64,000 nt of DNA from NCBI RefSeq assembly GCF_900188325.1, contig NZ_FZPD01000001.1, positions 496,001 to 560,000 of the forward strand, read 5' to 3'. Position numbers and translations under genes: made by a program. The notes beneath the pieces are model-generated. The model had not been told where the DNA came from and searched no databases. It worked only from the letters and a program-made list of their open reading frames with translations. The stretch comes from Ekhidna lutea (GTDB taxonomy: Bacteria > Bacteroidota > Bacteroidia > Cytophagales > Cyclobacteriaceae). Below are positions 1-64,000 of this stretch, in pieces; the stretch's first letter is position 1; each line of letters starts with the position of its first letter.

Positions 1-513
1 TTGTTTGAAGTGAAAACGCTAGATAATCAAACCGTTCCTCTTTCTGATCCGGCTGCCATGTTGACCTTTCACCAACAGCTAATGAAGCTGTCAAAATCAG
101 CAAACGGTGCAAGGAATGCATATAATCAATTGCAAGAGGCATTGAAATATTATCGAGCAGCAGCTCGGGTTGTAGACAGCCAATCATTGAATGAAAGGCT
201 GGATGAGCTCGAAGGAAAGCTTGAAGAAGTTCGGACCATCATGTTCGGAGATCCGATCAAGCGGCAGTTGGAAATAGATCAGGCACCATCATTGGCGAGT
301 AGAGTAAACACAGCTATATGGACAGGCACTTCTAGTTTGTCAAACCCTACGGAAACCTCGAAGCAGGTAAAAAATATTGCCGAGAAGTATCTGGAACCTG
401 TAATTGCTAGTTTGAAAACAATCATGAGCGAGGACGTTCCGGCGATCAATGCAGAGCTGGATGCAAATCAAGCACCATGGACACCTGGAAGAATTGTTGA
501 AAACAAAGACTAA
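1..513 (+). CDS. C-terminal part of a VPS10/sortilin-like glycosyl-hydrolase-type protein (5' end outside window)
   Basis: The reading frame is open at the window edge, so this is the last 170 codons of a longer gene; the TTG at base 1 is unlikely to be the true start. What is visible is an alpha-helical tail with a coiled-coil-like stretch (about residues 45-80) and the ending APWTPGRIVENKD. From memory, large Bacteroidota exported proteins with sortilin/VPS10-type beta-propellers, often annotated as glycosyl hydrolases, end this way (a helical domain closing with a WTPGR motif). The propeller itself is off the window, so the family call rests only on this tail. A strong hairpin terminator follows within 10 bases of the stop codon, so the gene ends its transcript. 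Function unknown beyond a probable exported beta-propeller protein. Confidence 0.6.
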   Translation: MFEVKTLDNQTVPLSDPAAMLTFHQQLMKLSKSANGARNAYNQLQEALKYYRAAARVVDSQSLNERLDELEGKLEEVRTIMFGDPIKRQLEIDQAPSLASRVNTAIWTGTSSLSNPTETSKQVKNIAEKYLEPVIASLKTIMSEDVPAINAELDANQAPWTPGRIVENKD

Positions 514-519
514 TTGATG

Positions 520-554
520 AGCAGCAGGATTCATATCCTGCTGCTATATTTTTT
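520..554 (+). terminator. Rho-independent terminator after the VPS10-like gene
   Basis: AGCAGCAGGAT pairs with ATCCTGCTGCT across a two-base loop, and the downstream arm runs into a T-rich stretch (TATATTTTTTG). It begins 7 bases after the stop codon. Confidence 0.85.
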
Positions 555-606
555 GTAGTGCTTATCAACAGGGTATTCGAGCCATTTTTTGGGAGAGGGT
601 GGTGAG

Positions 607-632
607 CCTGCCTGCCGAAAGCAGGGATACGT
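607..632. repeat. Short palindromic intergenic repeat remnant
   Basis: The bases CCTGCCTGCCGAAAGCAGG form an imperfect inverted repeat between two converging genes. Similar GCCTGCC-rich palindromes are scattered in Cytophagales intergenic DNA (from memory). It may also act as part of a terminator for the minus-strand gene ending at 644, but it has no T run in that direction. Confidence 0.35.
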
Positions 633-643
633 TTCATTTGGTA

Positions 644-973
644 TCAGCTTACTTCATAATTCAGTATGTAGGAAGCCTCTCCTTTCAGGTTGCTCATCAT
701 TTCTGAATAGCTGCCGGGCTGATCGATTTTGAAAATGAATGACCCTAAGATTTCATTGCTGCCAATAAAGTCGTATTCCCATAGGTCGATGGTACTTTTT
801 CCAGGTGTTACATTGAAGCTGAGTCCGATGCTTGCTTCTTCATCCGTATCAATGGGGTAAAACTTTTGCTTTACCGGCCAGATTTTTTTGTCGTGCACCT
901 TTAGGTAAATCTCATCTTTGTCGGTTTCATCGGTTTGCATACAGGTGATTGAAACCAGTTTTAGTTTAGGCAT
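644..973 (-). CDS. Small C2-like beta-sandwich protein (paralogue of the one at 49866)
   Basis: This is a 109-residue protein with no signal peptide and no membrane segment. It is predicted to be almost all beta-strand, with a conserved opening (MPKLKLVSITC, then DETDKDEIYLK and KIWP) and an acidic centre (IDLWEYDF.GSNE.LGSF). The LWxxD...D..LG pattern resembles bacterial C2-like domains that use acidic loops to bind calcium, but this is inference from pattern only. A second copy with the same framework lies at 49866-50231. The gene sits 21 bases downstream of the Tricorn-like protease gene on the same strand and may be its last cistron. No function is known to me. Confidence 0.7.
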   Translation of the reverse strand: MPKLKLVSITCMQTDETDKDEIYLKVHDKKIWPVKQKFYPIDTDEEASIGLSFNVTPGKSTIDLWEYDFIGSNEILGSFIFKIDQPGSYSEMMSNLKGEASYILNYEVS

Positions 974-994
974 AGTAGTAAGTTCTATATTTAA

Positions 995-3900
995 TTAATT
1001 CTTATCCCAGCCTTCCGGCCGCTTCCATCTTACTGGAGCATCCGGTTCAGGCTTCATCTGGAATTCCTGTGTCTCCAATAACTTCAATGCTTCCTGTACG
1101 CCTCTTTCCAACTGGGGATCACGCCCTTCGAGTAATGCTTTTGGTTCCTGAATAACTTCAATATCCGGTGCAATTCCTTCTCCTTCTACCGCCCAATTTC
1201 CATCGACATCATAAAAGCCACCACGTGGAGCGACCATTCGACCACCATCAATAAAGCGTGGGGTGTCCCAGGTTCCCACCAGGCCTCCCCAGGTTAATGT
1301 GCCAACCAGTGGCCCCAAATTTTTAGCTCTAAACATATAAGGAAGTAAGTCTCCGCCGGATCCGGCCCGTTCATTGATCAACATGACTTTTGGTCCCCAG
1401 ATGCCTGCCATCGGAGTAGTCCATGGTCGGTTGTCATTGGTTTTGCTATTGAAATAACCAAATAGTTCGCGAGCCATGATGTCAATCATATAATCAGCAG
1501 CAGACCCACCTCCATTGTTTCGTTCATCCAGAATCACACCCTTTTTATCCTGTTGCGCAAAATAGTATCGGTTGAAATTGGTGAACCCACCTCCTCCGGT
1601 GTTTGGAATATAGACATATGCCAGTTTACCGTTAGACATCTCAGAGACTTTTCTTCGATTGTTTTCAATCCAGTCAGCGGTTCGCAACTGGTACTCGTTG
1701 CTTACAGGTTCAACAAGTACATCTCTGCCGCCTGGTGTGGGTTGATTGTTAACGGTTAAGCGGGTAGCTCTCCCGGCTGTTTGTTCCAGCAGCTGATAGA
1801 TGTTGTCATCCGATGAAAGTGTTTGTCCATTGATGCTGGTGATATAGTCTCCAACATCGATATTCAGACCCGGAACACTAAGAGGACCTGTTAAGTTGGG
1901 GTTCCAACTTTCACCATCATAGATTTTACTGATTTGATAATAGCTGTTAGAAAGGGTAAAATCGCATCCCAGCAACCCAACAGGAACGCGATCGATATCA
2001 GGCATGTCACCACCGGAAACATAACTGTGACCTACAGCAACTTCACCACTGAGAATATCTACAACGTAGTTCAAGTCCGTTCTGTGTCGAATGGATTCAA
2101 TCCATGGTGCATACCATTCATACACTTTTTCCCATGGAGCTCCATGAACATTATCAACATACAGAAAGTCACGCATGTATCTCCAACCTTCCTTAAAGAT
2201 TTGTTTGTACTCTGCTTGCGGATCAATTTTAATCTTTCCGCTAGTGCTGATATTGTCATCTCCCGAAGGGTTTCCTTTGGTACCTGAAATAGACCAGCTT
2301 CCTCCTTTTCTGTGCAAAATATATTCTCCATTGTAAGATGAGACACCTTCATTGACCCCATCTGCATAGTCTTCAGCTTTCATTTTCTCCAGATCATACT
2401 TGTGAATTTTTACTCCACTTTCATTTGGAATAGCCTCTAAGACTAAAACTGATTTTTCCGAACTTTTTATTAGACCAACATAGTTTCTGTTTGGCATGGC
2501 CAACGAAACGATTCGATCAGCAAGGCCTGTTTTGCTAATCACAACATTCAGGTTTTCCGCCTTGTCGTCTTTCTTATCTTCCTTTTTATCACCTTCTGGT
2601 TGCTCCGATTCTTCTTCATCACTTTTAGCCATGGTAGGAGAGGGCGTATCGCTGGACAGAATCAGGCAGTAAAGACTTCTGGTCACTTGTGGATCGTAGG
2701 AGCTCATGTCTAACCAGCCAGAGTTCAGTCCATAATTTGTGCTTGCCAGAAAGTAGAGATACTTTCCGTTTTGATCCCATACTGGCGTAATGGCATCCGC
2801 CATACCATCCGTCAATTGGATTTTTTCCTCTGTAGAAATATTATAGGCAAAGACCGCCTTGAAGTGACTTTCGAGTTGCTTGGAGTAGGTGATCCATTTA
2901 CTATCGGGTGACCAGATTGGATTCATGGCTCTGTTTGGGTGTGCGTATCTATCTGTGTCTACTTTTTTCACATTTCCTGTTGCTAACTCTATGTACCAGA
3001 TGTTGTAATCGGTATCTGTGTATGCAATGTGTTTTCCATCAGGAGACCAGTCGGGCTGGAAATAGAAAGTTGGGTTATTTAAAGCGTATGTCTTTTGGCT
3101 ACCCCCGTATTGATCAGCAACCACAAGTTGATATTCACCACTGGCATCTGAAAACCATGCTACTTTTTCTCCTTTTGGCGACCATATTGGGTATCTGTCG
3201 GCTATGCCTGGTGTGTTTGTCAGGTTTCTCCAGCTCCCTTCCTTTTTAGGGAAAGTAAAAATTTCTCCACGGTATTCGAAAATGGCACGCTCTCCATTTG
3301 GAGAGAGATTCGGATTGTTGAGGCTATTTCCATTCACATCTTTCCATCGGGCGCGAGCAAAGTTCATGTCCCCTGAAACATTGACTTTCAGCTGGGTTGA
3401 ATTACCTGAAACAGGATCTAACACGTGTAAGTATCCTCCCATTTCATACACAATTGCATCTTCAGTAGCATCCATTGATTTTACATCAAACTGCTTGAGA
3501 AAGGTTACTTGTTTCTCTTCATTCGTTTCCGGATCGAATGACCAGATGTTGCTGAGAAAATCCCTCTCCGAGAGGTAATACACTTTCCCATCGTACCATA
3601 CTGGATTTAAATGTCTTTCATTATCTGTACGCGGGGTACGAATCAATTCTTTACTATCCATATTAACAATCCAGATGGGTTGCGCTTGTCCACCTCTATA
3701 GTTTCTCCATTCCGGATCCCAATAGGTGATTGGTTCATAAGCTACAAACTTGCCATCAGGTGAAAGCTCACCGCTCGCAATTCTTGGAATTTCAAACTGT
3801 GTTGGAAGACCACCATCCATGCCAATGGTGTACCATCGGTTCAGTCTTGTTGGGTAGGCATCTCTGGTAGATCTAAAAATAATATCACCATCTGGTGTCC

Positions 3901-4237
3901 ACCCTTGTACAATATCAGCACGAGGGTGGAAGCTCAATCTTTTTGGAGAGCCTCCATCTGATGGAATCACATACACATCCGTGTTGCCATCATATTGCGC
4001 AGAAAAAGCGATCCACTTTTCATCGGGTGAAAAGTGAGGCGAATATTCATAACCTTCATTGGTCGTCATTCGAATGGCATCTCCGCCCTCCCTGCTCACT
4101 TTCCAGAGATCGTTGGCGTATACAAATACAATGTCTGTGGAGGAAATAGTTGGCTGACGCAGGAGCTGAGTTCCCTGAGCGATTGCTGATAATGAAATGA
4201 TTACACAAATCAGGAGGAGGTTGGTTTTCTTTAGCAT
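995..4237 (-). CDS. Tricorn-type S41 serine protease, exported
   Basis: The 1080-residue protein has the full Tricorn layout. A signal peptide (residues 1-20, ending AIAQG) is followed by TolB/WD-like propeller repeats with SPDGK and SPKGEK motifs (about 30-560), an acidic Lys/Glu-rich linker near 545-565, a helical core, a PDZ domain (about 745-835) and the S41-type catalytic domain. The likely catalytic residues are the His in VAVGHSYVSGG (near 736), the nucleophile Ser in ERAGSGGDLLPY (near 960) and the Glu in VEGEGIAPD. Family knowledge: Tricorn trims peptides released by larger proteases. The signal peptide puts this one in the periplasm, unlike the cytosolic archaeal enzyme. A 17-bp inverted repeat lies just upstream, between this gene and the divergent aminotransferase. 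Confidence 0.93.
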   Translation of the reverse strand: MLKKTNLLLICVIISLSAIAQGTQLLRQPTISSTDIVFVYANDLWKVSREGGDAIRMTTNEGYEYSPHFSPDEKWIAFSAQYDGNTDVYVIPSDGGSPKRLSFHPRADIVQGWTPDGDIIFRSTRDAYPTRLNRWYTIGMDGGLPTQFEIPRIASGELSPDGKFVAYEPITYWDPEWRNYRGGQAQPIWIVNMDSKELIRTPRTDNERHLNPVWYDGKVYYLSERDFLSNIWSFDPETNEEKQVTFLKQFDVKSMDATEDAIVYEMGGYLHVLDPVSGNSTQLKVNVSGDMNFARARWKDVNGNSLNNPNLSPNGERAIFEYRGEIFTFPKKEGSWRNLTNTPGIADRYPIWSPKGEKVAWFSDASGEYQLVVADQYGGSQKTYALNNPTFYFQPDWSPDGKHIAYTDTDYNIWYIELATGNVKKVDTDRYAHPNRAMNPIWSPDSKWITYSKQLESHFKAVFAYNISTEEKIQLTDGMADAITPVWDQNGKYLYFLASTNYGLNSGWLDMSSYDPQVTRSLYCLILSSDTPSPTMAKSDEEESEQPEGDKKEDKKDDKAENLNVVISKTGLADRIVSLAMPNRNYVGLIKSSEKSVLVLEAIPNESGVKIHKYDLEKMKAEDYADGVNEGVSSYNGEYILHRKGGSWSISGTKGNPSGDDNISTSGKIKIDPQAEYKQIFKEGWRYMRDFLYVDNVHGAPWEKVYEWYAPWIESIRHRTDLNYVVDILSGEVAVGHSYVSGGDMPDIDRVPVGLLGCDFTLSNSYYQISKIYDGESWNPNLTGPLSVPGLNIDVGDYITSINGQTLSSDDNIYQLLEQTAGRATRLTVNNQPTPGGRDVLVEPVSNEYQLRTADWIENNRRKVSEMSNGKLAYVYIPNTGGGGFTNFNRYYFAQQDKKGVILDERNNGGGSAADYMIDIMARELFGYFNSKTNDNRPWTTPMAGIWGPKVMLINERAGSGGDLLPYMFRAKNLGPLVGTLTWGGLVGTWDTPRFIDGGRMVAPRGGFYDVDGNWAVEGEGIAPDIEVIQEPKALLEGRDPQLERGVQEALKLLETQEFQMKPEPDAPVRWKRPEGWDKN

Positions 4238-4250
4238 GATCGGATAGGTT

Positions 4251-4267
4251 AATTGAGTATCTCAATT
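4251..4267. promoter_or_regulatory. Inverted repeat between divergent genes (possible operator)
   Basis: AATTGAG-TAT-CTCAATT is a perfect 7-bp inverted repeat with a 3-bp centre, in the short gap between the Tricorn-like protease (start 4237) and the class V aminotransferase. The size and symmetry fit a dimeric repressor site; no regulator gene is adjacent. Confidence 0.4.
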
Positions 4268-4351
4268 TAAACTAATCTGATGTGAGTTTCAATGAAGGAT
4301 TTGATAAGCGGAACAAGGAAAGTTTTTAAATTAAGATTTAATTCAACATCA

Positions 4352-5449
4352 ATGATTTACCTCAACAATGCCGGCACGACCTGGCCAAAGCCCGAAGCAG
4401 TAGCCGAAGCAATCGTCAGGTTTAATGAACTTCCTCCAAGTCAATGGCTAGCTGTTTTTGAAGAAGGAATCGAAACAGTCTCCTCCTTTTTTGGCATCTC
4501 AAATCCTGATCGGTTTTTGTTTACTCAAAGCTGTACCCAGGCACTGACTACAACTTTTAGTGATTTTGCCTGGCAACCAGGCGATCGGTTGATTATGAGC
4601 ACGATGGAGCATCACGCATTATCTCGATGGTTTTATAAGCTTCAGCAAGAGCGGGGAGTGGAGGGAGTGATTATTCCCCGAGGAGCCGACAGTCCGTTTG
4701 ATCTGGAGCTATTTGAAAGTGAACTCATGAAAGGTGCACGCGTGGTGGCAGTATCCATGGCAAGCAATGTGAGTGGAGAGATTCTTCCTTTTGAAGATAT
4801 TGTGCGACTGTCCAAACAATACGGCGCTTTCTGTTTGTTGGATGGAGCACAGACTGCAGGGATTATTCCGATAGATATTGCGGATCTGGATCCGGACATT
4901 TTTGTTTTTGCAGGCCATAAGGGCCCGTTTGGAACGCAAGGAATCGGAGGATTATACATATCCGAGCGGGTCCCGATGACATGTCCAAGTGCGGCGTGTG
5001 AAATCACACCCGGTGATAAAAAATCATCTGTTTTTCCAACGTACTGTGATGTCGGTTCAGCACCCATGATGACGATAGCCGGCTTGACGGCCGGGATAAA
5101 ATGGCTGGAAAGTAAGGGATGGGATCAATTAATAGCGCATCGACAGAAGCTGGTGTCCCAATTAAGGAGCGGACTTGCATCCATCGATGATATTGAGGTT
5201 ATTGGCAGCCAGACCTATGGTAGATATACAGCAGCGGTCTCCATCAGAAGTGCTTCTCTTTCTATCAAAGAACTGAAAGAAACCCTGTGGAACGATCATG
5301 AAATCCTGGGGAGCGCCGGATTCCAATGTGCACCGCTGGCACATGAAGCACTGGGCACGCAAGAGGCAGGCACCTTTCGATTAAGCGTAGGGCCAATGAA
5401 TACGGAGGAGGAGGTAAAAATTTTGTTGAAAGAAATGTCAGCAATCTAA
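4352..5449 (+). CDS. Class V aminotransferase-fold PLP enzyme, cysteine-desulfurase-like
   Basis: This is a fold-type I PLP enzyme of 365 residues. The likely start is the ATG at 4352, because MIYLNNAGTTWPKPEAVAEA is the usual N-terminus of the cysteine desulfurase-like family TIGR01977; an in-frame ATG at 4292 would add 20 unconserved residues. The PLP-binding Lys is in FVFAGHKGPFGTQG, and the Asp that contacts the cofactor nitrogen is in CLLDGAQTAG. Near the C-terminus a Cys lies in AGFQCAPLAHEALGT, a region that corresponds to the sulfur-accepting loop in desulfurases. The real substrate is not known: Cys, selenocysteine or another amino acid are all possible. It is divergent from the Tricorn gene and has no Suf or Isc genes nearby. 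Confidence 0.85.
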   Translation: MIYLNNAGTTWPKPEAVAEAIVRFNELPPSQWLAVFEEGIETVSSFFGISNPDRFLFTQSCTQALTTTFSDFAWQPGDRLIMSTMEHHALSRWFYKLQQERGVEGVIIPRGADSPFDLELFESELMKGARVVAVSMASNVSGEILPFEDIVRLSKQYGAFCLLDGAQTAGIIPIDIADLDPDIFVFAGHKGPFGTQGIGGLYISERVPMTCPSAACEITPGDKKSSVFPTYCDVGSAPMMTIAGLTAGIKWLESKGWDQLIAHRQKLVSQLRSGLASIDDIEVIGSQTYGRYTAAVSIRSASLSIKELKETLWNDHEILGSAGFQCAPLAHEALGTQEAGTFRLSVGPMNTEEEVKILLKEMSAI

Positions 5450-5569
5450 ATTGTCATATGAGCCGAATTTTGGATTGATACTCACAAAGCAGCCTAACAT
5501 GTTTTCGTTTAGGGGAATTTTTGTTGAAATTTAGATACTTAGGATTGAAACTGGTATTCCACAGATCGT

Positions 5570-6961
5570 ATGAATTGGAAACAGCTATTTTTATTGGGTC
5601 TGGTTTGGTCTTGCCAGCAGAAGTCTCAAGAACAGCCTCAAGAAGCTATTGGTAAGACCGCTGTTGAAAATATTCAGAGCATAGAGTCATCAAGGCTTAC
5701 TTTCCCACTTGATTTCCCAATCAATGAATTAACCAACTTAATCAATGAATCATTGCCTGATGTTTTATTGAATGATACCCTTCAGTTAAAAAAAGAGGGA
5801 GAATACCTAACGATTAAAATTGAACCGATTGGCGATATGCTACTGGCATCTTATGCTGATAATTTAGATGCATCCATCCCAATGAAGATTACAGCAGAGA
5901 TTGAAAAGAAGGTGTTGGGCATAAAGGTTCATAAACCGATTGAATTTCTGGTTCGTGTGGATATGCATACACAGCTATCTATCGCAGAGAATTGGAATTT
6001 AAGCAGTCATTGCAAAATTCAGCAAATCCATTGGATAGAACCGCCGGTAATTGAACTGCTTGGGATCAAGGTTAACCTTGAAAAAAAGATCGAAAAGAAA
6101 CTTTTAGAAAAAGCGGGAGTAATCGAGAACAAAGTTTGTACAGCCGTTCAAAGTCTGGTTCCATTAAGACAGCAGGTGGAGAAAATCTGGACGATTTTGA
6201 GTGAGCCGCATAGAATTGGGAAGAAGCCAATAGACATCTGGTTGTCAGGTAATCCAAGCTTTTTTTCAGCTCATTTTTCGAAAGAAGTGAACGACACTTT
6301 ACGCGTAATTATTCACACAGAGTCTGAGATATTCATCACACCATTGGAAGGGATGGAATACCAAGAAAAGCCAATGCCATCAAATTCATTTACTCCAACT
6401 GATTCAGATAATGAACTGGATATTAAGGTAGATGTCTACTTACCATATGATCAAATAAATAAGTTGCTAAAATCAAAGTTCGACAGCACAGCGTTTTCAT
6501 TTGAAGGTGCGTCCATCATAACTGCCAATTTTTTGGCCGATACTAAAAATGGTAAGCTTCATTTGAAATTTGACGTGCTTGGTAGTTTTAATGCGACAAT
6601 TGATGCTTATGCTTATCCCATTTTGGATGAAGAGAAAAATCTGATAATAGACAGTATTGACTATGATATCAACAGTGAAAATAGTTTTGTCCACCTGGCC
6701 AACTGGGTAGCTAGTGACCGACTCACTGAATTTCTTAAATCTAATGCGACCATTCCTTTATCACATATTTTAGATTCTCTCGATTTCAAAATTGTAAAAG
6801 CTTTGAACAAATCTAAGATCGGTCGAAAGGTAGACTTGAATATAGCTTTTAGCAAGTTGGAATCAGATACACTTATTTTCACAGATGATGGCTTACAGTG
6901 GCTATTTGATGTGGATGGAAATGCTCATGCATACCTAACTGATGAGATTGTGAATAATTGA
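5570..6961 (+). CDS. DUF4403 family lipoprotein
   Basis: The 463-residue protein starts with a short hydrophobic segment ending in a lipobox (GLVWSC, Cys about residue 15), so it is probably a lipoprotein. The rest matches the DUF4403 family in length and layout: an N-terminal beta-rich half with L.FPLDFPINELTNLIN, then EPPVIELLGIKVNLEK and a second repeat-like half (VDVYLPYDQINKLLKS). Two copies of an N-x-L-L/I-N/K element suggest an internally duplicated lipid-binding (BPI/SMP-like) fold; that is inference. No enzymatic residues stand out. It converges on bioA with only 6 bases between the stop codons and no clear terminator. Confidence 0.75.
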   Translation: MNWKQLFLLGLVWSCQQKSQEQPQEAIGKTAVENIQSIESSRLTFPLDFPINELTNLINESLPDVLLNDTLQLKKEGEYLTIKIEPIGDMLLASYADNLDASIPMKITAEIEKKVLGIKVHKPIEFLVRVDMHTQLSIAENWNLSSHCKIQQIHWIEPPVIELLGIKVNLEKKIEKKLLEKAGVIENKVCTAVQSLVPLRQQVEKIWTILSEPHRIGKKPIDIWLSGNPSFFSAHFSKEVNDTLRVIIHTESEIFITPLEGMEYQEKPMPSNSFTPTDSDNELDIKVDVYLPYDQINKLLKSKFDSTAFSFEGASIITANFLADTKNGKLHLKFDVLGSFNATIDAYAYPILDEEKNLIIDSIDYDINSENSFVHLANWVASDRLTEFLKSNATIPLSHILDSLDFKIVKALNKSKIGRKVDLNIAFSKLESDTLIFTDDGLQWLFDVDGNAHAYLTDEIVNN

Positions 6962-6967
6962 GATTTA

Positions 6968-8257
6968 TTAGCGGACCTTTTCACCGACCACATATTCACC
7001 AATGGTAGCTGTTAGTTTACCCAAATCAGCACTTATAATCACATAAGGAGGCATGATATAAATCAAGTTTCTAAACGGTCGAATCCACACGCCATTTTCC
7101 ACAAAGAATTTCTGTGCTTTAGGGACATCTACGGGTTCTTTCATTTCCACTACTCCAATCGCACCAAGTACACGTACGTCTTTTACATTTAAGGCATTTC
7201 CGAGTGGGAGTAATTCTCTTTTTAATTGCTTTTCAATAGCCAGGATTCTGTCCTGCCAATTGGATGAAAGCAAACGCTCCAGACTCTTGTTTGCAATGGC
7301 ACATGCCAGCGGGTTACCCATAAAGGTTGGCCCATGCATAAACACCCCTGCCTCGCCGTTACAAATGGTTTCCGCCACATGTTGGGTGGTGAGCGTTGCT
7401 GCCAGAGTCATGTAGCCACCTGTCAATGCTTTTCCCACACACATGATATCGGGTGTAATGGCAGCATGTTCACATGCAAAAAGCTTCCCCGTTCTTCCAA
7501 ATCCCGTAGCAATTTCATCAGCAATTAACAACATATCGTGTTCATCGCAGAGCTGCCGGATTTTCTTTAGATAGTCGGGTGAATAAAACCACATGCCACC
7601 GGCACCCTGAACTATAGGCTCGAGAATAAATGCGGCACACTTGTCGCTGTTGAGTCGGAAGAATTGCTCGAGTTGACCCAGTTCTTCATCCACATACTTT
7701 TCCTCAAATCGCTTTTTCGGCTGATTTACAAAAAAGTGTTTAGGAAGAAACTCAGCAAACAAATGATGCATGCCACCATCTGGATCACACACGGACATGG
7801 CCCCCGTGGTATCTCCGTGATAGCCGTTTCGGATGGTCATGAATTTACTTTTGCCAGCATTCCCTTTTGCATGCTGGTATTGGATGGCCATTTTCATAGC
7901 CACCTCAACGGATACAGACCCTGAGTCTGCCAGGAAAACTTTTTCCAGTCCTTCTGGTGTGATTTCCACCAGCTTTTGGCAAAGCTTGATAGCGGGTTCG
8001 TGGGTAATGCCTCCAAACATCACATGAGACATTTTCGATAGCTGATCACTAGCTGCTTCGTTCAGCTCAGGTACATTGTATCCATGGATGGCTGTCCACC
8101 AGCTGGACATTCCGTCAATTAACTCTGTGCCGTCTGCAAGTTTTAGCCTCACACCTGAAGCTGATTCCACCGGATAGGTGGGCAAGGGATTGGTTAGCGA
8201 GGTATAGGGGTGCCAAATGTTGCTTTGGTCGAAGGCTAGGTCTTCTTGTATTATCAT
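6968..8257 (-). CDS. bioA: Adenosylmethionine-8-amino-7-oxononanoate aminotransferase
   Basis: BioA uses S-adenosylmethionine as amino donor to turn 8-amino-7-oxononanoate (KAPA) into 7,8-diaminononanoate in biotin synthesis. The 429 residues show the class III aminotransferase pattern. The N-terminus has DQSNIWHPYTS, typical of BioA; the substrate-site motif is DGMSSWW; the cofactor Asp is in LLIADEIATGFGRTG; and the PLP Lys is in CVGKALTGG. The start codon overlaps the stop of the PIN-domain toxin gene by 4 bp (ATGA), so its translation is probably coupled to that gene. It is the last gene of the biotin operon. Confidence 0.96.
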   Translation of the reverse strand: MIIQEDLAFDQSNIWHPYTSLTNPLPTYPVESASGVRLKLADGTELIDGMSSWWTAIHGYNVPELNEAASDQLSKMSHVMFGGITHEPAIKLCQKLVEITPEGLEKVFLADSGSVSVEVAMKMAIQYQHAKGNAGKSKFMTIRNGYHGDTTGAMSVCDPDGGMHHLFAEFLPKHFFVNQPKKRFEEKYVDEELGQLEQFFRLNSDKCAAFILEPIVQGAGGMWFYSPDYLKKIRQLCDEHDMLLIADEIATGFGRTGKLFACEHAAITPDIMCVGKALTGGYMTLAATLTTQHVAETICNGEAGVFMHGPTFMGNPLACAIANKSLERLLSSNWQDRILAIEKQLKRELLPLGNALNVKDVRVLGAIGVVEMKEPVDVPKAQKFFVENGVWIRPFRNLIYIMPPYVIISADLGKLTATIGEYVVGEKVR

Positions 8258-8673
8258 GAAATGATTTCTAAAAATTCATTTGGGGTATAAACCGGTACCA
8301 ATGAAACATGGGAAACAAAATCCTTTTTGTTTCTGGTGATAAAGTAGTCTACTTCATGATTAAGCGCTGTGTAGTATTGGCAAGCATCTTCTTTGTCTTT
8401 GAATGAGGACTTAATTGCTCTCAAAAGCAGCTGTTTTTCGGAAGTAAGAATATTGCATTTAGAAATTATCAATGAAAGAGCCTTTTCAGGATTTTTTATA
8501 GGAAACGACTCGTAAACCAAATATATCAATGTGTATACACTGCCTTCAGAAAGATAAAGCTGAACATCATTTTCGTTGGAATATTGAATGAGTTTTATTG
8601 AAGTATCATAATAGGGAGCTCTTTTAGTAATAATGTCAACCGCAACATTGGTGTCGAGAAAAATATTAACCAT
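8254..8673 (-). CDS. PIN-domain toxin (VapC-like)
   Basis: This is a 139-residue PIN-domain protein, a typical VapC-like RNase length. The acidic active-site elements are the N-terminal MVNIFLDTNVAVDII (Asp7), the Glu/Asp pair in DKEDACQYYTA and the C-terminal VDYFITRNKKDF. Family knowledge: such toxins cut tRNA or rRNA in a Mg-dependent way until a bound antitoxin is degraded. The gene overlaps the upstream antitoxin by 8 bp and bioA by 4 bp, so toxin, antitoxin and bioA are read in one transcript. It could instead be a solitary PIN RNase, but the adjacent ribbon-helix-helix-like gene argues for a true pair. Confidence 0.88.
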   Translation of the reverse strand: MVNIFLDTNVAVDIITKRAPYYDTSIKLIQYSNENDVQLYLSEGSVYTLIYLVYESFPIKNPEKALSLIISKCNILTSEKQLLLRAIKSSFKDKEDACQYYTALNHEVDYFITRNKKDFVSHVSLVPVYTPNEFLEIIS

Positions 8674-8938
8674 GCTTCTTTTTTAAATGCTCAACAATTA
8701 ATTCTTTATCACTCTGCTCATTCGGTTCAGTGTAGGGTTGGTTGTCTAAAAACTCAATAAGCGCTTCTCCGGCAATTTGTTCCTTACTTTTATTTTTAGA
8801 TTTTAATTTTTCTTTGAATACATCTTCAAAAAGCCTTGAAACGGATACCCCTTGCTGCTTGGCTTTCTTCTTAGCTAGTAGGATAATATCCTTTCTTACG
8901 GTTAATGTAAGTTTTGTTTTTTTATCCTTCGTTTTCAT
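8666..8938 (-). CDS. DUF6364-like ribbon-helix-helix antitoxin
   Basis: This is a 90-residue basic protein. Its N-terminus KLTLTVRKDIILLAKKKAKQ followed by GVSVSRLFED matches the DUF6364/MetJ-Arc type: a beta strand for DNA contact and two helices. The C-terminal half (about 55-90) is acidic and probably wraps around the toxin, as usual for antitoxins. It precedes the PIN toxin in the order expected for VapBC-like pairs and overlaps it by 8 bp. An 11-bp direct repeat lies immediately upstream and is the natural candidate for autoregulation. Confidence 0.82.
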   Translation of the reverse strand: MKTKDKKTKLTLTVRKDIILLAKKKAKQQGVSVSRLFEDVFKEKLKSKNKSKEQIAGEALIEFLDNQPYTEPNEQSDKELIVEHLKKKHG

Positions 8939-8940
8939 TT

Positions 8941-8969
8941 ATACGTGTTTTAATAAAAATACGTGTTTT
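8941..8969 (-). promoter_or_regulatory. Direct-repeat operator of the toxin-antitoxin pair
   Basis: ATACGTGTTTT occurs twice (8941-8951 and 8959-8969), 18 bp start to start, filling the gap between the bioD stop and the antitoxin start. Each copy holds a symmetric ACGT core. Ribbon-helix-helix antitoxins typically bind such paired half-sites, so this probably controls an internal promoter. Binding is inference. Confidence 0.55.
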
Positions 8970-9572
8970 TTAAACAAAAGTTAGCTTGGCGGCATTTTTT
9001 TCGATCATTTTAGAAGTTATTTCCTCTTCTTTCTCTATCTCTAATAGGCACTTAACCTCTGACCGTTGCATGATTACATCAAAGGTAGATGGATTCTTTT
9101 CTCCATTGAAGATGAGGCCGAGTAAAGGAATATTCCTGCTTTTCAAAGCATAAAGTGAAAGCAGCGTGTGGTTAATACTTCCCAGATAATAATTAGAAAC
9201 GAGAATAACCGGCAACCCTGTAGAGGCAACCCAATCTATATTTAAATAATCCTCTCTAATTGGTACCATGAGCCCGCCTGCTAGTTCGATGATTAGGTTA
9301 TTATCGGTTGTTGGTATTTGAAGTCTTGACTCCTCGATTGTTACATCATCAATTGTAGCTGCAGCGTGTGGCGACATAGGCTGTGTCAAGCGATAAGCTT
9401 CTGGATGTATAATGGTTTCCGGCGACCATTTTTTGACTTTATGCGAGTCGGTGTTTTCCAGGTCTCCTGCTTGCACTGGTTTCCAGTAGTCTGCTTTGAG
9501 CGCTTTGCATAAGATTGCTGAGGCCACTGTTTTTCCAGTGTCTGTGCCAATGCCTGCAATGATGATTTTCAC
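8970..9572 (-). CDS. bioD: Dethiobiotin synthetase
   Basis: BioD closes the ureido ring of dethiobiotin from diaminononanoate, CO2 and ATP. The 200-residue protein has the P-loop GIGTDTGKTV near its N-terminus (Lys about 14), the KPVQAGD motif just after it that helps bind substrate, and the conserved Glu/Gly pair in LIIELAGGLMVPI. The Ser/Thr-rich PMSPHAAA segment matches the substrate loop. The start codon overlaps the stop of the 67-residue ORF upstream by 4 bp. Length is slightly short of the usual 220-230 residues, with the C-terminus trimmed. Confidence 0.95.
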   Translation of the reverse strand: MKIIIAGIGTDTGKTVASAILCKALKADYWKPVQAGDLENTDSHKVKKWSPETIIHPEAYRLTQPMSPHAAATIDDVTIEESRLQIPTTDNNLIIELAGGLMVPIREDYLNIDWVASTGLPVILVSNYYLGSINHTLLSLYALKSRNIPLLGLIFNGEKNPSTFDVIMQRSEVKCLLEIEKEEEITSKMIEKNAAKLTFV

Positions 9573-9772
9573 TCTTCTAATTTCTGAATTAGAAATCCCA
9601 AATGATTATAAAGGTCTTTAGCCTCCTTTAAATCAAGTGTAAGAAAAATTCCTTTTTCTGGTTGATTTTGCTCAATTGCTTTGAAATCGATCCCTTGAGA
9701 TTCTTTTTCATCCCTAAGTGACATTTCCATTTGATTCCAAGGCTTTGTTTTGCCTTCAAAAGTATATTTCAT
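9569..9772 (-). CDS. Small hypothetical protein in the biotin operon
   Basis: This 67-residue protein has no recognised domain. It is charged and predicted to be alpha/beta, with a C-terminal helix (LDLKEAKDLYNHLGFLIQKLEE). It is likely a real gene: it fits tightly between bioF (2-base gap) and bioD (4-base ATGA overlap) on the same strand. Its role could be linked to biotin synthesis or only to translation coupling. I do not recognise it. Confidence 0.65.
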   Translation of the reverse strand: MKYTFEGKTKPWNQMEMSLRDEKESQGIDFKAIEQNQPEKGIFLTLDLKEAKDLYNHLGFLIQKLEE

Positions 9773-9774
9773 TT

Positions 9775-10875
9775 TTAGAGTTCTTTAAATAACAAATCTA
9801 TCTCCTCTTTGGTATTGTAGGAGTGGAGGCAGAAACGAATGCGTTCTTTTCCTTCAGCCACGCTTGGTCTTCTGATCGGAAGGGCGTTGATACCGACCTC
9901 TTTTAATTTTTCAGCCAGATCTATGACCTCTTTATTTCCAGGCACAATGAGCGATTGAATTTGTGATTCCGAATCAATCCACTGACCATTTGACTCCTTT
10001 CTTTTTTGCACAAAATATTCCACGTTTTCTTTGAGTTCATTCCGATCAGGAACACACTTGGATATGTGGCTATACATCGCAGCAATGCTTGCGAAATGAT
10101 GATTGGAAGGGGCTGTTGAGAAAATCATGGATCTTGAAAAGTTGATCTGATAATCTTTAAGCCACTTTGGCCCCACAACGGCTGCCCCGTGAATACCGGG
10201 TGCTTTTCCAAATGTCATAATCCTAGCAAAAACCCGATCCTGTAATCCAAGATTTTGAACCAAGCCTTCTCCATCCTCTCCATATACGCCAAAGGCATGT
10301 GCTTCATCCACTATTAGGAGCGACTCGTTTTTGTGACAAAGGTCAGCCACCTCTTTCAATGGACAGATATCACCATCCATGCTATACACGGACTCTACCA
10401 ATACAATTATCTGACCTTCGGCTTTTTTTAGTTTATCCGTAAAGTCTTCCAGGTCATTGTGCTTGAAGCGAATCTTTTTGGCATGTCCTAATCGTACTCC
10501 ATCGATCAGGCTTGCATGTATCAACTCGTCACAAATGAAGGTGGTTTCTTTAGTTGCCAGACTGGAGATCAAGCCAAGATTGGCCATGTATCCGGATGAG
10601 TAGATTAAAGCGCTTTCGGCCTGATGGAATTCTGCGATTTCTTGTTCTACCTGTTCTGCGTATTCACTATTGCCACCGAGTAAACGTGATCCGGTAGCTC
10701 CGTTGAGTTTAGGTGCATTTCTGCATTCATCCTCGATAGCCAGACTCAGGCTTTGAGATTGAGCAAGCCCCAAATAGTCATTGGTATAGAAATCAATTCC
10801 TTCCGGCGGGAGCGGAAGGGTGCGCAACAGGTGTTGCTGTTTTCGTTCTTCGAGTGCTTTTTGGTAGTTGTTCAA
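9775..10875 (-). CDS. bioF: 8-amino-7-oxononanoate synthase
   Basis: BioF is the alpha-oxoamine synthase that condenses L-alanine with pimeloyl-ACP or pimeloyl-CoA to give KAPA. The 366-residue protein has the family marks NDYLGLA near the N-terminus, GATGSRLLGGNS, the cofactor Asp in LLIVDEAHAFGVYG, and the PLP Lys in IMTFGKAPGIHGA. The usual TLGKA(L/F)G is altered here to TFGKAPG. It lies after bioB in the operon, with a 47-base gap that contains a small C/G-rich palindrome. No bioC, bioH or bioG for making pimeloyl-ACP is in the window. Confidence 0.94.
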   Translation of the reverse strand: MNNYQKALEERKQQHLLRTLPLPPEGIDFYTNDYLGLAQSQSLSLAIEDECRNAPKLNGATGSRLLGGNSEYAEQVEQEIAEFHQAESALIYSSGYMANLGLISSLATKETTFICDELIHASLIDGVRLGHAKKIRFKHNDLEDFTDKLKKAEGQIIVLVESVYSMDGDICPLKEVADLCHKNESLLIVDEAHAFGVYGEDGEGLVQNLGLQDRVFARIMTFGKAPGIHGAAVVGPKWLKDYQINFSRSMIFSTAPSNHHFASIAAMYSHISKCVPDRNELKENVEYFVQKRKESNGQWIDSESQIQSLIVPGNKEVIDLAEKLKEVGINALPIRRPSVAEGKERIRFCLHSYNTKEEIDLLFKEL

Positions 10876-10894
10876 AATTTAACCCTCCTTTGTT

Positions 10895-10920
10895 GACACC
10901 CTGTTGTCCCCTCAAGGGGG
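10895..10920. repeat. Short C/G-rich palindrome between bioB and bioF
   Basis: TCCCCTCAAGGGGGA forms a CCCCT/AGGGG hairpin inside the bioB-bioF gap. It has no T run on the minus strand, so it is more likely an intergenic repeat or a weak RNA stabiliser than a terminator. Confidence 0.35.
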
Positions 10921-10922
10921 AA

Positions 10923-11912
10923 TTATGCCTCGACTTCAGTTTCTTTTTTGACTTCTTTAAATGCTTCTCTTGGCTGCAATCCTAATAGGTCAAACATTTC
11001 CTTATCGTCGTTGAAGTCAGGGTTTGGAGTGGTAAGCAATTTGTCTCCAGCGAAAATGGAATTCGCTCCGGCCATGAAGCACAGCGCTTGCTCGGTCAGG
11101 CTCATGCCTTCTCGCCCAGCAGAAAGTCTTACCACAGAAGCCGGCATCACTAATCGTGCGGTTGCGATCATGCGGATCAATTCGTGAGCGGCAACTCGTG
11201 GCTGTTCGGCAAGTGGTGTTCCTTCTACCGGTACCAATGCATTTACCGGAACAGACTCAGGGTGCTGATCCATATTCGCTAGCGTCAATAGCATTCCCAT
11301 TCGGTCTTCTGCAGACTCTCCCATTCCGATGATACCGCCTGAGCATACACTAATCTTCGCTTTACGCACATTATCAATGGTTTTCAAACGATCATCATAT
11401 TCCCGTGTACTGATGATATCATCGTAAAATGCTTCAGAGGTATCTATGTTGTGATTGTAAGCGAAGAGGCCTGCATCAGCTAATCTTTTTGCCTGCTCTT
11501 CAGACACCATTCCCAGTGTGCAGCAAACCTCCATATCCATGCTGTTCACGGTCTTCACCATGTCCAGTACTTTATCAAAGTCTTTATTATCTCTCACCTC
11601 TCTCCAAGCCGCACCCAGGCACATTCTGGAAGCACCGTTTGCTTTGGCAGACTCGGCCTGAGCACGCACTTCTTCTACCTCCATGAGCTTGTGCACTTTC
11701 ACGTCTGTATGGTAACGAGCTGCTTGTGGACAGTAAGCACAATCTTCGGGACACCCACCGGTTTTGATGGAGATCAAGCTACTTACTTGCACCTCTTTTG
11801 GATCATGATATTTTCGATGCATGGTAGCTGCTTCGAATACCAATTCCATGAGTGGTTTATGATAAATTTCAGAGATTTCCTCCAGTGTCCAGTTGTGCCT
11901 TACGTCTGCCAT
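10923..11912 (-). CDS. bioB: Biotin synthase
   Basis: BioB is a radical SAM enzyme that inserts sulfur into dethiobiotin. The 329-residue protein carries the 4Fe-4S cluster motif at Cys54, Cys58 and Cys61 (TGGCPEDCAYCPQ). Other BioB blocks are the YNHNIDTSE segment, CSGGIIGMGE, and the RLSAGRE motif whose Arg touches the 2Fe-2S cluster used as sulfur donor. It is the first gene of the biotin operon: a terminator for the lipoprotein gene lies upstream, and a weak -7 match (TATTATTGC on the minus strand, 11937-11944) sits about 25 bases before the ATG. No BirA-type operator palindrome is visible there. Confidence 0.97.
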   Translation of the reverse strand: MADVRHNWTLEEISEIYHKPLMELVFEAATMHRKYHDPKEVQVSSLISIKTGGCPEDCAYCPQAARYHTDVKVHKLMEVEEVRAQAESAKANGASRMCLGAAWREVRDNKDFDKVLDMVKTVNSMDMEVCCTLGMVSEEQAKRLADAGLFAYNHNIDTSEAFYDDIISTREYDDRLKTIDNVRKAKISVCSGGIIGMGESAEDRMGMLLTLANMDQHPESVPVNALVPVEGTPLAEQPRVAAHELIRMIATARLVMPASVVRLSAGREGMSLTEQALCFMAGANSIFAGDKLLTTPNPDFNDDKEMFDLLGLQPREAFKEVKKETEVEA

Positions 11913-11959
11913 AAATCTTCAAATTGTGATTAGATGCAATAATACTCAAGGCAGAGCAA

Positions 11960-11991
11960 TAAAAAACCCTCTTCAAAATTTGATGAGGGTT
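11960..11991 (-). terminator. Rho-independent terminator of the 12022 lipoprotein gene
   Basis: Read on the minus strand, AACCCTC and GAGGGTT form the outer stem, with inner TCAA/TTGA pairs, followed by a T6 run. It separates the lipoprotein gene from the biotin operon. Confidence 0.88.
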
Positions 11992-12021
11992 GGAGTTATT
12001 TTGTGACTTTAAAATTGGTCG

Positions 12022-12510
12022 CTAATCAAAGCTCACAGAGACATCCGTAAATGTTCCTGTAAAGGAATCTGCATCCACAAAATCATTTGCATCCTGAACC
12101 CAGGTAAATGACCCTGACACAAGCCCTTGACCTCTATCTATTTTTGAAAAAGTAGTGGTTACTTTTCCTGTTGTATTGAAATCACCATTAAATGTCATAG
12201 TGGCAGAATTGTATCCTTTACCTAGTTCAAACACATAATTCTCACCTTCGGAATCGAAGGTATTATCGTTGTATTGATTCGCCCATATTGCAAAACTAAA
12301 TCGCGGGCTTCCTGGTCCAAATTGATACGTTATCAGCATGTATTCTGAGCTTGTTGGTGTAGGTCTATTTCCACCTAAATCGAATACATCATAATCAATG
12401 GCTACATCAAGACACTCTCCATTGGCATTTCCTTTTTCACCGCATGACTCGTCTTCTCCACAAGCGAAAAAAAGAGCACACGCTATAAACGTTATTGCTT
12501 TCCAATTCAT
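12022..12510 (-). CDS. Hypothetical lipoprotein
   Basis: The 162-residue protein begins MNWKAITFIACALFFACGED, a signal peptide with a lipobox (FFAC, Cys about 17), and continues with a Cys/Gly/Glu-rich stretch. The mature part is beta-strand-rich (FSFAIWANQ, GTFTDVSVSF) and resembles small Bacteroidota lipoproteins of the calycin or DUF6252 type, though I am not sure of the family. A hairpin terminator follows. It is probably a single-gene transcript. Confidence 0.7.
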   Translation of the reverse strand: MNWKAITFIACALFFACGEDESCGEKGNANGECLDVAIDYDVFDLGGNRPTPTSSEYMLITYQFGPGSPRFSFAIWANQYNDNTFDSEGENYVFELGKGYNSATMTFNGDFNTTGKVTTTFSKIDRGQGLVSGSFTWVQDANDFVDADSFTGTFTDVSVSFD

Positions 12511-12600
12511 TTTTTTATTTCAAATGTCAAACCAATGGATAGGTTTTTCAATCCCTTTCAGACGGTATTTGAATATCCGTGATAATTGGTATATGAAATG

Positions 12601-12634
12601 AAAAACCCCGATTCCACAATGTTCGGAACCAGGG
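12601..12634 (-). terminator. Rho-independent terminator of the CHASE2 gene
   Basis: On the minus strand, CCTGGTTCC pairs (with two G-U pairs) with GGAATCGGGG, then a T5 run. It is about 37 bases past the CHASE2 stop codon. Confidence 0.75.
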
Positions 12635-12670
12635 CCTCAGTCATGAATCAGTCTCACCAAAAATTCATGA

Positions 12671-13843
12671 TTAACTTTTTGAGGGGCTGGTTCTGTAAAA
12701 AATTAGTGCTGACAATCGATCCAGGATATAAAATGCGATGGCAATGAAGAAGACATTGATGTGAATATTGAAAAGCCAGAAGGTAAGGATTGAGGTGATC
12801 GTCAAAATCAAAAAATAGCTTGCAAAACCTGCCAGATACCGGGTCATTTTTAAACTTTTAAGTTTCTTAATTTTTTGTTCAATTAGGTCTCCTTCGGCAA
12901 AGGCCATGTAACTTAAGTAGCCATAGGCAGCAGCGAGAAGGAGAAAAAACCATGGATTGATGATGGTATCGTTGTGGATTAACGAAAGAAAGGCATTAAG
13001 GAGAATGAGAGGGCCGGCAGTTATTTCCAGCACCGTCTCATGCATGTCGTTTTCAAAGAAATCACCAATCACGATCACTTTATCAGCAACGAACTGCTGA
13101 ATGTCCTGGTCAGTGAGATAGAGTAATTCACCAAGACTTACCGGATTGAATCCAGCCTCGAGATCGTAAATATCTTTTTGAAGAATACGATAGTTCATGA
13201 TAAAATTATTTAGCGTCCATTCCCGTCCCACGTTTAGAAATGGTCCTCTTTTGCTGACCTCTATATTATTAATGGTCTCATAGACCTTAAGAGGGAGTAG
13301 CTTGGAAGTATCGTTGTAGATGAGTTGGTATTTATAAACTCCATCAAAAGCACTCCCGATCAGGTAGTCTGAGATTCCGAAATTGACGTCTTGAAATAAT
13401 GGCTTTTCCACCTCATCGTATTCGTTGATATGAGCAGATAGAATGACATTGTCCAGCTTGTTTAGCTCTAGCTCCAGTTCATCATCGTACGATGAAGAGT
13501 CTACAAAATGAACGTCGATGATGACATATTTGGGCTTGGAATCACCATCATTAATCACTTTGAGAAGTTGGGCTAATTTTTGACGATCTGTGATTGCCTG
13601 ATTGCCGACAGGGAACCCAAATTCATCGTATCGATCAATTAACTGTAAATCATACGAAGTATTAATTAATGCAAAGTCTTCCGAATCCGGACGTTCACGA
13701 TTGGCAAAATTTAGTGCCGTAGTGCTCCATATTAGAAACTTCTCATCTCCGGCCAGCCACGGTAGCTTCATCAAGTAGAATGTGAAAGCCATCATGATGA
13801 TGGTATTCACCACAATCAGCAATATGAGTATCGGCTTTTTCAA
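12671..13843 (-). CDS. CHASE2-domain membrane protein without an output domain
   Basis: The 390-residue protein has one N-terminal membrane segment (about 5-25), an extracytoplasmic CHASE2-type sensor region (about 30-285, with VIIDVHFVDSS and VIVIGDFFENDMHET blocks) and three closely packed membrane segments at the C-terminus (about 295-382). Family knowledge: CHASE2 usually precedes a cytoplasmic kinase, cyclase or diguanylate cyclase domain. Here the chain ends about 8 residues after the last membrane segment, so no output module is fused. Partner proteins must then carry the signal. The gene is 3 bases downstream of the FecR-like gene in the same operon, which itself follows the WD40-caspase gene. 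Confidence 0.82.
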   Translation of the reverse strand: MKKPILILLIVVNTIIMMAFTFYLMKLPWLAGDEKFLIWSTTALNFANRERPDSEDFALINTSYDLQLIDRYDEFGFPVGNQAITDRQKLAQLLKVINDGDSKPKYVIIDVHFVDSSSYDDELELELNKLDNVILSAHINEYDEVEKPLFQDVNFGISDYLIGSAFDGVYKYQLIYNDTSKLLPLKVYETINNIEVSKRGPFLNVGREWTLNNFIMNYRILQKDIYDLEAGFNPVSLGELLYLTDQDIQQFVADKVIVIGDFFENDMHETVLEITAGPLILLNAFLSLIHNDTIINPWFFLLLAAAYGYLSYMAFAEGDLIEQKIKKLKSLKMTRYLAGFASYFLILTITSILTFWLFNIHINVFFIAIAFYILDRLSALIFYRTSPSKS

Positions 13844-13846
13844 AAT

Positions 13847-14611
13847 TTAGAAATTGGAGATTGCCTTTTTAAGCTGTTCTTCTGTGCACTTTCCGTATAT
13901 CGAATTGATAATTTCCAGTAAGGCGTTTGCATCATCAGGAAACTGCTCATTTAGTGACTTGAGCTGCTCATCTGATACATAAGCCAAATCCATTTTTGTA
14001 ATGAAAGTGGAAGCTTGCTCTTCGGTATTGTAATAGAGGAGTTTAGCATCTTTCACCATTTCAGGATTGATAGAGTTTCCATCTATGGAAAAGAATTCTT
14101 TCAAATCAAATACAAGGTTTTCTCCATCGTTATCAAGCTTTTTATTGATCGTTTCATTCGCATACTGATACTGTACATAGAAGAACTTGCTTTCTGACAT
14201 TGGGAAAGCAGAGGAAGAAACACTCACGAAATATGAATCGCCAAGCAGTGCAATCGGGCCTTCATTGAAATGCTTTTGAAAATCTAATGTGTTGTTGATG
14301 GATCCGGCTCTGGTACTCAAGCGTCCTCTCACCGGTGAGATCACTGAAGTCAAAGCGTAAACCGCATCACTTTGTGAGGTGGAAGAGCTGTTTTGTTGGA
14401 TCACAAAGCGACCTCTTTCCGAGCTTAAAACTGCAGCTCTTGCATCATCCGTTTCAAATTTCAGATTCGCATCCTCTGAAATTTTGGTCCCCTTAGAAAG
14501 ATAAGAACCTGACTGGGTATCATAGATTTTTCCGATAGTATGGATGACCGTGTACGACTGGCTTTGGCCTTGAAAGGCAATTAGTACAAGTATGACGAAT
14601 GTGTATTTCAT
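13847..14611 (-). CDS. Exported FecR-like hypothetical protein
   Basis: The 254-residue protein has a cleavable signal peptide (MKYTFVILVLIAFQGQSQS). Residues 22-100 read like a FecR-type periplasmic domain: VIHTIGKIYDTQSGSYLSKGTKIS followed by an Asn/Asp-rich strand and a gain-of-order RGRFVIQ. The remainder is alpha/beta and unassigned, ending in a helical segment. In other bacteria FecR-like domains occur beside CHASE2 proteins (from memory), which fits the next gene. Role: perhaps a periplasmic ligand sensor or adaptor. The FecR call is moderate; the signal peptide is clear. Confidence 0.6.
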   Translation of the reverse strand: MKYTFVILVLIAFQGQSQSYTVIHTIGKIYDTQSGSYLSKGTKISEDANLKFETDDARAAVLSSERGRFVIQQNSSSTSQSDAVYALTSVISPVRGRLSTRAGSINNTLDFQKHFNEGPIALLGDSYFVSVSSSAFPMSESKFFYVQYQYANETINKKLDNDGENLVFDLKEFFSIDGNSINPEMVKDAKLLYYNTEEQASTFITKMDLAYVSDEQLKSLNEQFPDDANALLEIINSIYGKCTEEQLKKAISNF

Positions 14612-14643
14612 GTGTAGTTATTTGTTTTCAGCGGTCACATGGA

Positions 14644-14667
14644 ATTCGTCCCGAATGCTCGGGACTC
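14644..14667. repeat. TCCCGA-N4-TCGGGA palindrome
   Basis: TCCCGAATGCTCGGGA lies in the 65-base gap between the WD40-caspase gene and the FecR-like gene. A closely related palindrome (TCCCGAAATATCGGGA) occurs at 57791. There is no T run, so it is a repeat or mRNA hairpin rather than a terminator. Confidence 0.5.
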
Positions 14668-14676
14668 ATTTCATTT

Positions 14677-17600
14677 TTAATAAACCTTAAAATCGTTTCT
14701 AATATTTTCTTCTCTTGAGGTAGGCACCTGTTTGCCATTACTCAATAAGATTACTTGCTCACCTACATATTGCCTGATTTCCGATACCCGATAGTCACGA
14801 TCTCTATTGATGTCAGCACGTCTGGTTGAAAAACCCTGAATCAGGCAGCTGGTAAAAAGCCCATTCTCAGAGTTTACTCCTTCAGCAGCAAACTCGGTAC
14901 CTCCAGCAGCAGATATGACTGTTGCTCCTGTTCCTTTTCGCATGTCACTAAAAAGTGCTTTGGATAACTCCAGGGTATTGTCCAGTCCAAAGCTGTTTTC
15001 TTTCAACTTCACAAGTGATCCGGCAGAGCGAAAGGCTACAGAACCCACGGAGCTAATGGATTCTTCAGCTTCCTCTATGTCATCTTCATCTAATTCACCT
15101 GCATGGCACGTATCCATCATCAGGAGTTTGTTTCTGCATTTGATCCCGTCAATCAATGCTTGTAGTTGTTCGTAGGATAGCCCACCACTTGATGGATTGT
15201 TAAAATCCATGTTGTGGGTAGCGAAATAGTAGGTATAATCTTTATCCAACACGCCATGCCCGGCAATGAATATCATAACTACATCATCCACTTGCGCTTG
15301 CTCTACAAAACTTCGGATGGCCTGAATGTTGGCATCCGTTGCATTTTGATTGACTATGAGTTTTTCGAACACATTTTCATATTCAGATGAACCTTTCATG
15401 GTTGAAATGATGTCTCCTGCATCCTTGGCAGCAAATGCCAGGTTATGTTGGGATTGCTGATATTGAGATACTCCAATGGAAACCAGATAAAGATCCGGCT
15501 TATCAAAATCGGTGGTTAGCTGTACTTCGAAAGTTTCTGGCAGAGACTCCAATCCTTTACTGTTAATAGCTGTGACTTTGATTTCATTCAGCCCTTTGCC
15601 CAACTCGACGGAGATATCTTTTGTAATAGAGGCTGATGGTGCAACCGAAATACCGTTCGAACCAAAAGCCGGAACATCGTTGATGTAAACCTGTAGTCGA
15701 TTTATGGATTGATTTTCATCAGTTGCTTTAGCCGAAAAAGTCAGTGTTCGCTGATCTGTTTCCAACGGAATGGAAAGCATATCAACATCCATTTTTGGTA
15801 GTTCATTTGAAGTAGATAGATCGGCCGGGTTGAAACCTAATCGCTTTAAGCGTTTATTATATGCAGCTTCGTAGGAGGCGATAAGTTTTTCTGAAGCATA
15901 GCCAAGTGTTTTAGCAATGACATCAGGTCGGTTGTGTTTGAGCTCTAATTGCTCAAATGGCAATACGTTGTTCCCTTCTTTGAATGCAATCGCCTTAGCA
16001 GCATTTTTTGAAGAAGTATAATGAAAGTCGGGGGTGTAAGCGATAAATCCACCCTCTTCAATAAGAGCCATGCTTATGGTTTTTTTGCCTTGCTGAAGGT
16101 TATAGAGTGCTATTTCTCCTGATTCATTGGTGGTAATGGCAAACCTTGAATCCATGCTAAAAACAGCATCGGTAATTATACCTTGCTGAGTGTCGTTGAT
16201 AATTTTCTGATTGCCTTTTTTGATGGTCACATCATATCCATCAAACCGAATAGAGTAGTCTCCTCGACTGAATTTGTCTTCTAATGATTGAAAATCCTCT
16301 TTTGATTTTTTGCTTTTGTAATCCGTGACAGACCATTCATTTAGGTCATTCGCGTCGGTGAGTGCCCAGATTTTATCTTCATCTTCAGGGTTGAACTTCA
16401 CCCATACGATGTTGTCTTTTTTCTCTTTTAATGTCTTGTAAAGTCGTCCGGTTTTGAAATTCCAAATTTTCATAAAGGACGTGTTAACGGCAGTGGTAGC
16501 CATATACTTTCCATCTTTGGATACATCGATGTGATTGATATCGGATGATCTGTCGAAAGTTCTGACCAAAGTACCTGTTGTAATGTCCCACATGGTCATG
16601 TCCCGATCCAGCGATCCAACTAAAATGTGTTTTCCGTCAGGCATCACGTCTACAGCCAGTGCCGGCTGAACATAGCCCTCCATGTCTCTGATTTTTCGTC
16701 CGGTTTCATAGTCCCAAAGCTTGAGCTGTCGCTTTTGATCTGATGTAACAATGGTTCGGTAATCCGGAGATAAGGCAAGCCAGTTGGTGTTTTTGGTGAT
16801 GTTCTTGATTTCTTTTACGACCGGAGGCACATAGTTTATGGCCTCTTTATTTCCCGGTTCGGGAAAATCAGCATTTTCAATATCATAGACTTTTATGGAT
16901 CGTTGCTCATTTACAATGACTTTGGTTTGATCCTGACTCAGAACAGCTACTCCTCTGGGGTTATTGATTTGCCATCGGATAGGTTTGGATACTTCACCAA
17001 AATGATTCCGGTTCTCGCTTAGCTCCACAAGGGAAACACTGGCGCTACCGGTTTCTTCCTCTTCACCTTTTTCTGCTAAAAATGGTGTGAAAACATTTTG
17101 AGAGAAAAGAATTCTTTTTCCATCATTGGTGAACTCAATGTTGGAGTAGGTCATTACAAAAATGGTGGTTGACTCTTTGCCTATCCGCCCGTTAGCTACA
17201 TTTCCAATCACAGCAAATCCGGTCATGATCGCTTTAGTGTAAGCGATAGCTGCTCCGGATCCTTTCACATTATCCAGTGCATCAGCAAGAATTTTTCCTT
17301 TTTCTGGATCTACAAGCTTTACCTCTACCCCATTGTTTTTGCCTCCACCTGTGACAATTCGGTCTCCGCTTGGAGAAATGGCCAGGTTCATAATTGGTGC
17401 AGTAAATCCTGAAATGGTTTTAATGGTGTCTCCCGAAGTATTCCATAACTTCAAAATCTCATCTTCACCTCCTGAAATAATCATAGTTGCATCGTTTGAA
17501 AGCTTCGCCGTATTAGCGGAACCCTCATGCGCCTGAATTTGGGTTTTCACCTCACCGGTAATGGCATCCCACAGAATGATGGTCCCACTACGGTCACCAC

Positions 17601-17865
17601 TTACCAAGAGCTTTCCATCCTGTGACAAATGGATAGAATTGACGGGAGCTTCGTGCGCATTGAAAGTGTTTACATCAATACCAGTTTGTACATCCCACAT
17701 TTTGATAGACTTGTCATCGCTGGCAGAATAGACATATTTACCGGTTGGCGAATATTGAACCATGTTGATCCCTGCGGTATGCCCCTGTCGGATGATCAAC
17801 TCACTTTGCTGTGAGAGAGCAGTCCAGGAAATGAGAATGGATAGAAGTGCTAAAATGGTTTTCAT
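14677..17865 (-). CDS. Exported WD40-repeat caspase (metacaspase-like, C14)
   Basis: The 1062-residue protein has a signal peptide (1-20), two blocks of WD40 repeats (about 25-340 and 360-670, with GxxxxSASDDKSIKMWD-type units), a beta-sandwich segment (about 705-790) and a C-terminal caspase-fold domain (about 795-1062). The catalytic dyad is visible: His in FIAGHGVLDKDYTYYF (near 870) and Cys in LLMMDTCHAGELDE (near 920). Family knowledge: prokaryotic caspase homologues cut after basic or acidic residues and often act in stress or death signalling. Export to the periplasm would be unusual for a death protease. It follows the PQQ gene (separated by a terminator) and precedes the FecR-like and CHASE2 genes. 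Confidence 0.92.
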   Translation of the reverse strand: MKTILALLSILISWTALSQQSELIIRQGHTAGINMVQYSPTGKYVYSASDDKSIKMWDVQTGIDVNTFNAHEAPVNSIHLSQDGKLLVSGDRSGTIILWDAITGEVKTQIQAHEGSANTAKLSNDATMIISGGEDEILKLWNTSGDTIKTISGFTAPIMNLAISPSGDRIVTGGGKNNGVEVKLVDPEKGKILADALDNVKGSGAAIAYTKAIMTGFAVIGNVANGRIGKESTTIFVMTYSNIEFTNDGKRILFSQNVFTPFLAEKGEEEETGSASVSLVELSENRNHFGEVSKPIRWQINNPRGVAVLSQDQTKVIVNEQRSIKVYDIENADFPEPGNKEAINYVPPVVKEIKNITKNTNWLALSPDYRTIVTSDQKRQLKLWDYETGRKIRDMEGYVQPALAVDVMPDGKHILVGSLDRDMTMWDITTGTLVRTFDRSSDINHIDVSKDGKYMATTAVNTSFMKIWNFKTGRLYKTLKEKKDNIVWVKFNPEDEDKIWALTDANDLNEWSVTDYKSKKSKEDFQSLEDKFSRGDYSIRFDGYDVTIKKGNQKIINDTQQGIITDAVFSMDSRFAITTNESGEIALYNLQQGKKTISMALIEEGGFIAYTPDFHYTSSKNAAKAIAFKEGNNVLPFEQLELKHNRPDVIAKTLGYASEKLIASYEAAYNKRLKRLGFNPADLSTSNELPKMDVDMLSIPLETDQRTLTFSAKATDENQSINRLQVYINDVPAFGSNGISVAPSASITKDISVELGKGLNEIKVTAINSKGLESLPETFEVQLTTDFDKPDLYLVSIGVSQYQQSQHNLAFAAKDAGDIISTMKGSSEYENVFEKLIVNQNATDANIQAIRSFVEQAQVDDVVMIFIAGHGVLDKDYTYYFATHNMDFNNPSSGGLSYEQLQALIDGIKCRNKLLMMDTCHAGELDEDDIEEAEESISSVGSVAFRSAGSLVKLKENSFGLDNTLELSKALFSDMRKGTGATVISAAGGTEFAAEGVNSENGLFTSCLIQGFSTRRADINRDRDYRVSEIRQYVGEQVILLSNGKQVPTSREENIRNDFKVY

Positions 17866-17882
17866 GGCAGTGGAGACTTTAG

Positions 17883-17918
17883 AATAAAAAGCGATCAGCC
17901 GGAAAATGACTGATCGCT
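17883..17918 (-). terminator. Rho-independent terminator of the PQQ-propeller gene
   Basis: AGCGATCAG and CTGATCGCT form a perfect 9-bp stem with an 11-base loop (17890-17918). Read on the minus strand the downstream arm is followed by TTTTTATT. It lies between the PQQ and caspase genes, so the caspase gene needs its own promoter or read-through. Confidence 0.9.
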
Positions 17919-17934
17919 AACCCTAATGAGAATC

Positions 17935-19848
17935 TTAGAAACTATAACTAATGATTTGCTTTTTGTCAGCTTTGAAGAAAACCTGACCGGAAACCTGATC
18001 ATAGTCATAAATTGGCTCCTTGTCGCTTAGTAATAAAGTGCCAAGCTCCTCGCCCGTTCTTCGATCTACTTTCACTAATCCAGCACTTTTACCCTGACCA
18101 CCTTCACCAACGCGTGTTAAGATCATTCGAATGTCTCCCTTGCTAACTGTAGCCTGAAACTTTTTCTTCGCTTCAGCGCCTACCTGGCCTGCAGCATTAA
18201 AAAGATCTTGAGCTTGCTGAGCATACATTTTACTGTAGTAGTCATTTGTCCCGTACCTTGAATATGCTGCCACATGAGAAGATTGCATTTGAGCCGCAGC
18301 TCCCATTGCCATAACCGATACCTGAGCAGCTCTCAACGCAATCTTAGCTGCCAGACTCAGTCCGGGTGCTTCCCAGTATTTAGCAAACCTCACTGATCCA
18401 TCGGGCTCAAGCATGACAAGGTTATTGCCATCCATGAAGAGGTATCCACCGGCAACCGATTCTACACTTTCTGGTGAAGCATTTTCACCTTCAAACTTCT
18501 TTGCAAGTCCTTTGTGGAGCACCTTATAGTCACCGGTCAAAAGATCGATTTCGAAAAGATCTCCATCAACAACCATGATCTCTTTTGTGAGCTCTGGCTT
18601 GTATCGAAGTGATGGCACTTCTAGCATCCCTTTCTTATCCCAGATCAGTTCTCCATCGTATTGTATGTAGCCAAGTCTACCTTTAATATCGGTGTACATA
18701 ACTCCTGTAGCAGCAATCTGATCAATATTGATCCCTTTGATTTTCTGATCCCAGATAACATTACCATTCTTTCTGTTGAGAAGTAAAAGCTGTTTGCCTT
18801 TCGATGTGGCTAAAATCCCTTTTTCACCTAGATCAACAACATACCCATCAATTTTCTTCACCTCCCATTTCACGCTTCCATTTTGAAGATCATACATGGT
18901 GAACCACTTGTCATCAATCACAACTACTCCATCACTCATCGCAGACATGGTAGGTACTACTTTCAGCTTTAATTCTTGCTCCCATAGTTTTTTTCCAGAC
19001 TTCATGTCCAATGCAGATAGTGTTCCACTATTTTTCTTTTTTTCAAAGAAATATCCAGTTGATAAATCCAGGCTTAAATCGAAACTTTCGAATACTTGCT
19101 TTCTATGCTCTGTATTGTAAGCCCATTTTACATCTCCTGTCTTTGGGTCCATTTTGGCGATCTGAGTAGTTCCTGGAAGTACGATATCACCATCTTCAAG
19201 TAGTGCAGGAAAACCATTAACGGCAATTTCTTCATTGGTCCAGATGATCTTTTGGGAAAGGAGATCTACCATTTTTGTAATTGTAATCGTAGGGGTTCCT
19301 TTTTGAGAGTAATCTTCGAAATTGGTAGAGATGATCACCATTCTTAGTTCAGGAATGTAGCCTGTTCCATTAAAGTTAAACTGAGCCATTTCTCCGAATA
19401 ATGGAACCTTAATAATTGGCATTTCAGCGATTTGAGGACTTATTACTTCTTCGCCTGTCTGGATATTGATCACAGCATATTGTCTGTATTGATATCCATC
19501 GGTGAATTTTAGTTCCACATAATCGGATACTTCCTCATATTCATCATCAGTAAGTACTCTTATAAAGTTTTCAAAGGCATATTTAGGCTCTACCTTTTTA
19601 CCATCAGGACCTTTCATCTTCTTGGCTTGTTCAAATGCCTCACTGGTCCATAAAATATTACCATCCCGGCTATCTACGCCGTGAAGTTTGAAGTCTTTGG
19701 TGCCTACTAGTAGAATTCCACTTTCAGTAACACTGTTCCACTCTACTTCACTGTCAAAGTCAAGTTGCCAGAGGGCATCTTGCGCATTTGTGTGACTTAG
19801 TGCTACAAGTAGCAATAAGCTTAAAATTGTTTTGAATAATTGTTTCAT
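17935..19848 (-). CDS. Exported PQQ-like beta-propeller protein
   Basis: The 637-residue protein has a signal peptide (MKQLFKTILSLLLLVALSHT, then NAQD) and at least six PQQ-type propeller blades with the W-docking pattern (DGNILWTSE, GDVKWAYN, GKKLWEQE, GSVKWEVK, GNVIWDQK, GELIWDKK). The C-terminal third has an Ala/Gln-rich helical stretch (about 500-560) not typical of BamB. The blades resemble BamB or quinoprotein propellers, but no quinone-binding Cys pair is seen, so it is probably a scaffold or binding protein rather than a dehydrogenase. Upstream is a 210-base region with inverted repeats, possibly a structured leader. Confidence 0.82.
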   Translation of the reverse strand: MKQLFKTILSLLLLVALSHTNAQDALWQLDFDSEVEWNSVTESGILLVGTKDFKLHGVDSRDGNILWTSEAFEQAKKMKGPDGKKVEPKYAFENFIRVLTDDEYEEVSDYVELKFTDGYQYRQYAVINIQTGEEVISPQIAEMPIIKVPLFGEMAQFNFNGTGYIPELRMVIISTNFEDYSQKGTPTITITKMVDLLSQKIIWTNEEIAVNGFPALLEDGDIVLPGTTQIAKMDPKTGDVKWAYNTEHRKQVFESFDLSLDLSTGYFFEKKKNSGTLSALDMKSGKKLWEQELKLKVVPTMSAMSDGVVVIDDKWFTMYDLQNGSVKWEVKKIDGYVVDLGEKGILATSKGKQLLLLNRKNGNVIWDQKIKGINIDQIAATGVMYTDIKGRLGYIQYDGELIWDKKGMLEVPSLRYKPELTKEIMVVDGDLFEIDLLTGDYKVLHKGLAKKFEGENASPESVESVAGGYLFMDGNNLVMLEPDGSVRFAKYWEAPGLSLAAKIALRAAQVSVMAMGAAAQMQSSHVAAYSRYGTNDYYSKMYAQQAQDLFNAAGQVGAEAKKKFQATVSKGDIRMILTRVGEGGQGKSAGLVKVDRRTGEELGTLLLSDKEPIYDYDQVSGQVFFKADKKQIISYSF

Positions 19849-20058
19849 GTCTGATCGAGTTTATTCGCGGTTAATTTTTATTAAATCAAAGTTTATCGAA
19901 TATGACCTTCCATGAAATCCACTACAGATGGGATATTTATATACCGTGAAACCCGTAGATGGATAAATAACTAGTAGGAGTATTCCTTATCCCCTTTCGA
20001 GTGACTCGGGCTACTGTGTTAGTCCTCCCAGGTAATACTGCCAGATTTTTAAAAGGTA
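19849..20058 (-). promoter_or_regulatory. Leader region of the PQQ gene with inverted repeats
   Basis: No gene fits here. In + strand coordinates GTATTCC (19980-19986) can pair with GGTAATAC (20031-20038), enclosing a CGAG/CTCG hairpin flanked by CCCC and GGG. On the minus strand this would form a branched 5' leader. I cannot match it to a known riboswitch; the response regulator ending at 20059 has no other clear terminator. Confidence 0.25.
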
Positions 20059-20676
20059 CTAGATAAGGTTGTTTGCGTAGGCGAATTTGATGAGCCCAAC
20101 CAGGTTATTGGTTTTGGTTTTGCGAAAGATGTTTTTGCGGTGAGTTTCTACCGTTCGTTCGCTGATGAACAGCTCTTCGGCCATTTGTTTGTTGGTAAAT
20201 TCTTTAGCGATGAGCTTGAGGATTTCCCGCTCTCTGTCGGTCAAAAGCTTTTGCTCTTCAGTACCATTCAGACCTTTCATGAGCATGGTATTCACATCAG
20301 AGCTTAGGTACACTTTTCCATTTTTCACCGCCCGAACTGCATTTACTAACTCTTCGTGTGAATCCTTTTTCAGGATGTACCCATCCACGCCTTCTTTCAG
20401 GATTTCTTTGATAAGATGTGCTTCATCATGCATGCTCAGCACAATGATTTTTGTGTTGGGGTATTTCTGCTTCACCCTCCGAACTAATGTCAGTCCATCG
20501 TCATCCGGCAGGTTGTAATCGGTTATGAGTAGGTCAACCTTCTTTCGAGTTAAATCATCAAGAGTCTCACCAACTGTGCCAGCAGAGCCAACGACTTCAA
20601 GATCATCTTCAGCGGAAAGAATTTTAATTAACCCACCTAATAGGATGGCGTGATCGTCGGTTAAAAATATGTTCAT
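20059..20676 (-). CDS. NarL/FixJ-type response regulator (LuxR HTH)
   Basis: The likely start is the ATG at 20676 (MNIFLTDDHAI), which gives a 205-residue regulator; an ATG at 20718 would add 14 unconserved residues. The receiver domain (1-120) has Asp7/Asp8 and the phosphoacceptor Asp53 in DLLITDYNLPDDDG, then the conserved Lys in YILKKDS. The C-terminal LuxR helix-turn-helix (about 140-200) carries LTDREREILKLIAKEFTNKQ and RTVETHRKNIFRKTKTNN. It is the partner of the two histidine kinases encoded just upstream in the same direction. Its targets are unknown. Confidence 0.93.
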   Translation of the reverse strand: MNIFLTDDHAILLGGLIKILSAEDDLEVVGSAGTVGETLDDLTRKKVDLLITDYNLPDDDGLTLVRRVKQKYPNTKIIVLSMHDEAHLIKEILKEGVDGYILKKDSHEELVNAVRAVKNGKVYLSSDVNTMLMKGLNGTEEQKLLTDREREILKLIAKEFTNKQMAEELFISERTVETHRKNIFRKTKTNNLVGLIKFAYANNLI

Positions 20677-20782
20677 TTTGGCAGGTTTGTCTCTGCCCAT
20701 GAAAGATAGCAAATTCATTGGGTTTCCCTTCTAAGCCCTCAATAATTATAAGTTCAAAGAAGTTGAAGGAATGAGTTGAAAG

Positions 20783-22567
20783 CTATACCATCTCCATGGT
20801 ATTTTGCTCTACCTCTTTCTGAAGTTCAGTTTGAACTGGTATGTTGATGATTAAGGAATTACCTCTGGTTTCAGGGTGTGTTTCAAGCTCCAACTTACCT
20901 CTAATGAGGTTTGTCCTGGTATTAAGATTCTTCCATCCATTCCCCTTGCCAGACGTAAGGAGGTTCCTGTCAAAACCTGCACCATCATCCTCGATGAGTA
21001 GTGTTATTTCATCTTCATCCTTAGTGATTTGCAATGTTACTTTTTTAGCATCTGAGTATTTCAGGATGTTGTTGATCCACTCTTGAGAAATGCGATAAAG
21101 CGAAATTTCCTGCAGCTCGGAAAGGCGTTGGTCTAGCCCAAACACATTTAATTCTATGCTCATATTTCCAGCCTGATTTATACGACCTACAAATTCTTGA
21201 AGAGCACTTTCCAATCCATTTTTGATCAGGGTTTGAGGCATTAGATCAAAGCAGATGTTTTTTAGTTCTCCGTACATGTCATCGATCACTTTTGAAGACT
21301 CTTCAAACACCTTTTGGCGTTCGTTGGGCTTGGCTCCATCGTTCAAATTTTTCAGATTCATGTTTAAAATTGAAATCATTTGCCCAAATCCATCATGAAG
21401 GTCACGGGCATAACGGGATCGCTCTTTTTCCTGCGATGTAATGGTTGCTCTGATTTCTGCTTCACGTGCCATCCGCTTATGTTCTTCCACTAATTTTTCA
21501 GCTTTCAGTTTAGTCCTCTGTCGATTTTGGAGGAAGAGAAGTATAAGGAGGAAAATAGCTGTTCCTGCACCGATGAGAAAACTATTTTTTTGTTGAATTT
21601 CGGCTTGTTGTGTTTGAATTTCAGCTTCTTTCTTTTCGGTTTGATATTTAGTTTCCAGCTCGGCTACCTGTTTGCTTCTGCGGTCATTAAAAAGGCTGTC
21701 CTTTAGTGAGACGTGATCTTTAAAATAGGCAAGGGCTTTTTTGTAATCACCTCGTTGCTCTTGCACAGTAGCGATCATCGAAAGTACGTATTGTTCGAAA
21801 TCAGCGTATGAAACTTTCTGAGCAATCTTTAACGCTTCCAAGAAATAAACTTCTGCTTGATCATATTCTTGTAGTTCGAAGAACATCTCGCCGATGTTAT
21901 TTTTGACAATTCCATAGCCTGCTTCATCTCCAATCAGCAGCTTGTATTCTGCTGCCAACTCAAAATAGTATTGAGCACTGTCAATTTTATTCAGCTTGGT
22001 GTAGGCCATACCCAAATTATCATAATTGTAACTTAGGCCAATGGTATCGCTAATGGCAGATTTAACCTCCGTAGAGCGGAGGTAGTAGTCAAGGGATTCC
22101 TGAAATTTTTCTTGCTGAAATAACAGTACTCCAATGTTGTTGAGGCTGTTTCCAATACCTATCGAATCATTCTGAGCAATCGCATAATCTAACCCTTGAT
22201 TAAAGTAGTCTTGAGCAAGGTCAAAATCACCTTGCTTTTTCTGCAATGTGCCAATTAAGTTGAGAATTTCAGAAGGCTTTGATTTTGTATTGAGACTAAC
22301 ATACAAATCTAGTGAAGTTTGATAGCTCTCTAGAGCACTATCGAATGAACCCAGACAATAGTGGGTGTATCCGAGTTCAAGAAATGCCCATGCTTTTAGC
22401 CGGCTATCAGGCATGGATTTCAGTTTCGTCTGAAGGATTAGTGCTAGTGCACTGTCACAATTGGTTTTGCGGATTTCTGCTACTTTTTCAAGTAGATTTT
22501 GATCTATTTCCTGAGCGAATACGCTGACTGACAATACGATAAGTGTAAAATAGGCGGACGGTTTCAT
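20783..22567 (-). CDS. TPR-containing sensor histidine kinase (HisKA_3), copy A
   Basis: The 594-residue kinase has a signal-peptide-like N-terminus (1-19), about six TPR units in the periplasm (30-305), a coiled segment, one membrane helix (about 328-346), then a HisKA_3 dimerisation domain with the phosphoacceptor His in ARDLHDGFGQMIS (near 391) and a HATPase domain with the N-box NNILKYSDA and G-box GDGAGFD. This layout (periplasmic TPR sensor and NarL-type kinase) is common in Bacteroidota. The kinase half is strikingly similar to copy B at 22658-24514. It lies 106 bases upstream of the regulator gene. Confidence 0.93.
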   Translation of the reverse strand: MKPSAYFTLIVLSVSVFAQEIDQNLLEKVAEIRKTNCDSALALILQTKLKSMPDSRLKAWAFLELGYTHYCLGSFDSALESYQTSLDLYVSLNTKSKPSEILNLIGTLQKKQGDFDLAQDYFNQGLDYAIAQNDSIGIGNSLNNIGVLLFQQEKFQESLDYYLRSTEVKSAISDTIGLSYNYDNLGMAYTKLNKIDSAQYYFELAAEYKLLIGDEAGYGIVKNNIGEMFFELQEYDQAEVYFLEALKIAQKVSYADFEQYVLSMIATVQEQRGDYKKALAYFKDHVSLKDSLFNDRRSKQVAELETKYQTEKKEAEIQTQQAEIQQKNSFLIGAGTAIFLLILLFLQNRQRTKLKAEKLVEEHKRMAREAEIRATITSQEKERSRYARDLHDGFGQMISILNMNLKNLNDGAKPNERQKVFEESSKVIDDMYGELKNICFDLMPQTLIKNGLESALQEFVGRINQAGNMSIELNVFGLDQRLSELQEISLYRISQEWINNILKYSDAKKVTLQITKDEDEITLLIEDDGAGFDRNLLTSGKGNGWKNLNTRTNLIRGKLELETHPETRGNSLIINIPVQTELQKEVEQNTMEMV

Positions 22568-22657
22568 CTACCTAAGATGATAAAATAATTTCTTGGGTAG
22601 AAGTCCACTTTCGGTCTTTTCGTTTAAATAAGGATTTTTTAGGATAATTGATGATGA

Positions 22658-24514
22658 CTAAGCAATAACCTCTTCCTGATTTTTTATTAATAGTTTGCTT
22701 GGTGCGTTTACGATTAAAACGTTACCCTTCTTTCCATGCTCTGTTTCAAGAGTCAACTCTCCCTTAATCAAATTTGCTCTCGTATTCAGATTTTTCCACC
22801 CGTTACCTTTTCCGGCGGTGAGTAATCTGGAATCAAAACCAGTCCCATTATCTTCGATCAACAAAGTAATTTCATCTTCATCTCTTGTGATCTGCAAAGT
22901 CACTTTTTCTGCATCGGAGTACTTCAAAATATTATTTATCCATTCCTGAGATATACGATAAAGTGAAATTTCTTGTAGGTCTATTAAGCGCTCATCAAGC
23001 CCGAAGACATTTAGCTCGATGCTTATTTTACTCGTTTCATTGATCCGATCTACAAATTCCCTTAATGCGCTTTCTAATCCGTGTTTAATTAAAGTTTGTG
23101 GCATTAGGTCAAAACAGATGTTTTTAAGTTCTTTATACATATCCTCAATTACCTGAGAAGATGAGGCAAAAACTTTTTGTCGTTCATCAGGCTTTGATCC
23201 GTTTTCGAGGCTTTTGAGATTCATATTGAGAATAGAGATCATCTGCCCAAATCCATCATGTAAATCTCTGGCATATCTGGCCCTTTCTTTTTCTTGTGAT
23301 GAAATAGTAGCTGTGATTTCAGCTTCCTTTGTTTGTAGCTTCACTTGCTGGAGCTTGAGCTCCTGCTTTTTTCGAATTCTATTTCTCCAAAGTGCTCCAA
23401 TGACTATTAGGAGCGCAAGTACTGTGGCTGAAGCTATTAAAGCGATTCTATTTCTGGAAATGGTAGCTTCTTGTTCTTCAAGTAGTGCTTGTTGCAGTTC
23501 AATCTGCTGCTCTTTCTTCTGTGTTTCGTATTTAGCCTGAAGCGTCGAAATCACCTTGGCTCGCTCTAGGTTGAATAAACTGTCCTCGAGATTTTCGGCT
23601 TGCACTTTTACCAACAACGATTTCTCAAAATCACCCGCCATGGCAAGTACCGATGATAATGAGTCTAATGACTTGCGAACTAAATCCGGGTATCCGAAAG
23701 CCCTACTTTCATTAATGGCTTTAGTGTAGAATGAAATAGCAGATTGAACATCTTTGGTCTGAAAATAAAAATCAGCTATTGCCTTATAGTTTTCCAGTAC
23801 TCCTTGATTGTCATTAATGGCTTTTCTTATTTCAGTGGATTGATCGAAATAGGAAATTGCTTTTTCAAAATTGCTTTTTCTTCTTTCCATATCAGCAAGA
23901 TCAAGGTAGGTATAACCCAATCCAACACTATCTTTTTGTTGGAGCCTGATTGCGTGACATTTCAGATAAAGGGGATCTGATTTTTTGTAATTTTTTCTAA
24001 CCCAATGAAAAGCAGCCTGCATGCCATAGGAAGTTCCTAGCGTCCTTAAGTCACCTGATTCTTTGGCGAGATGTTCCGACTTTGTCCAGAGGCTCAGTGC
24101 TTTTTCAATTTCTCCTTGTTTTTGGTAGTAGTTGGCCATTTCATTGCATAGCTGAGCCAAACCACTTTTATCATTTAGCGAGTCATACAGATCATATGAC
24201 CGTAAATATGCAGGTAATGCTGTTTCATAGTCACCTATGAGATACAGTATGATTCCATAATTTTTTTGAGCCAGCGCTTCTTTATGGGGAGAGTTTAGCT
24301 TTTTTGAGAGTTTCACGGCTTTGCGTGTAAGCTGAAGCGAATGGGCAAAGTCAGCACTATAAATGGCGTAGAAATTATTGTTGATATAGTCAACCAAATC
24401 CAGTCCTGACAAATTGGCTAATTCTTTTTCTATCTCTGAGGTGCTATTGTCCTGAGAAAAGCTGCTCCAAAACAGTCCAGAGAGAGCAAGAAATATTAAC
24501 AGCTTTTTTGCCAT
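22658..24514 (-). CDS. TPR-containing sensor histidine kinase (HisKA_3), copy B
   Basis: The 618-residue protein has the same order as copy A: signal peptide (MAKKLLIFLALSGLFWSSFSQ), periplasmic TPRs (about 30-320), a coiled coil, one membrane helix (about 353-373), HisKA_3 with His in ARDLHDGFGQMIS (near 418) and a HATPase domain. From the HisKA_3 start to the G-box the two kinases are mostly identical residue for residue, while their TPR sensors differ. This points to a tandem duplication with divergence of the sensing half. Both likely signal to the single regulator at 20059. Confidence 0.93.
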   Translation of the reverse strand: MAKKLLIFLALSGLFWSSFSQDNSTSEIEKELANLSGLDLVDYINNNFYAIYSADFAHSLQLTRKAVKLSKKLNSPHKEALAQKNYGIILYLIGDYETALPAYLRSYDLYDSLNDKSGLAQLCNEMANYYQKQGEIEKALSLWTKSEHLAKESGDLRTLGTSYGMQAAFHWVRKNYKKSDPLYLKCHAIRLQQKDSVGLGYTYLDLADMERRKSNFEKAISYFDQSTEIRKAINDNQGVLENYKAIADFYFQTKDVQSAISFYTKAINESRAFGYPDLVRKSLDSLSSVLAMAGDFEKSLLVKVQAENLEDSLFNLERAKVISTLQAKYETQKKEQQIELQQALLEEQEATISRNRIALIASATVLALLIVIGALWRNRIRKKQELKLQQVKLQTKEAEITATISSQEKERARYARDLHDGFGQMISILNMNLKSLENGSKPDERQKVFASSSQVIEDMYKELKNICFDLMPQTLIKHGLESALREFVDRINETSKISIELNVFGLDERLIDLQEISLYRISQEWINNILKYSDAEKVTLQITRDEDEITLLIEDNGTGFDSRLLTAGKGNGWKNLNTRANLIKGELTLETEHGKKGNVLIVNAPSKLLIKNQEEVIA

Positions 24515-24528
24515 GGGTTAAAACTATT

Positions 24529-24565
24529 AAAAATAAAAAAGCGAATGTCAATTAAGACATTCGCT
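24529..24565 (-). terminator. Rho-independent terminator of rocD
   Basis: AGCGAATGTC and GACATTCGCT form a perfect 10-bp stem (24540-24565) around a 6-base loop. On the minus strand it is followed by T6ATTTTT. It separates rocD from kinase copy B. Confidence 0.92.
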
Positions 24566-24590
24566 CTCAGTATTTAATGGCACTAAAGAT

Positions 24591-25868
24591 TTACTTCTCA
24601 AATTCCAGTATCGTCTTTTCTATAATATCACAGCATTCATGTAGCTGTTCTTCTGTCATGACCAAAGGAGGGGCGAATCGAATGATATTACCATGAGTAG
24701 GTTTAGCTAGAAGTCCATTTTCTTTCAGCTTCACACAAATATCCCATGCTGTTGAGCTTTCTTCACCGTCGTTGATCACAATGGCATTCAATAAGCCTTT
24801 TCCTCTCACCAGGTTCACCAACTCTGATTTCTCGATCATTTTATTCATGCGATCTCTGAAAATATCACCCAACCTTCTGGCATTCTGAGTTAATTTTTCA
24901 TCTCTAATGACATTTAAAGCAGCCATCCCAACAGCCCCTGCTACTGGATTTCCTCCAAAGGTAGAGCCGTGCTGACCAGGCTTAATCACTTCCATCACGG
25001 TATCATTTGCCAATACAGCAGAAACAGGATAGGCTCCTCCGGAAAGTGCTTTGCCTAAAATGAGAATATCAGGCTCAGTGTAAGTTGATTGTTTTTCGCA
25101 ATGGCCTTCGCATGAACAATCGCCACAAACCCTAAGCAATGCGCCTGTTCTTCCAATTCCTGTTTGAACTTCATCAGCTATGAACAGCACACCGTGTTTT
25201 TCACAAATTTCTTTCACTTTTTTGATGTACCCTTCATCTGGCACCATTACTCCTGCTTCTCCCTGGATAGGCTCAACAAGGAAACCAGCCACATTTTCGC
25301 CCTGAACGGCTCGCTCAACCTCTGCCAGGTCATTGTAGGGAATTCGGATAAACCCGGGGGTAAATGGCCCAAAGTTTTTATTTGCTACCGGATCGTTTGA
25401 GAATGAGACAATTGTGGTCGTTCTTCCGTGGAAGTTGTTGTCGCAAACGATGATTTGGGCTTTATTTTCATCAATTCCTTTTTTCTCATACGCCCATTTT
25501 CTACAAAGCTTAATGGCTGTTTCAACAGCTTCAGCGCCTGTATTCATGGGCAGTACTTTGTCAAAACCGAAGTACTCAGTTATGAATTTTTCATAAGGTC
25601 CAAGCACGTCATTATAGAAAGCTCTTGAAGTTAGCGTGAGCGTCTCAGCTTGCTTGCTCATAGCTCCCACGATTGCAGGATGACAATGCCCCTGGTTTAC
25701 AGCAGAATAAGCAGATAGAAAATCAAAATATTGTTTTCCTTCTACATCCCAGACATACACACCATCTCCCTTCGCCAATACTGCTGGTAGCGGATGGTAG
25801 TTATGGGCACCATGCTTATCTTCCAGTTTTATTAATTCTTCACTCGAAAGTGTTTTGTTTTCTATCAT
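24591..25868 (-). CDS. rocD: Ornithine--oxo-acid transaminase
   Basis: This PLP enzyme moves the delta-amino group of ornithine to 2-oxoglutarate, giving glutamate semialdehyde for proline and glutamate metabolism. The 425-residue protein has the OAT pattern: [17 protein letters not shown] at the N-terminus, [23 protein letters not shown], the cofactor Asp in [15 protein letters not shown], and the PLP Lys in [13 protein letters not shown]. An insertion of about 17 residues at roughly 246-262 carries four Cys and one His ([14 protein letters not shown]) just after the GRTG motif; it may bind a metal. The gene stands alone, with a strong terminator. Confidence 0.95.
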
Positions 25869-25930
25869 AATTTTGCTGTTTATCTAATAATTACAAGATT
25901 AATAATTTAACCGCTGAGGCACAATTTAAA

Positions 25931-26071
25931 GTGGAATTACACCCAGAGGACTACTATATTAACAAAGATGGGCTGCTGGTGTTCACAGAAATGTATCATC
26001 GCAAAAGAGGGTACTGCTGTGGCAATGCTTGTTTACACTGTCCATATAATCATGAAAATGTGCAGAGATAG
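25931..26071 (+). CDS. Small Cys-rich DUF5522-like protein
   Basis: This 46-codon frame reads VELHPEDYYINKDGLLVF, then TEMYHRKRGYCCGNACLHC and PYNHENVQR. It matches the small DUF5522 family: a DYYxNxDGLxVFT start, then the GYCCGNxCxHCPY signature with four Cys. The start is uncertain: GTG at 25931 fits the family N-terminus, and the frame is open back to 25871 with no ATG. The Cys and His spacing suggests a metal site. It is missed by length filters; a longer Cys-containing frame in another phase (from 25968) is a shadow. It sits just before rpmB. Function unknown. Confidence 0.75.
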   Translation: MELHPEDYYINKDGLLVFTEMYHRKRGYCCGNACLHCPYNHENVQR

Positions 26072-26102
26072 TTTGCATATTGGGTTGAAATCCCGATATT
26101 TG
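26072..26102 (+). promoter_or_regulatory. rpmB promoter
   Basis: TTTG (26072-26075) is followed after 19 bases by GATATTTG (26095-26102), one mismatch from the Bacteroidota consensus TTTG-N19-TAnnTTTG. The following CACTCC is shared with the rpmG promoter. The -33 element overlaps the stop region of the DUF5522 gene. Confidence 0.6.
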
Positions 26103-26131
26103 CACTCCATTTTTGAAAACGGACTAGAAAG

Positions 26132-26371
26132 ATGTCAAAAGTTTGCGATATAACCGGTAAGAGACCACAAGTAGGAAACAACGTTTCTCACGCTAATAAT
26201 AAAACAAAGAGAAGATTCAATCCGAATCTTCAAAAGAAGCGTTTCTACATTCCTGAAGAGGATAAGTGGATTACGTTGAAGGTTTCTACTTCAGCGATTA
26301 GAACGATCAACAAAAACGGCATCACTTCTGTGCTGAAAAAAGCACGTGCCAATGGCATGGTGATCAAGTAA
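26132..26371 (+). CDS. rpmB: 50S ribosomal protein L28
   Basis: L28 binds 23S rRNA in the large subunit near the E site. The 79-residue protein begins [29 protein letters not shown], typical for L28, and keeps the [15 protein letters not shown] and [16 protein letters not shown] blocks. Only Cys5 remains of the Cys motif found in some L28 proteins, as is usual in this phylum. In most Bacteroidota the gene is next to rpmG, DUF4295 and ftsY; here 3.3 kb with two peptidase genes lies between. A terminator follows directly. Confidence 0.97.
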
Positions 26372-26393
26372 ATTGATTTAGAAAAGAATTTTT

Positions 26394-26427
26394 AATCCCG
26401 ACGATTAATCGCCGGGATTTTTTTTGC
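26394..26427 (+). terminator. Rho-independent terminator after rpmB
   Basis: AATCCCGaCG and CGcCGGGATT form the stem around ATTAAT, followed by T8. It ends the L28 transcript before the peptidase genes. Confidence 0.9.
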
Positions 26428-26521
26428 CTTTTATCCAGCTATCCAACCAGTGTTGGATTGAAGTTGCACTTGTCGATCGCTTGCTTGCTATATTTAACCT
26501 TCCAAAAAAATCACAAGCAAG

Positions 26522-27967
26522 ATGAAGAAGTTTTTTACCCTGATTTTAGCAGCATTTACATTCGCCACCTACGGTCAAAACGAACCAGATGACTTTTTGT
26601 CAAGTGAATTTCACCAGGAGAGAAGATCTCTTGTAAGAGAAAAAATGCCTGATAATTCAGTTGCAGTATTTTTCGCCAATCCGGTAAGAAACCGAGCCAA
26701 CGATGTGGACTACATCTACCATCAGGACCCGAACTTTTATTACCTCACAGGGTACAAGGAGCCTCATGCTGTTTTAATGATTTTTAAAAGTGAGCAAGAA
26801 GGCCCTGAAGGAAATTACGATGAAATCATTTTTATTCAGCCTAGAAATGCAATGGCCGAGATGTGGACCGGCCGAAGAATGGGAATCGGTGGAGTGAAAG
26901 AAAAACTCGCATTCAACGAAGTTTTCAATAACACTGAGTTTGAAGACTACAATATTGATTTTTCAAAATTTGATAAGGTGCTTTTTTATGACTTCTTCAA
27001 TGATGTAAGAGACACAAATGCCGAAGGAGATCTTTACGACCTGATTGTTTCATTTAAGCAAAAAGCAGGTTACCCAACAGAAGGAGACTTAACCATCGAA
27101 TCAACGGCGAATAACCTGGATATGGAAACCCTCGACCAGATCATGAAGGATTTGAGAGGGATAAAAACGGAAGATGAGTTGGATCTTTTGAGAAAGGCCG
27201 TAGATATCTCGTGTATTGCTCAGGTAGAAGTGATGAAAGCGATGCGTCCGGGAATGAGTGAATTTGAAGTGCAGGGGATGCATGAGTTTATTTTTAAGAA
27301 ATATCAGGCTGAGTATGAAGGATACCCATCAATAGTAGGTGCCGGCCACAACGGATGCATCCTACACTACATTGAAAATTATAAGCCTTCTATAGATAGC
27401 GACGAAATGATCCTGATGGATTTGGGAGCTGAGTATCATGGATATACTGCAGATGTTACCAGAACCATACCTGTAGACGGCAAGTTCTCACCGGAAGAAA
27501 AGGCCATTTATGACTTGGTCTATAAGGCTCAGGAGGCGGCAATACAAGCGTGTAAGCCTGGCGTGAACATAGCCAGAGATTTGGATGCCGGCATTGCAAG
27601 ACGAATCATCAATGAGGGATTGGTTGAATTGGGAATCATCGACAGTGTTGATCAGCGTCACCTATATTATCCGCATGGACTGGGCCACCATATAGGCCTG
27701 GATGTGCATGATAAAGGCAACTATGAGTACCTGGAACCCAATATGGCCATTACCATTGAGCCGGGTATTTATATTCCCGAAGGAGCGAAATGTGATGAAA
27801 AATGGTGGGGGATTGCCGTGCGAATAGAGGATGATGTATTGATAACAGAAGATGGATTCGAACTGCTATCAGATATTGCTCCTCGCACAAGCGAAGAAAT
27901 TGAAAAAATGATGCAGGAGACCAGTCCATTAGGGTCATTCGTTCTGCCCGAATTAGGTAAGGATTAA
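26522..27967 (+). CDS. Exported Xaa-Pro aminopeptidase (M24B)
   Basis: The enzyme removes an N-terminal residue that precedes proline. The 481-residue protein has a signal peptide (MKKFFTLILAAFTFATYGQ), the creatinase-like N-terminal domain (about 30-175) and the pita-bread catalytic domain. Metal ligands are visible: Asp in LMDLGAEYHGYTADVTRT (two Asp), His in HGLGHHIGLDVHD, and two Glu in TIEPGIYIP and VRIEDDVLIT. Family knowledge: these use two Mn or Zn ions. Exported forms are typical of Bacteroidota, which take up peptides. The next gene is an M1 peptidase in the same direction, 27 bases away, so both probably share a transcript. Confidence 0.93.
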   Translation: MKKFFTLILAAFTFATYGQNEPDDFLSSEFHQERRSLVREKMPDNSVAVFFANPVRNRANDVDYIYHQDPNFYYLTGYKEPHAVLMIFKSEQEGPEGNYDEIIFIQPRNAMAEMWTGRRMGIGGVKEKLAFNEVFNNTEFEDYNIDFSKFDKVLFYDFFNDVRDTNAEGDLYDLIVSFKQKAGYPTEGDLTIESTANNLDMETLDQIMKDLRGIKTEDELDLLRKAVDISCIAQVEVMKAMRPGMSEFEVQGMHEFIFKKYQAEYEGYPSIVGAGHNGCILHYIENYKPSIDSDEMILMDLGAEYHGYTADVTRTIPVDGKFSPEEKAIYDLVYKAQEAAIQACKPGVNIARDLDAGIARRIINEGLVELGIIDSVDQRHLYYPHGLGHHIGLDVHDKGNYEYLEPNMAITIEPGIYIPEGAKCDEKWWGIAVRIEDDVLITEDGFELLSDIAPRTSEEIEKMMQETSPLGSFVLPELGKD

Positions 27968-27994
27968 AAGGTTTTTGATCGCTAAATTGTCAAT

Positions 27995-29635
27995 ATGAAA
28001 AAATCACTCAGCATTTTGATCATATTAGTCTGTATTCAGGCAAGTGCTCAAACAGGACTTTTTGACAAGCAAGAATCTTATACAAGACAAGATTCATTGA
28101 GGGGATCGATTACGCCTGAGCGTGTTTGGTGGGATCTGAAATATTACGATTTATTTGTTGCTGTGGATCCTGAGAAGAAGTTTATTTCGGGCACCAATAA
28201 AGTAACTTATGCAGTGTTGGAAGAAGCTGATTTAATGCAAATTGATCTGCAAGAGCCAATGCAAATAACCAAAGTGACTCAGGGTGAAAAGGAGCTTGAG
28301 ATTACACATGAAGGAAATGCTCACTTCATTAAGCTACCTGTTCAAACAAAGGGCACCACTGGTAGTGTGACCATTCACTTTGAAGGTAATCCTAGAGAAG
28401 CGATTCGTGCGCCATGGGATGGGGGCTACTCTTGGAAGAAAGATGAGAATGGCAATCATTTTATTGCAACATCAAATCAAGGGATAGGTGCAAGTCTGTG
28501 GTGGCCATGCAAGGATCATATGTATGATGAACCTGACAATGGAATGACCTTAAGCATTCAAGCTCCGGAAGAACTTACTGCGGTGGGAAACGGACGCCTT
28601 GAAAAAATCAAGAAGAATAAGGACGGCACCCGTACTTTTATTTGGAAAGTGGTGAACCCAATCAACAACTACGGAGTGAATGTAAACATTGGTGATTACG
28701 TAAATATTTCTTCAAAATATAAAGGAGAGAAAGGCAATCTGGATGTTGACTTTTGGGTGTTGAGCTACAATAAGGAGAAAGCGAAAGATCACTTTGAGGA
28801 CGCATACAGAACACTTGAAGCTTTTGAGCATTGGTTTGGGCCTTACCCGTTTTATGAGGATAGCTATAAGTTAGTGGAGGTTCCATATCTGGGCATGGAG
28901 CATCAAAGTTCGGTAACCTATGGTAACCAATACCTAAAAGGATATCTGGGACAAGATATTAGTGGTACTGGCTGGGGCCTAAAATGGGACTACATTATTA
29001 TTCACGAAACGGGCCATGAGTGGTTTGCAAATAATATCACCTATAAAGATATGGCCGACATGTGGGTGCATGAAGGTTTTACTACCTATTCAGAAAGCTT
29101 ATTTGTGGAGTATTTCTATGGCAAGGAAGCTGCATCCGAATATACCCGTGGATTGAGACTGGGAATAAACAATCGGGAGACGATTATTGGAGATTATGAT
29201 GTGAACAGTGAAGGATCCAAGGATATGTATCCGAAAGGAAACAATCTGCTTCACACTGTGAGACAGTTAGTCAATGACGATGAAAAATGGCGTTCTGTTT
29301 TAAGGGGATTGAACAAAGACTTTTATCATCAGATGGTTTCCTCTCAAGAGGTTGAATCATATATCTCTGAAAAATCTGGTGTAGACCTTTCGGATGTATT
29401 TGACCAATATTTGAGAGATGCGCGTGTGCCGGTATTGGAATATGCAATAAGAGAAAACCAAATGATCTACCGATGGACAAATTGTATTGAATCATTTGAT
29501 ATGCCTGTCAAGGTTTTAATCGGTGAAGAAGAGGTGTGGCTTAAACCTACCACGAGTCATCAGGTCATGGAGGTTGAGAGTAAGGAGTTAGATGTAGACA
29601 ATAATTTTTACATCTATGCGAATCGGATTATGTAG
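27995..29635 (+). CDS. Exported M1-family metallopeptidase
   Basis: This is an aminopeptidase N-type gluzincin, 546 residues, with a signal peptide (MKKSLSILIILVCIQASAQ). The N-terminal beta-domain (about 35-230) precedes the catalytic domain with the zinc motif HETGHEW (near 337-341) and the third ligand in WVHEGFTTYSES about 18 residues on. The GxMEN exopeptidase motif reads GMEHQ, with Asn replaced by His; this variant appears in this subfamily (from memory). The long C-terminal helical domain of E. coli PepN is missing, as usual for short exported members. It follows pepP-like peptidase and probably works on the same peptides. Confidence 0.92.
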   Translation: MKKSLSILIILVCIQASAQTGLFDKQESYTRQDSLRGSITPERVWWDLKYYDLFVAVDPEKKFISGTNKVTYAVLEEADLMQIDLQEPMQITKVTQGEKELEITHEGNAHFIKLPVQTKGTTGSVTIHFEGNPREAIRAPWDGGYSWKKDENGNHFIATSNQGIGASLWWPCKDHMYDEPDNGMTLSIQAPEELTAVGNGRLEKIKKNKDGTRTFIWKVVNPINNYGVNVNIGDYVNISSKYKGEKGNLDVDFWVLSYNKEKAKDHFEDAYRTLEAFEHWFGPYPFYEDSYKLVEVPYLGMEHQSSVTYGNQYLKGYLGQDISGTGWGLKWDYIIIHETGHEWFANNITYKDMADMWVHEGFTTYSESLFVEYFYGKEAASEYTRGLRLGINNRETIIGDYDVNSEGSKDMYPKGNNLLHTVRQLVNDDEKWRSVLRGLNKDFYHQMVSSQEVESYISEKSGVDLSDVFDQYLRDARVPVLEYAIRENQMIYRWTNCIESFDMPVKVLIGEEEVWLKPTTSHQVMEVESKELDVDNNFYIYANRIM

Positions 29636-29669
29636 GGTTCAGGAGTCAAAATATTAATTTCGATTAATG

Positions 29670-29701
29670 TTTCTTTAGAAGCTTGAAATTTTCTACATTT
29701 G
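29670..29701 (+). promoter_or_regulatory. rpmG-DUF4295 promoter
   Basis: TTTCTTTA (29670-29677) lies 17 bases before the -7 element TACATTTG (29694-29701), and CACTCCTTTTT follows, as at rpmB. Transcription would start about 50 bases before the L33 ATG. Confidence 0.6.
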
Positions 29702-29760
29702 CACTCCTTTTTAAAAGCTGTAGCATTTGCGAAGGCATTTTTTGGAAAAGACAAAATAAA

Positions 29761-29943
29761 ATGGCGAAGAAAGGAAATAGAGTCCAGGTAATTCTTGAGT
29801 GCACAGAGCACAAAAACAGTGGTCTTGCTGGTACAAGCCGGTACATCACTACCAAGAACAGAAAAAATACTCCTGATCGAATTGAGTTGAAGAAATACAA
29901 CTCGATCATGAGAAAGTATACCGTACACAAAGAAATTAAGTAA
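29761..29943 (+). CDS. rpmG: 50S ribosomal protein L33
   Basis: L33 is a small zinc-ribbon protein of the large subunit near the E-site tRNA. The 60-residue protein starts at the ATG at 29761 ([21 protein letters not shown]); the frame is open further upstream, but that extension is not conserved. It keeps only one of the zinc-binding Cys residues (Cys14), so it is a zinc-free (C-minus) type. It is 2 bases from the DUF4295 gene. The C-terminal [20 protein letters not shown] is the family core. Confidence 0.95.
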
Positions 29944-29945
29944 CC

Positions 29946-30095
29946 ATGGCAAAGAAAGTAGTAGCAACCCTTAAGCAACCAGGTGGAGCGAAATACGCTA
30001 AGGTGATCAAAGCGATCAAAGGCGACAATGGATCTTATACATACCGGGAAGAGATGGTTCTCGAAGGTGATGTGAAGGATACATTGGCGAAGTAA
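29946..30095 (+). CDS. DUF4295 protein, probable ribosomal protein bL38
   Basis: This 49-residue basic protein (MAKKVVATLKQPGGAKYAKV, then a Lys-rich strand) is the phylum-specific DUF4295 family that follows rpmG. A cryo-EM study of the Flavobacterium johnsoniae ribosome described a new large-subunit protein, bL38; I believe DUF4295 is that protein, but I cannot check the identity here. Gene position next to L33 and FtsY fits a ribosome part. The gene is below common ORF length cut-offs. It starts 2 bases after the L33 stop. Confidence 0.85.
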   Translation: MAKKVVATLKQPGGAKYAKVIKAIKGDNGSYTYREEMVLEGDVKDTLAK

Positions 30096-30120
30096 GAAAT
30101 TAAATCCTAAAAGAAAGGAA

Positions 30121-30158
30121 AGGCCGCTCCGACGCACACGTCAGAGTGGCTTTTTTTA
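30121..30158 (+). terminator. Rho-independent terminator after DUF4295
   Basis: GCCGCTCCGACG and CGTCAGAGTGGC form the stem with one or two mismatches, followed by T7. It separates the ribosomal genes from ftsY. Confidence 0.85.
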
Positions 30159-30191
30159 TATTCACCACTTACATCTTATCCAGTAAATCCT

Positions 30192-31145
30192 ATGGGTCTA
30201 AAAAGCTTTTTCTCTAAAGACAAAAAAGAGTCTCTTGATAAAGGACTGGAAAAGTCAAAACAGAACTTTTTCACTAAGCTCAATAAAGCAGTAGTTGGAA
30301 AATCTACTGTCGACGCTGATGTGCTGGATGAATTGGAAGAAGTGCTGATCACCTCCGACGTGGGTGTTGAAACCACTGTGAAGATCATCGATCGAATTGA
30401 GGAACGAGTGGCCAAGGACAAGTATTTGAATACTTCGGAATTGAATCAAATACTTCGGGAAGAAATAGCAGGACTCCTTTCAGAAAACAACACCAAAGAC
30501 TTAGTGGATTTTGACATCCCCAAGGTAGATGGCCCATATGTTATTCTGGTAGTTGGAGTAAATGGTGTGGGTAAGACCACAACCATCGGCAAGTTGGCTG
30601 CACAGTTCAAAGCATTAGGGAAGAATGTTATTTTAGGAGCTGCAGATACGTTTAGAGCTGCTGCGGTGGAGCAATTGATTATGTGGGGTGAGCGAGTAGA
30701 TGTGCCTGTCGTTTCTAAGGGAATGAACACCGATCCTGCGGCGGTTGCTTTTGAAGCTGCAAAACGTGGCAAAGAAGAAAATGCCGATGTTGTTATCATT
30801 GATACTGCAGGGAGACTTCATACCAAGGTGAACCTGATGAATGAGTTATCGAAGATCAAAAACGTGGTTCAAAAATTTATTCCTGAAGCTCCTCATGATG
30901 TAATGCTGGTGCTCGATGGAAGCACTGGTCAAAATGCGTTTATCCAGGCCAAAGAATTTACCAAAGCGACAGAAGTTACTTCACTTGCTGTAACCAAATT
31001 AGATGGAACAGCCAAGGGTGGAGTTGTGATTGGTATTTCGGATCAATTTAAAATCCCTGTGAAATACATTGGTGTAGGTGAAAAAGTGAAAGACCTGCAG
31101 GTCTTTAATAAGACGGAGTTTGTAGACTCTTTCTTCAAGAATTAG
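30192..31145 (+). CDS. ftsY: Signal recognition particle receptor FtsY
   Basis: FtsY is the membrane-associated GTPase that receives ribosome-bound SRP for co-translational insertion. The 317-residue protein has an N domain (about 20-100), the P-loop GVNGVGKTTTIGKLA, then the DTFRAAAVEQL motif, the switch DTAGRLHTKVNLM and the guanine motif TKLDGTAKGG. The long acidic A domain of E. coli FtsY is missing, as usual in Bacteroidota. It converges on the GAF kinase gene, with 6 bases between stops and no clear terminator. Its position after rpmG and DUF4295 is conserved in the phylum. Confidence 0.97.
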   Translation: MGLKSFFSKDKKESLDKGLEKSKQNFFTKLNKAVVGKSTVDADVLDELEEVLITSDVGVETTVKIIDRIEERVAKDKYLNTSELNQILREEIAGLLSENNTKDLVDFDIPKVDGPYVILVVGVNGVGKTTTIGKLAAQFKALGKNVILGAADTFRAAAVEQLIMWGERVDVPVVSKGMNTDPAAVAFEAAKRGKEENADVVIIDTAGRLHTKVNLMNELSKIKNVVQKFIPEAPHDVMLVLDGSTGQNAFIQAKEFTKATEVTSLAVTKLDGTAKGGVVIGISDQFKIPVKYIGVGEKVKDLQVFNKTEFVDSFFKN

Positions 31146-31151
31146 CAAAGC

Positions 31152-32339
31152 TTACTTCCCAATAGTGAAAGTAAAAGTCGCTCCTTTTTCAGGAGACGAA
31201 TCTACCGATATGGAACCCGCCATATTTTCAACCAGCCTTTTCACGGTAGCCAGACCTATTCCGTGACCTTTATCTTTTTTACCCGCCATTCTATATAAGT
31301 CGAAGATCTTTTTGGATTCCGTTGGATCAATCCCCGGCCCATTGTCACTTACACTAAACTTATAGCTGGTTTCATTTTCAATGAAAGCAATCTTGATTTC
31401 CGTTCGATCTTTATCATTGTGCTTGTGCGCATTGGTTATTAAGTTGATAAATATTTGTCGAAGTGCGGTTCTATTGGTGAAGATCAGCTTACCCTCTGGA
31501 AATGAATAGGAAATATTTTCAGAGTCACCGATCAATTCAAATACAGCCGGAACAAACTTATCGAGGAAGATGATTTCTCGTTTATTTTGCAGCAAGTATG
31601 AATTCTTGCTTACCTCGAGTATGTCATTGATCATATCAGAGAGGCTTTGCGATGATCGATTTATTAAATTGAGTAGGTCAATTACACCCTCATTCAGCTC
31701 ATCACCATACTTTACCTGAATAAGATTTGAGGCAGAAGAAATGTTATTCAGTGGTGACTTAATGTCGTGAGCTGCGATGCTGGCAAATTTTTCAAGTTCA
31801 TTATTTCTGGTTTTTAACTCCTGAGTATGGAGGTCTAATTGTTGTCTGGTGCGATTTAGAATAAACAAATCAATGATGATGGAAGAGAGCGTTTTCAGTG
31901 AATCGAGCTGATTCTTGGTGAGCATTTTTGGCACCATGTCAATGACGCAAATAGACCCTACAGGATGACCTTCCGGCGTAGTAAGGGCAATTCCTGCATA
32001 AAACTTAGCATGTGGGTCCCCTGCCACAAATGGATTATCGGCAAAGCGATCGTCTTTTCGCATGTCTGGCACTACCAGGATCTGGTCTGGCTGATTTATT
32101 GTATGGGAGCAAAAACCGATCTCTCTCGAGACTTCTTTGACATCTATTCCATAATTGGATTTATACCACTGCCGTTTGGAATCAACCAGCGTAATTTGAG
32201 AAATAGGTGTCTCACATATTTCTGATGCCAGTTTAGTGATGTCATCATATTGTTTTTCGGGAAGTGTGTCAAGAATGGATAGCTCCTTCAGGGCCTCCAA
32301 TCTTTCCTGCTCATTAGCAGGCGTTTCTGGTTTTGACAT
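31152..32339 (-). CDS. GAF-domain sensor histidine kinase
   Basis: The 395-residue cytosolic kinase has an N-terminal GAF domain (about 20-165; it opens NEQERLEALKELSILDTLPE, typical for this group), a HisKA domain with the phosphoacceptor His in FASIAAHDIKSPLNN (near 192), and a HATPase domain with NAHKHND, NGPGIDP and GHGIGLATVKR boxes. No membrane segment is seen. The GAF domain may sense a small ligand or redox state; the residues that would bind it are not clear. No response regulator is adjacent, so its partner is elsewhere. Confidence 0.9.
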   Translation of the reverse strand: MSKPETPANEQERLEALKELSILDTLPEKQYDDITKLASEICETPISQITLVDSKRQWYKSNYGIDVKEVSREIGFCSHTINQPDQILVVPDMRKDDRFADNPFVAGDPHAKFYAGIALTTPEGHPVGSICVIDMVPKMLTKNQLDSLKTLSSIIIDLFILNRTRQQLDLHTQELKTRNNELEKFASIAAHDIKSPLNNISSASNLIQVKYGDELNEGVIDLLNLINRSSQSLSDMINDILEVSKNSYLLQNKREIIFLDKFVPAVFELIGDSENISYSFPEGKLIFTNRTALRQIFINLITNAHKHNDKDRTEIKIAFIENETSYKFSVSDNGPGIDPTESKKIFDLYRMAGKKDKGHGIGLATVKRLVENMAGSISVDSSPEKGATFTFTIGK

Positions 32340-32406
32340 ATGCTGTTTGGTTATAGCTTAAACAACCTACGTAAAAACTTGTTAGAAAAATTTTCTTGGA
32401 AGCGAA

Positions 32407-33042
32407 TTAATCTACAACAGGTGAGCCGCCAACGATATTCTTATCTTCGACTTTTTTCAGTGACTCAGGGGTCATCTTAAAATAGAACTTGGCAAAATCT
32501 CTGGAAACCTTCACTTCAGTACAAAGTCCATTGCGGTACGAGTAAAGGTTCATGCCGTCAGGTGATTCTAATTCATATTGATGGTTGCCAACTTCATTGA
32601 AGGTCAGGTAATCGCCAAACTGGGGGGAATATACTTTCTGGCCATCTTTTGGTTCCTGAAAATAAATGGTTGCTACTGAATATTTGATGGGCCCTTTAAA
32701 TGTTGACCTGCTTCCATTCAGGTCCAACGTATATTTTTCACCATCAAACCATATGGTTGATTCTTTTTGTGTAGATCCATTTAACTCGTTGTGGGTGTAT
32801 TCTTTGATCAGCTTTCCATGTTTATATTCACTGGATGATTCATAGTCCACCGTAAAAGAAAAGAGAATCCTAAAAGTTACTTCACTTTTAATTTCGTACT
32901 TGACCGCATTTTCTTTCTGAATCCGCTCTACCGTCATATTCCCAAGGTTTTTGCTGCCCTTTATCACGTCATAATGAAGTGTTTGTCCAAGAGCTGCCTG
33001 GCAGACAATCGATAAGTATACTATGGTAAAGATTCTTTTCAC
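32407..33042 (-). CDS. Exported DUF6134-like protein
   Basis: The 211-residue protein has a signal peptide (MKRIFTIVYLSIVCQAALGQ) and a beta-rich mature part with LHYDVIKGSKNLGNMTVERI near the start. The fold looks like a one-domain beta-barrel or sandwich, and resembles the DUF6134 family (from memory, moderate). It has no catalytic motif. It lies upstream of and in the same direction as the GAF kinase gene, about 70 bases away. Function unknown. Confidence 0.65.
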   Translation of the reverse strand: MKRIFTIVYLSIVCQAALGQTLHYDVIKGSKNLGNMTVERIQKENAVKYEIKSEVTFRILFSFTVDYESSSEYKHGKLIKEYTHNELNGSTQKESTIWFDGEKYTLDLNGSRSTFKGPIKYSVATIYFQEPKDGQKVYSPQFGDYLTFNEVGNHQYELESPDGMNLYSYRNGLCTEVKVSRDFAKFYFKMTPESLKKVEDKNIVGGSPVVD

Positions 33043-33121
33043 AGAGTAGAAATCATTAGTTTAATGACACAAATGGTTTCAAATTGTTTCCGCATTAAGA
33101 TAGATTAAAAACACCCAACTC

Positions 33122-34327
33122 ATGCGATTTAAAAAAGTTAGTTTCAAAAATACAGACGGACAAGAACTTTCCGGACGCCTGGACTTCCCATTAATCGGAA
33201 AACCAAAGGCTTTTGTGCTTTTTGCACACTGTTTCACCTGCTCAAAAAATTTGAAATCGGTAGACCACATTAGTCAGGCATTTACCCAGCAAGGGATGGC
33301 GATTCTTCGCTTTGATTTTACCGGACTGGGGCAGAGTAAGGGTGATTTTGCAGACACAAATTTTTCCTCCAACCTCTCTGACTTGAAAGATGCTTATACT
33401 TTCCTTGAGAAAAACTTTGAAGCACCTCAAATCATGGTCGGTCATTCATTGGGAGGAGCAGCAGTCTTGCATGTTTCGGGTGAACTCGAGCATGTGAAGG
33501 CAGTGGCAACTATTGGAGCTCCGTCTACCCCGGATCATGTGGCGCATCTGCTCGATAGTGGTAGAGAAGAACTGGAAAAAAATGGAGAGGCTGAAGTGAA
33601 TATTGGAGGACGAACGTTTAAAATGAAGAAACAATTTCTGGATGACATTCAAAATAAGAAAGATGAAGGAGTCATTAAGAATTTAGGAAAATCACTTCTT
33701 ATCCTACACTCGCCTCAAGATAATATTGTGGGGATCAATAACGCCCAGGAAATCTATCTGGAGGCCATGCACCCAAAAAGCTTTATCACATTGGATGGTG
33801 CTGATCACCTCATGATGAAGGAAGCGGATGCTAAGTATGCTGGATCTATGATTGCCAGTTGGGCAAGCCGATACATCGATGTGAAAGTACAAGAAGAAGC
33901 ACCTGAAGGGGAAGTTTGGACAAGAGTAGGCGAGAAAGGTTTTACAACAGAGGTAATTGCTGGTCGGCACCAGATGATTGCTGATGAGCCACCAAGTGTC
34001 GGTGGTGCGGATGAAGGGCCTACGCCTTACGGCTATTTATTGTCGGGTCTGGGAGCTTGTACAGCAATGACGTTACGGATGTATGCGGACCATAAGAAAA
34101 TAGATCTCCAGGAAGTAGAAGTGAAGCTGACTCATGATAAAATTCATCAGCAGGATGGTGAAAATAGCGAAAGCTCGAAAGGGAAGATTGATCAGATCAA
34201 GCGGAAGATAAAATTGACGGGTGATTTAACTGATGAGCAGCGTAAGAGGCTAATTGAAATAGCGGACAAGTGTCCTGTGCATAAGACATTAGAAGGGAAA
34301 CCTGAGATTTTGACGGAGGAGGCTTAA
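33122..34327 (+). CDS. Alpha/beta hydrolase-OsmC fusion protein
   Basis: The 401-residue protein joins two domains. The N-terminal alpha/beta hydrolase (about 1-255) has the nucleophile elbow GHSLGGAAV with Ser, and a late catalytic His in TLDGADHLM. The C-terminal OsmC-like domain (about 265-401) has two conserved Cys residues, in LGACTAMTL and CPVHKTLEG, which in OsmC/Ohr reduce organic hydroperoxides. Such fusions are known. It may hydrolyse a thioester or ester and then reduce a peroxide, but its substrate is not known. It converges on the acidic small gene at 34331, with 3 bases between stops. Confidence 0.93.
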   Translation: MRFKKVSFKNTDGQELSGRLDFPLIGKPKAFVLFAHCFTCSKNLKSVDHISQAFTQQGMAILRFDFTGLGQSKGDFADTNFSSNLSDLKDAYTFLEKNFEAPQIMVGHSLGGAAVLHVSGELEHVKAVATIGAPSTPDHVAHLLDSGREELEKNGEAEVNIGGRTFKMKKQFLDDIQNKKDEGVIKNLGKSLLILHSPQDNIVGINNAQEIYLEAMHPKSFITLDGADHLMMKEADAKYAGSMIASWASRYIDVKVQEEAPEGEVWTRVGEKGFTTEVIAGRHQMIADEPPSVGGADEGPTPYGYLLSGLGACTAMTLRMYADHKKIDLQEVEVKLTHDKIHQQDGENSESSKGKIDQIKRKIKLTGDLTDEQRKRLIEIADKCPVHKTLEGKPEILTEEA

Positions 34328-34330
34328 CGT

Positions 34331-34633
34331 CTACAAGTCATCATCATCTTCGTATTTATCCTCAAAATCCTCTCTAACCTCATCCCTGAGATTTCCATCA
34401 TCGTCGTAATCATCATCTTCAGCGATGAGTGTACGGGCTTCTTCTGAGGTCATCTTTACCAGGTAATATTTTTCTTCGGTCTCAAAAGGAAGGCCGCTTT
34501 GATATTCACCATCCTTATTCACGAATTTAATGAGGTGCTCTTTGAACCCTTCTGGGTAAGCTAATTTGATCTGCTCCTGAATTTCAATATCTAACGCTTC
34601 AAAAGCTTTGAGGACACGCGGCTTATTGTTCAT
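34331..34633 (-). CDS. Small hypothetical protein with an acidic tail
   Basis: The 100-residue protein has an N-terminal helical part (MNNKPRVLKAFEALDIEIQEQ) and a tail of about 35 residues that is mostly Asp and Glu (DDDYDDDG, then EDKYEDDDD). The acidic tail suggests binding to a basic partner or a calcium or nucleic acid mimic, but that is inference. I do not recognise a named family. It is followed by a gap of 40 bases before the next gene upstream. Confidence 0.7.
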   Translation of the reverse strand: MNNKPRVLKAFEALDIEIQEQIKLAYPEGFKEHLIKFVNKDGEYQSGLPFETEEKYYLVKMTSEEARTLIAEDDDYDDDGNLRDEVREDFEDKYEDDDDL

Positions 34634-34674
34634 GGGACTAATCTAGAAATTTTTTTGAAAAATTTGATGCATCT

Positions 34675-35397
34675 CTAATTGACTTCCAAAGAATTCAAAA
34701 TTTCTTCACATTTCGCGAGTAAATTTTTTTCCATCCAAAACATATCTTCCAGTGCTGACCGAATACCACTTCCATCACCATACAATAGAGCTACGGCTTT
34801 ATCTGTGGTCTGTTGATATTGAATCACCGCTGAAGTTGTCTCTCCCAGCAGCTTAATCATCTCATAGTCCATCTCGATAAGTGTATTTGTAGCTTGTGCA
34901 AGCTCCCAGGAATTTATGCTAACATCTGCGGATCTCAGAATGATATTTCCGTTTCCATAAACAAAAACTGAGTCATCAGTGACAATGATTTCTCCGACTG
35001 TTTTATCTAACCGTAAATACCTTTTTTCATTCGAATGAATGACCTCAATAGGCTCAATAAAAGTAGAGGAAGAGGAGACAATGGCATCTTTCACAAAGGA
35101 GGTCAACTGGTTGTCATTTCGTGGATCAAAAGGAATTCCCTCGAGGGACGCGGCAACCATGGGATGTCTACCAGAACGGAGATTATTTAAGAGCGTGTCA
35201 TGATAGTCGATAGCAGTCTTCAGACTTTCAACATTCTTTTTCATTTCCTCTCCGAGACTAATAAGTACTCGATCTACCAGGTTTTCTGTTTTGATTTGTT
35301 GTCGCCACTCACTGAGCGCCAGCGCAAGTGAGACTGTAAACACAATCAAGATGGCCTCTATTAGGATATGCTTTAAGTTGATTTTGTTGTTAGACAT
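34675..35397 (-). CDS. Hypothetical protein with one N-terminal membrane helix
   Basis: The 240-residue protein has a single membrane segment (LIEAILIVFTVSLALALSEW, about residues 11-30) and a long extracytoplasmic part with predicted coiled-coil helices. The segment looks like the DUF6090 group in Bacteroidota (a helix ending in ALxxxNxWNE), but the match is weak. No enzymatic residues are seen. It is probably anchored in the inner membrane with its C-terminus in the periplasm. Confidence 0.6.
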   Translation of the reverse strand: MSNNKINLKHILIEAILIVFTVSLALALSEWRQQIKTENLVDRVLISLGEEMKKNVESLKTAIDYHDTLLNNLRSGRHPMVAASLEGIPFDPRNDNQLTSFVKDAIVSSSSTFIEPIEVIHSNEKRYLRLDKTVGEIIVTDDSVFVYGNGNIILRSADVSINSWELAQATNTLIEMDYEMIKLLGETTSAVIQYQQTTDKAVALLYGDGSGIRSALEDMFWMEKNLLAKCEEILNSLEVN

Positions 35398-35465
35398 ACG
35401 TTGTGGATTTTATCCAAAAATATATCTTCAGAACTAAATAGGAGTGAAAATGGAAATCGACTTGT

Positions 35466-36212
35466 TTACTGATTAGATTTTCGTACCTGATCGTAAATCC
35501 GCTTTACCTGCAGATCTCCAAATCCATAGATTGGTGCTCTTTTTGTAAATTCCTGAAAAACCATTCCAAAATCGGCAGAGGAATTTTCCTTTAAAATTCC
35601 TTCGATCAGCTTGTGAGGTTTTCCAGGATTATCCCCGTCAGGAAGTCGCTCGAAATGAGCAGTTATTGCGTCCATCACAAAGGGGAAACCACCATGCAGT
35701 TGGACACCCAACTTTAAAAGTCTCTCAATGTTATCTTTTCTATAAGCAAACCATAAGATAGCAAGTTGATTCACATTGATCTGCGTAAGCGCTTGCCTTT
35801 GATCAAGTGCTTCGACCAGCTCCTGTTTACTTAAACCGCCAAACCCATACTGAAGAGATGAATTGGGTCGGACTAGAAATACTTTTACATTTTTTGAATA
35901 AAGGAGACTGCAAACAAACCAAAAATTGACCTGGCAGAAGAGGTCGTCTTCAAACCAAAGGTTGACTTCACCTGATTGAATCTGAGCTATTTTATTTATT
36001 TCCGTAATGGTCGAATTGGTATATCGGTCTTCAGGATCACCGTAAGCTTCTGCAATAAAAGCTGATCTGATTTTGAAGAATTCGTCAAGTGTGCCTCCAT
36101 GAACCGGGCCATCTATCAAACACTCCCGTGCCACAAGGATTTCACCACCAATTTGATCAGAAGGAAATTGATCCTTTAGTGCGTCCCCATTGAGAATGTG
36201 ATATGTAGCCAA
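35466..36212 (-). CDS. DUF1835 domain protein
   Basis: The 248-residue protein has the DUF1835 start (MATYHILNGDALKDQFP), the ECLIDGPVHGG segment and the LWFEDDLFCQVNFWF block. Members lack a proven function; the conserved GD, DGP and Trp-Phe-Glu residues hint at a nucleotide-binding or hydrolase fold. It is 3 bases downstream of lspA, at the end of the transporter-ileS-lspA operon. It has no signal peptide. Confidence 0.85.
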   Translation of the reverse strand: MATYHILNGDALKDQFPSDQIGGEILVARECLIDGPVHGGTLDEFFKIRSAFIAEAYGDPEDRYTNSTITEINKIAQIQSGEVNLWFEDDLFCQVNFWFVCSLLYSKNVKVFLVRPNSSLQYGFGGLSKQELVEALDQRQALTQINVNQLAILWFAYRKDNIERLLKLGVQLHGGFPFVMDAITAHFERLPDGDNPGKPHKLIEGILKENSSADFGMVFQEFTKRAPIYGFGDLQVKRIYDQVRKSNQ

Positions 36213-36215
36213 AAT

Positions 36216-36842
36216 TTATGCGTTTTCAGTTTCCAGTTTGCTGGCTTCCGCGCTTTCTTCTTCTTTCTTGAAATACCTCTTTTGAAAGATAATAATAAAG
36301 CAAATGGCAACAAAAATGGACGCATCAGCGATGTTGAAGACCGGCCAAAGTGCCATGTAATCTCCACCTAAGAGTGGAATCCAGTTGGGCAGATATCCTT
36401 CCCAAATATCGATGTAGAACATATCGATTACCTGTCCGTGAAACCAGGGACTGGGTGCGTCATACGGCGCATTATCAAACCAAATACCGTAAAAAACTGA
36501 ATCGATTAGGTTGCCGATGGCACCTCCTAAAATCAAGGCAATACAAATGATTAAACCTGAATTCGCCTTTGTTTTGATGAGGCTATATAGATAGTATCCT
36601 ATCGCGAACATTGCACCAATTCGAAATACTGTAAGTATGAGCTTACCATATTCAAAATTTAACTTCATCCCGAATGCCATTCCAGGATTGGTCAGATAAT
36701 GCAGCTTAAACCAATCACCAAAAATCATGATCTGACCTTTAGTGCCCATATCCATATTGTAATGGACGACCACTTTTACAATCTGATCAATAATGATTAT
36801 TAGGAGTGTGATCAGGAAGTATTTAAGTATCTGATTTTTCAT
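36216..36842 (-). CDS. lspA: Lipoprotein signal peptidase
   Basis: LspA removes signal peptides from prolipoproteins after lipid attachment. The 208-residue membrane protein has four membrane segments, and the two catalytic Asp residues are in GAIGNLIDSVFYG and VFNIADASIF. The loop between is longer than in E. coli LspA (about 165 residues), as in other Bacteroidota. It follows ileS (30 bases), the classical ileS-lspA pair. Lipoproteins encoded in this window, such as the one at 12022, are its substrates. Confidence 0.95.
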   Translation of the reverse strand: MKNQILKYFLITLLIIIIDQIVKVVVHYNMDMGTKGQIMIFGDWFKLHYLTNPGMAFGMKLNFEYGKLILTVFRIGAMFAIGYYLYSLIKTKANSGLIICIALILGGAIGNLIDSVFYGIWFDNAPYDAPSPWFHGQVIDMFYIDIWEGYLPNWIPLLGGDYMALWPVFNIADASIFVAICFIIIFQKRYFKKEEESAEASKLETENA

Positions 36843-36872
36843 TAATATCCTTTTGTCTGCAAAATAGCAGGC

Positions 36873-39800
36873 TTAGCTTTTTACCACTTCTATTTTAACA
36901 TCTATTTCAATACCGTCAATATCAAACTTCTCACCACCCGCTGCACCGTTCGATTCTAGAGATGTTGCTTGCGTTTCTGTTTTTATATAATCTGCAAAGT
37001 CTGAAAGTGCTGCACTCATCATATCGTCCCCTGTGGCGTACTTGATCGCAATTTTATCCTGAACCTCAAGGCCTTTATCCTTTCTCAGGTTTTGAATACG
37101 ATTTACCATATCTCTGCTCAATCCTTCTTTCTTAAGCTCTTCGCTAATGGTGATGTCCAATGCCACAGTTAAGGCTCCCTCAGAAGCCACTAACCATCCT
37201 GGAATATCCTGAGATGTAATCTCCACATCCTCCAGTGAAAGGTTGATTTTTTCTCCGTCAACTTCTATCTCAAAGCTACCATCTTGTTCGATTGCCGCAA
37301 TGTCATCCTTGCTAAAGCCATTGATGATTCCGGAAATAGCTTTCATCTTAGGGCCGTATTGTTGTCCTAGTTTACGGAAGTTAGGCTTGATGTTTTTCAC
37401 CAATATTCCTGATGCATCATCTACATATTCAACCTCTTTTACGTTGATCTCGGTTTTGATCAACTCTTCCACTGCCTCGATTCGCTCTTTCACTTCAGGT
37501 TTGAGAATCGGAATCAGCACCTTTTGAAGCGGCTGCCGAACTTTGATTTTCTCCTTCTTCCTCAATGAATGCACCAAAGAAGAAATGCTCTGAGCAAAGT
37601 GCATACTCTCCGTAAGAGCCTGATCAATTTTACTTTCGTCAGCCTTAGGAAGCAAACTCAAGTGAACTGATTCTTCCGTATTTGAAGTACTTCCTTTGGA
37701 AAGGTTCTTGTACATCCAGTCCGCATAAAACGGAGCAATTGGGCTCATGAGCTGTGCTACGGCCGACAAGCATTCATATAGTGTTTCGTATGCTGCTTTT
37801 TTGTCTTCATTTAGCTCACTCCTCCAAAACCGTTTCCTTGATAAGCGAACATACCAGTTGGATAGTTGGTCATTGACAAAATCCTGGATCGCCCGAGCAG
37901 CTTTTGTAGGCTCGTAATCTTCATAGAATGAAGTCACATCCTTAATCAAAATCTGAAGCTCAGAAATAATCCATCGATCAAATCTTGGACGATCAGAAAC
38001 TGGAGGCACATTCGATTCGTCCATTTGGAACCCGTCAAGATTCGCATAAAGAGCAAAAAAGGAATAGGTGTTGGTTAGCGTACCAAAGAATTTTCGTTGA
38101 ACCTCTGCTACCCCTTCAAGGTCAAACTTAAGGTTGTCCCATGGATTTGCATTGGCGATCATGTACCATCTGGTAGGATCAGCACCATACTTATCTAAAG
38201 TCTCGAACGGATTGATCGCATTGCCCAATCGCTTGGACATTTTGTTTCCGTTCTTGTCAAGCACAAGCCCATTCGCAATTACATTCTTGTAAGCCACTGA
38301 GTCATTAAGCAGTACAGCAATGGCGTGGAGGGTAAAAAACCATCCACGTGTTTGGTCTACTCCTTCGGCAATAAAGTCTGCCGGGTAATTTGCCTTGTAG
38401 GTCTCCTCATTTTCAAACGGATAATGCCATTGGGCATAAGGCATGGCGCCAGAGTCAAACCAAACATCAATAAGGTCTGGCTCGCGCATCATTTTCTGCC
38501 CGGAATCACTCACTAATACCACATCATCCACGTAAGGTCTGTGCAGATCAAAATCTTCTGGTAGGTCAGCTTTCATAAAACCAGCTTCTGCTGATTTATG
38601 CACTTCATTTTGAAGCTCTTCAATGCTACCGATGCATTTCATCTCTGTACGATCCTCAGTCACCCATATTGGTAAAGGCGTACCCCAAAATCTGGATCTC
38701 GAGAGGTTCCAGTCTACGAGATTTTCTAGCCAGTTCCCAAAACGTCCAGTACCTGTTGAGGCCGGCTTCCAGTTGATGGTTTTGTTGAGGTCAACCAACC
38801 GATCCTTTAGAGCGGTGGTTTTGATAAACCAGGAATCTAATGGATAGTAAAGCACCGGCTTGTCCGTTCTCCAGCAGTGTGGATAGGAATGCTCGTATTT
38901 TTCAACTTTAAATGCCTTGTTATCTTCTTTTAGTTTGATGGCGATAAGCACATCGGTGGGCTTAAAGTCAGGGTTGCTCCTTTCTTCATCGCTGTAGTAC
39001 TCTTCTTTGACAAACTTCCCGGCAAAATCAGTGACCTCTTCAACAAATCGGCCTTGCTTATCAACAAGTGGCACATCCTGATCCTTCTCATCTTTGACCA
39101 TGATCGATGGCACACCCGCTTGCTGTGTCACTCTAAAGTCATCAGCTCCAAAAACAGAAGCAGTATGTACAACTCCAGTACCATCTTCAGTTGAGACGAA
39201 ATCTCCCGGGATCACCCGAAATGCTTTTTCTTCCAGTTCAGCATTGGTTACATATGGCATTAATTGCTCATATCGAACCTCTAAAATGTCAGTGCCCTTA
39301 AATTCCTGAACAATCTCAAAGGGGATCAACTTATCACCTGACTTATAGTCCTCCAGCGCAATGTCTTTAGCTTTCTCTGAAAAGAACTTACCAACTAAAT
39401 CTTTTGCAAGCACCGCTGAGATGGGCTTTCCTGTATATTGATTGAAGGTTTTAACTTTGACATATGTGATTTTCTCACCAACAGCTAATGCACAGTTGGA
39501 TGGAAGCGTCCATGGAGTGGTAGTCCATGCGAGGATTCTTACATCTTCATTGTCATCATCAAAAAGAAATGATGAGCGATCATCATTTTTTACCTCAAAC
39601 TGGGCAATTACTGAGGTGTCTTTGACATCTCGATAGGTGCCGGGCTGGTTCAACTCATGTGAGCTAAGTCCGGTACCTGCTGCAGGAGAATAGGGCTGTA
39701 CCGTATACCCTTTGTAAAGAAGGTCCTTGTCAAATAGTCTTTTCAGCAGATTCCAAACCGACTCAATGTATTCTTTCTCGAAAGTCACATATGGATTGTC

Positions 39801-40232
39801 CAAATCAACCCAGTAGCCCATTTGGCGAGTAAGGTCATCCCACTCACCTTTGAATTTCATTACTGCTTCTCGGCATTTGGCATTGTAATCCTCAACCGAG
39901 ATTTTTTTACCAATATCATCTTTAGTGATACCTAGTTGCTTTTCCACCTGCAATTCAACAGGGAGGCCGTGGGTGTCCCACCCTCCTTTTCTTTTTACCT
40001 GAAAACCTTGAAGGGTTTTGTATCGGCAAAAAATATCTTTTACCGTACGAGCCATCACATGGTGAATACCGGGAGTGCCATTCGCTGAGGGCGGCCCTTC
40101 ATAAAAGGTGAATGTGTCTTTACCTTCTCTGGTACTCACAGATTTGTCAAAAATCTTATTGTCTTCCCAGAATTTGAGGGTGTCTTTGGCGATTTCTGAA
40201 TAGCTGACTTTTTTAAACTCAGGATATTTCAC
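36873..40232 (-). CDS. ileS: Isoleucyl-tRNA synthetase
   Basis: IleRS charges tRNA-Ile and edits Val. The 1119-residue class I synthetase has the HIGH-type motif as GIHHVMAR (about 55-62), the editing domain, the conserved GWDTHGLPVE motif and KMSKR (NKMSKRLGNA, near 665). The sequence after HIGH (RTVKDIFCRYKT) and the long C-terminal part without the zinc-binding Cys cluster suggest the eukaryote-like IleS2 type, which tends to resist mupirocin. It starts 5 bases after the stop of the RND/MMPL transporter gene, so they share a transcript. Confidence 0.97.
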   Translation of the reverse strand: MKYPEFKKVSYSEIAKDTLKFWEDNKIFDKSVSTREGKDTFTFYEGPPSANGTPGIHHVMARTVKDIFCRYKTLQGFQVKRKGGWDTHGLPVELQVEKQLGITKDDIGKKISVEDYNAKCREAVMKFKGEWDDLTRQMGYWVDLDNPYVTFEKEYIESVWNLLKRLFDKDLLYKGYTVQPYSPAAGTGLSSHELNQPGTYRDVKDTSVIAQFEVKNDDRSSFLFDDDNEDVRILAWTTTPWTLPSNCALAVGEKITYVKVKTFNQYTGKPISAVLAKDLVGKFFSEKAKDIALEDYKSGDKLIPFEIVQEFKGTDILEVRYEQLMPYVTNAELEEKAFRVIPGDFVSTEDGTGVVHTASVFGADDFRVTQQAGVPSIMVKDEKDQDVPLVDKQGRFVEEVTDFAGKFVKEEYYSDEERSNPDFKPTDVLIAIKLKEDNKAFKVEKYEHSYPHCWRTDKPVLYYPLDSWFIKTTALKDRLVDLNKTINWKPASTGTGRFGNWLENLVDWNLSRSRFWGTPLPIWVTEDRTEMKCIGSIEELQNEVHKSAEAGFMKADLPEDFDLHRPYVDDVVLVSDSGQKMMREPDLIDVWFDSGAMPYAQWHYPFENEETYKANYPADFIAEGVDQTRGWFFTLHAIAVLLNDSVAYKNVIANGLVLDKNGNKMSKRLGNAINPFETLDKYGADPTRWYMIANANPWDNLKFDLEGVAEVQRKFFGTLTNTYSFFALYANLDGFQMDESNVPPVSDRPRFDRWIISELQILIKDVTSFYEDYEPTKAARAIQDFVNDQLSNWYVRLSRKRFWRSELNEDKKAAYETLYECLSAVAQLMSPIAPFYADWMYKNLSKGSTSNTEESVHLSLLPKADESKIDQALTESMHFAQSISSLVHSLRKKEKIKVRQPLQKVLIPILKPEVKERIEAVEELIKTEINVKEVEYVDDASGILVKNIKPNFRKLGQQYGPKMKAISGIINGFSKDDIAAIEQDGSFEIEVDGEKINLSLEDVEITSQDIPGWLVASEGALTVALDITISEELKKEGLSRDMVNRIQNLRKDKGLEVQDKIAIKYATGDDMMSAALSDFADYIKTETQATSLESNGAAGGEKFDIDGIEIDVKIEVVKS

Positions 40233-40237
40233 GGTCC

Positions 40238-42640
40238 TTAATTACTTACTTTACTTGACTTCTTTTTCTTTTTGGGCTTTCCATCTTCATCAATTCCCTC
40301 CGCAAGCTCAGGAACACTTTCGATCAACGGATGCTTCGTTTTGTCACGCTTACCACTATCAAACTGTAAAATCAACGCAGGCAATACCACCACGTTTGTG
40401 ATCATGGCAAAAAAGAGTGTGATGGAGGTAAGTTTTCCCAGTGCAATGGTTCCTCCAAACTCTGATAAAACGAATATGATAAAACCGAAGAACAAGATGA
40501 TAGAGGTATAGATCATACTTGACCCGGTCTCTCGGATACTTTTACTGATGGCCTTTGATACGTTGAATTTATTTGCGAAAAGCTCCTGCCGGTACTTCGC
40601 TAAAAAGTGAATGGAATCATCAACGGATATACCAAAAACGATACTGAATATTAAAGCTGTACTTGGCTTCAACGGAATCCCAAAATAGCCCATGATACCT
40701 GCTGTAACCAACAGTGGAATGATATTAGGAATGATCGAAATGATGATCATTTTCAGGTTTCTAAAAAGCAATCCCATTATTATGGCAATAATGAAAAAAG
40801 CCATGATCATTGAAGTCAGTAGGTTTTCGATCAGGAATTTATTGCCCTTGATGAACATCAACGTTGTGCCTGTCAGATTTACATCCATTTTGGAATCAAC
40901 GAAAATGGAATCGATTTTCGGTGCTATTACACCATTAACGAGTGAATCCAATCGGTTGGATCCTATGTCGGCAATTTTTAATGACACCCTTACATATCTT
41001 CCAGTTGAATCTATAAAAGATTGTGATAGCTCCTCTGTTTCTCCTTCACTTAGATATCGCATGATGAAAGCCATATCTCGATTGGTAGGAAGAGAATAGA
41101 AAGACGGGCTTTGATTGTAAAATGCTTGTCTGGCAGCTTTGGCGAAGCTAACAACGGAAACGGGCTGAGAGATATAATCGATGGAAGAAACAAAGGATTC
41201 CAGCTCATCAATTTTTCGGAGATTTCTCAGGTTTTGAACTCCTTTTTTGGCCCCAGTATCCACAATGATTTCTAATGGCATAATCCCACTGAAATTATTT
41301 TCAAAAAAGCGGAGATCTTTTTTCAGCGGGCTGTTCTCAGGGATATCATCAACCATATATGATACAGCCTTTATTTGACTGAGCCCATATGCAGATACAC
41401 CAGCAACAACAATTGTAACAATGAAAATAGCCGGCTTATATTTATGAACAATCACATCCAGCCACTTAATGACTGAGTCTAGCATCTTAAACTTCAAGTG
41501 CTTTAAATGCTTTTGAGTTGGCGGCTTATAGAGTGAGAATACGCCTGGGATAAGAATGATGCTGACGACAAAAGTGGCCATAATGTTGATGCCTGCCACA
41601 ATGCCAAACTCTACCAATACATTGATCTGGGTGGTAGCCAGAACAAAAAACCCAACCGCTGTTGTCAGGTTGGTGATGAAGGTTACCACACCAATTTTTC
41701 TAATGATTCTACTCAGTGCCTTCATCTGATCACCATGTTCGCTAAACTCGTGGTGGTACCGGTTGAGCATGTATACACTGTTTGGTATACCTATGACAAC
41801 TATGATTGGCGGAATTAGCCCGGTTAGCAGTGTGATTTTATACTCTAATAAAGCAAGCGTACCCATTACCCAAATCACCACTACACCAATGATTATTAAA
41901 GGGAAGAATACTGCTTTGAAAGATCGGAAGAAAAGAAAAAGGATGATCCCTGTAACCACTAATGAAAGCGCCAGGAACATGTTTAGTTCGGCCTTTACTT
42001 TGCTTGTAGTGATCGAACGTGAGTACGGGAGCCCTGCAAAATGAACATCTACTCCGGACTCCTCTTCGAATGCTTTGCCGGCATCAATGATATCATTGAC
42101 AAGTTGGTCCCGGTTTTTTGAATTAAGGACTTCTTTTCTGATAGTTATCAGAATTAATGTGGCACCATTGTCGGAATTGATCAGCTGTCCACTATAAAAT
42201 TTCAGACTGGCAGCACCTTTCAATAGGCTATCTAGTTCATCTTGTGTTTCCGGTACCCCATCAAAAATTGGCTTTAACTCAAAGGCTCGTTTTTGATTGT
42301 TTTTTTCCAGCTTTTGAAGGTTAGGTAGTCCTAGAACGTTTCTTATACCTTCTTGTGCTTCTAGCTTGTATGTGAGATCACTGAACTTTTTGAAGGTTTC
42401 AAGCTTATAGATAGCGCTATCTTTAACCCCAATGGCCATGATATTTCCATCTTCGCCGAAGGTCTCCCGAAACTGCCTGAAGTAGACCATATCTGAATCT
42501 TTCTCAGGAACAATATTGGCCAGGTCATATGACCATTTAATGTTTTGAGACTTGTACCCCATAAACACAGTTACAAGCCCAAGAAGGACCATCAGGGGAA
42601 CACGAAATCGAAGGATGTTATGAGCTAGTTTGGACCACAT
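40238..42640 (-). CDS. RND/MMPL-superfamily transporter
   Basis: The 800-residue protein has 12 predicted membrane segments in two repeats, each with a large periplasmic loop between segments 1 and 2. It has the MMPL/SSD pattern (GVVVIWVMGTLALLEYKITLLTGLIPPI and its repeat GIMGYFGIPLKPSTALIFSIVFGISVDDSIH). The Asp pair in the second repeat, GISVDDSIHF, is the likely proton-coupling site. The C-terminal tail is Lys-rich. These carry lipids, hopanoids or carotenoid-like molecules; the substrate is unknown. It is the first gene of the operon with ileS, lspA and DUF1835, with a good promoter upstream. Confidence 0.9.
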   Translation of the reverse strand: MWSKLAHNILRFRVPLMVLLGLVTVFMGYKSQNIKWSYDLANIVPEKDSDMVYFRQFRETFGEDGNIMAIGVKDSAIYKLETFKKFSDLTYKLEAQEGIRNVLGLPNLQKLEKNNQKRAFELKPIFDGVPETQDELDSLLKGAASLKFYSGQLINSDNGATLILITIRKEVLNSKNRDQLVNDIIDAGKAFEEESGVDVHFAGLPYSRSITTSKVKAELNMFLALSLVVTGIILFLFFRSFKAVFFPLIIIGVVVIWVMGTLALLEYKITLLTGLIPPIIVVIGIPNSVYMLNRYHHEFSEHGDQMKALSRIIRKIGVVTFITNLTTAVGFFVLATTQINVLVEFGIVAGINIMATFVVSIILIPGVFSLYKPPTQKHLKHLKFKMLDSVIKWLDVIVHKYKPAIFIVTIVVAGVSAYGLSQIKAVSYMVDDIPENSPLKKDLRFFENNFSGIMPLEIIVDTGAKKGVQNLRNLRKIDELESFVSSIDYISQPVSVVSFAKAARQAFYNQSPSFYSLPTNRDMAFIMRYLSEGETEELSQSFIDSTGRYVRVSLKIADIGSNRLDSLVNGVIAPKIDSIFVDSKMDVNLTGTTLMFIKGNKFLIENLLTSMIMAFFIIAIIMGLLFRNLKMIIISIIPNIIPLLVTAGIMGYFGIPLKPSTALIFSIVFGISVDDSIHFLAKYRQELFANKFNVSKAISKSIRETGSSMIYTSIILFFGFIIFVLSEFGGTIALGKLTSITLFFAMITNVVVLPALILQFDSGKRDKTKHPLIESVPELAEGIDEDGKPKKKKKSSKVSN

Positions 42641-42654
42641 AATAAAATAGTGCG

Positions 42655-42684
42655 CAAAGGTAATGAGATCAGGCTTAGGGGCAA
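42655..42684 (-). promoter_or_regulatory. Promoter of the transporter-ileS-lspA operon
   Basis: On the minus strand TTG, 19 bases, then TACCTTTG (42655-42662), followed by CGC. The ATG is 15 bases past the -7 element. Confidence 0.65.
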
Positions 42685-42777
42685 GATTTTCAGGGAGTTA
42701 TCATGGCCACTTTATGCAATTGAAATGTGAAGTATTCCTAAAGTAGTAAATTGACTTAGTAAATATGACCAACTCGA

Positions 42778-44727
42778 ATGAAAGCCGTTTTTTTTATAGC
42801 AGCCTTTTTGATCATGCTTATTACTTCAGCACAAGATCAAAGTAGCTCAGAGTTTCTAAATAAGCTAGATTCATTTAGTACAAGTAACCTTGACTCTGCT
42901 ATTACCCATTCAGCATACATAATTCAAGAGATCGAGGGTTCAGAAAATGCATTTCTCAAAAATGAGGTGTTGATAAAATTAGCTTATGCTTTCATCAACT
43001 TTAACTCATTTAGCAAGGCGGATAGTGTCGCGAATCTTGTCGAAGACCCATTAGGTAAAGTTGATCAAATCCATCTACATCGCATACGTGGACGAATACT
43101 TAACGAACGATTGGAAAACGATAAGGCATTAGTGCAATTGTACAAGGCACTGGAGTTAAGTAAGATCAATAAAATAGAACAGCTGGTACCAGAAATTTAT
43201 TTTGAATTAGCTGGGGTGTTAAGAGAGAATAATGATCTTAAAAATTGCACACAGTATTATCGATTTGCTATTGAAAAAGCACAAGAGATTAAGAACCTTG
43301 ATTTAGAGGTTAGAGCGTACATTCAAATGTGCAAGGTTTATAATGGATGGATCACATTAGACTTGGATTCATCAGTTTACTATGGTGAAAAAGCGATTAA
43401 CGTTTCAAAAGAGGCTGATTATGAATTTGGCTATGCAAATGCTATATCTATCGCCAGTGCGCCTATTATTAGAAAGGGTGAATTTAGGCGAGGACTGGAG
43501 TTGTCAAAAGAAGCTCTTAACTATGCTGATAAGTATAACTTCTCACTAAAAACAAGGTATTATTTAGTCCTTAATCAGGCTTTTGCTTATCAGGAACTTG
43601 GTAAATACGATTCTGCGCTTAGCATTATGGAGGTTGCCTCCAAGATGAGACCACAAAGTTTTGATCATTTCAGATTAAAGTATTTAGTCTATAAAGATCA
43701 GGGCAATTACAAAAGCGCGCTAGAGGCATATGAGGCATACAAAGCTAAAACTGATTCAGTTCAACGAAGAAGAAATGAATCCAAGCTATCTACCTTAGAA
43801 GCTAAATTTGACTCTAACCTAAAGGATCAGGAGTTAAAAGCTGAAAAACAACTGACAAGCCTTCAAAAAGCGGAATTGGATCAGCAGCGTTATTTGATTT
43901 TTGGAATGGTTGTAATCGTTTTCCTATTAGTTGTCGCTCTGGCTCTGGTATATCGCCAGAGAAAACTGAAAAAGCAAAAAACACTGTCTGATCTGGAACT
44001 TGCGGAAACACAAAAACTATTGGATCTAGAGCGTCAGTATCGAGCATCTGAGTTGAAAGCATTACGTTCTCAAATGAATCCACACTTTGTGTTCAATGCG
44101 TTGAATTCCATCCAGGAGTATATCATGACCAACGAACGCAAACTTGCCGGGAAATATTTGGGAAAATTCGCCGACCTGATGCGAATCTACCTTCAGCATA
44201 GCCAGGTAAAAACCGTAACAATCCGTGAAGAAACTGAGGCGCTAAATCTATACCTTGAACTGGAAAAATTGAGGTTTGAGGATTCGCTTACTTATTCAAT
44301 CAATATTGGCGATAATGTAAATACGGAACAACTGATACCCTCTCTGCTATTGCAGCCATATGTTGAAAATGCAGTGAAGCATGGGCTGCTACACAAAGAA
44401 TTGGAAAGAGTTTTGACGATCAATATTAAATCAGACCATCAAGAGGTCTTGATTTGCGAGATAATCGATAATGGGGTTGGCAGAAAGAAATCTCAGGAAA
44501 TCAATAAAATGCGAAACCCCGGACATAAATCCTTTGCAACACAAGCAACTACTAATCGGTTAGGGCTTTTGAATTTAGATAGGGAAAAACCAATTGAGGA
44601 GGAAGTATTCGATTTGGTTGATGAAAAAGGTAACGCGGAGGGTACAAAAGTCATCATAAGGATACCACTGGCTATGGAAGCCCAAAGTGACCCTTCGGAA
44701 GTTGGAACTCAAAAAGTGATTGACTGA
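42778..44727 (+). CDS. LytS-like TPR sensor histidine kinase
   Basis: The 649-residue kinase has a signal-peptide-like N-terminus, TPR units in the periplasm (about 50-340), one membrane segment (near 375-392), a coiled segment, and the LytS/YehU-type His_kinase domain. The phosphoacceptor His is in RSQMNPHFVFNALNSIQ (near 434) and the ATPase N-box in LLQPYVENAVKHG (near 530). Its partner is the LytTR regulator 18 bases downstream. The TPR sensor is not similar to the NarL-type kinases at 20783-24514. Confidence 0.94.
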   Translation: MKAVFFIAAFLIMLITSAQDQSSSEFLNKLDSFSTSNLDSAITHSAYIIQEIEGSENAFLKNEVLIKLAYAFINFNSFSKADSVANLVEDPLGKVDQIHLHRIRGRILNERLENDKALVQLYKALELSKINKIEQLVPEIYFELAGVLRENNDLKNCTQYYRFAIEKAQEIKNLDLEVRAYIQMCKVYNGWITLDLDSSVYYGEKAINVSKEADYEFGYANAISIASAPIIRKGEFRRGLELSKEALNYADKYNFSLKTRYYLVLNQAFAYQELGKYDSALSIMEVASKMRPQSFDHFRLKYLVYKDQGNYKSALEAYEAYKAKTDSVQRRRNESKLSTLEAKFDSNLKDQELKAEKQLTSLQKAELDQQRYLIFGMVVIVFLLVVALALVYRQRKLKKQKTLSDLELAETQKLLDLERQYRASELKALRSQMNPHFVFNALNSIQEYIMTNERKLAGKYLGKFADLMRIYLQHSQVKTVTIREETEALNLYLELEKLRFEDSLTYSINIGDNVNTEQLIPSLLLQPYVENAVKHGLLHKELERVLTINIKSDHQEVLICEIIDNGVGRKKSQEINKMRNPGHKSFATQATTNRLGLLNLDREKPIEEEVFDLVDEKGNAEGTKVIIRIPLAMEAQSDPSEVGTQKVID

Positions 44728-44745
44728 ATATATTTTTGATTTGCA

Positions 44746-45495
44746 ATGAAAGCAGTGATCATTGATGATGAAGAAAAAGCTAAAAGACTTCTTAGAGTTT
44801 TAGTGGAAGAAAACTGTCCACAAATCAAAGAACTTAAAGAAGCCAGCAATCTTCCGGAAGGCGTAAGACTTATCAATGAGTTTCAGCCTCAAATTGTGTT
44901 CCTGGATATCGAAATGCCAGGGTATTCCGGCATCCAATTGCTCGACTTCTTTGCGCCTAGCCAAATCAATTTTGAGATCATTTTCACTACCGCTTATAGT
45001 GAGTATGCAATCAAAGCCTTTCAACTCAATGCGATTGACTACCTGTTAAAACCGCTGCGTGATGAACAAGTTGCTCAAGCTGTCGAGAAGGCTTGCGTGC
45101 ACCACGGCAAATCTCAGGTGAGTGAACGACTAGAAGAGCTAAGGAATACCCTTAAGTCATCCAATATTAGAAAAATAGGTCTCCCGGTAGCTGATGGGGT
45201 ATTATTTGTGAAGTTTGACGATATCGTTTTACTAAAAGCAGACAGAATGTACACCGAAGTACATTTAAAGGATAAAGACCCAATTCTTGTAAGTAAGCCC
45301 ATGAAATTTTTCGAAGACATGCTCATGGATGCCAAAGAATTTTATCGCCCTCATCGATCTTTTATCATAAACCTCAGATTCATCAAACAGTATGTCACTC
45401 AGGATGGAGGTTACATTGTCATGGATAACGATGAAAATGTCAGTATCTCCAGGGATAAGAAGGATGAGTTTTTTGAGGTAATGCAGAATACTTAG
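44746..45495 (+). CDS. LytTR response regulator
   Basis: The 249-residue regulator has a receiver domain (1-120; Asp7/Asp8 and phosphoacceptor Asp54 in VFLDIEMPG; Thr in FTTAYSEYA; Lys in YLLKPL) and a LytTR DNA-binding domain (about 145-245: DDIVLLKADRMYTEVHL, FYRPHRSFIINL, DENVSISRDKK). LytTR proteins bind pairs of direct repeats about two helical turns apart. Two TTCGGAAGTT repeats 21 bp apart lie just after this gene, and a third TTCGGAAGTT lies upstream at 44694. It likely controls the surface protein gene at 45593. Confidence 0.95.
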   Translation: MKAVIIDDEEKAKRLLRVLVEENCPQIKELKEASNLPEGVRLINEFQPQIVFLDIEMPGYSGIQLLDFFAPSQINFEIIFTTAYSEYAIKAFQLNAIDYLLKPLRDEQVAQAVEKACVHHGKSQVSERLEELRNTLKSSNIRKIGLPVADGVLFVKFDDIVLLKADRMYTEVHLKDKDPILVSKPMKFFEDMLMDAKEFYRPHRSFIINLRFIKQYVTQDGGYIVMDNDENVSISRDKKDEFFEVMQNT

Positions 45496-45499
45496 TTCA

Positions 45500-45530
45500 T
45501 TCGGAAGTTCAGTCATGTGGTTCGGAAGTT
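45500..45530 (+). promoter_or_regulatory. Direct repeat, likely LytTR operator before the surface-protein gene
   Basis: TTCGGAAGTT occurs at 45500-45509 and 45521-45530, 21 bp start to start, between the LytTR gene and the 1392-residue protein gene. A CAttTTTG element at 45559-45566 could be the -7 box. Confidence 0.6.
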
Positions 45531-45592
45531 GAGGTAAAAATTGCCTATATATATCTCTCATTTTTGATCTGAAGCCTTAAAAAAAGATCAAA

Positions 45593-48500
45593 ATGAAACA
45601 TTTACTTATAGCTGCCTTTCTAATCACAATTTCGATTAAAGGCAATTCGCAATGTACGGTTAGTCCTGTTGTAGAAGATGACTTTAGCACTGCTGACCCA
45701 TGCTGGAATTTAGCCGGTGGAGCTTATGTCAGTACAGGTGAATTAAGGATGTGGCCGTCTGGAAACTTTGAGCAAGTAGCAGTACTACCAGCTGTAAATA
45801 ATGCTCAAGGTGTTTTGACACTTGATGCAAGAAGATTTAATTCTTTCTTTGGAGCAGGTACAATTGATGTTGGAACAATGCCTTGTCCCACCTGTTATCC
45901 GTCATTTCAGACGATCACAAGTTTTACTCCAACAGAGACAACACCTACCAGTTACACGTTTGATCTATCGAGCTATACCGGCTCCAATCAATACATCGCA
46001 TTGCGATCTCCAGGGTATAACTCCGGAGGACGTGCAAATTTTGATAATGTATACTACAGGAGTCAGTGTGCATCAAGTACAGGAGCAACCGCAGTAACTA
46101 AAAATATTACCGTCTTTCTTGATGAAACTGGACAAGTGATAATTACTCCAGAAGATGTTGATGATGGATCAGCAGATTCATGTGGTGATCCTGTTACACT
46201 AAGCTTGGATGTTTCATCATTTACATGCGATGATTTAGGAGATAATACAGTAGTACTAACTGCCGAAGATACTGAAGGGAATACCCATTCATCGAGTGCC
46301 ACAGTAACTGTAAAACCAACAATTTTATTCGCTGCGACCGATCTTTATCTTGATGAAACTGGCAGTGTAACAATTGCCATTGATGATATCGATAAAACAG
46401 GATCAAGCATATGTTCTGCAATTGCCTATTCACTTGATCAATCAACTTTTGATTGTACCGAGACAGGATTTCATGATGTGAGCATTACAGCAACCTATGG
46501 CTCGGGTTTAACTCATACCTCTTCTATGAGTATAAATGTTTATGATAGTACAAGCCCAGCAATCAATGCCCAAAATCTAACGGTGCAGCTTGATGAGACA
46601 ACCGGAGTAGCAGAGATAACCACTGTAATGGTTGATAATGGAACAACTGATAATTGTACCGCATCTTTGGATTTAGCGATTTCGCAATCAGTTTTTACCT
46701 GTGAAGATATTGGCGAAAATACAATTACTTTTTCTGCTGAAGATGAGCACGGAAATATTGCTACAGGGGATGTTATTATCACCATCAATTCAATCATTGA
46801 AGACGAAACGGTTACAGCAGCACAAACTGAGTTTTGTTTAGATGGTACTACAGGGACAACAATTTCTACAGGCTCATCCGTTTCCGGAATCGATTACTAT
46901 CTAAGAAACAGCGAAGACAATTCTGTTGTTGATGGCCCGATTACTGGAACAGGTGGTTCATTGGATTTTAGTACTGGCAATCTTTCTGAAACTACCACTT
47001 TTAACGTAATTGGAGAACTTAATTCAACTCAGTCTTTGGATGGTGAAGGACTTGCAGTTGGTGGTTTTACAAGCACAACTAGCTATGTAGAAATACCCAA
47101 TTCAGAGTCACTAAAATTGAACGAAAATTGGACTATCGAGGCATGGGTTAAGCCGATGGAGGGAAATCAGTTCTATAGCATTGTGGAGACCTATAATTCT
47201 AGTGGTGGATACATCTTAAGAACTACTACCTCTGGGTATTTTCAGGCATATGCCATGTTTAGCTCAGGCAGCTATCACACTGTCACTTCAAGTACCCCAT
47301 TAGTAAACCAGGATTGGAACCACGTAGCAGCTACTTTCAATGAAACGACCAATGAATTGAAGATTTATATTAACGGTGTATTGAATGCAACAAATGCAAA
47401 CGCCACCATTGATCAACGTGGCAGTACACATACCATAAAACTAGGTGCAAGAGGCGATGACAATCAGGTTCAGCAGGGAATGTATCAGGATGAGGTGAGG
47501 ATTTGGAATATTGAACGATCAGCCCAAGAAATTAGTAACGCTAAAGATGTAACCCTTTCTGGAAGTGAGTCAGGCTTGGTTGCCTACTATGATTTTGACG
47601 ATATGACATTTGAATCTTCAAATATGGTTATTCCGGACCGGTCATCTAATGGGAATAATGGAACAATGAAAGGGACATATACTTCAACAAACATAATAGA
47701 AGGTGTGACAACAACCTCATCACCAACTTGTGAAGTTCAAATGTCAACAGAAGTGACTATTGGAGATAATACCCCCCCAGAAGCAATAGGTCAAAACCTT
47801 ACTATTTCATTAGATAATTCCGGGCAAGCAAGCATTAATCCTCAAAATGTGGACAATGGATCATCAGATAACTGTACTTCTCTGTCTCTAACCTTAAGTT
47901 TAAGCCAGGAGACATTTACATGTGATGATTTAGGCACCAACGAGGTGATGTTCAAAGTGGAGGATAGCGGAGGTAATATTGATTCTGTGGAAGTGTTAAT
48001 AACAGTTGAAGATAACACCACTCCAGACGTTTTTGCAACTGACATTACACTTATACTTGACGCTAATGGAGAGGCAACCCTTAACCCTGCTGAAATGAAT
48101 AACAACTCCACTGACAATTGTGGAATCATGACGTTTTCTCTTAGTCAATCCAATTTTTCATGTGCTGATTTAGGAGAGAATGAAATCACCTTAACAGTAG
48201 AAGATGATTCAGGGAATCAAGCATCCGCTGTTGCAATTGTTACCGTTGTTGATAATCTAGCACCAACAGTAGCCACAATTGGCAGTTTAGATCTTGAGTT
48301 GGACGAAGATGGGAATGCATCACTAAGTCCAGATGATCTTGACGATGGTTCGTCAGATAACTGTACAGCAACGGCGAATCTGTTGAAAAGTGTATCTCAA
48401 AGTGATTTTACATGTACAAATATTGGGGCAAATTCAGTTGTTTTCACTGTTGAGGATGAAAGTGGTAACACAGCAACAAGCACTGTAACTGTCAATGTCG

Positions 48501-49771
48501 TAGACAATTCTATTCCTTTAGTAGTAGCTCAGAACCTTGAAGTTCGTCTAAATGAGAATAATGAAGTAGTCGTTACAGCCTCTGAAATAAATAATGGGTC
48601 ATCTGATAATTGTGGTGAGGTGACTTTAGAAATTGAACGAGCTTCATCATTAAGCCGGACAACAACCGCCAGTTCTGTTACATTTACAGAAGCTGATTTA
48701 GGTGAAAATGATGTAACACTTACAGTCACAGATGAGTCTGGAAACATCAGCACCGCATCAGCAGTTGTTATAGTTCTTGAATACAAGATTGAACAAACAA
48801 TTTCGTTTGAATCACTCCCATCCAAGGTGTATGGCGATGCACCAATAGAACTTTCTGCAAGCGCTACATCAGAATTACCTGTTACTTTCTCTATCGAAAG
48901 TGGACCAGCCACTCTCTCTGATAACACTCTCACAATTACTGGGGTTGGTTTAGTAATAGTAAACGCGAATCAAGAAGGAGATGCGATTTATGCAGAAGCA
49001 GTAACAGTGCAGCAAAGCTTTGAGGTGTCTAAAGCAACACTGACTGTCACCGCGGACAATCATACTCTAACGTATGGTGATGCTATCCCTGCACTAACGA
49101 TTACTTACGCGGGTTTTGTAAATGGTGATACAGAGCAAAACCTTGATGGACTACCATCTACATTTGCAGATTTGGGAGGTCAGGAAGAACAACCAAATGC
49201 CGGAGTTTATGATATAGTAGTATCCGGTGGCTTGTCGGAGAATTATGAATTCGTTTACGTAAACGGGACTTTAACCATTAATAAAGTTGATCAGGTTATA
49301 AGTTTAGATCCAATTGCTGATAAAGAACCAACAGATGGTCCCTTCGATGTGGTGGCGAGCGTGGATTCGAATTTACCGCTGACATTCGAAGTAGATGGTC
49401 CAGCATCAATCTCTGGGACAACTATTACATTGAATGGTGAAGAGGGAGTTGTATCATTGACAGTTTCTCAGGCAGGTGATATAAATCACAATGAAGCGAC
49501 AGCAAGTGTATCATTTAATGTAGCGCTACCGCTTGGAACCGAGAATGCTAAACAGATTGAAGTTTATCCAAACCCTACTGTGGACTATCTATATTTTGGC
49601 CAATCTGAAATTTCAACAGTACGAATCTTCTCAATAGATGGGAAAATGAAGAAGGCTGTAAGTATTACTATGGGGAGGGTTGATGTTTCGGAGTTAGCTC
49701 CGGGCAGTTATATAGTAGAGATTGTACTTAAGGACGAAAAAATTACAAAGCGATTTATAAAGGCAAACTAA
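45593..49771 (+). CDS. Large surface/adhesin-like protein with type IX secretion tail
   Basis: The 1392-residue protein starts with a signal peptide (1-20). Three Ig-like repeats (about 170-400; each with LDETG, a DGSSDNC-type Cys and FTCxDLG Cys that probably form a disulfide) precede a laminin-G/concanavalin-like domain (about 484-716), then four more repeats (about 728-1062). Further Ig-like and MBG-type segments (about 1065-1315) lead to the C-terminal type IX sorting domain (about 1322-1392; IEVYPNPTVDYLYF and the closing GSYIVEIVLKDEKITKRF). Family knowledge: the tail sends it to the outer surface. The last repeat lacks the FTC Cys. It lies downstream of a LytTR operator, so is likely regulated by that pair. 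Confidence 0.92.
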   Translation: MKHLLIAAFLITISIKGNSQCTVSPVVEDDFSTADPCWNLAGGAYVSTGELRMWPSGNFEQVAVLPAVNNAQGVLTLDARRFNSFFGAGTIDVGTMPCPTCYPSFQTITSFTPTETTPTSYTFDLSSYTGSNQYIALRSPGYNSGGRANFDNVYYRSQCASSTGATAVTKNITVFLDETGQVIITPEDVDDGSADSCGDPVTLSLDVSSFTCDDLGDNTVVLTAEDTEGNTHSSSATVTVKPTILFAATDLYLDETGSVTIAIDDIDKTGSSICSAIAYSLDQSTFDCTETGFHDVSITATYGSGLTHTSSMSINVYDSTSPAINAQNLTVQLDETTGVAEITTVMVDNGTTDNCTASLDLAISQSVFTCEDIGENTITFSAEDEHGNIATGDVIITINSIIEDETVTAAQTEFCLDGTTGTTISTGSSVSGIDYYLRNSEDNSVVDGPITGTGGSLDFSTGNLSETTTFNVIGELNSTQSLDGEGLAVGGFTSTTSYVEIPNSESLKLNENWTIEAWVKPMEGNQFYSIVETYNSSGGYILRTTTSGYFQAYAMFSSGSYHTVTSSTPLVNQDWNHVAATFNETTNELKIYINGVLNATNANATIDQRGSTHTIKLGARGDDNQVQQGMYQDEVRIWNIERSAQEISNAKDVTLSGSESGLVAYYDFDDMTFESSNMVIPDRSSNGNNGTMKGTYTSTNIIEGVTTTSSPTCEVQMSTEVTIGDNTPPEAIGQNLTISLDNSGQASINPQNVDNGSSDNCTSLSLTLSLSQETFTCDDLGTNEVMFKVEDSGGNIDSVEVLITVEDNTTPDVFATDITLILDANGEATLNPAEMNNNSTDNCGIMTFSLSQSNFSCADLGENEITLTVEDDSGNQASAVAIVTVVDNLAPTVATIGSLDLELDEDGNASLSPDDLDDGSSDNCTATANLLKSVSQSDFTCTNIGANSVVFTVEDESGNTATSTVTVNVVDNSIPLVVAQNLEVRLNENNEVVVTASEINNGSSDNCGEVTLEIERASSLSRTTTASSVTFTEADLGENDVTLTVTDESGNISTASAVVIVLEYKIEQTISFESLPSKVYGDAPIELSASATSELPVTFSIESGPATLSDNTLTITGVGLVIVNANQEGDAIYAEAVTVQQSFEVSKATLTVTADNHTLTYGDAIPALTITYAGFVNGDTEQNLDGLPSTFADLGGQEEQPNAGVYDIVVSGGLSENYEFVYVNGTLTINKVDQVISLDPIADKEPTDGPFDVVASVDSNLPLTFEVDGPASISGTTITLNGEEGVVSLTVSQAGDINHNEATASVSFNVALPLGTENAKQIEVYPNPTVDYLYFGQSEISTVRIFSIDGKMKKAVSITMGRVDVSELAPGSYIVEIVLKDEKITKRFIKAN

Positions 49772-49798
49772 GGCAGCATTAGCTTAGGCTTATGCAAA

Positions 49799-49830
49799 GG
49801 CGACTCCCAGGGGGTCGCTTTTTTTATTTT
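49799..49830 (+). terminator. Rho-independent terminator after the surface-protein gene
   Basis: GGCGACTCC and GGGGTCGC form a short G/C-rich stem, then T7 with a T-rich tail. It is about 30 bases past the stop codon. Confidence 0.75.
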
Positions 49831-49865
49831 ATACTGGCTATTTTTAATAAACGAAAAGTACAGCT

Positions 49866-50231
49866 ATGCCCAAAATCAGAATAAACTCCGTCCAGTGCAC
49901 CACTCCGGACGAAATAGATAAAGATGAAATGTATTTGAAGAAAGACGGTCATAAAATCTGGCCTGAAGGTGAGCGCTATCACCGGGTAGATACTGGTGAT
50001 GTGGAGCAGGTTGGACTAACACTTGAAGTTGAGGAAGGCTGGAATGAAGTGGAGGTTTGGGATTTTGATTTTGTAAGTCTGAATGATAAGTTAGGAGTCT
50101 TTAAATTCAAGGTGGATTCCAGTCCGGGGAAATATTCAACTTCAATGACGCTCCTAGAGAGAAATAGCACTGCGAGCTATCTGCTTTTCTGGGAAATACT
50201 GGATAAGGATGGTAAGTCAGTCGATGACTAA
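49866..50231 (+). CDS. Small C2-like protein, paralogue of the one at 644
   Basis: The 121-residue protein shares the framework of the 644-973 gene: MPKIRINSVQCTTPDEIDKDEMYLKKDG, then KIWPEGERY, EVWDFDFVSLNDKLGVFKF and a YLLFWE ending. Identity is moderate and the acidic loop positions are kept (DEIDKDE and DFDF..ND). No signal peptide is seen. It is read after the surface-protein terminator and overlaps the end of dgt by 4 bp on the other strand. Function unknown; see the comparison in the findings. Confidence 0.72.
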   Translation: MPKIRINSVQCTTPDEIDKDEMYLKKDGHKIWPEGERYHRVDTGDVEQVGLTLEVEEGWNEVEVWDFDFVSLNDKLGVFKFKVDSSPGKYSTSMTLLERNSTASYLLFWEILDKDGKSVDD

Positions 50232-51559
50232 ACGGGAAGTCGATACCCTTTTATGGTTTTGTACAGTCTTACTGCATGTGAATCAGTAAGACCGCTTATG
50301 AAGTCGATAACGATTTGTAATGCATCATATACGGAATTAACACCTTGCAGTTGAACTTCATACTCCTCAGGTAGAAGCCGTAGAATAGACTTATGTTTTG
50401 GTAATGGTTGATCAAAATACTTTGCATAAACAGACGTGGCAAATGCGTCAATCAAGTTGTCGATTACTTCATAGCCACCTGCCTCTTTCTCTAAAACCAG
50501 CTTCGATCGATATATTTTATCAATAGATAGCTTAATGATTTTATCCATTGCTTTTGCAGAGGGAATCGTGCTGGTTAGATCAGTATCAAAAGATCCTGTC
50601 AGCATTGCTTCTTCATTAGCTATAAATGCTTCAGAACATTCTTGAATTAATTGTCCTATAGCCATGGCTCGAAGAGTGCCTAATCGTTCATGTTGCGAAG
50701 CGATTTTCTGAACCTTTTCCTCAGAGTAAGAGTCACCAATGATTTCAGCAAGCAACTCCTTCACGGTTTCAAAAGGAACCAACCCTAGCCGGCAACCATC
50801 TTCCAGATCAATGATATGGTAGCATATATCATCTGCTGCTTCGACTAAAAATGCCAATGGATGCCTGCACCACTTTGATTCTCCATTGGATGCCAGTTCC
50901 ATTTCATCTGCCATCTCTTTGAAAAGATTCGCATTGCATTGGTAGTAGCCGAATTTTTTTTGACTCTTCCTCCCTTCCTCTTTTTCACAGGAGGAGGATA
51001 TCGGGTATTTGGTAAAGGCTCCCAGGGTTGCGTAGGTTAGCTTTAATCCGCCATTTCCTTTGCTATTCAAAATCCTTAACCCTTGTGCGTTCCCTTCAAA
51101 TGTGATTAAGTCCTGCCATTCTTTTGAGGTGACCTTTTCCTTGAAGAATTGCCCTTTTTTATTAGTTAGAAAAAAGGATGAAATACTATCTTCACCCGAA
51201 TGACCAAATGGAGGATTGCCAAGATCGTGTGCCAGACAAGCTGCGCCCACAATACCACCAAAGTCGTTGACTGAATATCCTTCTTCCTGAAGTTCAGGAT
51301 ACTTTTCTAAAAGATAATTTCCGGCAATTTTAGCCAGTGACCGGCCTACTACAGAGACTTCTAAGCTATGGGTCAACCTTGTATGGACAAAATCATCTTC
51401 CGGGAGTGGAAAAACCTGTGTTTTGTCTTGAAGTTTTCTGAATGGATGTGAGAAAATAATCCGATCATAATCCTGCTCAAAGCGACTCCTGGTCTGATCA
51501 TGAGCTACTGTCTTTGTTTCGCCCGGTCGTTTGTGAGAAAGTAGTTGAAGCCAGTTCAT
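50228..51559 (-). CDS. dgt: Deoxyguanosinetriphosphate triphosphohydrolase
   Basis: Dgt removes triphosphate from dGTP and so limits dNTP pools. The 443-residue HD-domain enzyme has the HD motif in VHTRLTHSLEVS and CLAHDLGNPPFGHSGE, and DDICYHIIDLED further on. Family knowledge: Mn or Mg dependent, hexameric. It follows the MtfA-like peptidase (9-base gap). Its stop overlaps the stop of the opposite-strand gene at 50231 by 3 bases. Confidence 0.95.
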   Translation of the reverse strand: MNWLQLLSHKRPGETKTVAHDQTRSRFEQDYDRIIFSHPFRKLQDKTQVFPLPEDDFVHTRLTHSLEVSVVGRSLAKIAGNYLLEKYPELQEEGYSVNDFGGIVGAACLAHDLGNPPFGHSGEDSISSFFLTNKKGQFFKEKVTSKEWQDLITFEGNAQGLRILNSKGNGGLKLTYATLGAFTKYPISSSCEKEEGRKSQKKFGYYQCNANLFKEMADEMELASNGESKWCRHPLAFLVEAADDICYHIIDLEDGCRLGLVPFETVKELLAEIIGDSYSEEKVQKIASQHERLGTLRAMAIGQLIQECSEAFIANEEAMLTGSFDTDLTSTIPSAKAMDKIIKLSIDKIYRSKLVLEKEAGGYEVIDNLIDAFATSVYAKYFDQPLPKHKSILRLLPEEYEVQLQGVNSVYDALQIVIDFISGLTDSHAVRLYKTIKGYRLPV

Positions 51560-51568
51560 GACGAAAAA

Positions 51569-52360
51569 TTAGCTGTTTTCTAGTAATACCGGATCTTGGT
51601 GCAAAAGCTTGCACAAGGTACGATAAGTCTTTGGGTGTTTAGTAAGAAATTCGCCAGGTCTTTCGAAGAAATTTTCTACTGCTACCGCGAAAAATTCCTC
51701 ATTGTTAACACCGCCGTATTTTCTAAAAAAAGTTTCTGTCCCATCAATAATTTCCTGCATCGTTCTTTTAGCGTGTACCTCCCATTCATGGAGGAGGTTT
51801 TGATCCAGAAAATTATACTGATCGTTCATAATGCGATTTTCAAGTCTGAGCGCATGCGCCATTTCATGAAGGCCAAGATTTCTGCCATCATTCTTCAAAT
51901 ACCCCTCAACAAAATCTTTCCATGAAAGAGCTATTGCCTTTGCGCGAGGGTTGACTTCACCTTTATGAAATGCCTTGTTGGAACGATTATAAAATGATTC
52001 CGGGAAGACAAAAATTTTATAGAAATATGGAAACGTAATCCCTCTAAACCCGAAAGTAAGTTGAGCCGCAGAAGCTGATATTAAAACCTTCATTTCATCG
52101 GTTACCCTTTCCATATTACGAGCAATAAACTCCTTACTCGACATAAAACGGGCTACTTTATGGATGAATATTCGCTTCGATTTTTCAGGTAATTTTTGAA
52201 AGTATTCAAAATGATTTTCTAGAAAAGAAACATGCTTTTCAGGGAAAAAATAGGGTGATAAGTAAGATTTTGCTTCAAGAAAGAAAAAGACAATCAGATC
52301 ACGAAATATTCCCATCACTAGAAATGCAATGAACCCAATAAATATTATCAGGATAATCAT
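51569..52360 (-). CDS. MtfA/M90-like zinc peptidase
   Basis: The 263-residue protein has one N-terminal membrane segment (about 2-24) and a zinc site HEMAH in LGLHEMAHALRLEN. This is the MtfA (M90) family. In E. coli MtfA titrates the Mlc repressor, but membrane-bound Bacteroidota members lack a known role. Its start overlaps the glyS stop by 4 bp (ATGA), so translation may be coupled. The enzyme is shorter and anchored, which would face the zinc domain to the cytoplasm if the helix is a signal anchor of type N-in; this is unsure. Confidence 0.85.
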   Translation of the reverse strand: MIILIIFIGFIAFLVMGIFRDLIVFFFLEAKSYLSPYFFPEKHVSFLENHFEYFQKLPEKSKRIFIHKVARFMSSKEFIARNMERVTDEMKVLISASAAQLTFGFRGITFPYFYKIFVFPESFYNRSNKAFHKGEVNPRAKAIALSWKDFVEGYLKNDGRNLGLHEMAHALRLENRIMNDQYNFLDQNLLHEWEVHAKRTMQEIIDGTETFFRKYGGVNNEEFFAVAVENFFERPGEFLTKHPKTYRTLCKLLHQDPVLLENS

Positions 52361-53904
52361 TGCATTTTTAGCAGATGCTTCATATCTACCTTATCATGTA
52401 GTTTTTGGATCAGTTCTGGAACTGACACCCGTTCCTGACTCATCGAATCCCTTTCTCGAATAGTCACGGTATTATCCTCCAATGTTTGATGATCAATGGT
52501 AACACAATACGGTGTTCCAATCGCATCCTGTCGTCGATACCGTCTTCCAATTGCATCCTTAGCATCATACTGAAAAGAAAAATCAAATCGAATTTCATTC
52601 AGGATTTCCTCAGCTTTTTCAGGAAGGCCATCTTTGTTTACCAATGGGAGTATTGCAACTTTATTAGGAGCGAGTGCCGGAGGTATTTTTAACACCGTTC
52701 GCTCACTTCCATCGTCAAGTTTCTCTTCCGTATATGCTGCTGACATTATTGCCAGGAACATTCTATCAAGACCGATTGAGGTTTCAATTACATATGGTAC
52801 ATAGCTTTCATTCGTATTCTGATCAAAGAACTGAAGTTTCTTGCCAGAGTGCTCCTCATGTGCTTTCAGGTCAAAATCTGTTCGAGAATGGATTCCTTCC
52901 AGCTCTTTGAAGCCCATTGGAAAATTGAATTCGATATCAGCAGCTGCATTTGCATAATGCGCCAGGTTTATATGATCATGAAACCGGTAATTTTCCTCTT
53001 TCATGCCCAAAGCTTTATGCCAGTTGATGCGTTTTTGCTTCCAGTGCTCATACCACTTCATCTCATCACCAGGCTTCACGAAAAACTGCATCTCCATTTG
53101 TTCAAATTCACGCATTCGGAATATGAACTGTCGTGCAATGATCTCATTTCTGAAGGCCTTACCAATTTGAGCGATACCAAATGGAGGCTTCATTCTGGCC
53201 GTTTTCTGCACATTTAGGTAATTCACAAAAATGCCTTGTGCCGTTTCTGGACGTAGGTAGATCTTATCTGCCCCATCTGCTAACGATCCCATTTCCGTTG
53301 AGAACATTAGGTTGAACTGGCGAACATCGGTCCAGTTTTTAGAGCCTGAAACAGGATCAGCAATTTCTAATTCTTCGATTAGTGCCTTTACATCAGCAAG
53401 ATCACCAGACCCCAAAGCTGTACCTAGTCTGTTCTCAATGGACTCGATTTTTTCCTTGTATCCTACTACTCTTGGGTTGGTAGAAACAAACTGAGCCTCG
53501 TCAAAAGAATCTCCAAATCTTTTTGCTGCTTTTGTTACTTCCTTCGCAATCTTCCCTTCAATCTTCGCTATGTATTCCTCAACCAGTACATCTGCTCTGT
53601 ATCGCTTTTTCGAATCTTTATTATCGATTAAAGGATCATTGAAGGCATCTACATGGCCAGATGCTTTCCACGTGGTTGGATGCATAAATATAGCGGCATC
53701 AATTCCGACAATATTCTCATGCATGCGCACCATCGCCTGCCACCAGTACTCCTTGATGTTGTTCTTCAGCTCTGATCCATTTGGACCATAATCGTAGGTA
53801 GCTGCCAAACCATCATAAATATCGCTTGATGGGTAGATAAACCCGTACTCTTTACAGTGAGAAACAATGTTTTTAAGTGATCCTCCTTCAGGTGTATTGC
53901 TCAT
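52357..53904 (-). CDS. glyS: Glycyl-tRNA synthetase (alpha2 type)
   Basis: This class II enzyme charges tRNA-Gly. The likely start is the ATG at 53904 (MSNTPEGGSLKNIVSHCKE), giving 515 residues; an ATG at 53931 falls upstream of the promoter -7 element. Motif 2 (RNEIIARQFIFRMREFEQME) and motif 3 (ETSIGLDRMFLAI) are present, with the DYGPNGSELKNNI segment. The C-terminal anticodon-binding domain follows. It is the first gene of the operon with the MtfA-like peptidase and dgt. Confidence 0.96.
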   Translation of the reverse strand: MSNTPEGGSLKNIVSHCKEYGFIYPSSDIYDGLAATYDYGPNGSELKNNIKEYWWQAMVRMHENIVGIDAAIFMHPTTWKASGHVDAFNDPLIDNKDSKKRYRADVLVEEYIAKIEGKIAKEVTKAAKRFGDSFDEAQFVSTNPRVVGYKEKIESIENRLGTALGSGDLADVKALIEELEIADPVSGSKNWTDVRQFNLMFSTEMGSLADGADKIYLRPETAQGIFVNYLNVQKTARMKPPFGIAQIGKAFRNEIIARQFIFRMREFEQMEMQFFVKPGDEMKWYEHWKQKRINWHKALGMKEENYRFHDHINLAHYANAAADIEFNFPMGFKELEGIHSRTDFDLKAHEEHSGKKLQFFDQNTNESYVPYVIETSIGLDRMFLAIMSAAYTEEKLDDGSERTVLKIPPALAPNKVAILPLVNKDGLPEKAEEILNEIRFDFSFQYDAKDAIGRRYRRQDAIGTPYCVTIDHQTLEDNTVTIRERDSMSQERVSVPELIQKLHDKVDMKHLLKMQ

Positions 53905-53910
53905 AGCCCG

Positions 53911-53918
53911 CAAAGATA
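53911..53918 (-). promoter_or_regulatory. glyS promoter -7 element (nearly leaderless)
   Basis: TATCTTTG on the minus strand (53911-53918), followed by CGGG, just 7 bases before the ATG at 53904. The -33 element is weak. If correct, the transcript has almost no leader. Confidence 0.5.
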
Positions 53919-54075
53919 TATTTCCAGCCAATCTTTTAGCTTTCGATGTTTAGCTTTTTCTGGCTGGCAAAAAATTCTTCATGTGTCTTTTGGCGTACAT
54001 CTTGCATATCTTGAGTGTAGATAGGAATCTAAACATCTGTCAATGACGTTTGTTAAGCATTAAATACAAATTAAT

Positions 54076-54819
54076 ATGATGAATCTAGCCGTATTTATAG
54101 TTACAACTTTTCTTACGATCAGCCTATTTGCTCAAAGAGGGGTATCGCATAAATCATACGATGAACTACTTCAGAAATATGTTGATGAGGAAGGAATGGT
54201 TGATTACAAAGGGCTAAAGGCTGACCGTTCTAAGCTAAAATCCTATTTAAGTATACTTGAAAACAATCCTCCGCAAAAGTCCTGGACAAGAGATCAAAAA
54301 TTGGCTTATTGGATCAATGCATATAATGCTTTTACCCTTGAGCTGATTTTGGAACATTATCCGGTAGCTAGCATAAAAGATATTGGTTCTACAATTAAGA
54401 TACCGTTTGTCAGTACCGCATGGGATATCAAGTTTATCAATATCGGTGATGAAGAATATGACCTGAACAACCTCGAGCATGGAATTATACGAAAAGAATT
54501 TGACGAACCTCGAATTCATTTTGCCCTGGTTTGTGCAGCAGTTTCCTGTCCAAAATTGCAGAATCGTGCGTATACGCCTGAACAGCTTGATAGCCAGTTA
54601 ACTAAAGCGGCCAAAGAGTTTTTGGCAAATCCTGCTAAGAACGAATTCAAGAACTCAAATCAGGCCACTCTCTCCAAACTTTTCAATTGGTATGGAGGTG
54701 ACTTTAACAATAATGGTACACTGATTGAATACATCAATCAGTATTCTTCCACCAAGTTGAGCAAAGACGCAGATATTGAATGGAAAGATTATGATTGGGC
54801 GCTCAATGAACAGAAATAA
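54076..54819 (+). CDS. Exported DUF547 protein
   Basis: The 247-residue protein has a signal peptide (MMNLAVFIVTTFLTISLFAQ) and the DUF547 core: KLAYWINAYNAFTLELILEHYP, DLNNLEHGIIRKEFDEPRIHFALVCAAVSCP and LFNWYGGDF. Family knowledge: DUF547 has a conserved Cys and His that fit a thiol-hydrolase or transglutaminase-like fold, but no activity is proved. It ends with a terminator shared with ugd. No operon partners. Confidence 0.88.
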   Translation: MMNLAVFIVTTFLTISLFAQRGVSHKSYDELLQKYVDEEGMVDYKGLKADRSKLKSYLSILENNPPQKSWTRDQKLAYWINAYNAFTLELILEHYPVASIKDIGSTIKIPFVSTAWDIKFINIGDEEYDLNNLEHGIIRKEFDEPRIHFALVCAAVSCPKLQNRAYTPEQLDSQLTKAAKEFLANPAKNEFKNSNQATLSKLFNWYGGDFNNNGTLIEYINQYSSTKLSKDADIEWKDYDWALNEQK

Positions 54820-54844
54820 GTAGACATAAAAACACCAAAAAAAA

Positions 54845-54869
54845 ATGCCCAACCATCATGGTTGGGCAT
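54845..54869. terminator. Bidirectional terminator between DUF547 and ugd
   Basis: ATGCCCAACC and GGTTGGGCAT form a perfect 10-bp stem with a 5-base loop. A-rich and T-rich flanks (A-run before, T and A runs after) make it work in both directions. Confidence 0.93.
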
Positions 54870-54894
54870 TTTTAAAAAAAAAAGTTTATCGCTT

Positions 54895-56205
54895 TTACTT
54901 AACAATTCTTCTTCCGATGCTGTGGTATTCAAAACCGAGCTCTTCCATTTGTTGGAGGTCATAAAGGTTCCTACCGTCAAAGATCACTTTATTCTTTAAT
55001 GCTGAATTGATTTTGTCAAACTCAGGTGTCCTGAAAATAGGCCACTCAGTCATAATCATGAGTGCATCTGCATCTTTCAATGCATCATATTGATCATCTG
55101 CGAAATGAATATCATCTCCAAATACTCCTTTTACATTTTCCATAGCTTCAGGATCATATGCATTCACTTTTGCTCCAAGGCTCAAAAGTGTCTTGATGTT
55201 TTCAAGAGCTGGTGCTTCTCTGATGTCATCTGTGTATGGCTTAAAGGCCAGACCCCAAACAGCGATGGTTTTTCCTTTTAGATCACCACCAAAGTAATTT
55301 TTCAAAGGGTCTACTAACCTTTGTTTCTGGTTTTCATTGACTTCCATTACGGAATTAAGAATTCTGAAATCATAGTCTACTTCATTTGATGACCTGGCTA
55401 GGGCCTGAACATCTTTCGGAAAGCAGCTGCCACCATATCCGATTCCTGCAAACAAAAAACGATTCCCAATTCGTGTATCTGTTCCTATTCCTTTTCTCAC
55501 TTTATCTACATCTGCTCCAAGGAGCTCACATAGATTGGCGATTTCATTCATGAAGGTGATTTTTGTGGCTAAGAATGAATTTGCAGCATACTTAGTGAGC
55601 TCAGCAGAGCGTACATCCATGAAAATGATTGGGTTTCCTTGTCTTACAAATGGAGCATATAGCTTCTCCATTAGCTTAATCGACTTCTCTGATTCTGCTC
55701 CGATCACAACACGATCAGGTTTCATAAAGTCATCAACTGCCACACCTTCTCTAAGGAATTCAGGATTAGAAACCACTTCAAAATCCACCTTAGCTCCAGC
55801 TTTGACCTTAGCGGTTACTTTTTCAGCCGTTCCGACCGGGACTGTACTTTTATCAACTATCACCGTGTAGTCTTCCAGCATAGGGCCAAGATCCTCTGCT
55901 ACCCTAAGTACGTATTGCAAATCAGCTGACCCGTCCTCTCCAGGAGGAGTAGGAAGTGCAAGGAAGATTATTTGAGCTCCTTTGATACCTTCTTCGAGGC
56001 TAGTTGTGAACTCAAGACGCCCTTGTCTGATGTTCCTTTCAAAAAGAGCTTCCAAGCCGGGCTCATATATGGTGATTTGCTTATTGTTAAGCTTTTCTAC
56101 TTTCTTTTCATCAATGTCAATGCATGTAACATGATTGCCTGTTTCTGCAAAGCAGGTACCAGTTACCAATCCGACATACCCAGTTCCAACAACTGCTATT
56201 TTCAT
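54895..56205 (-). CDS. ugd: UDP-glucose 6-dehydrogenase
   Basis: Ugd oxidises UDP-glucose to UDP-glucuronate for surface polysaccharides. The 436-residue protein has the NAD site GTGYVGLVTG at the N-terminus, the NPEFLREG loop, and the catalytic Cys in GYGGSCFPKDV. The C-terminal third holds the FGD and YDPEA segments of the UDP-binding domain. It stands alone with its own promoter; no polysaccharide cluster is in the window. Confidence 0.96.
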   Translation of the reverse strand: MKIAVVGTGYVGLVTGTCFAETGNHVTCIDIDEKKVEKLNNKQITIYEPGLEALFERNIRQGRLEFTTSLEEGIKGAQIIFLALPTPPGEDGSADLQYVLRVAEDLGPMLEDYTVIVDKSTVPVGTAEKVTAKVKAGAKVDFEVVSNPEFLREGVAVDDFMKPDRVVIGAESEKSIKLMEKLYAPFVRQGNPIIFMDVRSAELTKYAANSFLATKITFMNEIANLCELLGADVDKVRKGIGTDTRIGNRFLFAGIGYGGSCFPKDVQALARSSNEVDYDFRILNSVMEVNENQKQRLVDPLKNYFGGDLKGKTIAVWGLAFKPYTDDIREAPALENIKTLLSLGAKVNAYDPEAMENVKGVFGDDIHFADDQYDALKDADALMIMTEWPIFRTPEFDKINSALKNKVIFDGRNLYDLQQMEELGFEYHSIGRRIVK

Positions 56206-56231
56206 AAGTATATAATTAATCTAAACGGGCG

Positions 56232-56239
56232 CAAAAGTA
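56232..56239 (-). promoter_or_regulatory. ugd promoter -7 element
   Basis: TACTTTTG on the minus strand, followed by CGCCC, about 27 bases before the ATG at 56205. A clear -33 TTTG was not seen. Confidence 0.5.
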
Positions 56240-56272
56240 ACGAGGGATTTTTAGATGGGAACAGGTTAATGT

Positions 56273-56303
56273 TATTTTTAGACGAACAAGATTAGTAATT
56301 TTG
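56273..56303 (+). promoter_or_regulatory. Promoter of the acyl-CoA dehydrogenase gene
   Basis: TAATTTTG (56296-56303), followed by CGTTCCC, with a T-run at 56273-56278 near the -33 position. About 31 bases before the ATG at 56335. Confidence 0.55.
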
Positions 56304-56334
56304 CGTTCCCAAATAAGCAAATATTAAAAACAGC

Positions 56335-57495
56335 ATGTCAACAGCAACGACCCAACCCGAGGAAGTGAATGAGAATAAGGAGATGATCGCCCAAATGGTA
56401 CGAGATTTTTGTGCCAAGGAAATAGAGCCTAACAAAATGAAGTGGGATGAATCACAAGAATTCCCAATTGAGACGTTTCGAAAAATGGGTGAATTAGGAT
56501 TGCTAGGGGTGCTGGTTCCTCAGGAATATGGTGGAGCTGGATTTGGCTACCATGAATATGTGACTGCAATCATAGAGTTGTCTAAGGTGGATGGGTCGAT
56601 TGGTCTTTCTATGGCTGCACACAATTCATTATGTACAGGTCACATCTTGCAGCATGGTAGTCAAGAACAGAAGAAAAAATATTTACCAAAACTGGCAACA
56701 GGTGAGTGGATAGGAGCCTGGGGGTTAACTGAGCCAAATACTGGTTCTGATGCTGGGAATATGAAGACTGTTGCTGAAAAAGATGGTGACGAGTGGGTTC
56801 TTAATGGCGCCAAGAATTTTATCACTCATGGAAATTCCGGAAATGTAGCTGTAGTAATTGCCCGGACCGGAGAGGCAGGCAAGTCAAGGAATGCTAGTGC
56901 ATTTATAGTGGAACGAACAAACCCTGGATTTAAACAAGGAAGAAAAGAGGACAAACTGGGGATGAGAGCTTCTGAAACCTCAGAGATGATCTTTGAAGAT
57001 TGCCGAATTCCTTCTGAAAACCTGATTGGTGAAGTGGGCCAGGGATTTGTCCAGGCACTAAAAGTTCTTGATGGAGGAAGAATATCAATCGCAGCATTAG
57101 GGTGTGGGATTGCTGAAGGAGCTCTTGAAGCGGCTATAGCCTATTCAAAGGAACGAGAACAATTTGGTAAACCAATATCAGCTTTCCAGGGCATATCATT
57201 CAAAATAGCAGACATGGCAATGAAAGTAGAAGCGGCAAAATTATTGACATATCAGTCTGCGGAACTTAAAAATCAAGGTAAGGATGTGAATCGTGAATCA
57301 GCAATGGCAAAGCTGTATTCTTCAGAAATAGCTGTTGAGGTAGCAAATGACGGAGTACAAATTTTTGGTGGATATGGATACACGAAAGACTATCCGGCCG
57401 AAAAGTACTATCGTGATGCTAAGCTTTGCACCATTGGTGAAGGAACATCAGAGATTCAAAAGGTTGTAATTGCTAGAACCTTATTGAATCAATAA
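56335..57495 (+). CDS. Acyl-CoA dehydrogenase
   Basis: This FAD enzyme catalyses the alpha,beta-dehydrogenation of an acyl-CoA in fatty-acid or branched-chain amino-acid breakdown. The 386-residue protein has the family blocks [32 protein letters not shown] and the C-terminal [19 protein letters not shown], whose Glu (in YPAEKYYRD) is the likely catalytic base. The FAD-binding TEPxxGSD and [10 protein letters not shown] segments are intact. Chain-length specificity cannot be read. It precedes rpsU by about 50 bases but rpsU has its own promoter. Confidence 0.95.
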
Positions 57496-57526
57496 TTGTA
57501 ATGCATAAAAAATGCTGCTATATTTG
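57495..57526 (+). promoter_or_regulatory. rpsU promoter
   Basis: TTG (57496-57498), 20 bases, TATATTTG (57519-57526), followed by CGG. The element lies just after the acyl-CoA dehydrogenase stop codon, about 22 bases before the rpsU ATG. Confidence 0.65.
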
Positions 57527-57547
57527 CGGCCCATTAAAAATTCTGAA

Positions 57548-57742
57548 ATGTTAATAATCAACGTTAAAGAGAACGAGTCAATAGACCGAGCACTTAAAAG
57601 ATTCAAGAAGAAATTCGAGAAGACTGGCGTACTTAGAGAGCTAAGATCTAGAACCCACTTCAAAAAGCCTTCAGTTGCTAGAAGAGAAGAGGTTATCAAA
57701 GCAAGGTATATCCAGCAAATCAGAGACGAGGAAAATAAATAG
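57548..57742 (+). CDS. rpsU: 30S ribosomal protein S21
   Basis: bS21 binds near the 3' end of 16S rRNA and in Bacteroidota helps hide the anti-Shine-Dalgarno sequence. The 64-residue protein begins MLIINVKENESIDRALKRF and keeps the FKKKFEKTGVLRELRSR core. The start is the ATG at 57548; a longer frame from 57512 is not conserved. The 25 bases upstream have no AGGAGG-type site. Studies of the phylum report strong Shine-Dalgarno sites before bS21 and/or bS18 genes in many members; this gene lacks one. It leads the rpsU-Xer-hpf cluster. Confidence 0.95.
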   Translation: MLIINVKENESIDRALKRFKKKFEKTGVLRELRSRTHFKKPSVARREEVIKARYIQQIRDEENK

Positions 57743-57790
57743 CCTCATCTCCTTCTTCTTCACCTAAGATTTTAATAAGTTTAGTATTCA

Positions 57791-57806
57791 TCCCGAAATA
57801 TCGGGA
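57791..57806. repeat. TCCCGA-N4-TCGGGA palindrome before the xer gene
   Basis: TCCCGAAATATCGGGA is a perfect palindrome that overlaps a possible ATG at 57806. A related one lies at 14644. The next in-frame ATG is 57818. Confidence 0.55.
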
Positions 57807-57817
57807 TGGTGCTGCTT

Positions 57818-58693
57818 ATGGTGGAGACCTTCCTAAAATATCTTTCCTTCGAAAAACGCTACAGTCCCCACACTGTACAGGCTTATCGGAAAGATTTACT
57901 ACAGTTTTCAGAATTCATTCTTGCGGAATTTGAAATTAGCGACTTGTTGGAAGTCAAGCACATTCAAATTCGAGGTTGGGTTGTTTCTTTAATGGATTTA
58001 GGAATATCAGCTAAATCTGTAAATAGAAAAATTGCTACCCTAAAATCCTTCTACAAATTTCTGTTGGGGAGAGAGTACATTGAACAGAATCCAGCAGCCC
58101 AGATTAAACCCTTAAAAACCAAGAAGGAGCTCCCGACTTTTGTTAAGGAAGATGAGATAACCAATCTTTTGGATCGAATCGAATTTTCAGATGATTTTGC
58201 TGGTCAGCGCGATAAGCTATTACTTGAATTACTGTACTCTACTGGAATACGATTGGCCGAACTCCAGGGTCTTAAGGAGACAGATGTTAATTTTTATGAA
58301 AATACGATTCGAGTATTAGGAAAAAGGAATAAAGAACGTATCATACCGGTTGGAAATTCGTTAGTACAATTAATACGAATCTATCAAAACCAAAAAGATC
58401 AAATGGGCATTAGTGGGGATATATTATTGGTTACAGATGCCGGAACTCCTCTATACCCAATGTTCATATACCGTAAGGTCAAAAAGTACCTAAGTGCGGT
58501 TACTACGCTTAGCAAAAAGAGTCCTCATGTACTGAGACACACTTTTGCAACTCATTTATTAAACAAAGGGGCAGACTTGAATGCTGTGAAGGATTTACTG
58601 GGTCACACCAGTTTAGCAGCAACACAGGTCTATACCCACAATTCAATAGATAAGCTTAAGGCTGCCTTTGATCAGGCACACCCTAAAGCTTAA
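57818..58693 (+). CDS. Tyrosine recombinase XerC/XerD
   Basis: This housekeeping recombinase resolves chromosome dimers at dif. The 291-residue protein from the ATG at 57818 (MVETFLKYLSFEKRYSPHT) is preceded by an ATG at 57806 inside a palindrome. The core-binding domain (about 1-90) and catalytic domain have the Arg in YSTGIRLAELQGL, the HxxR pair in HVLRHTFATHLL, and the Tyr nucleophile in AATQVYTHNSIDK. The position between rpsU and hpf is conserved in Bacteroidota and argues against a mobile integrase. Confidence 0.94.
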   Translation: MVETFLKYLSFEKRYSPHTVQAYRKDLLQFSEFILAEFEISDLLEVKHIQIRGWVVSLMDLGISAKSVNRKIATLKSFYKFLLGREYIEQNPAAQIKPLKTKKELPTFVKEDEITNLLDRIEFSDDFAGQRDKLLLELLYSTGIRLAELQGLKETDVNFYENTIRVLGKRNKERIIPVGNSLVQLIRIYQNQKDQMGISGDILLVTDAGTPLYPMFIYRKVKKYLSAVTTLSKKSPHVLRHTFATHLLNKGADLNAVKDLLGHTSLAATQVYTHNSIDKLKAAFDQAHPKA

Positions 58694-58722
58694 TGTATAA
58701 CCTTTTAAACGTGACAGACATG

Positions 58723-59019
58723 AAGTTACAGATGCATTCCATTCACTTCGACGCAGACGCTAAGCTGCTCGATTTTATCCAGAAAAAAGTTGATAAACTT
58801 GAGACTTTTTATGACAGAATCATCGACGGGGAGGTATTTCTCCGAGTTGAAAAAGACGATTCCAAGGAAAATAAAATCGTAGAGATTAAACTGAATGGTC
58901 CGAAAAACCAGTTTTTCTCGAAGGAAAAGTCACGCTCATTTGAGGCAGGTGCAGACGCTGCGGTTGAAGCCCTCAGGCGACAGCTTAAAAAACATAAAGA
59001 GAAAGTATTGGCGCATTAA
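58723..59019 (+). CDS. hpf: Ribosome hibernation promoting factor (short form)
   Basis: HPF binds in the decoding region of idle ribosomes. The likely start is the ATG at 58723 (MKLQMHSIHFDADAKLLDFI), giving 98 residues; an ATG at 58693 overlaps the xer stop codon (TAATG) and could be used through coupling. The protein is the short form without the C-terminal dimer domain. The core LLDFIQKKVDKL and the C-terminal AVEALRRQLKKHKEK are typical. A terminator follows directly, with no tuf or tRNA genes behind. Confidence 0.9.
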   Translation, partial: KLQMHSIHFDADAKLLDFIQKKVDKLETFYDRIIDGEVFLRVEKDDSKENKIVEIKLNGPKNQFFSKEKSRSFEAGADAAVEALRRQLKKHKEKVLAH

Positions 59020-59036
59020 GTAACAACATAAACCCA

Positions 59037-59087
59037 AATAAAAAGCCCCATCTGCAATTGCGGATGGGGCTTTTTATTTATTCTTTT
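59037..59087. terminator. Bidirectional terminator after hpf
   Basis: AAAAAGCCCCATC and GATGGGGCTTTTT form a strong stem with an inner TGCA/CGG segment. It serves hpf on + and the redoxin-like gene (ending at 59091) on -. Confidence 0.92.
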
Positions 59088-59090
59088 AAA

Positions 59091-59726
59091 TTAGCTTTTC
59101 CATTTGATCGTGCAGCCGATCGCTCTCTTTTCCGTAATTTCAGGCGACTTCCCTGCCATAACTGCATCAATCGCATCTTCAACATAAGTTTCTGAAACAT
59201 CAGATGGGTCATTAGGGCTGTTATCAATTGCACCAATAAACTCAACCTTATATTTATCATTAGCTTCCTTGCTTAAAACATAGACATGAGGCGTTTTTGT
59301 AGCACCAAATGCTTTAGCAACCTCCTGACTGTCGTCTCTAAGATATGGAAAGGTATAGCCTTTATTTTTCGCTCTTTTTTTCATTTCATCCATGGTGTCA
59401 CCTGGCTGCTGAGAAACATCATTTGGATTGATAGCAATAACAGGGAAACCTTGGGCTGCATATTTTTTGTCCAGATCCACAATACGGGATTCATATGCTT
59501 TTGCGTAAGGGCAGGTGTTGCACGTGAAAATGACAACAAATCCCTTAGCATCAGAATAGTCAGACATTGACACCATTTTCCCATCGATGTTGGGGAGTTT
59601 AAAATCTTTGGCGTAATCACCAACGTCATAACCAGCCACTGGTTCAGACGCATTCATAAAAAGGACAGCAACAACAGCCATCACTCCCACGAGTAAAATA
59701 AAAGTTCGTTTCATGGTTTTAGACAT
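59091..59726 (-). CDS. Exported redoxin-like thiol protein
   Basis: The 211-residue protein has an N-terminal membrane segment that may be a signal peptide (about 6-28) and a thioredoxin-fold redoxin/AhpC-TSA domain. The Cys pair is in VIFTCNTCPYAKAYES. The cis-Pro loop is in ATKTPHVYVL. It likely works in the periplasm as a reductase or peroxidase-like protein. It is 3 bases downstream of a TlpA-like gene. Confidence 0.88.
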   Translation of the reverse strand: MSKTMKRTFILLVGVMAVVAVLFMNASEPVAGYDVGDYAKDFKLPNIDGKMVSMSDYSDAKGFVVIFTCNTCPYAKAYESRIVDLDKKYAAQGFPVIAINPNDVSQQPGDTMDEMKKRAKNKGYTFPYLRDDSQEVAKAFGATKTPHVYVLSKEANDKYKVEFIGAIDNSPNDPSDVSETYVEDAIDAVMAGKSPEITEKRAIGCTIKWKS

Positions 59727-59729
59727 TGA

Positions 59730-60200
59730 TTAATTCAAATATTTTTTAACAGTTTTCTCTAGTTCTTCTTTTGTAAACGCTTTTTCATGGAAATACGTTT
59801 TCCCAAGGTCAGTAACAAATAATGTTGCAGGTATTGCTCCGGACCATTCCTGGCTAACCTTTCCCATATAGTCATCCGGATCTTTCTCATCCAGGAAGAG
59901 AACATCCGATTGTAAGGATTTTTTGCTTACAAATTTTTGCACCCTTTCCAGCTCATTCTGAAAATCGATACTTACAAGGTAAACCTTGACATTATTATTG
60001 TTCGATTCTAAATTATCAAAATGTGGTAATTCTTTGATACACGGCCCACACCATGTTGCCCAAAAATTAAAAACAGTTAAAGGTGCTTCAGTGTATAGCA
60101 TCTTTTTTTGCAGGTCTGAAAACTTCACCACTTCAACATTTTGAGCGGATAGTTGCAATGAGATCAACACGAAGATTGTAAAAATTGCTTTCTTCATCAT
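59730..60200 (-). CDS. TlpA-like thioredoxin-fold protein
   Basis: The 156-residue protein has a signal peptide (MMKKAIFTIFVLISLQLSAQ) and the thioredoxin motif WATWCGPCIKELPHF. Family knowledge: TlpA/ResA-type proteins reduce periplasmic disulfides, for example on cytochrome c. The cis-Pro appears in GAIPATLFV. The gene starts the pair with the redoxin-like gene. Confidence 0.92.
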   Translation of the reverse strand: MMKKAIFTIFVLISLQLSAQNVEVVKFSDLQKKMLYTEAPLTVFNFWATWCGPCIKELPHFDNLESNNNNVKVYLVSIDFQNELERVQKFVSKKSLQSDVLFLDEKDPDDYMGKVSQEWSGAIPATLFVTDLGKTYFHEKAFTKEELEKTVKKYLN

Positions 60201-60599
60201 TCTACATACGAAATTACTATAATCAGGTTTTTTAGAAGTCCTGCTGTTTTTTTAAATTGAACAAATCATAGATGATCATTCGAATTTACCATCATGAATC
60301 GCCATATGACGCATGACATGTCATATTCTAAAGAATGAACTTGGTAATACAGTAATTTCACGAGTAGCAGCAGTAATTGCCAGTTACGAAAATTCTCGAT
60401 TTAGCAGATACCAGGCCTCCAAATGATTCTAGTTAAACTTATCCACAAAACCGACCACTTATCCACAATTATTTACTGATTCATTGTAATTAATTGACAA
60501 TCAATTAATTATGAATAATTATGAATAATTTCATTTTGTTGATAACTATAGATGAATGCATTTAAAACACTGAATACCAGCAGCTTATCAGATGATAAA
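60201..60599. other. AT-rich intergenic region, candidate chromosomal origin
   Basis: This is the longest gene-free stretch in the window. Two exact DnaA boxes TTATCCACA lie at 60439-60447 and 60459-60467, 20 bp apart in the same orientation; TGTTGATAA (60537-60545) is a reverse box with one mismatch. Between them are a 10-bp inverted repeat (TAATTAATTG at 60487, CAATTAATTA at 60502) and a tandem repeat of ATGAATAATT (60511-60530), which could be the unwinding element. Upstream is a 12-base palindrome ATGACATGTCAT (60314-60325) inside an ATATGAC/GTCATAT repeat. No protein-coding frame was seen. Origin function is inference. Confidence 0.5.
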
Positions 60600-62393
60600 T
60601 TATTCAGCAGTTTGTCTTATCAGCTTTTTACGATAAGCATTGAATATGCGTGACTTTGAAATAAAACCAACATATTTTCCATTATCGATAACTGGCAAAT
60701 TCCATGCTTGGGTGACTTCAAACTTATTCATCACCGATTGCATTTTTTCTTGAGGTGAAACTCTTGCAGGAGGTTTCTGCATTATCGTTTTTACAATCAC
60801 GTTTTGCCTGGATTCATCATCAAACATCATCTCCCTGATATCATCAAGGGTTACAATTCCTTCAAGTTCCTTTTGATCATTCACTACTGGGAATATGTTT
60901 CTTTTACTCTTCATAACCAGACTAACCAGATCATTAAGAGTTGCTTCAGGATGAATGATTAATAAGTCTTTCTCTACTATTTTCTTGAGGTCAATCAAAC
61001 TCAGGACAATTTGATCTTTATCGTACTGGATTAGATCACCCGTTTCAATCAATCGCTTTGTATAGATGCTATGCTTTTCGAAATATGAAATGGTGCTGAA
61101 TGAGATAGCCGATACAAGCATCAACGGAACGAACAATTCATAACCGCTGGTGATCTCGGCGATAAGGAATATTGCGGTAAGTGGAGCGTGTAAAACACCA
61201 CTCATAACTCCACACATTCCTACTAACGTAAAATTGCTTGTACTTAAAGAGGTATTAAGAAGTGAATTGGAAGTAGTGCTAAATACAAATCCAGATAGGC
61301 CTCCCATGAATAATGACGGTGCAAATATTCCTCCACTACCTCCTGCGCCGATGGTCAATGCTGTAGCCATTGGCTTAACTAGCAGAATGAGGATTAGGAA
61401 GATTATTATTGAAGCCTGATACTCTGAAAATTCATAAAGAAAGCTATGATGAAAGACATCAGCAGTGTTACCCACTAGCAAACTTTTGATCGTGTCGTAT
61501 CCTTCTCCATATATGGGTGGAAAAGTAAGGATGATTAAAGCCAATGAAAGACCACCAACTGCTGCTCTTCCAAAGTCGTTCTTAAGCTTTTTGATCCCCC
61601 CCTCAAATACGTACATAATTCGAGTAAAGTAAAGTGATATCAGGCCACAAGCTGCTCCAAAAATCAGGTAATAACCCGTCTCACCAGCTATAAAGCTTTC
61701 TGTTAGTTTGAATGAAAACAAAATGTCCTCGCCTAACAAAACAAGCGCTACCAGTTGCCCACAGACAGAGGCAATTAATAATGGAATGAATCGACTTATT
61801 TTGACCTCAGTGAGAATAACTTCCATGGCGAATATGACACCCGTCACTGGTGAGTTAAAGATGGCGGAAATTGCTCCGGCAGCCCCGCACCCAAGAAGCA
61901 CAGTTCTGTTTTTATAACCCAGGTGAAAAAGCTTGGCCAGGTTTGATCCAATGGCCGATCCGGTAACAACAATTGGTGCCTCCAGGCCTACAGACCCACC
62001 AAAACCAACTGTAATTGCACTCGTGACCATCCTGGAGTACATTCTGGTCCGTCTCATAATACTCGAGTTCTTGGAAATCGAATATAGTATTTGAGTGATT
62101 CCATGTCCAAGGCTTTCTTTGAATAGATACTTAGCTACAAAAACGGTAAGAAGAATCCCGACAAGCGGATAGCCCAGGTATAGATAGTTAAAGCCGAAGA
62201 GGTTTAAATTGAGTTCCAGGTAGTGAATGATAGCATGTACTGCGCTTTTAAGAATAACTGCTGCAAGACCTGAAAAAAGACCTATCAGGCCGGCGGTAAT
62301 GAGCAAAAAGTTATTATCACTGATATGCTTAATACGCCATACCAGAAACTTCATCATTACAGTACTGAAGGTGCCTTTACTTTGGTTAGCCAT
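60600..62393 (-). CDS. ClC-family chloride channel/transporter with CBS domains
   Basis: The 597-residue protein has about ten membrane helices (35-450) with ClC selectivity motifs: GGSVGLEAPIVVTGS, whose Glu is in the gating position (GREGP in E. coli ClC), and GAGGSGGIFAPSLFMGG. Two cytosolic CBS domains follow (about 470-590, with KSKRNIFPVVND and VTQAWNLPVIDN). CBS domains may sense nucleotides. Whether it is a channel or a Cl-/H+ exchanger is not clear; the residue equal to Glu203 is unsure. It stands next to the candidate origin. Confidence 0.94.
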   Translation of the reverse strand: MANQSKGTFSTVMMKFLVWRIKHISDNNFLLITAGLIGLFSGLAAVILKSAVHAIIHYLELNLNLFGFNYLYLGYPLVGILLTVFVAKYLFKESLGHGITQILYSISKNSSIMRRTRMYSRMVTSAITVGFGGSVGLEAPIVVTGSAIGSNLAKLFHLGYKNRTVLLGCGAAGAISAIFNSPVTGVIFAMEVILTEVKISRFIPLLIASVCGQLVALVLLGEDILFSFKLTESFIAGETGYYLIFGAACGLISLYFTRIMYVFEGGIKKLKNDFGRAAVGGLSLALIILTFPPIYGEGYDTIKSLLVGNTADVFHHSFLYEFSEYQASIIIFLILILLVKPMATALTIGAGGSGGIFAPSLFMGGLSGFVFSTTSNSLLNTSLSTSNFTLVGMCGVMSGVLHAPLTAIFLIAEITSGYELFVPLMLVSAISFSTISYFEKHSIYTKRLIETGDLIQYDKDQIVLSLIDLKKIVEKDLLIIHPEATLNDLVSLVMKSKRNIFPVVNDQKELEGIVTLDDIREMMFDDESRQNVIVKTIMQKPPARVSPQEKMQSVMNKFEVTQAWNLPVIDNGKYVGFISKSRIFNAYRKKLIRQTAE

Positions 62394-62406
62394 TATTAAT
62401 TTGAAG

Positions 62407-62436
62407 CAAAGGTATACCTAAGATCCAGCCTGCAAA
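62407..62436 (-). promoter_or_regulatory. ClC gene promoter
   Basis: On the minus strand TTTG (62433-62436), 18 bases, then TACCTTTG (62407-62414) and C. The ATG is about 14 bases downstream. Confidence 0.7.
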
Positions 62437-62441
62437 AAGCA

Positions 62442-63233
62442 TCAGACGATCACAGCGTTTTTCTTTTCCAGCGCCTCTTCTACGTACTTAAATGTAGATA
62501 ACACCTCCGGTTTGCCATCAACAACTGCTACATCATGCTCAAAATGTGCAGAAGGCTTTTTGTCTGCTGTTATAATCGTCCAGCCGTCATTAAGCTGAAT
62601 AACCCTTCTGGTACCCATGTTTATCATTGGTTCAATTGCGACTACAAGACCTTCTTGAATTTTACTGCCACGTCCTCTTTTACCAAAATTCGGTACCTCA
62701 GGAGATTCGTGCATTTTTCTTCCTAGCCCATGCCCAACCAACTCTCTTACAACTCCATATCCATGATTTTCTGCATGCTGCTGGATTGCAAAACTCAGGT
62801 CACCGATTCTATTGCCAACGACAAGTTGTTCAATGCCCTTATCCAAACATTCTTTGGTGACACGCAACAATTTTTTCACATCGTCAGCTATCTCACCTAC
62901 AGCAAATGTGTAGGCATGATCTCCATAATATTCATTTTTTAGCACCCCAATATCCACACCTACAACATCACCTTCTTCTAGTGGCCTATCTGTTGGGATT
63001 CCATGAACCACTTGCTCATTTACCGAGGTGATTATTGATTTGGGGTAGTCATATAATCCAAGAAAAGCGGGCACTCCTCCATGATCCCTAATAAACTCAT
63101 CTGCAATTTTATCCAATTCCAGAGGAGTAACACCTGGCTCTATTTTTTCAGCCATCACTCCAAGAGTTTTGGATACAATGAGGGCGCTCTCCCTCATTAT
63201 TTCTATCTCTTCTCTAGTCTTATACTTTATCAT
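62442..63233 (-). CDS. map: Methionine aminopeptidase
   Basis: Map removes the initiator Met from new proteins. The likely start is the ATG at 63233 (MIKYKTREEIEIMRESALIV), giving 263 residues, because the upstream frame (from 63269) runs through the promoter. Metal ligands are Asp in GDVVGVDIGVLKNEYYGDHAYT (two Asp), His in VGHGLGRKMHESP and Glu in AIEPMINMG and HFEHDVAVV. It is a type I enzyme. The -7 element ends 8 bases before the start, so the transcript is nearly leaderless. Confidence 0.94.
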   Translation of the reverse strand: MIKYKTREEIEIMRESALIVSKTLGVMAEKIEPGVTPLELDKIADEFIRDHGGVPAFLGLYDYPKSIITSVNEQVVHGIPTDRPLEEGDVVGVDIGVLKNEYYGDHAYTFAVGEIADDVKKLLRVTKECLDKGIEQLVVGNRIGDLSFAIQQHAENHGYGVVRELVGHGLGRKMHESPEVPNFGKRGRGSKIQEGLVVAIEPMINMGTRRVIQLNDGWTIITADKKPSAHFEHDVAVVDGKPEVLSTFKYVEEALEKKNAVIV

Positions 63234-63240
63234 GCTTCCG

Positions 63241-63269
63241 CAAAAATACAAACAAAAAACCCTGGTCAA
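63241..63269 (-). promoter_or_regulatory. map promoter
   Basis: TTG (63267-63269 on the minus strand), 18 bases, TATTTTTG (63241-63248), then CGG. The -33 part falls inside the terminator hairpin of the upstream SPOR-like gene. Confidence 0.65.
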
Positions 63270-63288
63270 GGCTTAGCTTTGACCAGGG
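63253..63288 (-). terminator. Terminator of the SPOR-like gene
   Basis: CCCTGGTCAA (63260-63269) pairs with TTGACCAGGG (63279-63288), and the minus strand then reads TTTTTTG. It overlaps the map promoter. Confidence 0.88.
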
Positions 63289-63315
63289 TTATATTTTTTA
63301 ACTTAATTGGATTTT

Positions 63316-63933
63316 TTACGACTTTTTAGTCACTCCTTCAAGTACTTCTTTGATTGGTACTCGGACACCATCTTTATATGATACAACCCAAGCGTCTTTC
63401 ACACCCATTGCTCTCAAGTGTTTCTTGAATGTGTCAGCTTCCCAATAATCTCTGAATACGCCGATGGTAAATTTTTGCAAGCCGTCTTTATTTTCAGCTC
63501 CAAAATTTGCTGAGTTGTCATACTTAGATAGATCTTCCTTCTTGCCATAAGCTCCAAGTTGTACCTTGAAGACTACACCCTTATTCTCCTCAATATTTCC
63601 ACCCGTATTATTACTTGCAATATTCTCAGCAGGTTTTGCGCTCTGCAATCTTGAGAGCTCCTCCCTTAAATCTCCAATTTGAGATTGATAAGTGAGTATT
63701 TGCTCATCTTTATCTGCAATCCTGTCATCTATATTACCAAGCTCAGTTTTTAAACTTGTAACCTGACCTTTCAAAGATTTATTCTCATCCAGAAGCTGCT
63801 TGTACTGCTCCGGCTCTAATTTTTTAATTCTTTTCTTCCACTCTTTCTTTTCTTTTTTATCCATTTGAGCATTTGCTTCAAAAGCAAACACACAGCAGAG
63901 TGCCAGTGCGATAAGTGATATTGATTTTTTCAT
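63316..63933 (-). CDS. Exported coiled-coil protein with SPOR-like domain
   Basis: The likely start is the ATG at 63933 (MKKSISLIALALCCVFAFEANAQ), a signal peptide; a 17-residue longer frame from 63984 is not a good signal. The 205-residue protein has a Lys/Glu-rich coiled coil (about 30-105) and a C-terminal SPOR-like domain (about 125-200; VVFKVQLGAYGKKEDLSKY, KFTIGVFRDYWEADTFKKHL). SPOR domains bind denuded septal peptidoglycan, so it may act at the cell wall. No catalytic motif is seen. The gene's own promoter is not clear. Confidence 0.82.
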   Translation of the reverse strand: MKKSISLIALALCCVFAFEANAQMDKKEKKEWKKRIKKLEPEQYKQLLDENKSLKGQVTSLKTELGNIDDRIADKDEQILTYQSQIGDLREELSRLQSAKPAENIASNNTGGNIEENKGVVFKVQLGAYGKKEDLSKYDNSANFGAENKDGLQKFTIGVFRDYWEADTFKKHLRAMGVKDAWVVSYKDGVRVPIKEVLEGVTKKS

Positions 63934-64000
63934 CTTCCTGTGAAATTGGTTTTTTCTGCAATCATTAATGTTACTAAAGTACAAAAATCTCTTGATAATG

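Follow-up and report, generated by a model that had tools for sequence, protein, structure and literature searches.

Most discussion of bacterial caspase-like proteases concerns cell death and defence. A locus of Ekhidna lutea, at which a caspase gene lies close to the gene of a CHASE2 membrane protein, raises the question of whether such genes form an inherited unit and what an exported caspase might do in the company of a membrane sensor. The window, that is the whole stretch of DNA analysed, comprises 64,000 nt (GCF_900188325.1, NZ_FZPD01000001.1, positions 496,001–560,000 of the forward strand), and the stretch studied in it spans positions 12,671–17,865. G-numbers denote genomes and L-numbers fetched loci; coordinates are window positions unless a locus is named. 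To judge from gene order and sequence, the gene set seems to link a membrane sensor with an exported caspase relative.

Extent and inheritance of the gene set

The PQQ, caspase, partner and CHASE2 genes follow each other on the minus strand with gaps of 69, 65 and 3 bp (Table 1). A first-pass annotation had placed the last three in a row at the two shorter spacings, and the open reading frame coordinates confirm this. No RNA element reached the gathering score in window positions 12000–21000. Compared with their L244 orthologues, the four genes carry few amino-acid-changing differences (pN 0.09 for PQQ, 0.11 for the caspase, 0.23 for the partner and 0.19 for CHASE2; pS about 0.8 and saturated); as dS is saturated, only pN and pS were used.

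Table 1. Positions of the module genes, the intervening hairpin and the adjoining genes in the window.
Feature	Position	Strand	Basis and remarks
CHASE2 membrane protein, 390 aa, TTG start	12671..13843	-	CHASE2 35.3 bits (cut-off 26.3); hydropathy
Beta-rich partner protein, 254 aa	13847..14611	-	AlphaFold2 model; remote homologue of other CHASE2 partners
WD40-caspase, 1062 aa	14677..17865	-	Pfam WD40 (137 bits) and Peptidase_C14 (50.0 bits, cut-off 21.4); motifs; hydropathy; model and fold matches
Terminator-like hairpin between PQQ and caspase genes	17890..17918	-	11-pair stem, T-rich tail
PQQ/BamB-type beta-propeller protein, 637 aa	17935..19848	-	PQQ_2 72.9 bits; upstream member of the module
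LuxR-type response regulator, neighbour outside the core	20059..20718	-	Pfam
TPR histidine kinase, neighbour outside the core	20783..22567	-	Pfam

The caspase, partner and CHASE2 genes are adjacent and in the same order in six of the ten genomes of the genus, and the other four have none of them, although congeners share ancestry and are not ten independent trials. Among the six carriers, the five other partner proteins are 53–63% identical to that of the window, CHASE2 is 65–70% and the caspase 71–83% identical, the latter being a 194-residue piece at a contig end in G195. The four non-carriers, one of which (G197) is a genome of 73% completeness, gave only weaker caspase matches, of the kind that other WD40 and C14 proteins would give. 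Scanning genome contigs revealed two further carriers, Reichenbachiella faecimaris DSM 26133 (L249) and Flammeovirgaceae UBA6059 (L250), in both of which the order is PQQ, caspase, partner, CHASE2 and the flanking genes have no match in the window. This gives eight module copies (L245–L248 are congeners already counted, and L244 is taken as G194), all in Cytophagales by NCBI names, and the CHASE2 orthologues are 52–70% identical. That the genes travel together, on which the first-pass annotation had staked its proposal, is thus borne out by eight genomes with the set in the same order. Searches of the order sample found no orthologous triads outside the genus; the order-wide cases described below use other caspase lineages.

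The PQQ gene is present in five of the six genus carriers, the contig of the sixth beginning inside the caspase gene, and accordingly in seven of the eight copies, the eighth being cut by a contig end; it is absent from the four congeners without the module. Being inherited with the set, it therefore belongs to the module. The first-pass annotation was right that this gene lies upstream behind a terminator-like hairpin and wrong to set it aside, since co-inheritance rules out an unrelated neighbour. Hairpins were also scored in the PQQ–caspase gap in three of four other copies (L244, L249 and L250, not L245).

The regulator adjoins the module in four congeners, and a kinase stands at this place in four congeners at only 40–52% identity to the two of the window; neither is found in the L249 and L250 stretches. 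Both occur at the same site in G202, which has none of the four module genes, and they were rejected as core parts. The sites without the module delimit it further. In G196 and G197, which lack it, bioB (named from its Pfam domains) adjoins the homologue of the window gene at 24591–25868, which we take to be an aminotransferase. In G202 the regulator and kinase lie between these two genes and the four are missing; in G200 and G199, which carry the module at another site, the two either adjoin or have a single gene between them; and in G201 the contig ends before the site can be judged. The unit that comes and goes is therefore the four genes, with regulator and kinase varying separately. We are confident that this genomic module is real and conserved, and that it comprises four genes, not three.

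Variation around the module was seen at three further places. Window positions 20783–24514 hold two TPR histidine kinase genes in tandem, of which G194 has only one at this place. In G194, a further C14 gene (L215:6124-7293, 389 aa) faces the CHASE2 end of the module in convergent orientation. An 87-aa open reading frame at L219:3489-3752 is a remnant CHASE2 copy 0.9 kb behind the intact gene; it aligns over 53 residues with the C-terminus of the window CHASE2 protein at about 60% identity.

The four proteins

The caspase consists of a signal-peptide-like N-terminus, WD40 repeats, an Ig-like linker and a C14 domain (aa 797–1059), whose score exceeds the curated cut-off and which holds the His-Cys dyad. 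The catalytic residues, given in the first-pass annotation as a His near 870 and a Cys near 920, are His869 and Cys918 by their motifs and are invariant in all eight aligned orthologues including that of the window; with them intact, the protein is a predicted protease. A hydrophobic N-terminus ending before a Gln is present in the window caspase and the six other orthologues with a complete start, and beyond residue 45 none of these seven has a 19-residue hydropathy window above 1.35. The N-terminal peak over 19 residues is itself modest (1.36 in both the window protein and L244) because the hydrophobic stretch is short; over 12 residues the values are 2.27 and 2.65. The N-terminus thus fits a Sec signal peptide, and hydropathy of all seven complete N-termini agrees with the earlier suggestion that the caspase is probably exported.

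In the fold search with the caspase model, the top-ranked matches were mostly other proteins, many aligned over part of the model only and some of them Ig-like or FnIII modules. Caspase-fold matches comprised T. brucei metacaspase 2, 3bij and MALT1 (E 7e-5 to 2.5e-4) with query TM-scores of 0.23–0.29, the C-terminal part of the model being poorly predicted; a search by sequence for relatives of that part among solved structures returned none. PADLOC assigned its caspase model (42 bits) and a HEAT-ARM model to the caspase and no defence model to the PQQ, partner and CHASE2 proteins. The absence of recognised defence partners in PADLOC leaves uncontradicted the earlier view that the set differs from the known cytoplasmic caspase defence systems.

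The PQQ propeller has an export-type N-terminus by eye. The partner likewise begins with an export-type N-terminus and has nothing meaningful in Pfam. Its AlphaFold2 model (pLDDT 76.7, from an alignment of eight sequences) shows two beta regions and, between them, a stretch of low confidence (aa 75–102, pLDDT below 50), and no solved-structure relative was found by sequence. The label "FecR-like" that it had been given did not hold up: none of 21 members of the partner family, the window protein included, matches Pfam FecR (PF04773), the family profile reaches only 3.9% probability (E 0.011) against four FecR-matching proteins, and a fold search of the PDB with the model gave nothing at E 0.001 or below. 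We therefore do not retain the FecR name. One family comparison bearing on this question covers 25 of 36 families, those listed. The partner is, however, a remote homologue of the exported protein found with other CHASE2 proteins of the order (96%, E 4.8e-9, with profiles of 21 and 23 sequences; 44%, E 2.4e-4, with the eight module orthologues alone). This second partner type reached 45% probability over 81 columns against the FecR proteins, so that a faint link to FecR is possible.

In other classes of the phylum, we inspected eight regions around long CHASE2 proteins, picking small neighbours by eye. Four of the five small open reading frames scanned match FecR, the fifth, a fragment in L276, giving no match, and in each of the four cases one large exported-looking open reading frame lies between the FecR protein and a CHASE2 protein of 729–741 aa; the one such CHASE2 protein that was scanned has a cyclase domain. 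Loci L278, L279, L282 and L283 thus have three genes in a row, encoding a Pfam FecR protein, an exported-looking protein of large size and a CHASE2 protein. The large protein, which had no Pfam match in the two cases scanned, might at a guess be an outer-membrane receptor.

The CHASE2 protein contains no domain other than CHASE2. By hydropathy, a single hydrophobic segment at the N-terminus is followed by a long loop and then by a C-terminal hydrophobic region, so that the domain has flanking membrane helices as in CHASE2 receptors; only eight residues follow the last hydrophobic segment, and there is no cytoplasmic kinase or cyclase output domain. Pfam and hydropathy hence agree with the original description of a CHASE2 membrane protein without an output domain. 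At E 1e-6, Pfam did not pick up the CHASE2 orthologue of L249 or the CHASE2-like proteins of L047 and L048; these were identified by their similarity to the window protein. The search of solved structures by sequence returned a single, chance-level match for CHASE2.

A proposed sensor pair and its caspase-fold neighbours

With no cytoplasmic output domain on the CHASE2 protein, its signal most probably does not enter the cytoplasm; nothing follows the last hydrophobic segment and the neighbouring proteins have the look of exported ones, so the exported protease is the simplest candidate for the output. We tentatively favour, with slightly more doubt than confidence, a four-gene envelope module in which a sensor pair of CHASE2 protein and partner controls an extracytoplasmic caspase. 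The CHASE2 protein would be anchored in the inner membrane and expose its sensing domain to the periplasm, where the 254-aa partner, a beta-rich protein, would pair with it; the WD40-caspase and the PQQ propeller would both be exported. A ligand or stress sensed by the pair would release or activate the caspase, which would then cut an envelope or surface protein, with the propellers possibly serving as scaffolds for binding of substrate or partner. What the data show is gene linkage, joint presence and absence, export-type N-termini, intact catalytic residues, few amino-acid-changing differences between orthologues and the repeated, separate placement of caspase-fold proteases next to the pair. 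Counting against the mechanism are the hairpin that sets off the PQQ gene in most copies scanned and, as described below, the many CHASE2/partner pairs with no caspase-fold gene nearby, the weak enrichment among CHASE2-centred loci and the lack of both partner and CHASE2 around the nearest relatives of the caspase. The location, contact, activation, direction of control, substrate and physiological role of the module proteins are what we infer.

The wider distribution of the pair bears on this reading. Partner relatives occur in 50 and Pfam CHASE2 in 108 of the 194 genomes of the order sample. We fetched 40 loci around partner relatives and 40 around Pfam CHASE2 matches, in both cases parts of longer lists, and found a same-strand CHASE2/partner pair within 500 bp in 18 of the former and 33 of the latter: pairing of CHASE2 with such a partner is common in the order. 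A caspase-fold gene lies within 1.4 kb in nine of the 80 loci (six partner-centred, three CHASE2-centred), compared with about 1.5–2 caspase-fold genes expected by chance in 3 kb flanks over 80 loci, the caspase-fold density being taken from the genome of the window or assumed to be 30 per 7 Mb. The partner-centred set is ranked by likeness to the window and may therefore be biased, the CHASE2-centred loci alone show weak enrichment (3/40, P 0.05–0.09), and the counts are not independent since some loci come from close relatives (e.g. G047 and G102). L063, with a caspase 3.6 kb away, and L117, with a CHAT gene 5.2 kb away, were left out of the near counts; the C14, CHAT, CHASE2 and partner profiles were self-built from few sequences and may miss members. 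The window's own genome has four CHASE2 genes and 14 caspase-fold genes; three of the CHASE2 genes have a caspase-fold gene no more than 2 kb away (P about 7.6e-5; 0.002 with the window excluded), the 2 kb limit having been chosen once the loci had been seen.

The caspases beside the pair are of several kinds. C14 caspases of other lineages stand in the same order of caspase, partner and CHASE2 in G166, G117 and G009; the caspase is followed by the partner in G120, where the contig ends, and in G141, where no CHASE2 was found; and G029 has the order caspase, CHASE2, partner. In a tree of 41 C14 domains, the window clade (five rows) is apart from G120/G117/G009, from G166/G123 (the G123 caspase stands 1.3 kb off the pair), from G141 and from G029, several rows including G029 having long branches and an unsure placement. 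The label "beside the pair" requires five changes on this tree, at least four of them forced by well-supported branches. A further family is represented by CHAT proteases near CHASE2 or the partner at two loci of the window's own genome and in G117 and G062. Caspase-fold proteases have thus been placed beside the pair repeatedly and separately, from several C14 lineages or as CHAT.

Further arrangements were recorded around these genes. The own-genome locus L010:4622-11649 (C7) holds CHASE2 and a TPR-CHAT protease gene within 7 kb, together with a gene that by eye is sigma-factor-like and two open reading frames without a Pfam match; no partner of the window type was recognised there. A second CHASE2/partner pair of this genome (L011:758-8113, C9) has a 1399-aa TPR-CHAT gene 0.9 kb from the partner gene. 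L198 (G141) shows a row of two CHAT genes and a WD40-C14 gene by the self-built profiles. Near another CHASE2 gene, L012:13558-13854 and 15404-15694 are two nearly identical short open reading frames, presumably resembling GIY-YIG endonucleases.

The exchange of proteases invites a broader version of the favoured reading, possible though appreciably doubtful, in which an output-less CHASE2 protein and a dedicated periplasmic partner gate an exchangeable exported caspase-fold protease. With several C14 lineages or CHAT as the protease, the sensor pair would then serve envelope proteolysis in Cytophagales as a general-purpose front end.

The same data can be read as an envelope-stress neighbourhood, in which CHASE2 and partner are an old envelope pair and the exported proteases are merely co-regulated, with no direct contact or control. 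A caspase-fold gene stands within 1.5 kb of only six of the 51 pairs examined; the other 45 have none, and the pair can hence work without one. The two own-genome CHAT genes each have one gene between them and the pair, and one of them is also on the opposite strand. We nevertheless regard this explanation as rather unlikely, because at five loci caspases of separate lineages directly precede the partner gene with gaps of 0–105 bp (CHASE2 being next in three) and the three window genes are all-or-none in the genus. Control could also run in reverse, the exported caspase processing the partner or the CHASE2 loop by regulated proteolysis and the product carrying the signal: gene adjacency and the weakly predicted stretch of the partner, which could be a cleavable linker, are compatible with this, but its low pLDDT may reflect only the shallow alignment, and we consider the proposal improbable. 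Least convincing, and in our view very improbable, is a role in defence or self-killing in which phage attack or damage would lead the caspase to destroy envelope proteins, since the points in its favour, namely that caspases act in known bacterial defence, the PADLOC caspase match and the patchy presence in the genus, are countered by the lack of PADLOC defence models for the other three proteins and of a PHROG with known function for the three of the four that were scanned.

Relation to known systems

Several described systems resemble the module in part. In Proteobacteria, the accounts seen in part describe CHASE2 as driving a cytoplasmic kinase or cyclase (PMC5192318, PMC13001267). The BiofilmReg operon of Burkholderia contaminans, as far as its description was available, encodes an exported LysM and FecR protein beside a CHASE2 receptor that has one membrane helix before CHASE2 and three after it (PMC5192318). 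The gene of an exported protein thus lies beside the CHASE2 gene in both; however, CHASE2 is joined there to a cytoplasmic histidine kinase, the partner is annotated as FecR, and the part of the source consulted mentions no caspase or propeller. Our module contains neither a CHASE2 histidine kinase nor a LysM-FecR partner and hence does not belong to operons of this type. According to the portions of the sources at hand, the Sinorhizobium (S. meliloti) CHASE2 cyclases CyaD1, CyaD2 and CyaK respond, with outer-membrane NsrA, to an envelope signal, and a CyaD1 construct without CHASE2 is described as constitutive; unlike in the module, the output is cytoplasmic cAMP (PMC13001267, PMC5498481). 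Magnetospirillum mtxA resembles the partner in encoding a signal-peptide protein without known homologue before a CHASE2 protein, and differs in its cyclase output, no protease being mentioned in the excerpts available (PMC4439547).

Caspase and CHASE2 domains have been joined before: a metacaspase–CHASE2 fusion of Trichodesmium erythraeum combines both in one protein, whose caspase is predicted to be cytoplasmic in the passages seen, whereas the module has a separate, apparently exported caspase and other partners (PMC3501461, PMC2853523). Nor are exported bacterial caspases new as such. The N-terminal helices of one metacaspase group may be signal peptides, and 28 metacaspase genes are given for Haliscomenobacter hydrossis (Bacteroidetes) in the sections of the source consulted (PMC3501461). 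Other WD40-C14 and TPR-CHAT proteases of the order have the same protease domains and, among those listed, export-type N-termini. Unlike the module caspase, its nearest C14 relatives have no such company: neither partner nor CHASE2 was found in the stretches fetched around 20 of them, comprising the nearest 17 outside the module (35–44% identity; stretches of 3.6 to 17.5 kb) and three further ones. Text searches of the open-licence literature found no paper on CHASE2, FecR and caspase together, none with "periplasmic caspase" or like phrases, and no description of this set.

Compared with these systems, the module is a new arrangement of known parts with a plausible mechanism. If the mechanism is true, the caspase switch would sit outside the cell interior, and the module would suggest a way of signalling for CHASE2 proteins that lack an output domain. 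A co-inherited sensor module would offer a concrete system for asking what exported caspases do, and one that is testable, as Reichenbachiella faecimaris DSM 26133 is a cultured carrier.
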